Source: Sporomusaceae bacterium (GTDB lineage: Bacteria > Bacillota > Negativicutes > Acidaminococcales > JAJUGR01). From it: a DNA stretch of 47,877 nt. This document shows positions 1 through 47,877 of this stretch, in pieces (the first letter of the stretch is position 1; the number at the start of each line of letters is the position of its first letter). Made by a program: the position numbers and the translations under genes. Where the stretch lies: contig JAJUGR010000017.1 in the NCBI GenBank assembly GCA_029265905.1, positions 1 through 47,877 on the forward strand, read 5' to 3'. The notes beneath the pieces were generated by a model. That model was not told where the DNA came from. It did not search any database and worked only from the letters and a program-made list of their open reading frames with translations.

Positions 1-2
1 AC

Positions 3-71
3 AGTTATCTGCTGATTTACGATGGCCCAAGCAACCGCATGCGCGGATCGCTCATGCGGCAAGGCGGGTAA
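3..71 (+). CDS. possible 3' end of a gene entering from the left (partial)
   Basis: Frame 3 is open from the window edge to a TAA at 69-71 and would encode a 22-residue C-terminus beginning SYLLIYDGPSNRMRG. Its composition looks protein-like, but a second frame is open as well (2-190, very Arg/Lys-rich), so the reading is uncertain. No family can be assigned from so few residues. A 15-base repeat element lies inside it. Confidence 0.3.
   Translation, partial: SYLLIYDGPSNRMRGSLMRQGG
50..64. repeat. 15-bp direct repeat, copy 1
   Basis: CGCTCATGCGGCAAG occurs here and again at 350-364, exactly 300 bp apart. Part of this copy lies in a small inverted repeat (CCGCATG 35-41 / CATGCGG 53-59). Confidence 0.6.
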
Positions 72-396
72 AATTCCCCACCCGCAGGGGTGAGGAAAAA
101 GTTTTGCAAAAGTGGGGAAAAACAGCTTGCAAAAAACACTTGATGGGGATTCTTGCTCAACGTGGGAAAGCAGTGTGTTGTTTTCCGGCATAATTCCTCC
201 TACAACTGCTGACTGTTTCTGAACTGCTGTAGAACTTCTCCGAAAAGGACTGGAAAACCTGCTTTTTACGCATGAATGGTGAAAAGCATGGGACATGGAA
301 GGTTTTTTCCTGGTTTCGTGGAAATGTGAGTAATAACAACTGTTCGGGCGCTCATGCGGCAAGCCCCGATTGGATAAACAGCAAAGGAGCGACAAC
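72..396. other. non-coding stretch before the DUF2079 gene
   Basis: There is no convincing gene here. The stretch holds a short GC-rich hairpin (CACCC/GGGTG around a GCAG loop, about 78-91), A-rich tracts and the second copy of the 15-bp repeat. I see no U tract that would make the hairpin an intrinsic terminator, and no clear promoter. A 60-codon minus-strand ORF (157-339) has low-complexity composition and no recognisable features. Confidence 0.4.
350..364. repeat. 15-bp direct repeat, copy 2
   Basis: This is an identical copy of the element at 50-64. Here it is flanked by GGGC and GCCC, which could pair around it. It lies just ahead of the Shine-Dalgarno of the DUF2079 gene. Confidence 0.6.
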
Positions 397-1890
397 ATGG
401 TTCGACTGGTAACAAATTTTATTGGCGGTGTCAGGCCCTGGTGGCTGGTCGCGGCCGGTTTCGCTGGTTACGTTCTGCTGTTTGGCAGTTACACCAGCAT
501 GACTTACTTGGCATTTCATACGAATACCTTCGATTTGGGTATTTTCACGCAAATTTTTGACTCCATGACGCAGCATGGCACCCAAAACACCACAATAGAG
601 CGAAATCGCGCACTCCCTCATTTCGCAATTCATATTTCGCCGGCTTTGTACTTGTTGGCTCCGTTATATTGGCTCTTTCCGACGCCGCTTACGTTGCTGC
701 TAAGTCAAACGGTCTTATTGGCTTCTGGCGCCTTCCCTCTGTATCGCCTTGCTTCAACCATGCTGAATGATGAATGGGCAGGGAGTTTTTTTGCGCTGGC
801 ATATTTGTTTTCCTTTGGCATCCACGGAGCGAACTTATATGACTTCCATGAAATTTCCTTGGCGGCGCCGTTCCTGCTATGGGCTTTTTATTATATTGAA
901 AGCAATAATAATAAAAGGTTATTGACATTGTTATTGCTTGCCTCGCTCATGGTGAAGGAAGAAATACCGGTTGCTGTTTTCTTTGTTGGCGTTTACATAC
1001 TGGCGGTCAAAAAACGGCATGCCCAAGGCGCATTGGTCGCCGGGCTGTCTTTGCTTTACTACTGGTTCGTTTCCGCTGTTGCCTTCCCATACTTCGGAGG
1101 AAGCCCGATGTATGACCGGTACGCCAATTTATTGCCGAATGGAGGCGGCGGCGGTGTTGAATTGATTCAAGCGGTGCTGCATAATCCGTCTGCACTATGG
1201 TGCGATTTGTTGTCGAACAGCAAGCTCGTCTTTTTAACCGGGTTCCTGCTGTGCTTTGCTTTTTTGCCGCTGTTCAGTATCGGCGGCTTGATTTTGCTTG
1301 TTCCGGTTCTTATTTTGAATGTTTTATCCAGTTATGCCTATCAGTATATGTTTGCAATGCACTACGCGGTCGTTTCGACGTGTTTATTGTTTTACGGGGT
1401 GTTGCTGTCGGTTCGGAAATTTCATCATAAGTTTTACCGGGTATTAAGCTGCCTCGTTTTAGCGACTTCCGTTTTTATTGGTCCGCAGCTAATGGGACAT
1501 GAAAAATTTTTTTTGATGGCAAGGGAGATGAATAACTCGCGACCAATTGACGAAGCGTTGCGCATGATCCCCGAAGCCGATTCCGTTTGGATCAGCAACC
1601 GGCTCGGTTCTCATTCGTCCGGACGAAACTCGGCCTATTTGTTTCCGGAACCGCTCGGGGACATTGATCATACAACATGGGTTGCGGTTGATCTGCGCGA
1701 TGAAGACAAGAGCCGATGGCCAGCCGCGAAAGAAGACTATTACAAACAGATCCGGCTTTTGCTGAACGACAATCAATATGGGGTGTACGCTTATTTGCCC
1801 GGCGTTTACTTACTATTCAGGCGGGACTATCCTGCTGAGGCCAATCCAACCGTTTTAACAGATATCACCCGCCTCGAACGACGCGAGTAA
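397..1890 (+). CDS. DUF2079 family polytopic membrane protein
   Basis: A 497-residue integral membrane protein with many hydrophobic segments through about residue 380 and a soluble C-terminal part. The N-terminal stretch with HTNTFDLGIFTQ resembles the conserved start of DUF2079 proteins, a family of predicted membrane proteins of unknown reaction that resemble GT-C-fold glycosyltransferases. ATG 397 is preferred to an upstream TTG at 370 because AAAGGAG (383-389) lies 7 bases before it. The gene converges on a second GT-C-like membrane gene with only 4 bases between the stops, so the two could act in related envelope glycan steps, but this is inference. No substrate can be named. Confidence 0.75.
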   Translation: MVRLVTNFIGGVRPWWLVAAGFAGYVLLFGSYTSMTYLAFHTNTFDLGIFTQIFDSMTQHGTQNTTIERNRALPHFAIHISPALYLLAPLYWLFPTPLTLLLSQTVLLASGAFPLYRLASTMLNDEWAGSFFALAYLFSFGIHGANLYDFHEISLAAPFLLWAFYYIESNNNKRLLTLLLLASLMVKEEIPVAVFFVGVYILAVKKRHAQGALVAGLSLLYYWFVSAVAFPYFGGSPMYDRYANLLPNGGGGGVELIQAVLHNPSALWCDLLSNSKLVFLTGFLLCFAFLPLFSIGGLILLVPVLILNVLSSYAYQYMFAMHYAVVSTCLLFYGVLLSVRKFHHKFYRVLSCLVLATSVFIGPQLMGHEKFFLMAREMNNSRPIDEALRMIPEADSVWISNRLGSHSSGRNSAYLFPEPLGDIDHTTWVAVDLRDEDKSRWPAAKEDYYKQIRLLLNDNQYGVYAYLPGVYLLFRRDYPAEANPTVLTDITRLERRE

Positions 1891-1894
1891 GCCG

Positions 1895-3064
1895 CTATTG
1901 CTTGTGCGGATGTTTCGCTCTTGCGACAATCATTGCCAGCACAAGCAGCAAAATGTACGGGCAGAGTTGAATTCCCGTTGCGTACACCAGCGCCGGACTA
2001 ATCACGGGAAGCGCCCACAGCAGCGCCAGTATCGCCAGCTCGAACGGATGATGGCCCCGCGACCAGCAGTCAAAGGAAAGCAGGGAAAAGGGCAGCGCAA
2101 GAATAGCCAGGTCGTACAGGCGGGAATAAGGCATGACGATAAACATGCCCACAACAATAACCGCGCTTTTCAACGCTGTCGAATCTGTTTTCCGCCACAC
2201 CCAGAGAGAAATAATTGTCACCGCTACATTCACGAGGCCTGTAGCGGCATACACGAATGGCAGGCTCCAGCCGGCCAAGCGAAGGGAGCTGTACAGGGAC
2301 GTTTGTGTAGCGCTGGTCGCTTCCCAGGCCGAACCGAGCAGCAGCGTGGAGGATGAATACAGGAAGGCGTTAAAAAACTGCTCCCACAAGGCAAAACCGA
2401 ATAAAAAAACGGAAATAACAGAGACGGCGGTTGCGAAGAGCGCGGCCCAAAGCAAAACGCGCCATTTTTTTGCCAGCAGGAGAAGCAGGAATGGAAAGAA
2501 AGCCATGTTAGGCTTGTAGGCCAACAGGCCGAACATGCATCCTGCTAGAACGGGTCTAACCTCAATAAAATACAGGCCAAATCCCAGAAATGCTGTTGTC
2601 AAATAGCCGTTTTGTCCCCAAATTAAATTCATAAGCACTCCGGGGTAGCCGCAGGCCAACAGTGCCGCTTGCCGACTGTCCGAGGCAAGCTTGTATATTG
2701 CGGAAAAACCCAAAGTGGCCGGCACGGCAAGCCAAATAAAAAGGAATAAATGGTAGGGGAGCGTTGCAAGCGGCGCCAACAAAAGCAAGAATGACGGCGG
2801 GTAGGCCCAGGTCATGGGCGCCGGTATTTTCTTGTCGACAACAGCCTCAACTTTCGTGCGAAGACTATCAATGTTGAAAGGCGAAGCGGGCGGCTGTTCG
2901 ACAGTCAAGCGGCCTGCCGAATAAAAAATTGCGGCATCAATGCCAAATGAAGTTTTAAGTTTTCCTCCGTTTTTGCCCTCAAGGACAAAAGAATAGGCAA
3001 ATATGCATATGTATATCAGCAAAAGACTTGCCGAAACAAATGCTAAAAAGTTTATCTTTTTCAT
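1895..3064 (-). CDS. GT87/DUF2029 family mannosyltransferase-like membrane protein
   Basis: A 389-residue polytopic membrane protein starting with a hydrophobic anchor. An early Asp-containing periplasmic-loop motif (GIDAAIFYSAGR, about 42-53), the WGQNGYLTTAFLG stretch (about 148-160) and the YKPNM motif (about 182) are typical of GT87 (DUF2029) polyprenyl-phosphate-sugar-dependent transferases. These are expected to add a hexose from a lipid donor on the outer face of the cytoplasmic membrane. AGAGGAAG lies 12 bases before the ATG, which is wide, so the start is moderately secure. It is convergent with the DUF2079 gene. Donor and acceptor are unknown. Confidence 0.75.
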   Translation of the reverse strand: MKKINFLAFVSASLLLIYICIFAYSFVLEGKNGGKLKTSFGIDAAIFYSAGRLTVEQPPASPFNIDSLRTKVEAVVDKKIPAPMTWAYPPSFLLLLAPLATLPYHLFLFIWLAVPATLGFSAIYKLASDSRQAALLACGYPGVLMNLIWGQNGYLTTAFLGFGLYFIEVRPVLAGCMFGLLAYKPNMAFFPFLLLLLAKKWRVLLWAALFATAVSVISVFLFGFALWEQFFNAFLYSSSTLLLGSAWEATSATQTSLYSSLRLAGWSLPFVYAATGLVNVAVTIISLWVWRKTDSTALKSAVIVVGMFIVMPYSRLYDLAILALPFSLLSFDCWSRGHHPFELAILALLWALPVISPALVYATGIQLCPYILLLVLAMIVARAKHPHKQ

Positions 3065-3210
3065 CAGGGCGTCCCACTTCCTCTCTTAAAATGAATGAGC
3101 CTGGATGGTTTCTGCGGTCCAATGACATACAGTTACTTCGCCTTAACGAAACGAAAACCTGCCAAGATGCAAAAAGGCAACGTGAAATCGACGCAAATGT
3201 GAAGGAGTGC

Positions 3211-3239
3211 TTTAGAATACTATTCTTCTAGTGTATAAT
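3211..3239 (+). promoter_or_regulatory. probable sigma-A promoter of the lspA operon
   Basis: TTTAGA (3211-3216) and a perfect TATAAT (3234-3239) are separated by 17 bases, ahead of the small ORF and lspA. Confidence 0.6.
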
Positions 3240-3276
3240 ATGACAATAAGTAATTATAGAGGGACGTGAATCGAAG

Positions 3277-3372
3277 GTGACCAATATTTCTGTCAAGATA
3301 GATGACAAAATAAGACAATCGCGTGCGGCAAAATGGGCTTCCGCGGAACGGTTTGCCACGGGGGTACGATGA
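3277..3372 (+). CDS. 31-residue leader-type ORF overlapping lspA
   Basis: A GTG at 3277 opens a 31-codon frame that ends at TGA 3370-3372, sharing ATGA with the lspA start at 3369. TAGAGGGA lies about 12 bases before the GTG. The peptide begins TNISVKIDDKIRQ, faintly like the N-terminus of RelB/DinJ-type antitoxins, but nothing follows that would make a complete protein. It may serve only to couple translation into lspA, or be a remnant of a truncated gene. It could also be chance. Confidence 0.35.
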   Translation: MTNISVKIDDKIRQSRAAKWASAERFATGVR

Positions 3373-3810
3373 TACGCATACTTTTTGTTGCAAGCACTGT
3401 CCTGGTCGCAGATCAGGCCACGAAATTTATTGTTCAGCACAGGATGTCGGAGGGCATGAGCATACCGGTAGTGCCGGAGTTTTTTCACTTGACATACATT
3501 CTGAATCCGGGCGCTGCTTTCGGCTTGTTTGTCGATCAACAATGGCTGTTTATTTTAGTGGCCTTGCTGCTAATCGGTTGTGTCGTCTGCTTATCGCGTG
3601 AGTTGTCGAAGCAACCGCCATTGCTTCGTTATGGCGCTGCCTTGCTGGTCGGCGGGGCTATCGGTAATCTGATTGACCGTGTTCGTCTTGGCAAAGTCGT
3701 CGATTTCTTCGATTTTCGCATCTGGCCTATTTTCAACGTGGCCGACATTGCCATTTGTGTTGGCGTTGGTTTGATTCTGCTGGCAATGTTTAAGGATCAG
3801 GGTGAAGTTG

Positions 3811-3818
<8 letters not shown>
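3369..3818 (+). CDS. lspA: lipoprotein signal peptidase (signal peptidase II)
   Basis: This is the aspartic protease that cleaves the signal peptide from diacylglyceryl-modified prolipoproteins in the cytoplasmic membrane. From ATG 3369 it has 149 residues, the usual size, with four transmembrane segments. Family motifs are visible: NPGAAFG (46-52), GNLIDR (99-104), VVDFFDF with catalytic-type Asp112, and NVAD with Asp126. An ATG 36 bases upstream (3333) is in frame but would add a non-conserved tail. The chosen start overlaps the stop of the 31-codon ORF, and the Shine-Dalgarno is only a G-rich run, which favours translational coupling. lspA-rluD-pyrR is a common Firmicute order. Confidence 0.95.
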
Positions 3819-5323
<1,505 letters not shown>

Positions 5324-5360
5324 TAGGCGTTAGAATCATGCGTGCAGGGAGGGGTTGTTC

Positions 5361-6137
5361 ATGCAAGGCAAGTTTGCCGACGAACATGCTGTACAGTATC
5401 ATATCGGACTCGCGAGAAATATGCTGGCCGGGGCGACGTTGGCCCTTTTGCCGGGCGATCCCGGACGCGTCATGGATTTGGCGGCGGCGGTAGGTGATGC
5501 CAGTCCCCTGGCTTTTCATCGGGAATATAAAAGCGCGCTCGCGCGGGTAAACGGAACGAACGTGCTGGTTATGTCGACCGGAATGGGAGGACCGTCAGTT
5601 GCCATTGGTCTGGAGGAGTTGGCGCGGCTTGGCGTGCGACAATTCATTCGGGTCGGCACGACCGGGGCGATCCAACCGGAAATAGCGCTGGGCGATTTAA
5701 TTATCAATGAGGCGGCGGTCCGGTTGGATGGGGCTTCGACGCACTATGCACCCTTGCCATTTCCTGCCGTGGCGGATCATGCGCTGACGGGCGTCTTGCT
5801 GCAGGCCGCGCGGGAGTTGGGGGTGCCGCATCACCTAGGAATAGCCGCATCCACTGATACGTTTTGGCCTGGACAAGAACGGTATGACAGTTTTACCGGC
5901 TATGTACCACGCAAGTTTCAAGGGTCTATGGCTGAGTGGCAGGCCTTGGGCGTGTTGAACTATGAGATGGAAACGGCAACCCTGTTTACCGTGGCGCGAG
6001 CCATGCGCGTGCAAGCCGCCGCTATTTGCGGTGTGGTCGCGCAGCGTGTTGAGACAGAAGGTGTGGCGTCGCAAGCTGTGTATAAATTAGCTGAAGCCCG
6101 CTTCCAGCAAGTTGTCAAGCGGATTTTGGCAAATTAG
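5361..6137 (+). CDS. udp: uridine phosphorylase (nucleoside phosphorylase family)
   Basis: Likely converts uridine and phosphate to uracil and ribose-1-phosphate in the cytoplasm. The 258-residue protein shows PNP/UDP-phosphorylase family signatures: LLPGDPGRV near residue 33, MSTGMGGPS around 75, FIRVGTTGAIQ around 100, and the ribose-binding NYEMETATLF stretch around 196. A strong GGGAGGGG lies 6 bases before ATG 5361; the TTG at 5355 is too close to it. It is last in the lspA-rluD-pyrR run. Specificity for uridine over purine nucleosides is inferred from overall similarity and from the pyrR neighbour. Confidence 0.85.
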   Translation: MQGKFADEHAVQYHIGLARNMLAGATLALLPGDPGRVMDLAAAVGDASPLAFHREYKSALARVNGTNVLVMSTGMGGPSVAIGLEELARLGVRQFIRVGTTGAIQPEIALGDLIINEAAVRLDGASTHYAPLPFPAVADHALTGVLLQAARELGVPHHLGIAASTDTFWPGQERYDSFTGYVPRKFQGSMAEWQALGVLNYEMETATLFTVARAMRVQAAAICGVVAQRVETEGVASQAVYKLAEARFQQVVKRILAN

Positions 6138-6464
6138 CCGCGGTTTGAAACAAAAATCGGTGAATAGAAGCAAAAAAAGCAACGAATGTAAAAATGAAAG
6201 TAAAATGCATGTAAAAACAGTTTAATAGACCCTCTATAGTATTGTATTGTCAGACAAATTACGATAGAATTAAGTCATAAAAGAATATCGTTTTTCCATG
6301 GACGAACGTTGGTGGTCAGATAATACATAACAAACTTTATGGTGTGTGTGGCTTTTTGCTCCTGGTGTTCATGGGTGTTTAGGGCGGAATCCGGTCGTCT
6401 ATGGCGAAATGGATTCTGCTCTTATGTTTTTTAGTTGTTAAGTTCTTGAGAGGGGGAATGAATT
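6138..6464. other. AT-rich regulatory region upstream of the Tad operon
   Basis: No gene is present in these 327 bases. The first half is A-rich; one weak sigma-A-like promoter can be seen (6242-6270), leaving a leader of nearly 200 bases before cpaB. I looked for a c-di-GMP (GEMM) riboswitch and for a sigma-54 -24/-12 element and found neither. Confidence 0.5.
6242..6270 (+). promoter_or_regulatory. candidate promoter of the Tad operon
   Basis: TTGTAT (6242-6247) and TAGAAT (6265-6270) are 17 bases apart. The -35 is weak and the assignment tentative. Confidence 0.35.
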
Positions 6465-7376
6465 GTGCCTAGATTGTCGATGAAACTAGCAGTAGGAATT
6501 GCGGTGATACTCAGTATCGTGGTGGCAGGAATGGTGTATGCGTATCTGCGCGATGTGGCAACCGCAAAACAAAAAGATTTGCGGCCGGTCGTGGTTGTCG
6601 CGCAAAATGTTGCGCCCAAGACTATTCTGACCAAGGAAATGTTGAAACAAGAGAATGTGCCATCAATTTATGTGCAGCCGGGGGCAATTGACAAGATTAA
6701 TACGGCTGTCGGCGTTATGGTGAAAGAGCAATTGATGGCTGGCGAACAAGTAGTAAAACATCGGTTGCTGTTGGATACCAAGGGTGATGGACTGGCTTTT
6801 CAACTGCCGCCCGGCATGCGGGCCTACACTGTTGGCGTAAATGAAACATCTGGCGGGGCGGGCTTCATTCGGCCGGGAGACAAGGTGGACGTGTTGGCGA
6901 CTTATGACAAATCTATCACTGGTGAATATACTAGTCATTTAGTCCTGCAGGATATAACGGTGCTGGCATTGAATCGTAGTGATGTGCAGCCCGCGCCAGT
7001 CGCCGCCGGCGATGCCAAGGGGCCGGCGAAGAGCAGCGCTGCAACGGACAACAAGTTGACCTCGGTTACGTTGGCCATCACGCCGGAAGATGCGGCTAAA
7101 ATGGCTTTGGCCGAGGACCGCGGGCGGATCCGCTTGGCCTTGCGGCCTTTCGCAACGGAAGCAATGCCGATTATGCCGGTTCGCGCCATGACCCCTAGAG
7201 ATTTGGTGGGCTACCTCTACCGGGCACCGCAAAGCAGTACGCCTCCGGTCTCAGCTGTTAACTACATGCCGATGGAATACCGCATGAGCGCTCCAGTTTC
7301 CGCCCCTGTGGTCAGCAGCGGCAATTCGGTGGAAGTAGTGCGGGGAACGTCGATTGAAAAAGTAGCAGTGAAGTAG
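6465..7376 (+). CDS. cpaB: Flp pilus assembly protein CpaB/RcpC
   Basis: A periplasmic/inner-membrane component of the Tad secretion machine that is thought to contact the secretin. It starts with GTG after AGAGGGGG at 8 bases. The 303 residues comprise one N-terminal membrane anchor (about 6-26), a SAF-like domain (about 43-105) and the CpaB/RcpC domain, with PGMRAYTVGVNETSGGAGFIRPGDKVDVLATYD as family landmarks split around residues 120-150. The C-terminal 60 residues are Pro/Ser-rich and not obviously conserved. It is the first gene of the Tad operon. CpaB is usually found with an RcpA/CpaC secretin, as here. Confidence 0.9.
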   Translation: MPRLSMKLAVGIAVILSIVVAGMVYAYLRDVATAKQKDLRPVVVVAQNVAPKTILTKEMLKQENVPSIYVQPGAIDKINTAVGVMVKEQLMAGEQVVKHRLLLDTKGDGLAFQLPPGMRAYTVGVNETSGGAGFIRPGDKVDVLATYDKSITGEYTSHLVLQDITVLALNRSDVQPAPVAAGDAKGPAKSSAATDNKLTSVTLAITPEDAAKMALAEDRGRIRLALRPFATEAMPIMPVRAMTPRDLVGYLYRAPQSSTPPVSAVNYMPMEYRMSAPVSAPVVSSGNSVEVVRGTSIEKVAVK

Positions 7377-7419
7377 CAGAAATGAAGTTATCTAAAATCC
7401 AACGAAAGCGGGTGATTGT

Positions 7420-8649
7420 GTGAATACATATCGGCGTGGGTGGAAGCAGTTAATGCTGGTGTTGGTTGTTATTTTGTTGGCTGTTTGGAGCCTGCCTGTT
7501 CTGGCGGCTAGCGATCCGATTCGTCTCAGTGTTAGCGAGTCAAAATCCATTTCGTTTAACAACATTGAGCGCGTTGCCGTAGCAAATCCGGCTATTGCAG
7601 ACGTGGTTGTCTTGTCGGGCAACAGTTTGTTGATTGTCGGGAAATCGCCGGGGGCGACGAGCCTTCACGTCTGGTCGGATGGCGAACGGTACCCGTATAC
7701 GCTTGAAGTGGTCTCGGCGGATGAGACTGTCGCGGCGCAAATCAGGGATATTTTAGGGTACCCCGGCATTAAGGTGAGCAAGGTCGGCAAGACGATTATT
7801 TTGGAAGGCACGGTGCGCGACCAGTATCAGCGGGAACGCGCTGAAAAAGTTGGCGGCGCTTACGGGGATAAGGTAGTTAACCTGTTGGAAATCAGTCGGC
7901 CTGTGCAAGTGAAAATGGAAGCCAAAATTGTTGAGATTAGCAAAGAGAAAACGAGCGATTTGGGGATCGTTTGGGGCAATAGCGTAACAGCTCCAGGCAG
8001 CTTTCTCTTCGGGCAAGGGGGACCAATCTATGGCGACAAGGATGTTGGCTACAGGATTCGCAACAGCTTAGACCCAACTGCTTTCAATAAAGCAGGTACG
8101 TATAGTCCGATTAATGCGCAACTGAACCTTTTGATCACCAATGGTGCCGCGAAACTGTTGTCTCAGCCCAACATGGTGACGTTGAGCGGTGAAAAAGCCA
8201 ACATTTTAGTTGGCGGCGAAATTCCTGTTCCCACCAGCAATGACAACGGCGAAATCGATATTGAGTGGAAAGAATATGGTATTAAACTGGAAGTGCTGCC
8301 GGAAGTCAGCCAGGAAGGTTTAATTAAAAGCAAGATTAAAGCGGAGGTAAGCACGCTTGATTTCGCATCAGGATTGGCAATCAGCCTTGGCAATAACCTG
8401 GTTATCCCACCGCTTAAAACACGTAAGGCTGAAAGCACAATTGGTGTTTTTTCAGGGGAAACGATGGCGATAGGTGGTTTGTTGGCATCAGAAGAGACCA
8501 AGAGCGTAACCAAAGTTCCACTTTTGTCCAGCATCCCCGTATTAGGCCATTTATTTAAAAGCACATCGTTCAGCCGTGGTGAAACAGAAGTTGTTATTCT
8601 GATTACTGCCACAGTGGTTCAGGATGCGGGTGTGAAACCGGAGGGATGA
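7420..8649 (+). CDS. cpaC: Tad-system outer-membrane secretin (CpaC/RcpA family)
   Basis: It would form the outer-membrane channel through which the Flp pilus passes. The 409-residue protein has a signal peptide (cleavage probably after VLAA, about 30), an N-terminal pilus-assembly domain (about 34-100), a BON-like segment (about 100-150) and the C-terminal secretin domain, with the typical LITNGAAKLLSQPNM, VGGEIPVP and GETMAIGGLL motifs. GTG 7420 follows GGTGATT. The stop shares bases with the next frame. Presence of a secretin is direct evidence that this Firmicute has an outer membrane, since monoderm Tad loci lack it. Confidence 0.9.
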   Translation: MNTYRRGWKQLMLVLVVILLAVWSLPVLAASDPIRLSVSESKSISFNNIERVAVANPAIADVVVLSGNSLLIVGKSPGATSLHVWSDGERYPYTLEVVSADETVAAQIRDILGYPGIKVSKVGKTIILEGTVRDQYQRERAEKVGGAYGDKVVNLLEISRPVQVKMEAKIVEISKEKTSDLGIVWGNSVTAPGSFLFGQGGPIYGDKDVGYRIRNSLDPTAFNKAGTYSPINAQLNLLITNGAAKLLSQPNMVTLSGEKANILVGGEIPVPTSNDNGEIDIEWKEYGIKLEVLPEVSQEGLIKSKIKAEVSTLDFASGLAISLGNNLVIPPLKTRKAESTIGVFSGETMAIGGLLASEETKSVTKVPLLSSIPVLGHLFKSTSFSRGETEVVILITATVVQDAGVKPEG

Positions 8650-8651
8650 TC

Positions 8652-9815
8652 GTGCAGACAAAAAGAATCGGCTTGCTAGGGCAAGACAAAGTGCTAAAAG
8701 AGCAGCTGGAGGCTTTGGTCGCGTTTACGGAATGGGGATTTTCCTGGGAGCGGACACTGCAAATCGGCGCAGAAAGCTGCGATGTTTTGCTAGTGGGAGA
8801 AGATTTTTGGACCTCATCCTCAGCGGGGCAACTGAGCGAATGGCGCAAGCGGTTTCCGGCAGTACAGATCGTGCTGCTGTCGGCGCTCAGCAGGCGGCAG
8901 GAAATGCAGCGGCTGCTTCGCACGTATGCCGACGACTATTTGATTTTGCCGCTTGACAAGGATGAAATGATCAGCGTGTTGCAAAAATGCGAAGAACGGA
9001 TCAGACAGGCAACCAATCAGAACACGACCAAAGGGAGGACTGTGGTCTGCTTCAGCCCATTAGGGCGCAGCGGCAAAACCAGCTTGGCCGTTAACCTGGC
9101 GGTAGCCCTAGGGGAAACGGATGAGCGGGGAGTCGTGCTGCTGGACCTGGCAGCGCCCTTCGGGGATGTGGCGCCGGCGACCGGGGCAACTGGTGAGTGC
9201 GTCGAAACGCTGGCTTCTGCTGCGGTGGGCAACCAAAACATCATCTGGCGGGAATATCTGGCGCGTTTCAACGAGTATCCGGTGTGGGTTGCCCCGGCTT
9301 CCGACATGATCATCGAACGGGACAAGCTAGGCTATGACAGGATGGCGGCGTTTATTAAGTTGCTGGAAGAGCAATTTGCGTTTGTGATTATTGACACTGC
9401 GCCAGAATTTCGCGACACGATCATAGCTGCATTGGACACGGCGGATACGATTTTATTGTTGGCGGTGCTCGAGCAGGTGCCGAGCGTGAAAAACATCAAG
9501 GTCTGCTTGGAGATTTTCCGGTCGCTCGGCTATGACGATGAAAAAGTGCGCTTGGTTTTAAATCGGGCAACGGCCAAATACAACCTGCAGGTGCAGGATG
9601 TGGAGAAAAATCTCAAGTATCCGATCGTTCGGCGACTGCCTAATGACTTTTCTTTAGTGCGGCGGTCGTTGGCAAACAAGATGCCTTTTGTAAAAAGCGA
9701 CTCGCATTCAAGTCTGGCGAAAGAAGTTGTTGGCTTGGCGGAAGCGGTGCGCACCGGATCATGGGAGCAAGAACAGCGTTCGGAGTGGAAGAGATTTACC
9801 AAATGGTTTTCCTGA
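8652..9815 (+). CDS. CpaE/TadZ-like protein 1: pseudo-receiver plus MinD-type ATPase
   Basis: The first of three consecutive CpaE-like genes. Residues 1-115 fold like a response-regulator receiver but lack its chemistry: the phospho-acceptor position in DVLLVGED is Gly, and the conserved Lys before Pro (LILPLD) is Leu. The MinD/ParA-like domain has a P-loop SPLGRSGKTS (about 135-144) that keeps the Walker Lys but has lost the deviant signature Lys at its start. CpaE/TadZ proteins localise the Tad machine at the cell pole. GTG 8652 is preferred to ATG 8646 because GGAGGG lies 6 bases before it and directly abuts the ATG. 387 residues. Confidence 0.85.
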   Translation: MQTKRIGLLGQDKVLKEQLEALVAFTEWGFSWERTLQIGAESCDVLLVGEDFWTSSSAGQLSEWRKRFPAVQIVLLSALSRRQEMQRLLRTYADDYLILPLDKDEMISVLQKCEERIRQATNQNTTKGRTVVCFSPLGRSGKTSLAVNLAVALGETDERGVVLLDLAAPFGDVAPATGATGECVETLASAAVGNQNIIWREYLARFNEYPVWVAPASDMIIERDKLGYDRMAAFIKLLEEQFAFVIIDTAPEFRDTIIAALDTADTILLLAVLEQVPSVKNIKVCLEIFRSLGYDDEKVRLVLNRATAKYNLQVQDVEKNLKYPIVRRLPNDFSLVRRSLANKMPFVKSDSHSSLAKEVVGLAEAVRTGSWEQEQRSEWKRFTKWFS

Positions 9816-9848
9816 CGATCCGGGAAAGCACGGCAAGGAGTGAGCTAG

Positions 9849-11042
9849 ATGGCCCGTCAGATAAGCATCTTTATTGTAGACGATATACAAGAAACCATCG
9901 ACAACATTAAGCAACTGGCAGCAATGCAGGGGGATCTGACGGTAGCGGGAGAAGCCAAGTCGGCGGAGGAGGCTTTTGAGAAATTAGCGGGGCTTCCCGT
10001 TGATGTGGTGTTGATGGACGTCAACATGGGCGGCATTGACGGAATGAAGGCGACAGAGCAAATGCGCCTTCAGTTTCCAGAGTTAATAGTCATATTAATG
10101 AGCGTTCAGCAGGAAGTAGAGTATTTTCGCCGGGCGATGCTAGCCGGGGCTAATAATTACCTGGTAAAACCATTTTCCTCAACTGAACTGGCCTCAACCA
10201 TCAAGGACACCATGGAGCGGCAACGGCGGTTGCAACCTCTGCCGGAGGGAAAGGCCATCGCGGTATTTAGTGCTAAAGGTGGTGTGGGCAAAACAACACT
10301 GGCCGTAAACCTATCCGTAGCGCTAAAACAGCGGCGCACCAAAGAAGAAGTGGTGCTGGTAGATGGGGCGTTGGCGTTTGGCGATGTGGCGTTGTTCATC
10401 AATATGCAGCCGCGCTGGACGCTGTACGACGCGGCCAGGGATGGACGCAATGCGCCGGGATTGTGGGATGAAAGAATGCTCCTGCCGGGGCCGGCAGGAA
10501 TATCGGTACTGCCGGCCCCAGTCAGACCGGAACAGGCCGAAGATGTATCAGTGGATGTTCTGATGGCGGCGATAAAGTTTGCAAAAAGCAGGGCTGCTTA
10601 TGTAGTAATTGATTTAGACCCCTCGTTCAGCGAACAGGCGTTAGCTGTAATGGAAGTGGCGGATTTAATTTTGATGGTAGGGACGTTGGATTTGCCTTCC
10701 GTCAAGAATGTGCGCCTGGCGCTTGATACAATGGAGCGAATCAACATTGGTCAGGATAAAATCAAGATAATCCTTAACCGGGTCAATTCTGAAGGGGCTT
10801 TGGATAAGGCGCTTGCCTTAAAAACCATTGACCATGAAGTGATTGCAGAACTTCCCAGTGACGGCAAGTGTGTTATGAATGCGCTGAACAAGGGCGTGCC
10901 GTTCATCTTGGACTGGCCGTCGGCGGCCATCAGCCATGCGGTCAAGCGGCTTGCTGAAGTGATTGATTGTGGTGCGGAAGCGATGGAGTCCGAAAGCCCG
11001 CCGCCCAAAAGTGGTTGGCGGCGCTTTTGGGGAGGTGATTAG
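9849..11042 (+). CDS. cpaE: CpaE/TadZ-like protein 2: receiver plus MinD-type ATPase, canonical motifs
   Basis: The 397-residue protein has an N-terminal receiver with a full set of phosphorylation residues (Asp11-Asp12, acceptor Asp57 in VVLMDVNM, Lys107 in LVKPF). A MinD/ParA ATPase follows, with a complete deviant Walker A KGGVGKTT (143-150). It is the only one of the three tandem paralogues in which both active sites look intact, so it is the best candidate for the true CpaE/TadZ that positions the pilus machine. ATG 9849 follows AAGGAGTGAG. No partner histidine kinase gene is in the window. Confidence 0.9.
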   Translation: MARQISIFIVDDIQETIDNIKQLAAMQGDLTVAGEAKSAEEAFEKLAGLPVDVVLMDVNMGGIDGMKATEQMRLQFPELIVILMSVQQEVEYFRRAMLAGANNYLVKPFSSTELASTIKDTMERQRRLQPLPEGKAIAVFSAKGGVGKTTLAVNLSVALKQRRTKEEVVLVDGALAFGDVALFINMQPRWTLYDAARDGRNAPGLWDERMLLPGPAGISVLPAPVRPEQAEDVSVDVLMAAIKFAKSRAAYVVIDLDPSFSEQALAVMEVADLILMVGTLDLPSVKNVRLALDTMERINIGQDKIKIILNRVNSEGALDKALALKTIDHEVIAELPSDGKCVMNALNKGVPFILDWPSAAISHAVKRLAEVIDCGAEAMESESPPPKSGWRRFWGGD

Positions 11043-11044
11043 CA

Positions 11045-12232
11045 TTGGCAGAAAAAGCAGTAAAGGTTTTTGTCATTGACGGCGTGAGGTCGGTGCGAGA
11101 CGAACTGTGCCAGTTGCTTGATTCGTCCGAACGGTTTATGTTGGCCGGGCGTGCGAGCAACCTTGCGGAAGCTGTAAGCAAACTTGAGAACAACGACGCG
11201 CAGGTAGCGCTGCTTGACCTGGATCTTCATGAGTTAGAGGATTTAACTGTACTGTCACGCTTTTGCGAAACGCATCCTGCCATCAAGGTGATTGGGACGG
11301 GCAGCAAGTGGGAGGACCCGGTGCTTAGGCCGGCGTTTGGTGCCGGCATCAGCGGCTACTTGAACAAGCCGTTCGAGGAGTGGCAGCTGGTGCAGTTGGT
11401 GCAAGAAATGTTAGAGCCTCAGGGCGATCCTGAAGCAAGAAGAGACGAGCCGCAGCAACTACAGCTGGGACACGTAGTGATGTTCCTAAGCCCGAAACGT
11501 GGCGTCGGGCAGACAACGCTGGCGGTGAACACGGCCACGGAGTTTTCTTGCGGAGACCAGGGGCGTGTCTGCCTTTGGGATGCAGACATGCACTTTGGCG
11601 ACGCAGCCCTGTTGCTTAACGTGCTGCCGCGCGCATCGGTCATTGACCTGCACCGTGAGTTGGAAGGCCTGACGGCACGCAGCGCAACATCGTTCTTCTC
11701 CTCTTGCGGTGAGAACCTGTGGCTGTTGGCGCCGCCCATCCGCCCGGAACAGGCTGAATTAATGACGGCAAAAGAAATGAAAGCCGTGCTGCAGTTTCTT
11801 AAAAAGACTTTTCGCTACGTAGTCATTGATGCAGCTTCCGGATTTCATGCTAATGCACTGGCATTATTGCCGGAGGTCGACCAGCTTGTTTTGGTGACGG
11901 AAGCGGGGGGGCTTCTTCCCGAACTCCATATATCCACGGCAAGGCGAATTCTCACGGAACTTGGCCTCAGTGCGGAACAGCAAATAGTAGCGCTCAACCG
12001 CATCAAGACAGAGGACCTGGCGGATGTCAACCGTTTTCGCGTTGAGGGGGGCAAACCGATCTTGTTCTTCTTCCCGAACGATTATCCATCTGTAACCGCT
12101 TCGCTGAACAGCGGCGTGCCGGTGGTGAAGAGCAAGCCGGGCAGTCAGATCGGAAGGGCGGTCAGCCAGTTTGCGGAATTACTGCAGGAGCGGGAAAAGA
12201 AATGCACCTCGCGTCTGCAGGAAGCGAGGTGA
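11045..12232 (+). CDS. CpaE/TadZ-like protein 3: receiver plus ATPase with lost P-loop lysine
   Basis: The 395-residue third paralogue starts at TTG 11045, 6 bases after a strong GGAGGTGA. Its receiver keeps the acceptor Asp58 and Lys108 but has only one residue of the acidic pair (Asp12). In the ATPase domain the Walker A reads KRGVGQTT (151-158): the invariant P-loop lysine is Gln156. ATP hydrolysis is therefore doubtful, although TadZ proteins with atypical Walker A motifs are known to bind nucleotide and dimerise. It lies 2 bases after paralogue 2 and 6 before tadB. A structural or regulatory partner role is inferred. Confidence 0.85.
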   Translation: MAEKAVKVFVIDGVRSVRDELCQLLDSSERFMLAGRASNLAEAVSKLENNDAQVALLDLDLHELEDLTVLSRFCETHPAIKVIGTGSKWEDPVLRPAFGAGISGYLNKPFEEWQLVQLVQEMLEPQGDPEARRDEPQQLQLGHVVMFLSPKRGVGQTTLAVNTATEFSCGDQGRVCLWDADMHFGDAALLLNVLPRASVIDLHRELEGLTARSATSFFSSCGENLWLLAPPIRPEQAELMTAKEMKAVLQFLKKTFRYVVIDAASGFHANALALLPEVDQLVLVTEAGGLLPELHISTARRILTELGLSAEQQIVALNRIKTEDLADVNRFRVEGGKPILFFFPNDYPSVTASLNSGVPVVKSKPGSQIGRAVSQFAELLQEREKKCTSRLQEAR

Positions 12233-12238
12233 AGGGGC

Positions 12239-13201
12239 ATGATGCTGAACCTTATTTTTCTGGTCTTGCTGAGCGCTTGCCTGCTATGGGTATTCATAAT
12301 TTACTGGAAAGGAACGTCAGAACAGCGGCTCGTGCAACAGCGGCTGGACAGGTTTGCAGGGGGGGCGGCTCTTCAGCGCGAAGTTGACGAAGAGATCAGT
12401 GACGATGCACGCTTGCGGGAAATGCTCCATAAGATCGGGCAGCAGTTGATGCCGTCCGCCTGGAATGCTTACTATGGGAAGCTTTTGTTGCAGTCCGGAT
12501 GGCGAATCAGGGCTCCGGAATTTATGGGCATCCTGGCAATGATGGCGTTGGTTGGCGGCCTGCTTGGCTGGTTGTGGTTAGGTTTTTTTGGCGGCCTGCT
12601 TATGGCGGGGGCCCTGGCGATGCTGGCGCACATGTTTTTGAAACGGACAATCGAAGTGCGGGGGAAAAAATTTACCGCGCAACTTTCGGACGCATTAGTG
12701 TTGATCGCCAACTCATTGCGCAGCGGCTTCAGCTTCATGCAGGCGATTGAACTGGTGTCCCGCGAGATGTCACCCCCGATATCGCGCGAATTCGCACGTG
12801 TGTTGAACGAAATGAACCTCGGAGCCACAGCTGATGATGCGTTAGAAAATCTAACCAACCGCGTGGCGAGCATGGAGCTGGAGTTAGTTGTCACCGCGGT
12901 TCTAATTCAGCGGCAGGTTGGCGGCAATCTGGCCGAGGTCTTGGATTCAATTGCGGAAACCATCCGTGAGCGGGCCCGCATGCGGCGCGAAATTTCTGCG
13001 CTGACTGCCCAAGGCCGGTTAGGCGGAATTGTGGTTGGTTCCTTGCCTTTTGGGCTGGCGGCTTATCTCTATATTCTGAACAGGGACTTTATCTCCATTT
13101 TGTGGACTTCGCCGATTGGTCAAATCTTGATTGCGATCGGGATTGGCATGCAAGTGATCGGCGCCTTTTGGATCAACAAGATTATCTCGATAGATGTCTG
13201 A
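12239..13201 (+). CDS. tadB: Flp pilus assembly inner-membrane protein TadB
   Basis: One of the two T2SF-family platform proteins of the Tad machine. The 320 residues comprise an N-terminal membrane segment (about 3-22), further hydrophobic segments around 95-130, a T2SSF domain (about 145-270; LVLIANSLRSGFSFMQAI, VGGNLAEVLD) and a C-terminal membrane pair. Motifs such as ERARMRREISALTAQGRL mark it as TadB rather than TadC. It is separated from cpaF and tadC by the pilin block, which is unusual since tadA-tadB-tadC are normally adjacent. Either of two consecutive ATG codons could start it. Confidence 0.88.
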   Translation: MMLNLIFLVLLSACLLWVFIIYWKGTSEQRLVQQRLDRFAGGAALQREVDEEISDDARLREMLHKIGQQLMPSAWNAYYGKLLLQSGWRIRAPEFMGILAMMALVGGLLGWLWLGFFGGLLMAGALAMLAHMFLKRTIEVRGKKFTAQLSDALVLIANSLRSGFSFMQAIELVSREMSPPISREFARVLNEMNLGATADDALENLTNRVASMELELVVTAVLIQRQVGGNLAEVLDSIAETIRERARMRREISALTAQGRLGGIVVGSLPFGLAAYLYILNRDFISILWTSPIGQILIAIGIGMQVIGAFWINKIISIDV

Positions 13202-13276
13202 TTTGACATAGTGCTTTATCGGTGAACAAAGGGGGTATGTTATCACGACGTTAGCACAGAAAACGAGGTGGAAGAA

Positions 13277-13474
13277 GTGGTGATAACTGATACGGCTGGC
13301 TCGGTAAAACGCCTTTTAAGCGCTAAGCGCGGCCAAGGTATTCCCGAATACTCTATCTTAGTGGTGCTGGTAATTGCCATTGCAAGCGCTGTTTTTGTCA
13401 ACCAGGGGCCATTTGATGACGCGTTGAAGTCGGCGTTTGATTTCCTTGCTTCGACCGTCAGCAGTGTACCATAG
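13277..13474 (+). CDS. Flp-type pilin 1 (divergent)
   Basis: A small prepilin of 65 residues from GTG 13277, 6 bases after GAGGTG; GTG 13268 or 13280 are alternatives. It has the class III prepilin motif RG/QGIPEY followed by a hydrophobic helix, with cleavage expected after the Gly so that Glu is +5 and Tyr +6. It resembles the two downstream pilins in layout but differs in sequence (IPEYSILVVLVIA against MTEYAVMVALVAL). It could be a minor pilin or a specialised subunit. Confidence 0.85.
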   Translation: MVITDTAGSVKRLLSAKRGQGIPEYSILVVLVIAIASAVFVNQGPFDDALKSAFDFLASTVSSVP

Positions 13475-13477
13475 AAA

Positions 13478-13664
13478 AGGAGGCGTTACTATGTTGAAGA
13501 GATGGTTGGCGTCGAGAAAAGGCCAGGGTATGACGGAATACGCCGTCATGGTAGCGCTGGTAGCGCTGATTTGCGCGGTGATTTTCGCTTCTGACGGTCC
13601 GTTGGCGGACGCCTTGAACACTGCGTTTGCTGCAGTGTCGACGGCGGTTAGCGGCGCCATCTAG
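13478..13664 (+). repeat. pilin-gene tandem duplication, copy 1
   Basis: This unit, Shine-Dalgarno included, is repeated at 13708-13894 with a 230-bp period. The coding parts differ at only two third-codon positions. Confidence 0.9.
13491..13664 (+). CDS. flp: Flp-type major pilin 2
   Basis: The 57-residue prepilin has a short Lys/Arg-rich leader ending KG/QGMTEY, a 20-residue hydrophobic helix and an Ala/Thr/Ser-rich tail. This is the minimal type IVc (Flp) pilin architecture. AAAAGGAGG lies 7 bases before ATG. The encoded protein is identical to that of the next gene; only two synonymous bases differ over 174. It would be polymerised by the CpaF/TadB/TadC machine after cleavage by a TadV-type peptidase, which is not encoded in this window. 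Confidence 0.92.
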   Translation: MLKRWLASRKGQGMTEYAVMVALVALICAVIFASDGPLADALNTAFAAVSTAVSGAI

Positions 13665-13707
13665 CTGGATGGTGCAGGGAGTCTTTTTAGTGGGCGACAA
13701 GGGGATA

Positions 13708-13894
13708 AGGAGGGGTTGCTATGTTGAAGAGATGGTTGGCGTCGAGAAAAGGCCAGGGTATGACGGAATACGCCGTCATGGTAGCGCTGGTAGCGCTGAT
13801 TTGCGCGGTGATTTTCGCGTCTGACGGTCCGTTGGCGGACGCCCTGAACACTGCGTTTGCTGCAGTGTCGACGGCGGTTAGCGGCGCCATCTAG
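13708..13894 (+). repeat. pilin-gene tandem duplication, copy 2
   Basis: Copy of 13478-13664. The two differences in the coding part are GCT/GCG (Ala) and TTG/CTG (Leu). Confidence 0.9.
13721..13894 (+). CDS. flp: Flp-type major pilin 3 (identical protein to pilin 2)
   Basis: A 57-residue prepilin, identical at protein level to the gene at 13491. AGGAGG lies about 8 bases before ATG. The 43 bases between pilin 2 and the Shine-Dalgarno of this gene are not matched elsewhere in the locus. The duplication may raise pilin dose or be a recent, possibly unstable event. A strong hairpin follows at 13916-13949. Confidence 0.92.
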   Translation: MLKRWLASRKGQGMTEYAVMVALVALICAVIFASDGPLADALNTAFAAVSTAVSGAI

Positions 13895-13915
13895 CCATTA
13901 ACTTGGTCGTTAGCT

Positions 13916-13949
13916 TTTTGGCGGCGGCCGCTTGCGACCGCCGCCAAAA
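13916..13949 (+). other. stable hairpin between the pilin genes and tadE
   Basis: A perfect 12-bp stem (13916-13927 with 13938-13949, TTTT plus GGCGGCGG) closes a 10-base loop. The T run is on the 5' side and no T tract follows on either strand, so it is not a standard intrinsic terminator. It is suited to protecting the 3' end of a processed pilin mRNA or partly damping read-through; this is inference. Confidence 0.65.
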
Positions 13950-13983
13950 TACCAGTAACGAGTTAGGGAAGGGGGATGTTGAA

Positions 13984-14394
13984 ATGAACATCGCTAAACA
14001 AAAGCGCGGTCAATCAATGGTTGAGTTTGCGGTCGTGATCCCTCTCCTGCTTCTGTTGATTTTGGCCATTTTTGAGTTCGGGCGCATCTACAATGCCCAA
14101 ATTGAAGTAACCCAGGCGGCGCGCGAAGGTGCGCGCGCGGGCGTGCTGGAAATTTATAAAAATAACGATGCAGCGGTGAAAACCAAGGTTAAAGCGTTAG
14201 CACCATCGCTCAATCTGACTGATGCTGAGATTGAAATTATTTGGAATGTTGCCGCAGTGTCAGGTGACACAAATCAATCGATTAAGGTGACGGTTGCGCA
14301 TGATGTACCACTGATCACGCCGGTCATTGGCGCGTTTTTCCCTGGCTCAAAAGCGAGGGTGGTCGGGACCGCACAGATGCGCAAGGAATATTGA
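13984..14394 (+). CDS. tadE: TadE-family pseudopilin
   Basis: The 136-residue pseudopilin of the Tad system has a basic leader with KRGQSMVEFAVVIPLLLLL, a single hydrophobic helix (about 12-33) and a small periplasmic domain. The RG/QSMVEF site fits cleavage by the prepilin peptidase, with Glu at +5. ATG 13984 lies 8 bases after a G-rich Shine-Dalgarno (GGGAAGGGGG). The next gene starts 80 bases downstream. TadE-like proteins are minor components thought to take part in pilus initiation. Confidence 0.88.
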   Translation: MNIAKQKRGQSMVEFAVVIPLLLLLILAIFEFGRIYNAQIEVTQAAREGARAGVLEIYKNNDAAVKTKVKALAPSLNLTDAEIEIIWNVAAVSGDTNQSIKVTVAHDVPLITPVIGAFFPGSKARVVGTAQMRKEY

Positions 14395-14474
14395 CAACAA
14401 TTAGCCAGTTCTTGCCGCGTTCGGTGGAGCAAAGAGAGATAGCCGGACTGGCAAATAACAAGGAGCTGAGCATA

Positions 14475-15497
14475 ATGAAAATATATAAAGGAAAAGAAAA
14501 AAGGGGATCGGTACTTCCTTTCGTGGCGATTGGACTATTGGTCATATTAGGTGTCTTTGCGCTCGTTATCGATGTGGGCATGTTGTATGCCGACCGCTCC
14601 AGCTTGGTAAACGCCGCTGATGCCGGCGCACTGGCCGGCGCAAGCGCCTTGGGGACTGATGCTTCGCCATGGAGCAAATCGAAAACGCGGGCGGCAGCAT
14701 ACGTGCATTTGACTGAACCGGACGCCGCAGTCAGCTCTGAAATTTCCAGCCACACTTATACAGCTACGGATGGCACAAGCGTTACCATTCCTAATGGCAA
14801 AATTAAGGTCACGGCAACGCGAAACAAGGTACTTATGTTTGCCAAACTGTTGGGCTTCGACGCGCAGGCGGTAGGGGCCACGGCAAGCGCTGGATTGTCC
14901 CACTACACAGGCGGAACGGGAATTGTCCCGTTTGGGATTACGGAAGAAGTTTTGAACAACATGCAAAAGGGTGAACGCTATATCGTTAAGTATGGGCCGC
15001 AGCCGCCGGAGGATTCCGAGATTACCGATCTTGGCTATCCGCTTTCCAACACGTTTAAGGGGAATTTCGGCTCGCTTGCGCTCGGTGGGAGTGGTGCGAG
15101 CGTATATGGCGACAATATTAGGTACGGTACACCGCCGGGCTTTTCGGTTAAAATCGGCGATATCGTATCGACCGAGCCCGGTGTCATGAGCGGGCCGACT
15201 GACAAGGCGGTTGAATATCGGGTTAATCTAGATCCGACTGCCACGTACGACAATGTAGCGGAGAATTCGCCGCGAATCATTATCGTGCCGATCATAAACC
15301 CGGGCGTAGGTGACATCAGCGGCCGGACCGATGTAACGATTGTCGGCTTTTCTGCTTTCTTTTTGGAGGACTTTCAACCGGCAAAAGGCAATGGCGGGTA
15401 TGCTATAGGGCGGTTTATTGAAGGACCGCTGACTGTTTCCGGGTATGGGGGGGGCAGCGTTGACACAGGGCTTTACGTCGCTACACTTGTTGAATAG
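14475..15497 (+). CDS. tadG: TadG-like pilus assembly protein
   Basis: The 340-residue protein has a cytoplasmic basic start, one membrane helix (about 13-33) and the Tad-domain motif YADRSSLVNAADAGALAGA (about 39-57), characteristic of TadG/Flp-Tad_2 proteins. The rest is a periplasmic domain without the von Willebrand factor A region found in longer TadG proteins. AAGGAG lies 9 bases before ATG 14475; an in-frame TTG at 14391 overlapping tadE lacks a fitting ribosome-binding site. The Gly-rich tail (SGYGGGSVDTG) is not recognised. Confidence 0.82.
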   Translation: MKIYKGKEKRGSVLPFVAIGLLVILGVFALVIDVGMLYADRSSLVNAADAGALAGASALGTDASPWSKSKTRAAAYVHLTEPDAAVSSEISSHTYTATDGTSVTIPNGKIKVTATRNKVLMFAKLLGFDAQAVGATASAGLSHYTGGTGIVPFGITEEVLNNMQKGERYIVKYGPQPPEDSEITDLGYPLSNTFKGNFGSLALGGSGASVYGDNIRYGTPPGFSVKIGDIVSTEPGVMSGPTDKAVEYRVNLDPTATYDNVAENSPRIIIVPIINPGVGDISGRTDVTIVGFSAFFLEDFQPAKGNGGYAIGRFIEGPLTVSGYGGGSVDTGLYVATLVE

Positions 15498-15508
15498 GAG
15501 GGATTATT

Positions 15509-16891
15509 ATGTCGCTGTTACGTCGTTTGGAGGAACAGCAAAAAGGCGTTGCACCGGGAAGCACCGGAGGTGCTGATGTAAAACAGCGGATTGCTCCCGT
15601 GCGGTTGGATCCCTTTCAGGACTTGAAGGTCAAGATACACAGGCGGATTATTGACGACATGAGCAGCGACACACGTGCAATTTTGACGGACCGCAATGCC
15701 GACCGCAGCAAATTGAATGAGGTGGTAGCGCGCATATCAACTGCTGTCATGGATGAGGAGCGGACGGTTGTTCCGCGGGCTGACCGAGAACGCATCATTG
15801 AGGAAATGATCGATGAAGTGCTGGGGTTTGGTCCGATTGAACCACTGTTGAAGGAGGACAGCATAACGGAGGTCATGGTCAACGGATCGCACCAGGTTTA
15901 CGTCGAGCGCAAAGGCAAGCTGGTGCTGACGGATATCCATTTTCGCGACGACCAGCATGTCATGCATGTGATCGAGAAAATCGTTTCCCCGCTGGGACGC
16001 CGTATTGATGAAAGCTCGCCTTTGGTCGATGCCCGCCTGCCGGACGGTTCGCGTGTCAATGCGATTATTCCCCCCCTGTCGTTGAAAGGGCCGATTTTGA
16101 CGATCCGGAAGTTTGCTCGCGATCCCTACACGGTTAATCATCTGATTGGTTTTGGCACTTTGACCGAAGGTATGGCTGAGTTTTTAAAGGCCTGTGTTGA
16201 AGGAAAGCTTAATATCTTTGTTTCCGGCGGTACCGGTTCGGGCAAAACAACGACGCTTAACGTTCTGTCGTCCTTCATCCCTGGAGATGAACGCATCGTT
16301 ACAATTGAGGATGCGGCAGAGTTGCAGTTGCGCCAAGAACATGTCGTAACATTAGAGGCGAGGCCAGCGAATATTGAAGGCCGAGGCGCGATTACAATCC
16401 GCGATTTGGTGCGCAATGCCTTGCGCATGCGGCCTGACCGCATTGTTGTCGGCGAGGTGCGTTCCGGTGAAGCCCTGGATATGCTGCAGGCGATGAATAC
16501 CGGCCACGACGGGTCGCTGACGACTGGTCATGCCAATAGTCCGCGTGATATGCTGAGCCGTGTGGAAACGATGGTTATGATGTCCGGTATGGAGTTGCCG
16601 GTGCGTGCGATTCGCGAACAAATCGCCAGCGCTGTGGATTTGATCATTCACCAAGCTCGCCTTCGCGATGGCAGCCGCAAACTCACCTATGTGACAGAAG
16701 TGCAGGGGATGGAAGGGGACGTCATCACCTTGCAGGATATCTTTGTGTTCGAGCAAACAGGTAAGGATGAAAATGGCAAAGTAATCGGCCATTTCAGACC
16801 AACGGGAATCAGACCCCATTTCATTGACAAGCTGGAAGCTAATGGTATTCACTTGCCGAATGAAATTTTCTGGCAACGCGGCGCGTGGTAA
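15509..16891 (+). CDS. cpaF: Tad pilus assembly ATPase CpaF/TadA
   Basis: The secretion ATPase that powers Flp pilus assembly (and retraction in some species) at the inner-membrane platform. The 460-residue protein has a disordered N-terminus (1-35), an N-terminal domain (about 40-200) and a GspE/VirB11-type ATPase domain with Walker A GGTGSGKTT (240-248), Asp box VTIEDAAELQL, Walker B-like RPDRIVVGEVRSGEA and the His box (TTGHANSP). AGGAGGG precedes ATG. It is adjacent to tadC but separated from tadB by about 2.3 kb. Confidence 0.95.
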   Translation: MSLLRRLEEQQKGVAPGSTGGADVKQRIAPVRLDPFQDLKVKIHRRIIDDMSSDTRAILTDRNADRSKLNEVVARISTAVMDEERTVVPRADRERIIEEMIDEVLGFGPIEPLLKEDSITEVMVNGSHQVYVERKGKLVLTDIHFRDDQHVMHVIEKIVSPLGRRIDESSPLVDARLPDGSRVNAIIPPLSLKGPILTIRKFARDPYTVNHLIGFGTLTEGMAEFLKACVEGKLNIFVSGGTGSGKTTTLNVLSSFIPGDERIVTIEDAAELQLRQEHVVTLEARPANIEGRGAITIRDLVRNALRMRPDRIVVGEVRSGEALDMLQAMNTGHDGSLTTGHANSPRDMLSRVETMVMMSGMELPVRAIREQIASAVDLIIHQARLRDGSRKLTYVTEVQGMEGDVITLQDIFVFEQTGKDENGKVIGHFRPTGIRPHFIDKLEANGIHLPNEIFWQRGAW

Positions 16892-16903
16892 GGAGGGGTG
16901 ATG

Positions 16904-17857
16904 ATGGGCTGGCTGATTGGCATTGTATTGTTGACGTTTGTGATAGTTTTTTTCCTAGCCTTTGCCGTTTTCAACCGGCAGGAGCCGGTGACAGCGGAGG
17001 CGCGTTTGCAAGATGTGGAGCGCCATTACCGTGATCACAAACGGCCGATAGCCGGGAAAGCGTATGAAGTCTACAGCGTGCAGCGCGAAGGGTCGTTTTA
17101 TCAACGTGTCATACAGCCGTTAGGGGAAAAGCTGTCTGAGCAGTTTGAGTTTCTATCGTCATTTCGTGTATTTGCCTGGCTGGAGGAACGGCTCAAAATG
17201 GCAGGCCTGTCGGCGAAATGGACCCCATGGGAATTCATTGTGATGTGGGGCGCCCTCGTGCTGACCGGCGGTTTCTTAGGGTTGCTCTATTCGGTGTCGA
17301 AAAATATGGAACTGTTGCGCTTTTTGATGACGATATTCGTCGGTGCAGCGATTGGCGTATTGTCGGTTCCCTACTACTTGTACGGAAGAATAAAGGAGCG
17401 CCAGCGTGAAATCCAGCGCTCTTTGCCGGAAGTGTTGGATTTGTTGACCGTAAGTGTGGAGGCCGGGCTTTCGTTTGACGGGGCTTTGGTTAAACTGGCG
17501 GAAAAGATGAAGGGGCCGTTGGTTGATGAGTTGACTCGCGTGTTGCAGGAAATGCGTATTGGCATTCCGCGCAAGGCGGCTTTGAGTGCCATGGCTAAGC
17601 GCTGTGAAGTAGAGGATCTGTCTTTGTTTGTCAGCGCTATCGTTCAAGCTGATCAATTGGGTGTCGGGATCGCTAAAGTATTAAGGATACAGGCGGCGGA
17701 AGCGCGCGACAAGCGGCGCATGAAAATACGCGAGTTGGCCATGAAGACGCCGATTAAGATGGTTTTCCCGCTGGTGTTTTTTATCCTACCTGCCCTGTTT
17801 ATCGTTGTGCTGGGACCAGCGCTTCTTTCGCTGATGAAGACGTTTTCAGGGAAATAG
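16904..17857 (+). CDS. tadC: Flp pilus assembly inner-membrane protein TadC
   Basis: The second T2SF-family platform protein, 317 residues. There is an N-terminal membrane helix, a pair of helices around 105-155, the T2SSF domain (LPEVLDLLTVSVEAGLSFDGAL, about 180-200) and a C-terminal hydrophobic pair ending FPLVFFILPALFIVVLGPA, which is typical of TadC. Three possible starts (GTG 16898, ATG 16901, ATG 16904) follow AGGAGG; 16904 gives the best spacing, 7 bases after GGAGG. The gene lies 12 bases after cpaF. Confidence 0.9.
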   Translation: MGWLIGIVLLTFVIVFFLAFAVFNRQEPVTAEARLQDVERHYRDHKRPIAGKAYEVYSVQREGSFYQRVIQPLGEKLSEQFEFLSSFRVFAWLEERLKMAGLSAKWTPWEFIVMWGALVLTGGFLGLLYSVSKNMELLRFLMTIFVGAAIGVLSVPYYLYGRIKERQREIQRSLPEVLDLLTVSVEAGLSFDGALVKLAEKMKGPLVDELTRVLQEMRIGIPRKAALSAMAKRCEVEDLSLFVSAIVQADQLGVGIAKVLRIQAAEARDKRRMKIRELAMKTPIKMVFPLVFFILPALFIVVLGPALLSLMKTFSGK

Positions 17858-17861
17858 CAGC

Positions 17862-18185
17862 ATGAAGACAGAGATAATCATAGCCGACAACTTCTTCACC
17901 CGCCTTCGGGGCTTGCTCTTCCGCAAACCGCTGACCCAAGGCGAGGGCTTAATCCTGATCCCCTGCAACAGCATCCACACGTTCGGCATGGGTTACCCGA
18001 TTGATGTTGCGTTCTTGGATCGCGACTATCGGATTGTGCGGTTGGTGCGCGAACTGCCGGCGCGCAAGGTACGTTCCGCCTCCGGCGCCAGGATGGTGCT
18101 GGAGCTACCAGCCGGCGGGGCAAGTGAGATGAAGGAGGGGGATACGTTATCCTGGCTGAAGGGCATAGTGGAAAACAGAAGATAA
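17862..18185 (+). CDS. DUF192 family protein, last gene of the Tad operon
   Basis: A 107-residue DUF192 protein. Core motifs are FFTRLRGLLFRKPL (about 11-24), CNSIHTFGM and PIDVAFLD (about 40-57), and ELPAGGASEMKEGDTL near the end. It has no signal peptide, whereas many DUF192 proteins are exported. The biochemical role is unknown. It begins 4 bases after tadC, so it is co-transcribed with the pilus genes, and DUF192 genes recur next to Tad loci, suggesting an accessory role (inference). A large hairpin overlaps its stop codon. Confidence 0.8.
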   Translation: MKTEIIIADNFFTRLRGLLFRKPLTQGEGLILIPCNSIHTFGMGYPIDVAFLDRDYRIVRLVRELPARKVRSASGARMVLELPAGGASEMKEGDTLSWLKGIVENRR

Positions 18186-18240
18186 ACAGACAAGCCCTTT
18201 TGTGGTAGCCTCCTGCCATCACAAAAGGGCTTGTCTGTTT
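18184..18240. terminator. 21-bp perfect hairpin ending the Tad operon
   Basis: Arms 18184-18204 and 18220-18240 are perfectly complementary around a 15-base loop. The arms begin AAACAGACAAGCCC and end GGGCTTGTCTGTTT, so the structure is symmetrical and could stop transcription from either side. There is no long U tract beyond the terminal TTT. Confidence 0.7.
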
Positions 18241-18254
18241 GGCGGCGCAAAACA

Positions 18255-18285
18255 CAAAAAAGCAACCATCATTAAGATGGTTGCT
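18255..18285 (-). terminator. intrinsic terminator of tRNA-Pro
   Basis: The 10-bp stem AGCAACCATC/GATGGTTGCT (18261-18270 / 18276-18285) with loop ATTAA is followed on the minus strand by a run of six or more U residues (18255-18261), just past the tRNA gene. Confidence 0.85.
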
Positions 18286-18318
18286 CATGGTTGACATCCG
18301 ATGCACTCGTTAAAAAAG

Positions 18319-18395
18319 TGGTCGGGGCGACAGGATTCGAACCTGCGGCCTCTTAGTCCCGAACCAAGCGCGCTACCAAACTGCGCCACGCCCCG
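18319..18395 (-). tRNA. tRNA-Pro (anticodon CGG)
   Basis: A complete cloverleaf of 77 bases: acceptor stem CGGGGCG/CGCCCCG, D arm GCGC..GCGC, anticodon stem CTTGG/CTAAG (one G-U pair) with loop TTCGGGA, anticodon CGG at 18361-18359, and TPsiC arm GCAGG-TTCGAAT-CCTGT. The encoded 3' end is ACCA. It reads proline codon CCG. It has its own promoter and terminator, so it is an independent transcript on the minus strand between the Tad operon and the HD-GYP gene. Confidence 0.97.
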
Positions 18396-18407
18396 TCAAC
18401 GTTACTT

Positions 18408-18436
18408 AGTATAGCCGAGGTTGATAGGATTGTCAA
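18408..18436 (-). promoter_or_regulatory. strong promoter of tRNA-Pro
   Basis: Read on the minus strand, consensus TTGACA (18436-18431) and TATACT (18413-18408) are 17 bases apart. The -10 ends 12 bases before the tRNA 5' end. Confidence 0.9.
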
Positions 18437-18439
18437 CAG

Positions 18440-19921
18440 TTAATTTGCGTTGTTTTCTTGCATGACGCCAGGGAGCTCTTCGGCAGTGTCATCTTCGGCT
18501 GGAACTTGCGGCTGCCGCTTAGTTTGGGCATTCTCCGGCCGGCCCAATTCAACTTCATTGTCCAAGGTTTCAAGAATCTTTAAGATGTCGCTTTGGTGTT
18601 TTTCAAAAATTCGCACGACAATGGGGTCAAATTGCGAGGCGGAGCCCCGGACGATTTCCTTCATGGCCTGATAATGGGTCATGCCCTTGCGGTACGGCCG
18701 GTCGGAAACCATGGCCTGGTAGGCGTCGGCCACGGCGATAATGCGCGCGCCGAGCGGGATGTCGGAGCCGCGCAGCGGTTCAGGGTAGCCATGGCCGTCC
18801 CAGCGGCAGTGGTGGTACTTGATGATTTCCGCCACGCGGTCAAGCGAGTGGATGCCGGAGATGATTTTCCAGCCGTTGACCGGGTGCTGCTTGACTTGGC
18901 GCCATTCCTCGTCTGTCAATTTGCCGTGCTTGTTTAAAATGTTGTCCAGGACGCCGATTTTGCCGATGTCGTGCAAAATGGCGGCGAAGTTGATGTCGAA
19001 GCGCTCGTCTTCCATGACGCCCATTTTTAGGGAGATAAATTCAGTGATGGAGGCGACGGCCGTTGAATGGCCGTATGTATAGTGGTCCTTTACCTCCAGG
19101 GCGGAGACCAGGGAGGTGACCGCAGCCAGAATCATTTCCATCCGTTCCGTACTGATCCGCTCCGCGAGCTTCGTCACCCGGGTCGCCAGCTCCGACAGAC
19201 GATCATGTTCGCCGTCAAAGATGGCGTGCGGCTTTTTGCCATTCATCATGTTGTCCAGCTCGTCGGTGACGCGTTGCAGTCGCCGGGTGAAGCGGCTGGA
19301 TACGGTAATGATGAAAAACATCATTACCGCGAGGATCAGGATCATATACAGCGCGATCATCATGGAATAGCGGTTCAGGGCGTCGCTGACGCCTTTGGCA
19401 TTGTAGTCGAGGCCGAGCATGGCGACCGTTCGGCCGTCGTCCGCTTTGATCGGCGCGTAGCCGGAGATGGTGGCGCCCCATTTGTCGGTGATGATGTCCT
19501 TATCCGCGCTGGGGCGGATGAAGCCGTTCGCCATTTCCGGGGCGATGGACGCGTCGTATGATTCGCCGTACCGAGCGCTTTCATTTAGCCGGCTGACGTC
19601 GGCAATGAAAACGTACTGTCCGGCTTGCTCGCCCTTGCGCAACAGGTAGACAGAGACTAGTTGCTCGTTCAGGGTGAGGACTTTGCGCAATTTTTGCTGC
19701 AAGGTGGCATACTGGGCGGTTTTTTCAAAGCCAGGGCGGAGTTCATTGGGCAAATCATCGTCATCGACGTAGAGGGCGGCGGCCGCGGACAGCCGCATTA
19801 AATCGTCGCGCAAGTACTCCGTATGGCTCAGGCGGACGCACTGGTTTAAAACGACGGTAATAAAGACAATGAGCACGAGGAAGCCTTGAAACAACCGGTT
19901 GTTAAAGGGAAAAGGCAACAT
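18440..19921 (-). CDS. membrane-bound HD-GYP domain protein (putative c-di-GMP phosphodiesterase)
   Basis: The 493-residue sensor-type protein has a membrane helix (about 10-30), an extracytoplasmic Cache/CHASE-like domain (about 31-185), a second helix (about 187-207), a HAMP-like linker and an HD-GYP domain (about 265-450). The metal-binding HD is His317-Asp318 in HDIGKIG, and the signature HHCRWDGHGYP is at 370-380, so the active site looks intact. HD-GYP proteins usually hydrolyse c-di-GMP. GGAAAGGAG lies before the ATG. The acidic C-terminal tail of about 45 residues is not conserved. Its place next to a Tad locus suggests a link to surface attachment, as inference only. Confidence 0.9.
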   Translation of the reverse strand: MLPFPFNNRLFQGFLVLIVFITVVLNQCVRLSHTEYLRDDLMRLSAAAALYVDDDDLPNELRPGFEKTAQYATLQQKLRKVLTLNEQLVSVYLLRKGEQAGQYVFIADVSRLNESARYGESYDASIAPEMANGFIRPSADKDIITDKWGATISGYAPIKADDGRTVAMLGLDYNAKGVSDALNRYSMMIALYMILILAVMMFFIITVSSRFTRRLQRVTDELDNMMNGKKPHAIFDGEHDRLSELATRVTKLAERISTERMEMILAAVTSLVSALEVKDHYTYGHSTAVASITEFISLKMGVMEDERFDINFAAILHDIGKIGVLDNILNKHGKLTDEEWRQVKQHPVNGWKIISGIHSLDRVAEIIKYHHCRWDGHGYPEPLRGSDIPLGARIIAVADAYQAMVSDRPYRKGMTHYQAMKEIVRGSASQFDPIVVRIFEKHQSDILKILETLDNEVELGRPENAQTKRQPQVPAEDDTAEELPGVMQENNAN

Positions 19922-20011
19922 AAAAGCGCTCCTTTCCGCTGCATATCAGCCGTTTGTGACACCACGGTGTGCCGGGAAGAGCTATCAGTGCAATAATTAT
20001 CCATTAATTCT

Positions 20012-20041
20012 ATTCTATGATGGGGTAAAATTTCCCTTCAA
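20012..20041 (-). promoter_or_regulatory. candidate promoter of the HD-GYP gene
   Basis: On the minus strand TTGAAG (20041-20036) and TAGAAT (20017-20012) are 18 bases apart, 90 bases upstream of the start codon. Confidence 0.4.
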
Positions 20042-20059
20042 TTAATAAAGGGAAATTTT
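20027..20059. promoter_or_regulatory. 12-bp inverted repeat in a divergent intergenic region (operator-like)
   Basis: AAAATTTCCCTT (20027-20038) is repeated inverted at 20048-20059 around a 9-base AT-rich spacer. It overlaps the -35 and spacer of the candidate HD-GYP promoter and sits between divergent genes, where a terminator makes little sense. A regulator site is more likely; the regulator is unknown. Confidence 0.45.
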
Positions 20060-20164
20060 CATTTTATTATATTGCAATAATGGAAGGATGATGAGAAAGG
20101 AATTTGCGAAAGCTTGGCGAATAACACCTCTTGGAATCTCGATATCGGATGCACGAAGGAGGCG

Positions 20165-20872
20165 ATGGCTATTCGGGGGAAAAAGTGGGCAGCAAGCTTG
20201 CTGGTGGCAGCGTTTCTCTGCCTGTCTGTTAGTGCGGCGGCGGTGGAAGCGGCGGGCAATGGCCTGATCAAGTTCGGCATGCGCGGCGAAGCGGTCGGGC
20301 AGGTGCAGCAGCGGCTGCAGGAAATTGGCTATTACTCGGGCGCGGTCGACAACATTTTTGGTTCCGGCACGCGGGCGGCTGTGATTCAGTTCCAGCAGGA
20401 ACAGGGACTCATGGCGGACGGCGTGGTCGGAGCGGCGACGCTTCAGGCGATGAAAAACTACCGCGGCGATGGGCCGATCTCCAGGCGGCAGATGGGAAGC
20501 CGTCAGGGCGAAGCAATTGTCGCCCGGGCGAAAGGCTATTTGGGTGTTCCCTATGTTTGGGGCGGCACGAACGGCAACGGTTTTGACTGTTCGGGTTTTG
20601 TCTGGCACCTGTTCAGCCAGGCGGGCGTCAGCTTGCCGCGCATGGCGGATGAGCAGTTCTATGCCGGGTATTCGGTGCGGCTGCAGGAACTGCAGCCTGG
20701 CGATATCGTCTTTTTCTCCACGTATGAACCGGGCCCGTCTCATGCGGGGGTTTATATCGGCGGCGGCTCTTTCATTCATGCGAGCTCCGGCGCCGGCGAG
20801 GTAACGATAACGCCGCTTTCAAAGGCATATTACGCCGAACGCTATCTGGGCGCGCGGCGGGTCATACAATAA
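20165..20872 (+). CDS. secreted peptidoglycan-binding NlpC/P60 endopeptidase
   Basis: The 235-residue cell-wall hydrolase has a signal peptide (about 1-30), a PG_binding_1 repeat (about 38-98; RQGE-type VGQVQQRLQEIGYYSG) and an NlpC/P60 domain (about 113-235) with catalytic Cys142 in DCSGF, His193 in HAGVYIG and a third polar residue near His205. It is expected to cleave D-Glu-gamma-mDAP bonds in stem peptides. AAGGAGG supports ATG 20165; an upstream in-frame TTG would spoil the signal peptide. It is divergent from the HD-GYP gene and ends at a bidirectional terminator. Confidence 0.93.
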   Translation: MAIRGKKWAASLLVAAFLCLSVSAAAVEAAGNGLIKFGMRGEAVGQVQQRLQEIGYYSGAVDNIFGSGTRAAVIQFQQEQGLMADGVVGAATLQAMKNYRGDGPISRRQMGSRQGEAIVARAKGYLGVPYVWGGTNGNGFDCSGFVWHLFSQAGVSLPRMADEQFYAGYSVRLQELQPGDIVFFSTYEPGPSHAGVYIGGGSFIHASSGAGEVTITPLSKAYYAERYLGARRVIQ

Positions 20873-20918
20873 AAAACGGGTGCGGGAAACTTGGCATAAG
20901 TTTTCCGCACCCGTTTTT
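20872..20918. terminator. bidirectional intrinsic terminator
   Basis: A 14-bp perfect outer stem (AAAAACGGGTGCGG 20872-20885 / 20905-20918) with further pairing inside (GGAAACTT/AAGTTTTCC) ends in T5 on either strand. It separates the convergent NlpC/P60 and DUF4127 genes. Confidence 0.9.
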
Positions 20919-20922
20919 GCGC

Positions 20923-22605
20923 TTAATCTGTTGTTGCACTGACTTGCGGACGGACGTTCAGGTCGATTTCAAACGTCCTGTCCCAGGGCAAGCGGCAGTC
21001 GAAGCTGAGTTCCTGAACATAATAGCTTTGCAATCCGGCCTCCGTCGGTTGACGGTAAAAGGGCTGGCGGCGCAGGTTGCTTTGCAGCAGGCGCTGGCTT
21101 TCTTCGCGCAGCCGGCGCTGGATGAAGGCGGTGGCCTGGGCGCGCTCCGCGCCAAGCTGATAGGGGTTCTTGCCGCGCTTGAGCAGGTCGTCGTCCAGCT
21201 CCTTTTGAATTTTCTTCTGGTAGGCCCAGTCGTCGAGCAGCCTCTCCAGCGTAAAGGCCAGGTTTTTGGTCCGGATGGCGAGTCGCTCCTCGGGCGTTTG
21301 CGCCAGGCGCTCGCGCGCCAAGAGCAGGCTCGCCTGGCTGACGGCCGTGCCGAGCGAGTTGCTGGTCGTGTTCCAGCCGGCGTAGGCCGCCAGTTGCCCG
21401 AGCGGTGTATTGTTATTCAGCAGGCTGGGCAAGAGCGTCTGGTGGGCGCGGTATTCTTGGGAAAGGTCGACGAGCGCCACCTGATGGCCGGCGGACAGGT
21501 AATTGTCGATTTTTTTGGCGGCCAGGTCAAGCTTGCGGGCGGAGACGGCGCGGCTGCCGCTATGGACGAAGAGGATGAAGTCGGCCGCCTCCGGGGTGTC
21601 GGCAATTGCGCCGCCGACGAGCAGGATTTTTTCCCGGGCGCTTTCAGCGGTGGAGGCGGACATGAAGGGCATGATGGTTTCCGGCACGGAGCGGTCGGAG
21701 TATTCGACATACACCTTGGGCGCAAAGCCCGTGCGCTCGTTGTACCAGCGCGCCAACAGCAGCATCGCGATTTCGTCGGCGCCGCGCGTGGTGGCGGCAA
21801 CGCCGGACAGCCCCTCTTGGTCGATTACGTCGCGAAACAGGTTGCGGTTGCGGTTGGGCAAGCCGAACGGCTGGGCGTCGTCTTGCCCGAGGACGAGGTA
21901 GTGCAGGGTTTTCTGTTGGGCCAAGGCCAATAACTGGTGGTTGCGGTCGGCGTTTTCCCGGTACAGGTTTTCATATTGGTCGATCACTTTTTCCGGCAGC
22001 ATGCGCCGCACTTTTTCCAGGCGCTTGAAGTCGTCCGGCTGCTCGAAGGTGTCGTATACGTCCTTGAACGTCGCCCACTGGCGCATCGGTTCCTGCCAGA
22101 GCTTGGTCGCGTCGTCTTCGGCGATCAGGAGGCGGGGGATGATGGAAAAGAGAAACACCGGCCGGCCCGGGTATTTGGCGTGCAGGCTGCCCAACAGCGC
22201 AATGGTGCGATCCACCTCCGCCTTGTCGATGGTCTGCTGCTGACGGGAGGCGATGAGACCGCCGTACATGAGCAAATCGCTGGAGAGGACTGCGGCTTGG
22301 GCGCGGCTTGCGTTATTGTAGGCCCACTGCCGGATGGCTTCTTTGTTTGCGGGACTCTTGTAGTTGTCAAGATGACGGTTTGGCGGTACAATAATTTCGA
22401 CGCCCGCAATCGCGGCGAGTTTTTGGACAAGCTGGTTGCAGGGGGGGCGGCTGTCGAGCGGCGCAAGCAGCAGGGGGCCGTGCCCCAGGCTGTCAATTGG
22501 CGCTGCGGCGACTGGGGCCGCATTTCGCGGCGCGAGCGGCGTTACATAAGCGAGCGTTGCCAGAAGGGCTAGGACGCCGAAGAACCACCAACAATAGTTA
22601 CGCAT
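20923..22605 (-). CDS. DUF4127 family protein
   Basis: A 560-residue protein with an N-terminal hydrophobic segment (about 5-22) that is a signal peptide or anchor. Conserved DUF4127 landmarks are LLAPLDSRPPCN (about 46-57), LSSDLLMYGGLIASR (about 107-121), LGQDDAQPFG (about 239) and GADEIAMLLLARW (about 274). No reaction has been assigned to the family to my knowledge. The conserved acidic and His residues suggest an enzyme, but I would not name it. GAGGTT precedes ATG. It is divergent from rsmD, with 36 bases between the starts. Confidence 0.82.
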   Translation of the reverse strand: MRNYCWWFFGVLALLATLAYVTPLAPRNAAPVAAAPIDSLGHGPLLLAPLDSRPPCNQLVQKLAAIAGVEIIVPPNRHLDNYKSPANKEAIRQWAYNNASRAQAAVLSSDLLMYGGLIASRQQQTIDKAEVDRTIALLGSLHAKYPGRPVFLFSIIPRLLIAEDDATKLWQEPMRQWATFKDVYDTFEQPDDFKRLEKVRRMLPEKVIDQYENLYRENADRNHQLLALAQQKTLHYLVLGQDDAQPFGLPNRNRNLFRDVIDQEGLSGVAATTRGADEIAMLLLARWYNERTGFAPKVYVEYSDRSVPETIMPFMSASTAESAREKILLVGGAIADTPEAADFILFVHSGSRAVSARKLDLAAKKIDNYLSAGHQVALVDLSQEYRAHQTLLPSLLNNNTPLGQLAAYAGWNTTSNSLGTAVSQASLLLARERLAQTPEERLAIRTKNLAFTLERLLDDWAYQKKIQKELDDDLLKRGKNPYQLGAERAQATAFIQRRLREESQRLLQSNLRRQPFYRQPTEAGLQSYYVQELSFDCRLPWDRTFEIDLNVRPQVSATTD

Positions 22606-22641
22606 GCTGAACCTCTTTTATGGTTAGAATTGGGGAATGAC

Positions 22642-23241
22642 ATGAGAATCATTGCAGGAAAAGCGCGGGGGCGAAAACTGTTCACTCCTGCGGACAATCG
22701 CGTTCGGCCTACTGCCGACCGGGTTAAGGAAGCGCTTTTCAATATCATCGGGCCCCGCATTGTGGAGGCCGACGTACTGGATTTGTTCTGCGGTACGGGA
22801 AATTTGGGCCTGGAGGCCTGGAGCCGGGGGGCGCGCTCGGTCGCGCTTGTCGACTGCCATAAGGATAGCATGCGGTTGGCCGAGCGAAATCGCAACCTCA
22901 TCGGCGCAACGGAGGTCGCGCTGATGCGCGGCGATGTGCTGCAGGTGCTGTCGCATCTCGGCCGGCAAAAGCAGTCCTTTGACTGGGTATTATGCGATCC
23001 GCCCTATCGCCAGGGCTGGATCGCCCGCTTGCTGGCGTCAGACGCGCTATTGGCCGTCCTGCGGGAAGCGGGGGTGCTCGTTTTCGAACATGACCGGCGG
23101 GAGGCGGCGGAACTGCTGCAAGCGGCCGGCAAGCGGTGGCGGGTAATGCGCCAGGCGGCCTACGGCGACACCGTGGTTTCTTTTTTGACCCGGCATGATG
23201 AATCGGAGCAGTGCAAGGAGGATGCGGAGTGCGAAAAGTAG
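22642..23241 (+). CDS. rsmD: 16S rRNA (guanine(966)-N(2))-methyltransferase
   Basis: It methylates G966 of 16S rRNA using SAM. The 199-residue Rossmann-fold protein begins MRIIAGKARGRKL, the family N-terminus, which fixes the start at ATG 22642 with GGGGA 5 bases before it. The SAM-binding motif LDLFCGTGNLGLEA lies at about 46-59 and the catalytic DPPY at 119-122. It overlaps the coaD start by 13 bases; rsmD-coaD is a very common bacterial pair. Confidence 0.93.
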   Translation: MRIIAGKARGRKLFTPADNRVRPTADRVKEALFNIIGPRIVEADVLDLFCGTGNLGLEAWSRGARSVALVDCHKDSMRLAERNRNLIGATEVALMRGDVLQVLSHLGRQKQSFDWVLCDPPYRQGWIARLLASDALLAVLREAGVLVFEHDRREAAELLQAAGKRWRVMRQAAYGDTVVSFLTRHDESEQCKEDAECEK

Positions 23242-23738
23242 TATGCCCCGGAAGCTTTGACCCGGTTACGAACGGCCACGTCGACGTATTTCGGCGGGCC
23301 AGCGCTATGTATGACGAGATCGTGGTGGCGGTTTTTCACAACCCCGCCAAAAACCCCTGGTTTTCCATGGAGGAGCGGGTCGAGATGCTCAAAGAAGCGA
23401 CTGCCGATATCCCGAACCTGCGGGTGGACTGCTTCTCCGGGCTGCTCAACGAGTACGCGCGCAAGCAGGGTACGAATGTGATCGTGCGCGGCCTGCGCGC
23501 TCTGACTGACTTTGAATACGAGTTTCAGCGCGCCCTGCTCATGAAGCGCATTGACCCGGACATCGAAACGGTCTTTATGATGACGAGCGCGGAATATTCG
23601 TTTTTAAGCTCCAGCGGCGTGCGCGAACTGGCGGCGTTTGGCGGCAATTTCGAGTCGCTCGTTCCGGCAGGGGTTGCGAAACGTTTGCACGAATATTATA
23701 AGGCAAAGAACCTGAATAAGCAAAACAGCTGTTTATAG
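23229..23738 (+). CDS. coaD: phosphopantetheine adenylyltransferase
   Basis: It catalyses the penultimate step of coenzyme A synthesis (4'-phosphopantetheine plus ATP to dephospho-CoA). The 169-residue nucleotidyltransferase has SFDPVTNGH (9-17) as its T/HxGH motif, RGLRALTDFEYEFQ around 89 and the SFLSSSGVRE motif around 125. GTG 23229 lies 7 bases after AAGGAGG; the upstream GTG 23211 has no such site. Coupled to rsmD by overlap. Confidence 0.95.
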   Translation: MRKVVCPGSFDPVTNGHVDVFRRASAMYDEIVVAVFHNPAKNPWFSMEERVEMLKEATADIPNLRVDCFSGLLNEYARKQGTNVIVRGLRALTDFEYEFQRALLMKRIDPDIETVFMMTSAEYSFLSSSGVRELAAFGGNFESLVPAGVAKRLHEYYKAKNLNKQNSCL

Positions 23739-23756
23739 AGGAAGGGAGCGGCAAGT

Positions 23757-24302
23757 ATGGCGACAGACGTGGAACGCATTTTGGAGGAATTGGAAAATCT
23801 GGTTCTGGAAGCGACGCGCGTGCCTTTGACGAAAAAGCGCATGATCGAGGAGGAGCCGCTGTCGGTTCTGATGGATGAATTGCGCCTGGTGCTGCCGAAC
23901 GAGCTGAAGCACGCGCGGCAGGTTCTAAACGAGCAGCAGCGCATCATCCAGGAAGCGCAGCAGGAAGCCAAGCGCATCATCGAGCAGGCCAGGGAAAAGG
24001 CCGAAGCAATGGTGCGGGAAGAGCCGATCATGCAGGAGGCGCAGGAAAAGTCCCGCAACCTGCTGATGAAGTCGCAGCAAGAATCCGAGAGCATTCGGGG
24101 GGCGGCCGATGCGTATGCCGCGAAGCTGCAAAAGGATGCCACGGATTACGCCAACGAGATATTCTCTTATATTGAAGCGACGCTGCAAAAGACGCAGGAA
24201 GTGGTGGCGCAGGGCCATGCGAGCCTGCAGCACAGCGCCAAGCGCGAACCGGCGGTGGTGAAGAGCAGCCGCATCGAGCGCAAAAACGGCGAACGGAGCT
24301 GA
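23757..24302 (+). CDS. coiled-coil protein (ATP-synthase subunit-B-like / DivIVA-like)
   Basis: A 181-residue, highly charged protein rich in Glu, Gln, Lys and Ala. A long predicted coiled coil runs from about 50 to 165 and has heptad-like repeats such as QEAQQEAKRIIEQAREKAEAM. There is no membrane segment or Cys. Proteins of this type are common next to coaD in Negativicutes and are often labelled ATPase or F0F1 subunit-B-like, which is likely a compositional match only. The resemblance to DivIVA-type proteins is equally loose. GGAAGGGAG precedes ATG. Function not known. Confidence 0.7.
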   Translation: MATDVERILEELENLVLEATRVPLTKKRMIEEEPLSVLMDELRLVLPNELKHARQVLNEQQRIIQEAQQEAKRIIEQAREKAEAMVREEPIMQEAQEKSRNLLMKSQQESESIRGAADAYAAKLQKDATDYANEIFSYIEATLQKTQEVVAQGHASLQHSAKREPAVVKSSRIERKNGERS

Positions 24303-24307
24303 GCGTT

Positions 24308-25072
24308 TTGGCGCGCAAGATAGGCTTGGCTTTGGGGTCGGGCGGTTTGCGGGGCATTGCCCATATCGGCGTCTTGAGCGTGCTGGAGCAAGAGGGCGTG
24401 CCGATCGACATGGTGGCCGGCTCGAGCATCGGCAGCCTGATTGGCGCGCTGCACTGCAATGGCCTGGCGGCGGCGGACATCTACAAGCTGGCGCAGGCGA
24501 TGGGGCGAAGACACTGGCTGGACATGACGATGCCGAAGATGGGGCTTTTTGCCGGGGAGAAAATCGTCCAGGTTCTGCGGGTGCTGACCCAGCGCAAAAA
24601 TTTTGCGGAGTTGGAGACGCCGCTGGCCGTGGTGGCGACCGATTTGCGCGCCGGCAAAGAGGTGGTATTCAAAAGCGGGTCGGTGGCGGAAGCAGTGCGC
24701 GGCAGCGTTTCCGTGCCGGGCATTTTTGTGCCGTACGAGCACGACGGCATGCTGCTGGTGGACGGCGCGGTCATGAACCCGACGCCGGTCGACGTGGTGC
24801 GCAGCATGGGGGCCGATGTGGTTATCGCAGTCGACCTGGCGCATGCCGGGACCGTAAATGACGTGCGCAATATTTTTGACGTGATTATCGGGTCCATTGA
24901 TTTAATGGCGCAGGAACTGTTCCGCTGCAAGCAGCCGGCGTGCGAGGTGCTGATCCGTCCGGCGGTGGCGAATGTTTCGCCGGCCTCCTTCCAGTCCATG
25001 GAGGCGGCGTTTGCGGCGGGCGTGCAGGCGGCGGAGGCCGCGCTGCCCGAGATTAGCCGCTACCTCAAGTAG
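24308..25072 (+). CDS. patatin-like phospholipase (RssA family)
   Basis: A 254-residue patatin-fold serine hydrolase with oxyanion-hole motif GSGGLRG (10-16), nucleophile Ser40 in GSSIG (38-42), and dyad Asp152 in VDGAV. It probably hydrolyses an acyl ester of a membrane lipid, but the substrate is unknown. It begins with TTG 24308, 9 bases after GGAG. Its last 13 bases overlap the 3' end of tmcAL on the opposite strand, so the two transcripts must interfere or end within each other. Confidence 0.87.
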   Translation: MARKIGLALGSGGLRGIAHIGVLSVLEQEGVPIDMVAGSSIGSLIGALHCNGLAAADIYKLAQAMGRRHWLDMTMPKMGLFAGEKIVQVLRVLTQRKNFAELETPLAVVATDLRAGKEVVFKSGSVAEAVRGSVSVPGIFVPYEHDGMLLVDGAVMNPTPVDVVRSMGADVVIAVDLAHAGTVNDVRNIFDVIIGSIDLMAQELFRCKQPACEVLIRPAVANVSPASFQSMEAAFAAGVQAAEAALPEISRYLK

Positions 25073-26277
25073 AGCGGCGAGGTTGTCAGGTCGCGGCTGC
25101 CGCAGGGCGGCGCGCTTGTGTCGGCGAGCAGGTCGTAGCAGTCTGTGGCTTTGACGTCCTGCCTCAGGCAGGCCGCCAGGAACGGATCCGCGCCGGCCGA
25201 CAAGTGCGGTGCAACCCGCGTAATAAGCGGCAGGCCGGCTTGCTTGCGGCAGGCGTGCAGCAACTGGCGGCCGGTGTCGTTGAAGGCCAGCACGCGTGCG
25301 TAGGGCGGACCTTCGCGGTCAACGCGGTGCAGCAGTTCGGGCGGCGTGTTGAGCAGGTAATGCGTCAGCTGGCGGGCCAGGCGCGTGCGCGGGTAACGCT
25401 TGCTTTTGAGAAAATCAAGCAGCCCGTCCCAGCCGTTGGTCTGGTTGATTGCTTTTTCCAGGCGGTTTTCCAGGCCTTCGCCGAGCAAGGGAAGGCGGCC
25501 GTCTAGCTTGTCGAGGCGCAGTTTGTAAAACAGCACGCGGTCGAGCGGTGCCGTAGTCAGGTGCAGCCTGTGCTCTGCTTGGCACTGCTGCAGGCCCTGC
25601 CAGGTGGCGGACGGCACGACGGCTTCGAGCTGCGGCGCGAGCCCTTGGGCTTGGAGAGTTGCGCGTATGGCGGTGGCGCTGGCCACCGTGCCGGTGATCG
25701 TCCGGTCGTGGTAAGCGCTTTGGCGGCGCGGGATGACTAGCGGCGCGATTGCCGGGGCGTATAAGCGCAGCGCATTTAAATAGGATAGGGCGAGGATGTT
25801 GTTCGGACAGCGAAGGGCGGGCGCCAGGTGCGGCGCTCCTTTTTTTATGGCCGCTTCGAGGGCGGCGGGGTAAGACAGGCCCTGCTTCAGGCCTTCGCGC
25901 AAGGCGGCTTGCGTTGCCGGCTCCGGCACCAGGCGGCTGAGCGGCGATAGCGTGTCGTAGCTTGATTCCGCGCCGAACGCCAGGTGCGTGATGAGGCCCA
26001 GGGCGTTCAAGAGGCGCACGGCGCCGGCGGCGAAGTAGTCGGCGCTGCGGCAGGCAATCGCCTGCGGCAGTTCGATCACCAGATCGACGCCCGAGGCGAC
26101 GGCCCAGCCGGCGCGCCGCCATTTGTCGGCCAAGGCCGGCTCGCCGCGCTGCAGAAAGTGGCCGCTCATAACCGCGACGACGGCCTGGGCGCCGTGCTGT
26201 CGGGCCTGTTCAACCTGATAGGCGTGCCCGTTGTGGAAGGGGTTGTATTCGGCGACGATGCCCGCAATTTTGTTCAT
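25060..26277 (-). CDS. tmcAL: tRNA(Met) cytidine acetate ligase
   Basis: The 405-residue protein uses acetate and ATP to make N4-acetylcytidine at the wobble position of elongator tRNA-Met (family formerly YlbM). The N-terminal nucleotidyltransferase motif is GIVAEYNPFHNGHAYQ (6-21), with SGHFLQRGEPA around 39 and a conserved Ser/Lys-rich segment later. The gene is divergent from acetate kinase and convergent with the patatin gene. GC-rich codon use is the same as its neighbours. The acetate-using enzyme lying beside an acetate kinase gene is suggestive but not proof of a link. Confidence 0.92.
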   Translation of the reverse strand: MNKIAGIVAEYNPFHNGHAYQVEQARQHGAQAVVAVMSGHFLQRGEPALADKWRRAGWAVASGVDLVIELPQAIACRSADYFAAGAVRLLNALGLITHLAFGAESSYDTLSPLSRLVPEPATQAALREGLKQGLSYPAALEAAIKKGAPHLAPALRCPNNILALSYLNALRLYAPAIAPLVIPRRQSAYHDRTITGTVASATAIRATLQAQGLAPQLEAVVPSATWQGLQQCQAEHRLHLTTAPLDRVLFYKLRLDKLDGRLPLLGEGLENRLEKAINQTNGWDGLLDFLKSKRYPRTRLARQLTHYLLNTPPELLHRVDREGPPYARVLAFNDTGRQLLHACRKQAGLPLITRVAPHLSAGADPFLAACLRQDVKATDCYDLLADTSAPPCGSRDLTTSPLYLR

Positions 26278-26347
26278 GCGCGGAGGCTCCCTTCAATTGT
26301 TTAGGTAAAAAAATTCACAAAAGGTCTCGTCAGTTCGCGATTAGTAG

Positions 26348-26376
26348 TGTACAATATTCTTATTCTCTAGTATAAC
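26348..26376 (+). promoter_or_regulatory. probable promoter of ackA
   Basis: TGTACA (26348-26353) and TATAAC (26371-26376) are 17 bases apart, with the start codon 27 bases downstream of the -10. Confidence 0.55.
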
Positions 26377-26403
26377 AAGTAATTTGACACAAGGGGGATT
26401 GAC

Positions 26404-27615
26404 ATGAAGGTTTTTATTGTCAACTGCGGTAGTTCTTCGATCAAATATCAATTGGTTGATATGGAGACGGAAAATGTTTTAGCGAAGGGCCTTGTGGAAA
26501 GAATTGGTCTGCCAGGGGCCGTTCTTACGCATACGCCGGTCGGCCGCGATAAGGTTGTTACTGAAGCGGAGATTCCTGATCATTCCACTGGCATCAGCAT
26601 GGTATTGAATGCGCTGACTGACGCCGAGCACGGCGTGATCAGCAGCTTGCGCGACATCGACGCTGTCGGCCACCGCGTGGCGCATGGCGGCGAACGCTTC
26701 ACCGACTCCGTTTTGATTACGGCTGACGTTGTAAAAGGCATCGAGGCATGCGTGGAAATGGCGCCGCTGCACAACCCGGCTGCGCTGCTGGGCATCAAAG
26801 CCTGCAAGAGCTTGATCGAGCATGCGCCCCAAGTTGCTGTTTTCGACACCGCCTTCCATCAGACGATGCCGAAGCAAGCCTACCTCTACGGCCTGCCGTA
26901 TGAACTCTATGAAAAATATGGCGTGCGCCGCTATGGCTTCCACGGCACCTCCCATAAATATGTCGCGCAGCGCGCGGCCGAGATGATGGGCAAGCACATG
27001 ACCGACTTGCGCATCGTCACCTGCCACTTGGGCAACGGCGCCAGCGTCACCGCGATCAAAAACGGGAAATCAATCGACACCAGCATGGGCTTCACGCCGC
27101 TGGCCGGCCTGGTCATGGGCACCCGCTCCGGCGAAATCGACCCGGCGATCATTCCCTTCCTGATGGTCAAGGAAAACATGACCATCCAGGAAGTCGATGA
27201 CTACCTGAATAAAAAATCCGGCGTGCTCGGCATTTCCGGTCTGTCCAGCGACTTCCGCGACCTCGAGGAAGCGGCAAGCAAGGGCGACGAACGCTCCCAG
27301 CTGGCGATCGACATTTTCGCCTACCGCGTGAAAAAATTCATCGGCAGCTATGTGGCGGCGATGGGCGGCGTTGACGCGATCGTCTTCACGGCTGGCCTGG
27401 GTGAAAACTCCGCCTTCATGCGGGAGAAGATCTGCAACGGCCTTGAGTTCCTGGGCACGCGCATTGATGAGGCGAAAAACAACGTTCGCGGCAAGGAAAC
27501 GGAAATCAGCGCCGACGGGTCAAAAGTCAAACTCTTTATGATCCCGACGAACGAAGAAATCGTTATCGCCCGCGACACCAAAGCGATTTGCGCGCCGCTG
27601 GTGCCTGCGAAGTAA
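26404..27615 (+). CDS. ackA: acetate kinase
   Basis: It interconverts acetyl-phosphate plus ADP and acetate plus ATP, the ATP-yielding step of acetate fermentation. The 403-residue protein shows the ASKHA-fold signatures: [10 protein letters not shown] (7-16), GHRVAHGG (about 89-96), DTAFHQTMP (about 148), [11 protein letters not shown] (about 178) and FTAGLGENS near 325. AAGGGGG lies 8 bases before ATG. It seems to be a single-gene unit, since a strong promoter follows before the next gene. No pta gene is in the window. Confidence 0.97.
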
Positions 27616-27627
27616 TTGCGCCTTGTA

Positions 27628-27656
27628 TTGACAATAGGCTAATGTACCGCTATAAT
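27628..27656 (+). promoter_or_regulatory. consensus promoter of the DUF177-rpmF unit
   Basis: Perfect TTGACA (27628-27633) and TATAAT (27651-27656) are separated by 17 bases, 20 bases before the start codon. This is one of the strongest-looking sigma-A promoters in the window, fitting a ribosomal-protein transcript. Confidence 0.9.
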
Positions 27657-27675
27657 TGTTACGGTTGGTGAATGT

Positions 27676-28191
27676 ATGCTGAAGATCGATTTGACCGAAT
27701 TGAAAAGACAAATTGGCGGCGAGCATGCATTTTCGTTTTCATTGCCATTGTCAGAGCTCGTGCCGGATTTGCCGGAAACGCTTGAATGGCAAGCGCTTGA
27801 TGCGGTTGAGGTAAACGGTGTCGTGACGAACACCGGAGACGCCATGTGGGTGCGCGGCGGCATTGCGCTGAAGGCACGCACGGCCTGTCCCCGTTGCTTG
27901 AAGCAGTACGAAACCGAGTTCGTCAATGAATTCGACGAGCAGTACCGATCTGCGGAAAGTAGGCAAGCTGAGGAAGAACGATGCGAAACCTATACCGGCG
28001 ATGAGCTTGTCTTGGATGAACTCGTCCGGGATATGGTGTTGACAGCTAGACCTGTTGCGCCGGTTTGCCAACCGGACTGTCGTGGTTTGTGTCCTGTCTG
28101 TGGTGTAGATCGTAACCAAAAATTCTGCGACTGCGAACAAGTCTCAATTGATCCACGATTGGCCCGTTTGCAGCAATTCTTTCAAAAGTAA
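27676..28191 (+). CDS. yceD: YceD/DUF177 family protein
   Basis: A 171-residue DUF177 protein that nearly always precedes rpmF. In plants and E. coli this family has been linked to 23S rRNA accumulation. Two Cys clusters are visible: CPRCLKQYE (about 76-84), and CQPDCRGLCPVCG with a later CDC near the end, which probably bind zinc. Between them lies an acidic loop. TGGTGAA precedes ATG. It shares its promoter with rpmF, 31 bases downstream. Confidence 0.9.
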   Translation: MLKIDLTELKRQIGGEHAFSFSLPLSELVPDLPETLEWQALDAVEVNGVVTNTGDAMWVRGGIALKARTACPRCLKQYETEFVNEFDEQYRSAESRQAEEERCETYTGDELVLDELVRDMVLTARPVAPVCQPDCRGLCPVCGVDRNQKFCDCEQVSIDPRLARLQQFFQK

Positions 28192-28222
28192 GGCTTGAAG
28201 GCCGACGAGGAGGTGTAAAGCA

Positions 28223-28399
28223 ATGGCAGTTCCAAAGAGAAAAATGTCCAAAGCCCGTCGTGACAAACGTCGTGCGAATTGGAAGCTAACAGTTCCTGGT
28301 CTGATAGCATGCCCCCAATGCCATGAGATGAAGATGCCGCACCGGGTTTGCCCGACTTGTGGTACTTACAATGGTAAGCAAATTGTTAGCAACGCCTAA
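28223..28399 (+). CDS. rpmF: 50S ribosomal protein L32
   Basis: A 58-residue basic protein beginning [17 protein letters not shown], the standard L32 N-terminus, with a zinc ribbon of two CxxC pairs (CPQC at 30-33, CPTC at 43-46). GAGGAGGTG lies about 9 bases before ATG. It is followed by an intrinsic terminator, so the yceD-rpmF unit ends here, and fapR has its own promoter. Confidence 0.97.
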
Positions 28400-28426
28400 G
28401 TAGTTGAATTAGTTAACTAAAAAAAC

Positions 28427-28458
28427 GGACGTCCTGACGGGGCGTCCTGTTTTTTTTT
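28427..28458 (+). terminator. intrinsic terminator after rpmF
   Basis: An 8-bp stem GGACGTCC/GGGCGTCC (one G-U pair; 28427-28434 / 28440-28447) with loop TGACG is followed by TG and a run of nine T residues. Confidence 0.9.
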
Positions 28459-28459
28459 G

Positions 28460-28488
28460 TTGCCATTCTTGCCGGCAGCAGGTATAAT
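28460..28488 (+). promoter_or_regulatory. promoter of the fapR fatty-acid operon
   Basis: TTGCCA (28460-28465) and perfect TATAAT (28483-28488) are 17 bases apart, starting immediately after the rpmF terminator. Confidence 0.85.
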
Positions 28489-28498
28489 GAATTACGTA

Positions 28499-28514
28499 AT
28501 TAGTACCAACTAAT
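28499..28514 (+). promoter_or_regulatory. FapR operator
   Basis: ATTAGT-ACCA-ACTAAT is a perfect inverted repeat whose left half, TTAGTACC, matches the known FapR box of Bacilli. It lies 10 bases past the -10, over the likely transcription start, as expected for a repressor, and directly ahead of fapR itself. The adjoining palindrome ATTACGTAAT (28491-28500) may extend it. Confidence 0.8.
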
Positions 28515-28532
28515 AAAACCAGGTGGTTTGAA

Positions 28533-29111
28533 ATGGCGGCAGCAAAAAAGATTACACGACATAAGGCGTTGCAAGAACAACTGCGCTTGGATCCGTTTAT
28601 GACGGATGAACAATTGGCGGAAGCCTTTTCGGTTAGCGTACAGACGATCCGGCTGGACCGCCTGCGCCTTGGCATTCCCGAATTGCGCGAGCGCACCCGC
28701 TTGATGGCGGAAGCGGCTCGGCAAAAAGTCAAGGCTATTGCCAGCAGCGACCTGGTTGGTGATCTGATTGATTTGGAGCTTGGGAAATCGGGCATTTCCG
28801 TCTTGGAAGTTACCCCGGATATGGTGCTCGAGAAAACGGGGATTGCCAGAGGGCATTATCTGTACGCGCAAGCCAATTCCCTGGCCATGGCCGTTATCGA
28901 TGCGCCGGCCGCCCTCACCGGGGTGGCTAATGTGAAATATAAGCGTCCCATCAGGATCAATGAGCGTCTGGTTGCAAAAGCAGAGGTCATTCGGCAGCGG
29001 GGCAACAATACAATCGTTTGGGTGAAAACCAGAAATGACCGTGAAGAGGTTTTTCGCGCCAAGTTTCTGATTGTTTCACTGGAGGAAAAGAAAGAAGGAA
29101 AAGACAAATGA
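28533..29111 (+). CDS. fapR: fatty-acid and phospholipid biosynthesis repressor FapR
   Basis: A 192-residue regulator. An N-terminal DeoR-like helix-turn-helix (about 10-60; [27 protein letters not shown]) is joined to a hot-dog thioesterase-like domain (about 75-185) that binds malonyl-CoA in Bacilli. Malonyl-CoA binding releases FapR from its operator and raises fab/plsX expression. The gene appears autoregulated through the operator at 28499-28514. It overlaps plsX by 4 bases. CAGGTGG lies before ATG. Confidence 0.94.
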
Positions 29112-30124
29112 AAATAGCAGTCGACGTCATGGGGGCCGACTTTGGCCCGGAACCGATTGTGCGTGGCGCTATTGAAGCAGTCGAGGCTTTTGACTGTGAA
29201 GTCGTCCTGGTCGGCGACGAAGCGGCCATCAAGCAATTTGTGGACAAATACGGCAGTGATAAAAGCCGTCCGAAGATAACGATTCAGCCGGCGGCGGAAG
29301 TGATCAGCATGGAAGAGCCGCCGGGAGTCGCCGTGCGGAAGAAAAAAGACGCTTCCATTGTTGTTGCCACGCGCCTGGTTAAAGAGGGTGTCTGCCAGGC
29401 GGTAGTTTCCGCCGGCAGCACGGGTGCGGCTGTCGCTGCGGCTCTGTTTGGGCTGGGGCGGCTGACGGGCATCGAGCGCCCGGCGATCGCCACGCCGCTG
29501 CCTAATTTGACCGGCACGACCGTGGTTTTGGACTCGGGCGCCAATGTCGACAGCAAGCCGCAGCACCTGGTGCAAAGCGCGATCATGGGTTCCATCTATG
29601 CCGAGTATGTGCTTGGCATCAAGGCGCCGCGGGTCGGCCTGCTGAGCATTGGCGAAGAGCCAAATAAAGGCAATGAACAAACCCTGTCGACGTATCCGCT
29701 GCTGGAGAAGTTGACGAATATTCGTTTTGTCGGTAATGTTGAGGGGCGGGATATTCCCAAAGGCACGGTCGACGTGGTTGTCTGCGACGGTTTTGTCGGC
29801 AACGTTGTGCTGAAGTTCGGCGAAGGGCTGGCCAGTGCGATTATGCACTTGCTCAAGGACGCCATCCGCAATGCGGGCTGGCTGGCAAAATTGGCCTCGC
29901 TGCTGATTATGCCGGCGTTTCGCACGCTGAAGAAAAAAATGGACCCGGCCGAATACGGCGGCGCCCCGCTGTTGGGCGTCAACGGAGGGTTTATCATTTG
30001 CCACGGCAGCTCGCAGGCAAAAGCGATTAAAAACGCCGTGCGGGTGGCAAAAGAGTTTACCGAAGGCAAGGTTCTGGAACACATTCGGGAGTCAATAAAC
30101 CAAGAGGAGGAACAGCATTCATGA
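29108..30124 (+). CDS. plsX: phosphate acyltransferase PlsX
   Basis: It converts acyl-ACP and phosphate to acyl-phosphate, the donor for PlsY in lysophosphatidic acid synthesis. The 338-residue protein begins [20 protein letters not shown], the family N-terminus, and contains [16 protein letters not shown] (about 73-88), SAGSTGA and [11 protein letters not shown] (about 214). Both ends overlap neighbours by 4 bases (fapR, fabH), so translation is coupled. It is under FapR control through the upstream operator. Confidence 0.97.
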
Positions 30125-31116
30125 TCAAGTCCGTTGGCATTACCGGTATTGGTTACAGCGTGCCGGAAAAAATCGTGACGAACGCGGATCTGGAAAAAAT
30201 CGTCGACACAAGCGACGAATGGATCGTTGAACGGACGGGGATTCGTGAACGCCGCATCGCGGCGGAAGGCGTCAGCACATCGGCCTTGGCGGCGGAGGCG
30301 GCGCTGAAGGCGCTGGCGGATGCGAAGCTTTCGCCGGAAGATATCGATTTGATTATCGTGGGGTCGGCATCGCCGGACATGCTGTTTCCCTCGACCGCTT
30401 GCTTGGTGCAGGCGAAAATCGGCGCCAAGAACGCTGGCGCTTTTGATTTGAGCGCGGCTTGCTCGAGCTTCGTCTACGGGATGAGCGTCGGCAGCCAGAT
30501 GATTGCTACCGGAATCTACAAGCACGTGCTGGTCATCGGCGCGGAAGTATTGTCGAAAATTATCGATTGGCAGGATCGCAATACGTGCGTGCTGTTCGGC
30601 GACGGCGCCGGCGCGGCCGTATTGAGCGAGGTAGAACCCGGCTACGGGATTTTAGGCATCGATCTGGGGGCTGACGGCACGGGCGCGGATGCGCTGTTGG
30701 TGCCGGCCGGCGGAACGCGCATGCCGGCCTCCGCGGAGACGGTCGCCAACCATCAGCACTTTGTTCACATGAACGGGCCGGAAGTGTTCCGTTTTGCCAC
30801 GAAGGTCATGGGCGCCAGCGCGATCCGCGCCATGGAGCACGCTGGCGTCACCTCCGATGAGGTGGACTGGCTGATCCCGCATCAGGCTAATACCCGGATC
30901 ATCCAATCGGCGGCCAAGCGGCTGCATGTGCCGATGGAAAAGGTAATCGTGAATGTGGACCGCTATGGCAATACCTCGTCGGCGTCGATCCCGATCGCCT
31001 TGGCGGAAGCGCGCGATCAAGGCAAGATTAAAAAGGGTGACACCTTGGTTTTGGTTGGCTTCGGCGGCGGTCTGACATGGGCCGGCTGCGTGTTGAAATG
31101 GAGTAAGGAGGAGTAG
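30121..31116 (+). CDS. fabH: 3-oxoacyl-ACP synthase III
   Basis: It starts fatty-acid elongation by condensing acetyl-CoA (or branched acyl-CoA) with malonyl-ACP. The 331-residue thiolase-fold enzyme has the full Cys-His-Asn triad: Cys114 in SAACSS, His254 in PHQAN and Asn284 in GNTSSAS. Start codon ATG shares bases with the plsX stop. AGGAGGA of the next gene lies at its end. Primer preference (straight or branched) cannot be judged by eye. Confidence 0.97.
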   Translation: MIKSVGITGIGYSVPEKIVTNADLEKIVDTSDEWIVERTGIRERRIAAEGVSTSALAAEAALKALADAKLSPEDIDLIIVGSASPDMLFPSTACLVQAKIGAKNAGAFDLSAACSSFVYGMSVGSQMIATGIYKHVLVIGAEVLSKIIDWQDRNTCVLFGDGAGAAVLSEVEPGYGILGIDLGADGTGADALLVPAGGTRMPASAETVANHQHFVHMNGPEVFRFATKVMGASAIRAMEHAGVTSDEVDWLIPHQANTRIIQSAAKRLHVPMEKVIVNVDRYGNTSSASIPIALAEARDQGKIKKGDTLVLVGFGGGLTWAGCVLKWSKEE

Positions 31117-31120
31117 TCCT

Positions 31121-32062
31121 TTGCAGGGAAATCAAATTTGTTCATTGCTAGATATTCAATACCCGATTTTGCAAGGCGGTATGGCTTGGATTGCAACGCA
31201 TGAATTGGCGGCGGCCGTGTCTGAAACGGGCGCGCTAGGCGTCATTGGCGCCGGGCATATGCCTCCGGATGCGCTGCGGGCGGAAATCCGCGCAACGAAG
31301 GAGCGGACAAGCCGGCCGTTTGGCGTGAATATCATGTTGCGCTCCCCGTTTGTGCGGGAAGTCATGCAAGTCGTCATCGATGAGCGGGTGCCTGTCATTA
31401 CTACGGGCGCCGGCAATCCGGCCGAATATATCCCGGCTTTGAAGGCTGTGGGAACAAAGGTCATTCCGGTAGTTGCCTCGGTGGCGCTGGCCAAACGCCT
31501 TGAACGCTCCGGCGTTGACGCGCTGATTGCCGAAGGCACGGAAAGCGGCGGCCATGTCGGCGAAGTCAGCACGTTTTGTCTGATTCCGCAGGTGGTTGAC
31601 GCCGTGAAGATTCCGGTTATTGCCGCTGGCGGCATTGCCGACGGGCGCGGTGTCGCAGCCGCTTTTTGTCTGGGCGCGGCGGGCGTGCAGGTTGGCACGC
31701 GTTTTGTCGTTTCCACGGAATGCATCGCCCATGAGAATTATAAGCATGCCATTTTAAAGGCGAAGGAACGCTCCACTGTTTTGACCGGCGTTTCTACCGG
31801 CCACCCGGTGCGGGTAATCGAGAACGCTTTGTCGAGAGAGTTTGCGGCGCTGGAAAGGCAGCAAGCGTCTGTCGAAGAGCTTGATCAGCTTGGCGCCGGC
31901 AAGTTGCGTCTGGCCGCCCGTGAGGGTGAAGTGCAGCGCGGCTCGGTTATGGCCGGGCAAATCGCCGGGCTGTTGCACGACGTCAAGCCGGTTAAGGAGA
32001 TCGTGGCTGAGTTGGTTGCGGGCTACGAGCAGGTTGTTCGGAAGCTAGCGCCAAAACTGTAG
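31121..32062 (+). CDS. fabK: enoyl-ACP reductase II (FMN-dependent)
   Basis: It reduces enoyl-ACP in the last step of each elongation cycle, using NAD(P)H and FMN. The 313-residue TIM-barrel protein has FabK/nitronate-monooxygenase motifs: PILQGGMAWIAT (about 15-26), GVNIMLRSP (about 67), ESGGHVGE (about 142-149), IAAGGIADGRG and GVQVGTRFVVS (about 188-198). TTG 31121 follows AAGGAGGAG at 7 bases. It is placed between fabH and fabD as in other FabK-using Firmicutes. No fabI or fabL occurs in the window. Confidence 0.93.
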   Translation: MQGNQICSLLDIQYPILQGGMAWIATHELAAAVSETGALGVIGAGHMPPDALRAEIRATKERTSRPFGVNIMLRSPFVREVMQVVIDERVPVITTGAGNPAEYIPALKAVGTKVIPVVASVALAKRLERSGVDALIAEGTESGGHVGEVSTFCLIPQVVDAVKIPVIAAGGIADGRGVAAAFCLGAAGVQVGTRFVVSTECIAHENYKHAILKAKERSTVLTGVSTGHPVRVIENALSREFAALERQQASVEELDQLGAGKLRLAAREGEVQRGSVMAGQIAGLLHDVKPVKEIVAELVAGYEQVVRKLAPKL

Positions 32063-32095
32063 AAATTGTAAGAAGAACCGAAGGAGGGAACTATC

Positions 32096-33046
32096 TTGCA
32101 AAAAAAAGTAGCGTTTGTTTTTCCAGGTCAGGGTTCGCAAACAGTAGGCATGGGCAAAGACTTGCTGGAACGCTATCCGGTTGCGCGCAAGACCTTTGAA
32201 GAGGCGGACGAAGCACTGGGCTTTTCCATCAGCAAACTTTGTTTTGAAGGTCCGGAAGAAGACTTGCGCCTGACCTTCAATACGCAGCCGGCTATTTTGA
32301 CGGTGAGCGTGGCCGCTTACCGCATTTTGGCCGAGCACGGCCTGAAGCCGGCGGTGGCGGCGGGGCATAGCTTGGGCGAGTACTCCGCTTTGGTGGCGTC
32401 CGGCGCGTTGGCGTTTGCCGACGCCGTCCGCTTGGTGCGCAAGCGCGGCCAGTTCATGCAGGAGGCCGTGCCGGTTGGCGAAGGCGCCATGGCGGCTGTC
32501 ATGGGCCTTGAAAGCGCAGAAATCGTCGCTATCTGCCAGCAGGTCGAGCAGGAAACCGGCTTGGCCGTCCAGGCGGTTAACTTCAATTGCCCGGGGCAAA
32601 TTGTCATTGCCGGCGCCGCAAAGGGCGTCGAGGCGGCCAGCGCGGCCTTGAAAGCGGCGGGCGCAAAACGGGCTGTCGCGCTGCCGGTCAGCGCGCCTTT
32701 CCACAGCACGTTGATGAAGCCGGCGGCGGCGCGCCTGGCGGAAGCTTTGGCTGACGTTTCGATCGGGCAGGCTGCTTTCCCGATTATTTCCAATGTCACC
32801 GCTGCGCCTGTCACCGACGGGGACACGATCCGCCAATTGCTGGTGACGCAGGCGGCCAGTCCGGTGCGCTGGATTGAATCGGTCGAAGCGATGGGCAGCC
32901 TGGGGTGCGATCTGTTTGTTGAGATCGGACCGGGTAAGGTGCTTTCCGGCTTCACGAAGAAAATCCTCAAAGAGGCCGAGACCTTGAATGTTGAGGACGT
33001 AGCCAGTCTTGAAAAAACGCTTGATTATTTCAGGGAGGTTCGTTAA
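32096..33046 (+). CDS. fabD: malonyl-CoA:ACP transacylase
   Basis: It loads malonyl groups from malonyl-CoA onto ACP. The 316-residue alpha/beta-hydrolase-like protein has [12 protein letters not shown] (9-20), nucleophile Ser92 in GHSLGE, catalytic His203 in APFHSTLM and the conserved TQPA stretch (63-66). It starts with TTG 32096, about 7 bases after AAGGAGGGA. One base separates its stop from the fabG start. Confidence 0.96.
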
Positions 33047-33047
33047 A

Positions 33048-33791
33048 ATGCTTGTAGATGGGCGCATAGCCCTTGTTACAGGGGCTTCCCGCGGGATTGG
33101 CAAGGCAGTGGCGCTAGCGCTGGCTGCAAACGGCGCCGATGTTGCGGTAAACTATGCGGGCAGCGCGCAGGCGGCGGAAGCGGTGGCGGAGGAAATCCGC
33201 GCCATGGGACGCAGAGCGCTCGTTGTCCAGGCCGACGTCTCTGATGCTGCCAGCGTGCAGCAGATGATCGAGAAAGTGACGGCCGAATTCGGCCGCGTTG
33301 ACATCCTGGTCAACAATGCCGGCATCACCCGCGACGGGCTTTTGATGCGGATGAAGGACGAGGACTGGGACGCAGTGCTGAAAACGAACTTGAACGGCGT
33401 TTACTACTGCACCAAAGCCGTAGTGAAGGGCATGATGAAGCAGCGTTACGGACGCATCATCAACATGACCTCCGTCGTCGGCGTGATGGGCAACGCCGGA
33501 CAAGCCAACTACGCCGCTTCCAAGGCGGGCGTAATCGGCTTCACCAAATCTGTGGCCAAGGAGCTGGGTTCGCGGGGCATTACGGTCAACGCCTTGGCGC
33601 CGGGCTACATTGAATCGGACATGACTGCTGGCTTGCCTGAGAAGGTCAAGGAGGAAATGGCGAGCGCCATTCCGCTTGGCAAAATGGGGCAACCGGCGGA
33701 TGTTGCTCAAGCAGTTGTGTTTTTGGCTTCTGATTGGGCTGGTTATATTACCGGACAAACTTTACATGTTGATGGTGGTATGGTAATGTAA
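33048..33791 (+). CDS. fabG: 3-oxoacyl-ACP reductase
   Basis: An NADPH-dependent short-chain dehydrogenase that reduces 3-oxoacyl-ACP. The 247-residue Rossmann protein has TGASRGIG (11-18), NNAG (89-92), Asn114, and the catalytic Ser142, Tyr155 and Lys159 (YAASK). ATG 33048 follows GGGAGG at a good distance; the frame is open further upstream into fabD but without a fitting start. The C-terminal HVDGGMVM is typical. Confidence 0.96.
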
Positions 33792-33821
33792 GAAGGGTTT
33801 TCTTTGGAAGGAGGTGAAGGG

Positions 33822-34058
33822 ATGACGACTTTTGATAAAGTAAAACAAATCACTGTCGAGCAGTTGAGCGTTGATGAAGCTGAAGTGGCTATGGACTCTG
33901 CTTTCGTAGACGACCTCGGCGCAGATTCTCTGGATATCGTTGAATTGATCATGGCTTTCGAAGAGGAATTCAACATCGAGATTCCGGACGAAGTAGCTGA
34001 AAAGCTTCGCACAGTACGTGACGCTGTAGAATTGATCGACAAAGAAAAACAAGCATAA
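33822..34058 (+). CDS. acpP: acyl carrier protein
   Basis: A 78-residue acidic four-helix carrier with the phosphopantetheine attachment site Ser36 in GADSLD. GGAAGGAGGTGAAG gives a very strong ribosome-binding site before ATG 33822, in keeping with its high abundance. It lies 30 bases after fabG and before a strong hairpin, suggesting that acpP mRNA is a partial end point of the fab transcript. Confidence 0.97.
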
Positions 34059-34083
34059 TCAAGATCCTGTACAGGGTGTTGAG

Positions 34084-34117
34084 CAAGAAAGTCCCGTTGT
34101 AAAACGGGACTTTCTTG
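34084..34117 (+). terminator. strong hairpin after acpP (attenuator-like)
   Basis: A perfect 15-bp stem (34084-34098 / 34103-34117) closes a GTAA loop. No separate T tract follows, although the 3' arm ends in ACTTTCTTG, so it may act as a partial terminator or as an mRNA-stabilising end for acpP. A 10-base palindrome CCTGTACAGG lies just upstream (34066-34075). Confidence 0.55.
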
Positions 34118-34149
34118 AAGGTAATGCATGCTGATTGGAGGAGTCGTTG

Positions 34150-35103
34150 TTGAAACTTCCAGAGCTGAAGATCGGCCGATTGGTAGCTAAAGTGCCAATC
34201 ATCCAAGGTGGAATGGCTATTCGCCTTTCGACGGCCCGTCTCGCGGCTGCTGTTGCCCGCGAAGGGGGCATTGGTCTGATTGCCGCATCTGGTATGTCGT
34301 TTGATGAGCTGCGTCGCGAGATTCGCCTGGCGCGGGAACTGACGGACGGTGTGGGGATTATCGGTATCAATGCGATGGTGGCGGCGCGCGAGTTTGCCGG
34401 ACTGGTGTCGACGGCAATCGAAGAGGGAATTGATTTGGTCGTGGCTGGCGCCGGTTTTTCCCGTGACATGTTTGGTATGGGAAAAGAATCGGGAACGCCG
34501 ATCGTTCCGATTGTTTCTTCTGTGAAATTGGCCAAGATATCCCAGTCGTTGGGCGCGGCGGCTGTTATCGTTGAAGGTAAGGAAGCTGGCGGACATTTAG
34601 GGACGGATCACTCGGTGCGTGAAATACTGCCGGATATTAAAGCGGCGGTTTCGATTCCGGTGATTGGCGCTGGTGGAATCATTACCGGCCGTGATATTGT
34701 TGAAGTGTTGCGGCTTGGTGCGGATGGCGTTCAGATGGGCAGCCGTTTTGCGGCAAGTGAAGAATCGAATGGGGCTCCTGCGTTAAAGGAATTCTATCTG
34801 AAGGCCAAGCCGGAGGATATTGTTCTTATAAATAGTCCAGTAGGGCTTCCGGGTCGTGCTGTGCGCAACCCCTTTGCCCAGCAATCGCTCGAAGGCGCCG
34901 ATTTGCGGCCGGCCACTTGCGATGCCTGTTTGAAACATTGCGCTAGAAATTTTTGCATCATTAAGGCGCTAATCAGAGCCCAGCAAGGTGACGTTGAAAC
35001 CGGACTGGTTTTTACCGGAGAGAATATACATCGTATCAAAGAAATTTTACCTGTTAAAGAGATTTTTGCTCGTCTGATTCACGAAGCAGAGCAAGTTGAA
35101 TGA
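34150..35103 (+). CDS. FabK/nitronate monooxygenase-like flavoprotein with C-terminal Cys cluster
   Basis: A 317-residue FMN TIM-barrel enzyme related to FabK ([44 protein letters not shown]). Unlike the fabK product, it has four cysteines near the C-terminus, C257-x2-C260-x3-C264-x4-C269, which could bind an iron-sulfur cluster or zinc. TTG 34150 is 6 bases after GGAGGAG; a TTG at 34135 overlaps that site. It sits inside the fab operon between acpP and fabF, so a role in lipid metabolism (a second enoyl reductase, or oxidation of an acyl chain) is likely but unproven. Confidence 0.8.
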
Positions 35104-35117
35104 TTGGGGTGAAGGGT

Positions 35118-36356
35118 TTGAGTAGACGTGTAGTAATTACCGGTATGGGCGCCTTGACGCCGGTTGGTAATGATAAAGACGCTTTCTGGAGCAACCTGTT
35201 GAAGGGTGTTTCCGGTGTCGGGCGGATTACCCGCTTTGATCCAACGGATTTTTCCACGCAAATTGCCGGCGAGGTAAAAGATTTCGACCCGGCTCAGTTT
35301 ATGGATAAGAAAGAAGCTAAGCGGATGGACCGCGTAACGCAGTTTGCGATTGCGGCTTCGAAAATGGCCATTGAGGATTCCGGCCTTGATCTTGACGCGA
35401 TGGACCGCGCCCGCATCGGCACCTGCATCGGTACCGGCATCGGCGGCGTGGAAACGCTGCATGACCAGTACAAAACCCTGTTTGACAAAGGGCCGGGCCG
35501 CGTAAGCCCGTTCTTTGTGCCGATGATGATCGCCAACATGCCGGCTGGACAAGTTTCGATCATGTTTGGGCTGCAAGGTCCGAATACCTGCATCGTTACC
35601 GCGTGCGCTACCGGCACGAACTGCATCGGCGAGGCGTTCCGCGCTATTCAGCGGGGCGATGCGGACGTCATGGTGGCAGGCGGCACGGAAGCTGCGGTTT
35701 CGCAGATTGCAGTCGCTGGTTTTTGCTCCATGAAAGCCCTTTCGACGCGCAATGATGAACCGACGAAAGCTTCCCGTCCGTTTGACAAGGACCGCGACGG
35801 TTTTGTCATGGGCGAAGGTGCGGGCGTCGTCGTGCTGGAAACCTTGGAAAGCGCTTTGGCCAGAGGCGCCAAGATTTATGCGGAATTGATCGGCTACGGC
35901 ACGAACGCCGATGCCTACCACATTACGGCGCCCGCGCCGGAAGGCATACAAGCGGGCCGCTGCATGCAGCTGGCCATCGATGATGCGGGGCTGAAGCCGG
36001 AGGAAGTTGACTACGTCAATGCCCACGGCACTTCCACGCCGCTCAATGACAAAAACGAAACGCTGGCGATCAAGCGCATCTTTGGCGAACATGCGAAGAA
36101 CATGAAGGTCAGCTCGATCAAATCCATGACGGGACACTTGCTCGGCGCGGCCGGCGCAATCGAACTGATTGCCTCCGTCTTGACCGTTCAGCAGGACATC
36201 ATTCCGCCGACGATCAACTACGAAACGACGGACGAGGAATTGGACCTTGATTATGTGCCGAACGAAGCGCGCAAAGCGGTTGTCAATGTCGCCATTTCGA
36301 ACTCCTTCGGGTTTGGCGGCCACAACGCTACGCTTGTCGTTCGCAAATACAAATAA
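35118..36356 (+). CDS. fabF: 3-oxoacyl-ACP synthase II
   Basis: The main elongating condensing enzyme. The 412-residue thiolase-fold protein starts [17 protein letters not shown] from TTG 35118, which matches the family N-terminus; an in-frame ATG at 35100 overlapping the previous stop is possible. Catalytic Cys163 lies in TACATGTNC, one active-site His in [11 protein letters not shown] (about 299) and the second in [11 protein letters not shown] (about 336). It is followed 25 bases later by rnc. Confidence 0.95.
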
Positions 36357-36381
36357 GTACGCTGCCAGTTAGGAGTGCGCA

Positions 36382-37089
36382 ATGAACCAGCTCAGAGCAA
36401 ACCAATTGAATGATTTTTGCCAATCAATTGGCGTGAGCTGGAATGCGTTGCCATTGCTCGACACGGCGCTCACCCATACGTCTTATGCCAATGAGGCGAA
36501 GGGCAAGCGCAAGCCGGCCCATAACGAGCGCTTGGAGTTTCTTGGCGATTCGGTGCTGGGCATGGCGGTGGCCGGATATCTGTACCGGCAGTTCCCGAAC
36601 CTGCCGGAGGGCGACTTGACCCGGATTCGCGCCAAGGTTGTCTGCGAGACAACCTTGGCGAAAGTCGCTACGGAGCATGGCCTTGGCAGCTTGTTGCGGC
36701 TGGGGCGGGGCGAGGAGCTATCCGGCGGCCGCGAACGGCATTCGATTTTAGCCGATGCCCTGGAGGCTGTGTTCGGCGCAGCCTATTTGGATGGCGGCTT
36801 TGCCCATGCCGAACGGATCGTGCTTCAGTTTCTGTCGTCGGTGCTGGCCAGCGTTGACGTGGAAAACGGCACGGAAGACTACAAGACCCTCCTGCAGGAG
36901 CTGGCGCAGCGTGATGCGGAAGCGCAGATTTGCTATCGGGTCGTGGGCGAAAGAGGCCCGGACCATAACAAGACTTTTTCTGTCAGTGTGGAAGTGAATG
37001 GCAAGCCTTTGGGGTTTGGCGAAGGCCACTCAAAAAAAGAGGCTGAACAGCGTGCCGCCAGGGAAGCCGTCGGCGCTTGGCAAGAATAG
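36382..37089 (+). CDS. rnc: ribonuclease III
   Basis: It cleaves double-stranded RNA in rRNA maturation and mRNA decay. The 235-residue protein has an RNase III domain (about 10-155), with the signature ERLEFLGDSVLG (about 50-61) and the second acidic site in DALEAVFGAAYLD (about 125-137), and a dsRNA-binding domain (about 165-233; KKEAEQRAAREA). TTAGGAGTG precedes ATG. It lies last in the fatty-acid cluster and ends before an intrinsic terminator, as often seen in Firmicutes (acpP-fabF-rnc-smc order). Confidence 0.96.
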   Translation: MNQLRANQLNDFCQSIGVSWNALPLLDTALTHTSYANEAKGKRKPAHNERLEFLGDSVLGMAVAGYLYRQFPNLPEGDLTRIRAKVVCETTLAKVATEHGLGSLLRLGRGEELSGGRERHSILADALEAVFGAAYLDGGFAHAERIVLQFLSSVLASVDVENGTEDYKTLLQELAQRDAEAQICYRVVGERGPDHNKTFSVSVEVNGKPLGFGEGHSKKEAEQRAAREAVGAWQE

Positions 37090-37100
37090 GTGCAAGCAAG

Positions 37101-37130
37101 GGGCGCAGAGGCTGCGCTCTTTTTTCTTTT
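37101..37130 (+). terminator. intrinsic terminator after rnc
   Basis: Stem GCGCAG/CTGCGC (37103-37108 / 37112-37117), extendable to 8 bp, has a 3-base loop and is followed by TCTTTTTTCTTTT. It falls between rnc and the radical SAM gene, whose ribosome-binding site starts immediately after. Confidence 0.8.
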
Positions 37131-37141
37131 CAGGAGGGAAC

Positions 37142-38188
37142 ATGGCTGGTCCGACAATCATTCCTATTTTTATTCCGCAGCAAGGCTGCCCGTGCCAATG
37201 CATTTATTGCCTGAAGGCGGTCGTGGGCGGCGGTACGGCCGACGCGGCGCCGGACCCGGAAGCGCTTGTGGCGGACGCCTGCCGCTTTTTCCGCGGGCAG
37301 GGCGTTGGCCAGGCGGACGAGCTGGCGTTCTACGGCGGTACGTTCACCCTGCTGCCGGCTGAGCGTCAGGTACGGTTGTTGGAAGCGGCGGTGCGGGAAA
37401 AAGACCGCGGGTACATCCGCCGCATCCGCCTGTCGACCCGGCCGGACGCGATCGACCGGGAGACCTGCGCCCGCCTGGCTTTTTACCAGGTGAAGCTGGT
37501 TGAGCTCGGCGTCCAGTCGCTGGATGCGCGCGTCTTGGCCGCCAGCGGTCGGGACTACGAGCCGCGCTGCGTGGTGGAAAGCCAGGAAATGCTGCGGGAC
37601 GCGGGGATAGAGGCCGCCTTTCAGCTGATGCTGGGGCTGCCCAGGCAAAATTGGCGCAGCGTCATCGAGACGGCCCGGGCGGTGCAGCGGCTGCGGCCGG
37701 CCGGCGTGCGGATTTACCCCCTGCTTGTATTCAAGGGTACGGCGCTGGCGGCGGCGTGGCGGGCCGGCGCGTATCGGCCGCTGCCGCTGCGCACGGCCGT
37801 GGCGCAGGCTTCCTACTGGCGCAGCGCGTTTGCGGACGCGAAGATTCCGGTGTTTCGCATCGGGCTGCAGTTGGCCCAGCCGGAGCTGCGCCAGGTCGCG
37901 GCCGGACCCTGGCATCCGTCGTTCGCCGCCCTTGTGGCGGCCCACGGGGCGCGTGCCGTGCTGGGCGGGCATTTGGACGGGCTTGCTGACAGCCAGGCTT
38001 GCGTGCGCCTCAGCCTGGCGCGCGGAAAGCGCAGCGCCGTTTTGCAGCAGGACAAGCCCGCCTTGATCCAGTTATTGAAAAACCACCCTGATACTTACTT
38101 TGAAATTGCCAATAATGATCTTGCTTCTGATTATTTAATTAAAATATGTAATTTGACAGAAAAAATCGAACACTTTTCGGCCCGTTAA
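37142..38188 (+). CDS. Elp3-like radical SAM protein
   Basis: The 348-residue protein binds an SAM-associated [4Fe-4S] cluster through Cys16-x3-Cys20-x2-Cys23 (GCPCQCIYC). It has an Elp3-type radical SAM barrel, with FYGGTFTLLP about 64-73 and VELGVQSLDARVL about 120-132. No acetyltransferase domain follows, unlike true Elp3, so it matches the short radical SAM proteins found between rnc and smc in Clostridia and Negativicutes. Target unknown; tRNA modification is possible. CAGGAGGG supports ATG 37142. The C-terminal 40 residues are AT-rich in codon use compared with the very GC-rich body of the gene. Confidence 0.8.
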   Translation: MAGPTIIPIFIPQQGCPCQCIYCLKAVVGGGTADAAPDPEALVADACRFFRGQGVGQADELAFYGGTFTLLPAERQVRLLEAAVREKDRGYIRRIRLSTRPDAIDRETCARLAFYQVKLVELGVQSLDARVLAASGRDYEPRCVVESQEMLRDAGIEAAFQLMLGLPRQNWRSVIETARAVQRLRPAGVRIYPLLVFKGTALAAAWRAGAYRPLPLRTAVAQASYWRSAFADAKIPVFRIGLQLAQPELRQVAAGPWHPSFAALVAAHGARAVLGGHLDGLADSQACVRLSLARGKRSAVLQQDKPALIQLLKNHPDTYFEIANNDLASDYLIKICNLTEKIEHFSAR

Positions 38189-38217
38189 GAAGGATAATGC
38201 TAGGCATTGACGAATAA
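38189..38217 (+). promoter_or_regulatory. sigma-H-type promoter of spoVS
   Basis: GAAGGATAA (38189-38197) and GACGAATAA (38209-38217), separated by 11 bases, fit the sigma-H consensus RnAGGAWWW-N11-12-RnnGAATWW at every defined position. spoVS of B. subtilis is also sigma-H dependent. Confidence 0.8.
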
Positions 38218-38279
38218 AGGCATAAAGCGGTTAAGTTCGTCTTACTATTAAACTCGTACTACTAAAGGAGGTAAACGTC

Positions 38280-38540
38280 ATGGAAATTCTAAAGGTATCT
38301 GCCCAGTCTGTTCCCAAGTCAGTGGCTGGCGCGCTTGCAGCCGTGCTGCGCGAAAACAATACAGCTGAAGTACAGGCTGTTGGCGCTGGTGCGGTCAATC
38401 AAGCCGTTAAAGCCATTGCAATTGCGCGAGGCTTTGTCGCTCCGAATGGGATCAACTTAATTTGCATCCCGGCTTTTGCAGAAATTTCCATTGATGGTGA
38501 GGAGAGAACTGCAATCCGCTTTATTGTCGAACCACGCTAA
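38280..38540 (+). CDS. spoVS: stage V sporulation protein S
   Basis: An 86-residue Alba-fold-like protein that is highly conserved in sporulating Firmicutes and needed for spore coat assembly and passage past stage V. The sequence shows MEILKVSAQSVPKSVAGALA, GAGAVNQAVKAIAIARGF and IAFAEI-type motifs throughout; it is full length. AAAGGAGGT gives a very strong ribosome-binding site. It stands alone between a sigma-H promoter and an intrinsic terminator, which separates it from the radical SAM and smc genes. Confidence 0.97.
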   Translation: MEILKVSAQSVPKSVAGALAAVLRENNTAEVQAVGAGAVNQAVKAIAIARGFVAPNGINLICIPAFAEISIDGEERTAIRFIVEPR

Positions 38541-38551
38541 TGCTTTACGAT

Positions 38552-38579
38552 AAAAAACCTGCCGCAGGGCAGGTTTTTT
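38552..38579 (+). terminator. intrinsic terminator after spoVS
   Basis: A 12-bp perfect stem AAAAAACCTGCC/GGCAGGTTTTTT (38552-38563 / 38568-38579) with loop GCAG, ending in T6. Confidence 0.92.
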
Positions 38580-38587
38580 GTATTTTC

Positions 38588-38617
38588 TTGTGCTGACCTG
38601 TGCGGGAATGGTAAAAT
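38588..38617 (+). promoter_or_regulatory. weak candidate promoter of smc
   Basis: TTGTGC (38588-38593) and TAAAAT (38612-38617) are 18 bases apart, just after the spoVS terminator. The -35 is poor. Confidence 0.3.
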
Positions 38618-38657
38618 TGAACTAACTTTGACATAAAGAATGGATTGGGTGATTTTA

Positions 38658-41600
38658 TTGCGGTTGCAAAGCTTTTCGGCCTATGGCTTTAAATCGTTCG
38701 CGGAGAAAATTGATGTGGAGTTTGACGCCGGGATTACGGCGATTGTCGGGCCGAACGGGAGCGGCAAAAGCAACATTGCCGACGCCATTCGCTGGGTGCT
38801 GGGCGAGCAGAGCATTCGCAGCCTGCGCGGCAATAAAATGGAGGATGTCATTTTTTCCGGCAGCGGCAAACGCCGGCCGCTGGGCGTGGCGGAGGTCTCC
38901 CTTACGTTCGACAACGCGGAGAAAACGCTGCCCCTTGATTACGCCGAGGTGACCGTCAGCCGGCGCTTGTTCCGCTCCGGCGAAAGCGAATACACGATCA
39001 ATCGTTCCGCCTGCCGGCTAAAGGACATCCATGAATTGTTTTCGGACACGGGGCTGGGCAAGGGCGCTTTGGCGATTATCGGACAGAACAAAATCGATGA
39101 AATCCTGAACAGCCGGCCGGAGGAGCGCCGCGCGCTTTTTGAGGAGGCGGCCGGCATCGCCCGCTTTAAACTGCGCAAGCGGGACGCGGAAAAAAAACTG
39201 GAGGAAACCGCGGCTAACTTGGTGCGGATTCAGGATATCAAGGCCGCGCTGGAAGAACAGTTGGAGCCGCTGGCGCAAAGCGCGGAGCGGACCAAAAAGT
39301 ATTTGGAGATGGAGGCCGTTTGGCGCGCCTGCCTGATCACGTTGGCGGCAGGCGACATCGAGCGCCTGGAAGCAGAGCAGCAGGCCCTGACAACAGGACT
39401 CGGCGGCGAAAAAGAACGGGCGGACGACCTTGCCGGCGCGCTGGCCGTCCAGGAGGCGGCCTTGGAGGCGAACGCCCTTGAAGTGGCCTTGGCCGACAAG
39501 ACCTGCCAGGAAGTCCAGGGCCGCCTGCACGACCGGGAAACTTGCGCGGGCCAGCTGGCCGCCCAGCAGCAGGTGCTTGAGGAGCGCGCCAGGCAAATCG
39601 GGGAAGCCGGCGAGCGGCTGGCGCGTGAACGGGAACGGGTGGCCCTGGAACACGAGTCTGCGATCAATCAGCAGGCGAAGGTGGCCGAGGAACGGGCTGC
39701 CTGGCAAGCGGGCTTGCAGCAAAAGCATGGCGAGCTGCAGGCGGCTCAGGCCAGGCGCGGACAGATCGTGCACGCGCTGCGCCAATTGGAGGAGAAGGCC
39801 CGCCAGCGCCAGGATGATGTGTTCCAGCAGCAACATGAGGCCGTTGCGTACCGCAACGAGATTCGGGCGGTTGAAAAGGAACGGCAGCAATTAGCCGCGG
39901 CCGCGGCCCGTTGCGCGCGTGAACGCGAGGCGGGCGCTCTAGCGTTGCAGCGCTGCCATCAGGACCTGGCGGCGGCGCAGGCGGAAATTGCCGCCGTCCA
40001 GGCGCAAGCAGCGCTAGAGCAAGAGCAGCAGGCGCGTCTGGCCGGACAGCGGCAGCAGCTTCTTGGCCGCCAGCAGGCCGATCAGAAGGCTGAACGCCAG
40101 CTCCAGGATCAATATGCCGCCGTCAATGCGCGGCGCACCCTGCTGAGCAATATGCAGCGCGAGTATGAAGGGTATGCCCGGAGCATCCGCGTGCTGCTGA
40201 AAGCGGAGGAAGGCTTCCGGGCCGATATTCATGGCACGGTCGCGGAGGTCATTCAGGTTCCGGACCAATATGTAACGGCGGCGGAAATCGCCCTGGGCGG
40301 CGCGCTGCAGCATGTTGTCACGGCAACGGATGAAGCGGCGAAAAAGGCAATCGCTTTTTTGAAACGCCAGCAGGCGGGGCGGGCTACCTTTTTGCCCTTG
40401 TCCACCATCCAGCCGGGCGCGCCGCGTCCGCAGGAACTGCAGGCCGCGCAAGAACCGGGCATGCTCGGGCGCTTGAGCGATTTCATTGACTGCGCAGCCG
40501 CCTATCGTCCGATCGTTGAGTTTCTTGTCGGCCGGACGCTGCTGGCGGAGTCGATCGATGCGGCGCTCTCTTGCGCGAAAAAGCATCAGTTCCGGGTGCG
40601 GATTGTCACGCTGGAAGGCGACCTGGTCAACCCTGGCGGCTCCATGAGCGGCGGCAGCCACGGCAAGCGGGACACGGGCCTCCTTTCCCGCCAGGCGGCC
40701 TTGACGGAGGCGAATGAGCAGCTGGCCCGCCTCGAGCAAGAGCTGGCGCAGCTGCGCAATGAAAAGATGCAGCAGCAGCGAGCCTTGACGGCCTTGGAGC
40801 ACGAGGTGGAAGAGCTGCGCAAAGCGCAGAGCAGCACGCAGGCGCTGCTGATCCAGGCCAGGGCGCGTCTCGATTATTTGCAGACAGAGGAAAAACGCCT
40901 GCAGCTGCAGGCTGATGTGGCGGCCAGTGAAGGCAAGCAGCATCAGGAAGCGATGCTTGAATTGGAGCGGCGCGGCGAGCAGGCCAAGGAGGCCTTGTCG
41001 GCGCTCGAGGAACGCCAGCGCTCGGCGGCGGATCTGGACCGCGACCTGGAGGAGCAGCGCCAGACCCTGGCCGCGGAGCAGGAGCAGGCGGTTACGGCCG
41101 TTATGGCGGCGGAGGCGGCCTATCAGACCGCCAGGCAGCGCGGCGAATGGATTGAGAGCCGCTGGCGGGAACTGACGGGCGAGGTGGAAAAGCGCCACGG
41201 CGAGGTCGCCAAACTCTTGGATGAACAGGCCGCCCTCGAGCAGCAGCTTCTGGAAACAAAAACGCAGCTAACCGCGCTGGCCGATGAATTGACGGCCGTC
41301 AACGGCGCGCTGGCCGCGGCCCGCGTTGAGAAACAAGAAGCCGAACAGGCCAAAATGGCGCTATTGGTTCGGCAAAAAGAAGTAGAAAATAGAGTGCGGG
41401 ACGAACGCCGCCGGCAAACTGAAATGCAGCGGCGCATTCACGACCTGGAAATTCGCCTGACCAAGACGGAGTTCCAACTGAATGCGGCTACGGAGCAACT
41501 GCAGGCGCAGACGGGCCTTTCCGTGGCGGAGGCCAAAGCTTTCCCGAAACGGGACGAGCCGGCCGACGTCTTGAACGAAAGGGTTGCCGCGCTGGAGGCG

Positions 41601-42245
41601 GAGATGAAAGCGCTGGGGCCGGTGAATCCGACGGCCGTGCAGGATTATGAACAGGCGAATGAACGCTATCAGTTTTTGTCAGCCCAGCAGGCTGACTTGC
41701 TGGCAGCCCGGCAGTCTTTGGCGGAGGTCATTGCCGCTATGGATAAGACGATGACAGATCAGTTCGAGGCGGCCTTTGCGGCCATCAACGAGCATTTCGC
41801 CACCTGCTTTGCCCGGCTGTTCGGCGGCGGCGTGGCGCGCTTGTCGCTGGCGGACCCCAAGGACGTGCTCGGTTCGGGCGTCGACATCACCGTGCAGCCG
41901 CCCGGCAAGAAAATGCAGCACATGGCGCTCTTGTCCGGCGGCGAGCGGGCGCTGACCGTGATCGCGCTGCTGTTTGCCGTGCTCTTGTACAAGCCGTCGC
42001 CGTTTTGCGTGCTGGACGAAATCGACGCCGCCCTGGACGAAGCGAATGTCGACCGCTTTGCGCAATTTTTGAGCGAACTGGCCGGCTGCACGCAGTTCAT
42101 TGTCATTACGCACCGCAAAGGGACGATGGAAGCCGCCAACGTGCTCCACGGGGTGACGATGGAAGAGTCCGGCGTGTCGCGGCTGTTGTCAGTCAAAATG
42201 GAAGAGGAAAGGCCAAAGGAGGCATTATTAAATGGCATTTTTTGA
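38658..42245 (+). CDS. smc: chromosome segregation/condensation ATPase SMC
   Basis: The structural-maintenance-of-chromosomes protein, about 1195 residues, which with ScpA/ScpB organises newly replicated DNA. Order of parts: N-terminal ATPase half with Walker A GPNGSGKSN (about 31-39), a long coiled coil rich in Glu/Gln/Ala (about 160-490), the hinge (about 500-660; ending in LVNPGGSMSGG), a return coiled coil (about 670-1000), and the C-terminal half with signature LSGGERALTV and Walker B VLDEIDAALD. TTG 38658 (MRLQSFSAYGFKSF) is preferred, with GGGTGA 5 bases before; ATG 38640 would add 6 residues. The end overlaps ftsY by 14 bases. Confidence 0.96.
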   Translation: MRLQSFSAYGFKSFAEKIDVEFDAGITAIVGPNGSGKSNIADAIRWVLGEQSIRSLRGNKMEDVIFSGSGKRRPLGVAEVSLTFDNAEKTLPLDYAEVTVSRRLFRSGESEYTINRSACRLKDIHELFSDTGLGKGALAIIGQNKIDEILNSRPEERRALFEEAAGIARFKLRKRDAEKKLEETAANLVRIQDIKAALEEQLEPLAQSAERTKKYLEMEAVWRACLITLAAGDIERLEAEQQALTTGLGGEKERADDLAGALAVQEAALEANALEVALADKTCQEVQGRLHDRETCAGQLAAQQQVLEERARQIGEAGERLARERERVALEHESAINQQAKVAEERAAWQAGLQQKHGELQAAQARRGQIVHALRQLEEKARQRQDDVFQQQHEAVAYRNEIRAVEKERQQLAAAAARCAREREAGALALQRCHQDLAAAQAEIAAVQAQAALEQEQQARLAGQRQQLLGRQQADQKAERQLQDQYAAVNARRTLLSNMQREYEGYARSIRVLLKAEEGFRADIHGTVAEVIQVPDQYVTAAEIALGGALQHVVTATDEAAKKAIAFLKRQQAGRATFLPLSTIQPGAPRPQELQAAQEPGMLGRLSDFIDCAAAYRPIVEFLVGRTLLAESIDAALSCAKKHQFRVRIVTLEGDLVNPGGSMSGGSHGKRDTGLLSRQAALTEANEQLARLEQELAQLRNEKMQQQRALTALEHEVEELRKAQSSTQALLIQARARLDYLQTEEKRLQLQADVAASEGKQHQEAMLELERRGEQAKEALSALEERQRSAADLDRDLEEQRQTLAAEQEQAVTAVMAAEAAYQTARQRGEWIESRWRELTGEVEKRHGEVAKLLDEQAALEQQLLETKTQLTALADELTAVNGALAAARVEKQEAEQAKMALLVRQKEVENRVRDERRRQTEMQRRIHDLEIRLTKTEFQLNAATEQLQAQTGLSVAEAKAFPKRDEPADVLNERVAALEAEMKALGPVNPTAVQDYEQANERYQFLSAQQADLLAARQSLAEVIAAMDKTMTDQFEAAFAAINEHFATCFARLFGGGVARLSLADPKDVLGSGVDITVQPPGKKMQHMALLSGGERALTVIALLFAVLLYKPSPFCVLDEIDAALDEANVDRFAQFLSELAGCTQFIVITHRKGTMEAANVLHGVTMEESGVSRLLSVKMEEERPKEALLNGIF

Positions 42246-43146
42246 ACGACTGCGGGCCGGATTGGACAAGACGAGGAAGAATTTCACCGATAAAATCGCG
42301 GCGCTGGTGTCAGGTTCGGCCGCCATTAATGAGGATTTTTATGAGGAACTCGAAGCGCTGCTCGTGATGGCGGATGTGGGCGTCAACACGACCGGCAAGC
42401 TGATCGAAGCGATCCGCGCGGCCGTGAAGCGGCGCGAAGTTACGGAGCCGGACCAGGTGCTGCCGTTTTTGCGGGCCTATGTGTCGGAGCGGCTTGGCGA
42501 AGGCGTGGCGCGCACCAAAATTAGCGGCACTCCGACCGTCATTTTGGTGGTGGGTGTCAACGGCGTCGGCAAGACGACGACCATCGGCAAGCTGGGCCAT
42601 TACTATTCGCTGCTGGGCTACAAGGTCATGTTCGCAGCCGCCGACACGTTCAGGGCGGCGGCTGCCGACCAGCTTGCGATCTGGGGCGAGCGCGCCAAGG
42701 CGACGGTTGTCCGGCAGGCGGAGGGCTCGGATCCGGCGGCGGTTGTATTCGACGCCCTGCAGTCGGCCAAGGCCAAGCAGGCGGACATTTTATTCATCGA
42801 TACGGCCGGCCGCTTGCAGAACAAGGCCAACTTGATGGAAGAGCTGCGCAAGATTCACCGCGTGATCAAGCGCGAAATTCCCGACGCGCCGCATGAAACG
42901 CTGCTGGTCCTCGACGCGACCACGGGCCAGAACGCCTTGAACCAGGCAAAAGTATTTCAGGAAGTGGCCGACGTCAGCGGCGTCGTCTTGACGAAGCTCG
43001 ACGGAACGGCCAAGGGCGGGATTGTCGTGGCGATCAAGGAGGAAATCGGCATTCCTGTCAAATGGATCGGCGTGGGCGAGGGCGTGATGGATTTCCGGCC
43101 GTTTGAACCGGAAGAGTTTGTGAAGGCGCTCTTTGACAAGGAATAA
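42232..43146 (+). CDS. ftsY: signal recognition particle receptor FtsY
   Basis: The SRP receptor GTPase, 304 residues: the NG module without the long acidic A domain, as in many Firmicutes. Motifs are GVNGVGKTTTIGKL (G1, about 105-118), DTFRAAAADQL, DTAGRLQNK (G3, about 188) and TKLDGTAKGG (G4 region, about 248). AAAGGAGG lies before ATG. Overlap with smc implies co-transcription. Its partner ffh lies 0.45 kb downstream. Confidence 0.96.
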   Translation: MAFFERLRAGLDKTRKNFTDKIAALVSGSAAINEDFYEELEALLVMADVGVNTTGKLIEAIRAAVKRREVTEPDQVLPFLRAYVSERLGEGVARTKISGTPTVILVVGVNGVGKTTTIGKLGHYYSLLGYKVMFAAADTFRAAAADQLAIWGERAKATVVRQAEGSDPAAVVFDALQSAKAKQADILFIDTAGRLQNKANLMEELRKIHRVIKREIPDAPHETLLVLDATTGQNALNQAKVFQEVADVSGVVLTKLDGTAKGGIVVAIKEEIGIPVKWIGVGEGVMDFRPFEPEEFVKALFDKE

Positions 43147-43206
43147 TGCTTGACAGGCTTGGCGGGCTGTAGTAGAATCTTGCTGTAAAGGAATAATGCT
43201 TGTCAG
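43138..43206 (+). repeat. short direct repeat flanking the ylxM promoter
   Basis: AAGGAATAATGCTTG occurs at 43138-43152 (spanning the ftsY stop) and 43188-43202, exactly 50 bases apart; with the following bases, 18 of 19 positions match. Confidence 0.6.
43150..43178 (+). promoter_or_regulatory. promoter of ylxM-ffh
   Basis: Perfect TTGACA (43150-43155) and TAGAAT (43173-43178), 17 bases apart, in the short gap after ftsY. Confidence 0.8.
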
Positions 43207-43223
43207 ATGAAGGAGGTGTCCAC

Positions 43224-43593
43224 TTGCAAGATCAGCTGGATCACCGGTTGCGAGTGGTATTGCTTCTTGATTTTTACGGCGCATTACTGACGGAAAAACA
43301 GCGGCAGTACTTGGAGTATCATTTTCAAAACGATTTGTCCCTGGCCGAGATTGCCGAAGAATTCGGCGTGACGCGCCAGGCGGTGCACGACGTGTTGAAA
43401 CGCGCGGAAGGCGTGTTGGAGGCTTATGAAAGCCGGTTGGGGCTGGTGGCGCGCAATCAGGCGGAACGCCAGGTGGTGAAGGAAGCGGTCGTCCAGCTGG
43501 ATGAGTACCTGTCTGGCGCGGACAAGCGTCCTGAAACGCTGTTTGTGGTGCGCAACAGCCTGCGTGGACTGTTGGATGAGGAGGCTTTACCCG

Positions 43594-43604
<11 letters not shown>
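43224..43604 (+). CDS. ylxM: YlxM family SRP-associated DNA/RNA-binding protein
   Basis: A 126-residue sigma-70 region-4-like helix-turn-helix protein ([35 protein letters not shown], about 23-57, split over two helices). YlxM is encoded just upstream of ffh across Firmicutes and is reported to modulate SRP assembly and GTPase activity in Streptococcus. TTG 43224 is 5 bases after AAGGAGGTG. Its end overlaps the ffh start by 11 bases. Confidence 0.92.
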
Positions 43605-44931
<1,327 letters not shown>

Positions 44932-44981
44932 CTTGCCGTTTTTCAATAAGTTCGAGTTGCTTTGAGAGGAGGTGAAAAAAC

Positions 44982-45263
44982 ATGGCAGTGAAAATCAGAC
45001 TGAAACGCATGGGTGCGAAGAAGAGCCCTTACTACCGTATCGTAGTAGCTGACTCCCGTTCCCCGCGCGATGGCCGTTTCATTGAAACGATCGGTCATTA
45101 CGATTCCACGAAACAACCGGCTGTTGTCGATATCGACGAAGCGAAAGCGATTGCTTGGTTGGACAACGGTGCGCAACCGACTGATACCGTCAAATCCCTT
45201 TTCAGCCAAAACGGCGTTATGAAAAAATGGGATGAACAAAAACGGGCGAAGAAAGAAGCGTGA
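44982..45263 (+). CDS. rpsP: 30S ribosomal protein S16
   Basis: The 93-residue protein starts [25 protein letters not shown], the standard S16 N-terminus, with a basic C-terminal tail (EQKRAKKEA). GAGAGGAGGTG is a very strong ribosome-binding site. It opens the rpsP-khpA-ylqD-rimM-trmD run, the usual Firmicute arrangement. There is no terminator between ffh and rpsP. Confidence 0.97.
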
Positions 45264-45271
45264 GATGAACC

Positions 45272-45499
45272 ATGAAGGAATTAGTGGAAACTCTCGCAAA
45301 AGCGCTGGTTGATCACCCGGAGCATGTTGTCGTTGAGGAGGAAACCACCGCGCGAGGGATTGTGTATCGCTTGCAGGTGGCTCCCGACGATATGGGGCGG
45401 ATCATCGGCAAACAAGGCCGGATCGCCAAGGCGATCCGTACGGTCATGAAAGCTGCAGCAACGCGTGAAAACGTAAAAGTCGTAGTTGAGATTGTCTAA
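45272..45499 (+). CDS. khpA: KH-domain RNA-binding protein KhpA (YlqC)
   Basis: A 75-residue single KH domain with the GxxG loop in IIGKQGRIAKAIR (about 46-58). KhpA forms a complex with KhpB/Jag and affects cell elongation and division through RNA binding. Placed 8 bases after rpsP. Confidence 0.94.
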   Translation: MKELVETLAKALVDHPEHVVVEEETTARGIVYRLQVAPDDMGRIIGKQGRIAKAIRTVMKAAATRENVKVVVEIV

Positions 45500-45513
45500 C
45501 TTTTGGAGGCAAT

Positions 45514-45921
45514 ATGGAGAACATGACGATTAAGCTGCCTGTGACGATCAAAGCGAAAGTTACAGAAGGCTTGAAAAAACAATTGACCGCTGAAGTACAA
45601 GAGGCGATCAAAAAGGTTGACATGGAGTTGGAGCAAATCGAATTCCATGCCCGCCGCTTGCTGACGGAACAGGCTAAAATCGACGCTCAGGGTTTGGCCG
45701 GGCTTCGGCAGCAAATTGAAGGCGAAAAACAGCAGCGCCTGGCGATGAAAAACGACATGCAGAACAAGCTCAAGGAGGCGGAAGCCCTGGAGCTTGGCTC
45801 TGAAATCGTACGCGGCCAAATGGAGCGCATGGTCACGCTGGCTGTCGGCGACAACATCCGTCAACTGATGGGTGCTGAAATTCTCGTCGAAGACGACAAG
45901 GTAATAGCTTTTCGTGCCTGA
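45514..45921 (+). CDS. ylqD: YlqD family protein
   Basis: A 135-residue protein, largely helical and coiled-coil (about 20-95, rich in Lys/Glu/Gln), with a short C-terminal beta part (GAEILVEDDKVIAFRA). YlqD is a conserved Firmicute protein encoded between khpA and rimM; its function is unknown. ATG 45514 has GGAGG 4 bases before it; ATG 45523 is an alternative. Overlaps rimM by 8 bases. Confidence 0.85.
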   Translation: MENMTIKLPVTIKAKVTEGLKKQLTAEVQEAIKKVDMELEQIEFHARRLLTEQAKIDAQGLAGLRQQIEGEKQQRLAMKNDMQNKLKEAEALELGSEIVRGQMERMVTLAVGDNIRQLMGAEILVEDDKVIAFRA

Positions 45922-46429
45922 CAACGCAACTGACTTGATTGCTATAGGCAAGATCGTCGCCCCGCACGGTGTGCGGGGTGAGTTGCGTGTAGCGGTGCTG
46001 ACTGATTTTCCTGAGCGGTTTTTGACGATGAAAGAGGTCCTGGTCGAAGGAAAAGGCAAAATGACCGTCACTGGCGTGCGGCCGCATCAGACGATGGTGC
46101 TGCTGACGCTGGCGGAGGTTAAGGACCGCGATGCGGCCATCGCCTTGCGCGGACGCCTGCTGCAGATCACGCGCGCTGAGCTGACGCCGCTCCCTGAGGA
46201 CAATTTCTATGTGTTCGACCTGGTCGGCCTGCAGGTTTTTGATGAAGCCGGCACGCTGCTTGGCACGCTGGCGGAGGTGCTGCAGCCGGGGGCGAACGAT
46301 GTGTATGTTATTCGGCTAGCAAATGGCGGCGAAATGCTGTTGCCTGCGCTGCGCTCCGTTGTCCTTTCCGTGGACATTGCCGGGCGGCGCATGGTTGTAA
46401 GACCGCCGGAATGGGATGATGAGGCGTGA
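45914..46429 (+). CDS. rimM: ribosome maturation factor RimM
   Basis: A 171-residue 30S assembly factor that binds S19 and aids 16S processing. An N-terminal RimM domain (about 8-90; IGKIVAPHGVRGELRV) is followed by a PRC-barrel domain (about 97-168; YVFDLVGLQVFDE, LLPALRSVVLSVD). Starts with GTG inside the end of ylqD and overlaps trmD by 4 bases, so it is translationally coupled on both sides. Confidence 0.96.
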   Translation: MPDNATDLIAIGKIVAPHGVRGELRVAVLTDFPERFLTMKEVLVEGKGKMTVTGVRPHQTMVLLTLAEVKDRDAAIALRGRLLQITRAELTPLPEDNFYVFDLVGLQVFDEAGTLLGTLAEVLQPGANDVYVIRLANGGEMLLPALRSVVLSVDIAGRRMVVRPPEWDDEA

Positions 46430-47175
46430 AAATCACAGTGGTGAGCCTGTTTCCTGAGATGATCCGCGCGGCGGCTGGACACAGCATTGTCAAGCGGGGG
46501 CTGGAAGCAGGTTTTTTTTCTCTGGATACGATAGACCCGCGTTCTTTTACGAGCGATCGTCACAGAACGGTTGATGATACGCCTTTTGGCGGCGGCGCCG
46601 GCATGGTATTGAAGCCGGAACCGTATTGCCAGGCGATTCGCGCCGCGAAGGCGGCGTCCCCGCAAGCGACAGTGGTGATGCTCTGTCCGACCGGCAAGCC
46701 TTTTTCGCAGGCAACGGCGGCCCGTTTGGCAAAACAGGCGGGCCTGATTTTGGTCTGCGGCCATTATGAAGGCTTTGATGAACGCATCCGCCGCGAGGCG
46801 GATGAAACGGTTTCCCTGGGCGATTACGTGCTGACCGGCGGCGAGCTGCCGGCGCTGGTGGTGCTGGACGCTGTTTCGCGCCTGCTGCCCGGCGTGGTTG
46901 GCCATCAGGAGAGCGTGGAGGACGAGTCGTTTTTAAACGGCCTGCTGGAGTACCCGCAGTATACGCGCCCGGTCGACTTCGAAGGACAGGTGGTTCCCGA
47001 GGCGCTCCGCTCCGGCGATCATGCCAGGATCGCCCGCTGGCGGCGCAAGGAGTCGCTGCGCCGGACCTGGCAGTCGCGCCCCGACTTGCTGAAGACGACG
47101 CCGCTGGAGCCGGAGGACGGCCTGCTGCTTTTGGAGCTGCTGCGGGAGGCAAAGGGAGGTGAAAAGCGTGGCTAA
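46426..47175 (+). CDS. trmD: tRNA (guanine(37)-N(1))-methyltransferase TrmD
   Basis: It forms m1G37 in tRNAs reading CUN, CCN and CGG codons, which prevents +1 frameshifting. The 249-residue SPOUT enzyme has GGGAGMVLKPEP (about 54-65), the trefoil-knot motifs CGHYEGFDERI (about 111-121) and SLGDYVLTGGELP (about 131-143). It starts with GTG 46426 within the rimM stop. Its substrate class includes the tRNA-Pro(CGG) encoded in this window. Confidence 0.97.
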   Translation: MKITVVSLFPEMIRAAAGHSIVKRGLEAGFFSLDTIDPRSFTSDRHRTVDDTPFGGGAGMVLKPEPYCQAIRAAKAASPQATVVMLCPTGKPFSQATAARLAKQAGLILVCGHYEGFDERIRREADETVSLGDYVLTGGELPALVVLDAVSRLLPGVVGHQESVEDESFLNGLLEYPQYTRPVDFEGQVVPEALRSGDHARIARWRRKESLRRTWQSRPDLLKTTPLEPEDGLLLLELLREAKGGEKRG

Positions 47176-47743
47176 GGTGTTTTTGGCACTGGTGCATTAT
47201 CCGGTTTACAACAAGCGCATGGACGTGGTGGCGACGGCGATCACAAACCTGGACGTGCACGACATCGCCCGTTCGTCCTGCACGTACGGCGTTGCCAAGT
47301 ATTTCATCGTCCATCCGGTCGCCTCGCAGCAGGCGGTCGTGCGGGAGATTACGGCCTATTGGCAAGAAGGGTATGGCGCTGCCTACAACCCGGACCGCAA
47401 GACCGCGCTGGCGCTGATTTCGGTCCAGGATTCGATCGAGGCGGTTGTCGCCGCGATCAAGGAGAGCGAGGGCGTCGAGCCGTTCGTGGTGACGACTGAT
47501 GCCAGGCTGTATGAAAAATCGGTCGGCTACCAGTCGCTCCGCCGGCGGATCGAGACTGACGAGCGGCCGGTGCTGCTGCTGTTCGGCACGGGCTGGGGGT
47601 TGGAAAAGCCGGTGATGGAACGGGCGGACGCGATTTTGCGCCCCATTTACGGCCCGGTGGAATACAACCATTTGTCGGTGCGGAGCGCCGTGGCGATCAT
47701 CCTTGACCGCCTGCTCGGCGAAGCCTGGTGCGAGCAAGGTTAG
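47168..47743 (+). CDS. TrmD-associated SAM-dependent RNA methyltransferase (RNA_Me_trans family)
   Basis: A 191-residue SPOUT-like protein beginning MAKVFLALVHYPVYNKRMDVV with GTWGLEKP-like knot residues (LLFGTGWGLEKPVM, about 141-154) and a C-terminal NHLSVRSAVAIILDRLLG. The family follows trmD in Negativicutes and some Clostridia and is annotated as an RNA methyltransferase; the substrate is not known to me. GTG 47168 lies 6 bases after GGGAGGTGA; GTG 47159 overlaps this site. rplS, which normally follows trmD in this gene run, is not seen before the window ends. Confidence 0.85.
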   Translation: MAKVFLALVHYPVYNKRMDVVATAITNLDVHDIARSSCTYGVAKYFIVHPVASQQAVVREITAYWQEGYGAAYNPDRKTALALISVQDSIEAVVAAIKESEGVEPFVVTTDARLYEKSVGYQSLRRRIETDERPVLLLFGTGWGLEKPVMERADAILRPIYGPVEYNHLSVRSAVAIILDRLLGEAWCEQG

Positions 47744-47781
47744 TGTAAAATTATTGTAGGGGTTTTTGAGGGGGAAATAGA

Positions 47782-47843
47782 AGAAGACAACACCGTCCGC
47801 CAGGACGAGTAACCAAAATGATTACTCAGAGGTGATGTCTTCT
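47782..47843 (+). ncRNA. three-stem leader structure sequestering a ribosome-binding site
   Basis: An outer stem pairs 47782-47794 with 47831-47843 (12 of 13 positions). It encloses two hairpins, GTCC-GCCA-GGAC (47795-47806) and GAGTAA/TTACTC (47807-47812 / 47822-47827, 9-base loop). The likely Shine-Dalgarno GAGGTGAT (47829-47836) of the next ORF is largely inside the outer stem, so folding should block its translation. It may be a cis-regulatory leader or the fold-back leader of an insertion element; I cannot match it to a known family. Confidence 0.5.
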
Positions 47844-47877
47844 ATGAAATTAATTCGCTCTCTTATGCCAATATTCC
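47844..47877 (+). CDS. start of an unidentified ORF, cut by the window end
   Basis: ATG 47844 lies 7 bases after GAGGTGAT and opens a frame beginning MKLIRSLMPIF, which runs off the window. This is not the N-terminus of ribosomal protein L19, which usually follows trmD. A transposase or a membrane protein are both possible; the 11 residues do not decide. Confidence 0.45.
   Translation, partial: MKLIRSLMPIF

Follow-up and report, generated by a model that had tools for sequence, protein, structure and literature searches.

Three tandem CpaE/TadZ paralogues in a Sporomusaceae Tad pilus locus: a candidate a/b pair flanking a canonical copy

We analysed a 47,877-nucleotide stretch of DNA from a Sporomusaceae bacterium, here called the window, in which three consecutive CpaE/TadZ genes (P1, P2 and P3) lie within a Tad pilus locus. 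Comparison of their sequences with those of relatives suggests that P1 and P3 correspond to an old pair of neighbouring genes, a and b, spread through the class, that P2 is a retained copy of the canonical type, s, and that P1 and P3 may form a heterodimer with a composite ATP site; we regard this whole reading as about evenly balanced, leaning slightly towards doubt. All three proteins belong to the known CpaE/TadZ family, of which the a/b pairing is a variant, and our literature searches brought up no report of CpaE pairs in this class.

The Tad locus and its three CpaE/TadZ genes

A single, complete Tad pilus locus lies in the window. It encodes, in this order, CpaB, the secretin CpaC, P1, P2, P3, TadB, small Flp-type pilins, TadE, TadG, CpaF and TadC (Table 1), so that CpaB, the secretin, CpaF, TadB and TadC surround each of the three CpaE genes. 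The succession of three CpaE/TadZ genes announced in a preliminary description of this DNA is real: they are tandem, intact open reading frames on the + strand, closely packed and with good ribosome-binding sites. P1 may start at the ATG at 8646 or at a GTG at 8652, the latter being better spaced from GGAGGG at 8640-8645. Pairwise identities of P2 to P1 and to P3 are only 28-29%, and the three are therefore old paralogues. P1, P2 and P3 are the only full-length CpaE matches in the genome. Two other T2SSE matches elsewhere in the genome, in adjacent genes, are presumably a type IV pilus pair. Because there is a single Tad motor gene, P1, P2 and P3 presumably all serve one Tad machine.

Table 1. 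Features of the Tad locus and motifs of the three CpaE/TadZ paralogues (positions in the window)
Feature	Position	Strand	Remark
CpaB/RcpC, Tad locus	6465..7376	+	Pfam PF16976
CpaC secretin, Tad locus	7420..8649	+	Pfam PF00263
P1, a-type CpaE/TadZ paralogue	8646..9815	+	389 aa from ATG
P1 Walker A SPLGRSGKTS	9054..9083	+	sequence
P1 C-terminal tail ...SEWKRFTKWFS	9741..9812	+	aromatic/basic
P2, canonical CpaE/TadZ (s type)	9849..11042	+	397 aa
P2 Walker A SAKGGVGKTT	10269..10298	+	sequence
P3, b-type CpaE/TadZ paralogue	11045..12232	+	395 aa; TTG start after GGAGGTGAT
P3 Walker A SPKRGVGQTT	11489..11518	+	sequence
TadB platform protein	12239..13201	+	Pfam PF00482
CpaF/TadA motor ATPase	15509..16891	+	sole Tad-type CpaF in genome
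TadC platform protein	16898..17857	+	Pfam PF00482

The MinD/ParA fold region is present in all three proteins; Pfam CbiA/AAA_31 matched P1 and P2, and NCBIfam MinD-family models matched P1, P2 and P3, in each case below the cut-off. The Pfam Response_reg profile matched P2 (1.6e-24) and P3 (6.4e-13) and gave no receiver match in P1. Monomer models of P1 and P3 were predicted from 16-sequence alignments (pLDDT 79 and 83, respectively). An alignment-based scan of genome contigs yielded generic patterns and, for the most part, outgroup sequences; we used it for these alignments and for rooting. The best PDB matches of both models in Foldseek were 3ea0 and the MinD 1g3q, and TadZ 3fkq also scored high. 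The N-terminal region of P1 shows an alternating order of strands and helices in the model, at moderate confidence, which would be compatible with a receiver-like fold.

Alignment of the motifs bore out the earlier description of P1 as lacking the receiver phospho-Asp, the receiver Lys and the signature (deviant Walker) Lys. The equivalents of receiver residues D11, D12, D57 and K107 are G, Q, G and L, the acidic pair being lost as well, and the signature Lys is replaced by Leu139; the P-loop Lys144 is kept. Equally, P3 retains the phospho-Asp and Lys of the receiver (Asp58 and Lys108) and carries Gln156 at the P-loop Lys (KRGVGQTT), as had been described; its signature Lys151 is kept, and both the second acidic residue and the Ser/Thr switch are Gly. 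In P2 the receiver is complete and neither Walker A lysine is missing, but the statement that it has every motif proved wrong: the equivalent of MinD D40 (third residue of DADLQFGD), for which P. furiosus MinD 1g3q served to confirm the register, is Ala174 (DGALAFGD). The same position is Ala169 in P1 (DLAAPFGD), and among the three it is Asp only in P3 (Asp181, DADMHFGD). MinD carrying D40A shows deficient hydrolysis of ATP (PMC6803595). None of P1, P2 and P3 unites the P-loop Lys, the signature Lys and the D40 Asp of a full hydrolysis site: P1 is missing the second and third of these, P2 the D40 Asp and P3 the P-loop Lys. The complementary losses, as they appear in these motifs, are best read as lying between P1 and P3 and not across all three.

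Paired and single CpaE loci across the class

Of 381 genomes of the class searched, 183 had CpaE matches at E <= 1e-18. We take the class as Negativicutes, a label from the preliminary description that suits a Bacillota class with secretins; the phylum is Bacillota, since a named Clostridiaceae sequence grouped with the sequences marked as belonging to it. We examined 40 more loci closely: 20 had a single CpaE whose greatest resemblance was to P2, and 20 had two neighbouring CpaE genes between CpaC and TadB. In a widened sample of 83 a, 84 b and 64 s sequences, the signature Lys was kept in 0/83 a, 84/84 b and 63/64 s, the P-loop Lys in 83/83 a, 69/84 b (14 Arg and 1 Gln in the others) and 61/64 s, and the D40 Asp in 82/83 a, 78/84 b and 58/64 s. 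All 83 a+b pairs combined an a protein with the P-loop Lys and without the signature Lys with a b protein that has the signature Lys, and since every one of these related gene pairs shows it, the reciprocal lysine pattern is more than chance, although sequence counts of loss and retention do not equal independent events. Loss of the P-loop Lys in 15/84 b sequences (15/83 pairs) corresponds to three inferred changes on the b tree. The two genes were neighbours in every pair locus sampled. A McdA-like compensation in a by a substitute Lys was rejected, as no conserved new Lys replacing the lost signature Lys was found in a. A plasmid search with a b protein returned distant CpaE only.

The two members of the pair also differ in domains and tails. 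Most a proteins are about 280 aa long and lack the receiver, the D57 column being empty in 70/83, and b proteins keep it. At least two Trp/Phe residues occur in the last 24 positions of 95% of a, 68% of s and 11% of b. P1 ends in an aromatic/basic tail, probably a membrane-contacting helix, P2 ends in SGWRRFWGGD, and such a tail is absent from P3. The conserved basic residues found at positions 286 and 289 of P2 are retained by a, s and P1 as well, are reduced in b and are lost in P3. The third Walker A position is Lys or Arg in 82/84 b and Gly in s; the b protein of L063 (KGKSGKT) exemplifies this change from Gly, and P1 also has Arg there. The replacement of Asn by Thr in the b version of the LNR motif, considered as added site erosion, was dropped, as E. 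coli MinD likewise has Thr at this position.

Several loci depart from these two arrangements. The a proteins of L054 and L055 are full length: L054 (G067) and L055 (G066) each have an a-b Tad locus with a receiver-bearing a and a separate canonical s elsewhere (L091 and L087, respectively). L089 and L090 are canonical CpaE genes with no Tad neighbours within 14-16 kb, possibly orphans. The a matches at G070:C1:1755810-1756643 and G080:C6:1598780-1599595 run upstream through in-frame stops toward the receiver region; these extensions may be what remains of a receiver lying before the current start.

In gene order, lysine pattern and tails P1 corresponds to a and P3 to b: P1, the first gene, lacks the signature Lys and has the P-loop Lys, and P3, placed second with respect to it, has the signature Lys. 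The receiver of P1 is degenerate and not absent as in most a. Unlike the a/b pairs, P1 and P3 are not directly adjacent, the s-type P2 standing between them, which makes the window locus an a-s-b variant; no other a-s-b triple was found in the class search, in which four candidates per genome were scored. P3 carries 8/39 b-diagnostic residues in the MinD domain and 5/9 in the receiver, compared with 9 and 5 in the b of L054. P1 has none of the residues diagnostic of a against both b and s, and the s profile scores P1 and P3 higher than the a or b profiles do.

In a tree of the MinD domain the neighbour of P1 was a (96/76) and that of P3 was b (100/95), with P2 within s, and the best full-length tree placed P1 with a (98/87), P3 with b (99/96) and P2 within s (96/98). 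When outgroups were added, P3 stayed with b (97) with the Walker A columns in or out, in quick trees with SH-aLRT only. All three window sequences have long branches, those of P1 and P3 being very long (2.3-3.0). With the MinD-domain data the AU test did not reject alternative placements, including P1, P2 and P3 as one clade; with the full-length data P1 within s was not rejected (p = 0.255), P3 within s was borderline (p = 0.074) and a recent triplication confined to the window lineage, with all three in one clade, was rejected (p = 0.0019). We favour the reading of P1 and P3 as putative orthologues of a and b. The preliminary description had asked whether the three paralogues fall into separate clades, each sharing the same losses of residues. 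This expectation holds for loss of the signature Lys in a and its retention in b; the P-loop loss in b is only partial (15/84), and the positions of P1 and P3 are favoured ones on long branches.

An outgroup-rooted tree (quick, with SH-aLRT only) has a and b arising inside the class from an s-type ancestor. A quick tree of the Tad backbone, built from five other Tad proteins joined, gave the order type II, L071, L055, L054, window, type I; in it the window locus branches between the loci of a-b type and those of s type (SH-aLRT 96-99), and a CpaF-only tree places it beside L054 (85). The simplest reading of these sequence trees would be that s gave rise to a-s-b by duplication, followed, according to lineage, by a-b through loss of s or by s alone through loss of a and b. 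The window would then keep all three genes, and it branches as expected of an a-s-b intermediate.

A candidate composite ATP site

ParA/MinD switches are usually regarded as symmetric homodimers. The signature Lys works in trans in ParA and MinD dimers, reaching the partner's ATP (PMC5393062, PMC6803595), so that a and b may be read as the two unequal halves of a heterodimer sharing one composite ATP site. A subunit with the P-loop Lys and without the signature Lys would hold ATP and could not complete its partner's site, and a subunit with the signature Lys would complete the partner's site even with its own P-loop broken. With the P-loop Lys serving its own subunit (cis) and the signature Lys the partner (trans), P1 and P3 would leave exactly one usable site. 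The a/b pattern, including the relaxed constraint on the b P-loop, is what a one-site heterodimer would predict.

P1 and P3 would most likely form an asymmetric sandwich heterodimer of the MinD type. P1 would hold ATP through its own P-loop Lys and contact the inner membrane through its C-terminal tail; P3 would supply the receiver domain and the signature Lys that reaches across to the ATP in P1. The nucleotide site of P3 would be dispensable in such a dimer, and its P-loop Lys could therefore be lost. P2 probably pairs with itself, within or next to a CpaE ring around the CpaF motor. There would be room for heterodimers in this ring, because Caulobacter CpaE has been fitted as six dimers around CpaF (PMC13170226). 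With the D40 Asp missing from P1 and P2 and the P-loop Lys missing from P3, the ATP-bound dimers would be long-lived and may act as a nucleotide-gated scaffold with no hydrolysis. The earlier proposal of duplication, split of roles and a hetero-oligomer fits the class-wide a/b pattern, but its roles need reassigning: P2 is of the canonical single-copy type, and since it lacks the D40 Asp, a role for it as the subunit that hydrolyses ATP is unsupported. We advance, more tentatively still, that in a large part of the class the Tad CpaE could be an obligate heterodimer encoded by two genes, in which one protein brings the P-loop and the membrane tail, the other brings the signature Lys and the receiver, and a single composite ATP site results; the window would be an otherwise unseen a-s-b intermediate with no complete hydrolysis site in any subunit. 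If true, the cis and trans catalytic parts would have been sorted into two genes, each lysine could be tested in a natural one-site dimer, and the finding would bear on whether CpaE acts in the Tad motor as a nucleotide-gated scaffold or as a hydrolysing switch.

An unlikely alternative is that P1 and P3 are separate homodimerising regulators, P1 a McdA-like ATPase and P3 a pseudo-ATPase with a signalling receiver, their losses reflecting parallel specialisation. Loss of the signature Lys alone does not require a partner, for the McdA of S. elongatus is without this residue and still works as an active ATPase (PMC6328274); atypical Walker A motifs are moreover common in CpaE, the P-loop Lys being kept in only 5/28 outgroup sequences. 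However, a role in cis only would not predict that b keeps its signature Lys throughout while its P-loop Lys erodes, and the lack of a substitute Lys in a and the adjacency of the two genes in all pair loci sampled also speak against separate regulators. Somewhat less probable again is that P1 and P3 are fast-evolving, degenerating copies, independent of a and b, whose resemblance to them stems from convergence or long-branch artefact. Their long branches and the AU tests, which leave s+P1 and s+P3 standing, are in keeping with it. Rejection of the window-only clade, intact reading frames behind good ribosome-binding sites, the b-type receiver residues and tail loss of P3, the a-type tail and lysine pattern of P1 and the branching of the window locus next to a-b loci all argue the other way.

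We consider it quite improbable that P1, P2 and P3 co-assemble in a mixed CpaE ring around CpaF in which P2 also pairs with P1 or P3 and sets stoichiometry through its receiver. One operon with one CpaF, a receiver complete only in P2 and the six CpaE dimers per machine proposed in Caulobacter (PMC13170226) are compatible with such a ring, but relatives having a and b alone or s alone indicate that a three-way assembly is no general requirement.

Known relatives and neighbouring genes

The best structural match to the P1 and P3 models, the ParA-family ATPase 3ea0 of Chlorobium tepidum, has neither the P-loop Lys (SAKGGDGGS) nor the D40 Asp (DISLPFGD). It differs in having been solved as a MinD-like domain of ~240 residues, in a chain without receiver, and we know of no paralogue pair for it. 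Eubacterium rectale TadZ (3fkq), a near full-length Foldseek match to both models, and Caulobacter CpaE share with them the receiver plus MinD-type ATPase, an atypical receiver and Walker A and an ATP-dependent dimer (PMC13170226), but these are homodimers for which a complementary gene pair is not described. E. coli MinD (3q9l) and ParA form sandwich dimers of the same fold, with the signature Lys directed to the partner's ATP (PMC5393062, PMC6803595), but as homodimers with two equal sites and no receiver, whereas one site is predicted for an a-b dimer. Cyanobacterial McdA is likewise a ParA-family ATPase without the signature Lys (PMC6328274), but it has no paired paralogue that retains this residue.

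Some neighbouring features of the Tad locus were also recorded. A 57-aa Flp-type pilin gene is present in two copies within a 192-nt direct repeat at 13474-13895 (97% identical, 230 nt from start to start), adjoined by a third, differing small pilin-like reading frame at 13268-13474. Just downstream of the locus and facing it, an HD-domain gene (HD_5, HD-GYP-like) occupies 18440-19921 on the - strand, possibly linking the locus to c-di-GMP, and a tRNA-Pro (CGG) gene lies between the two at 18319-18395, also on the - strand.
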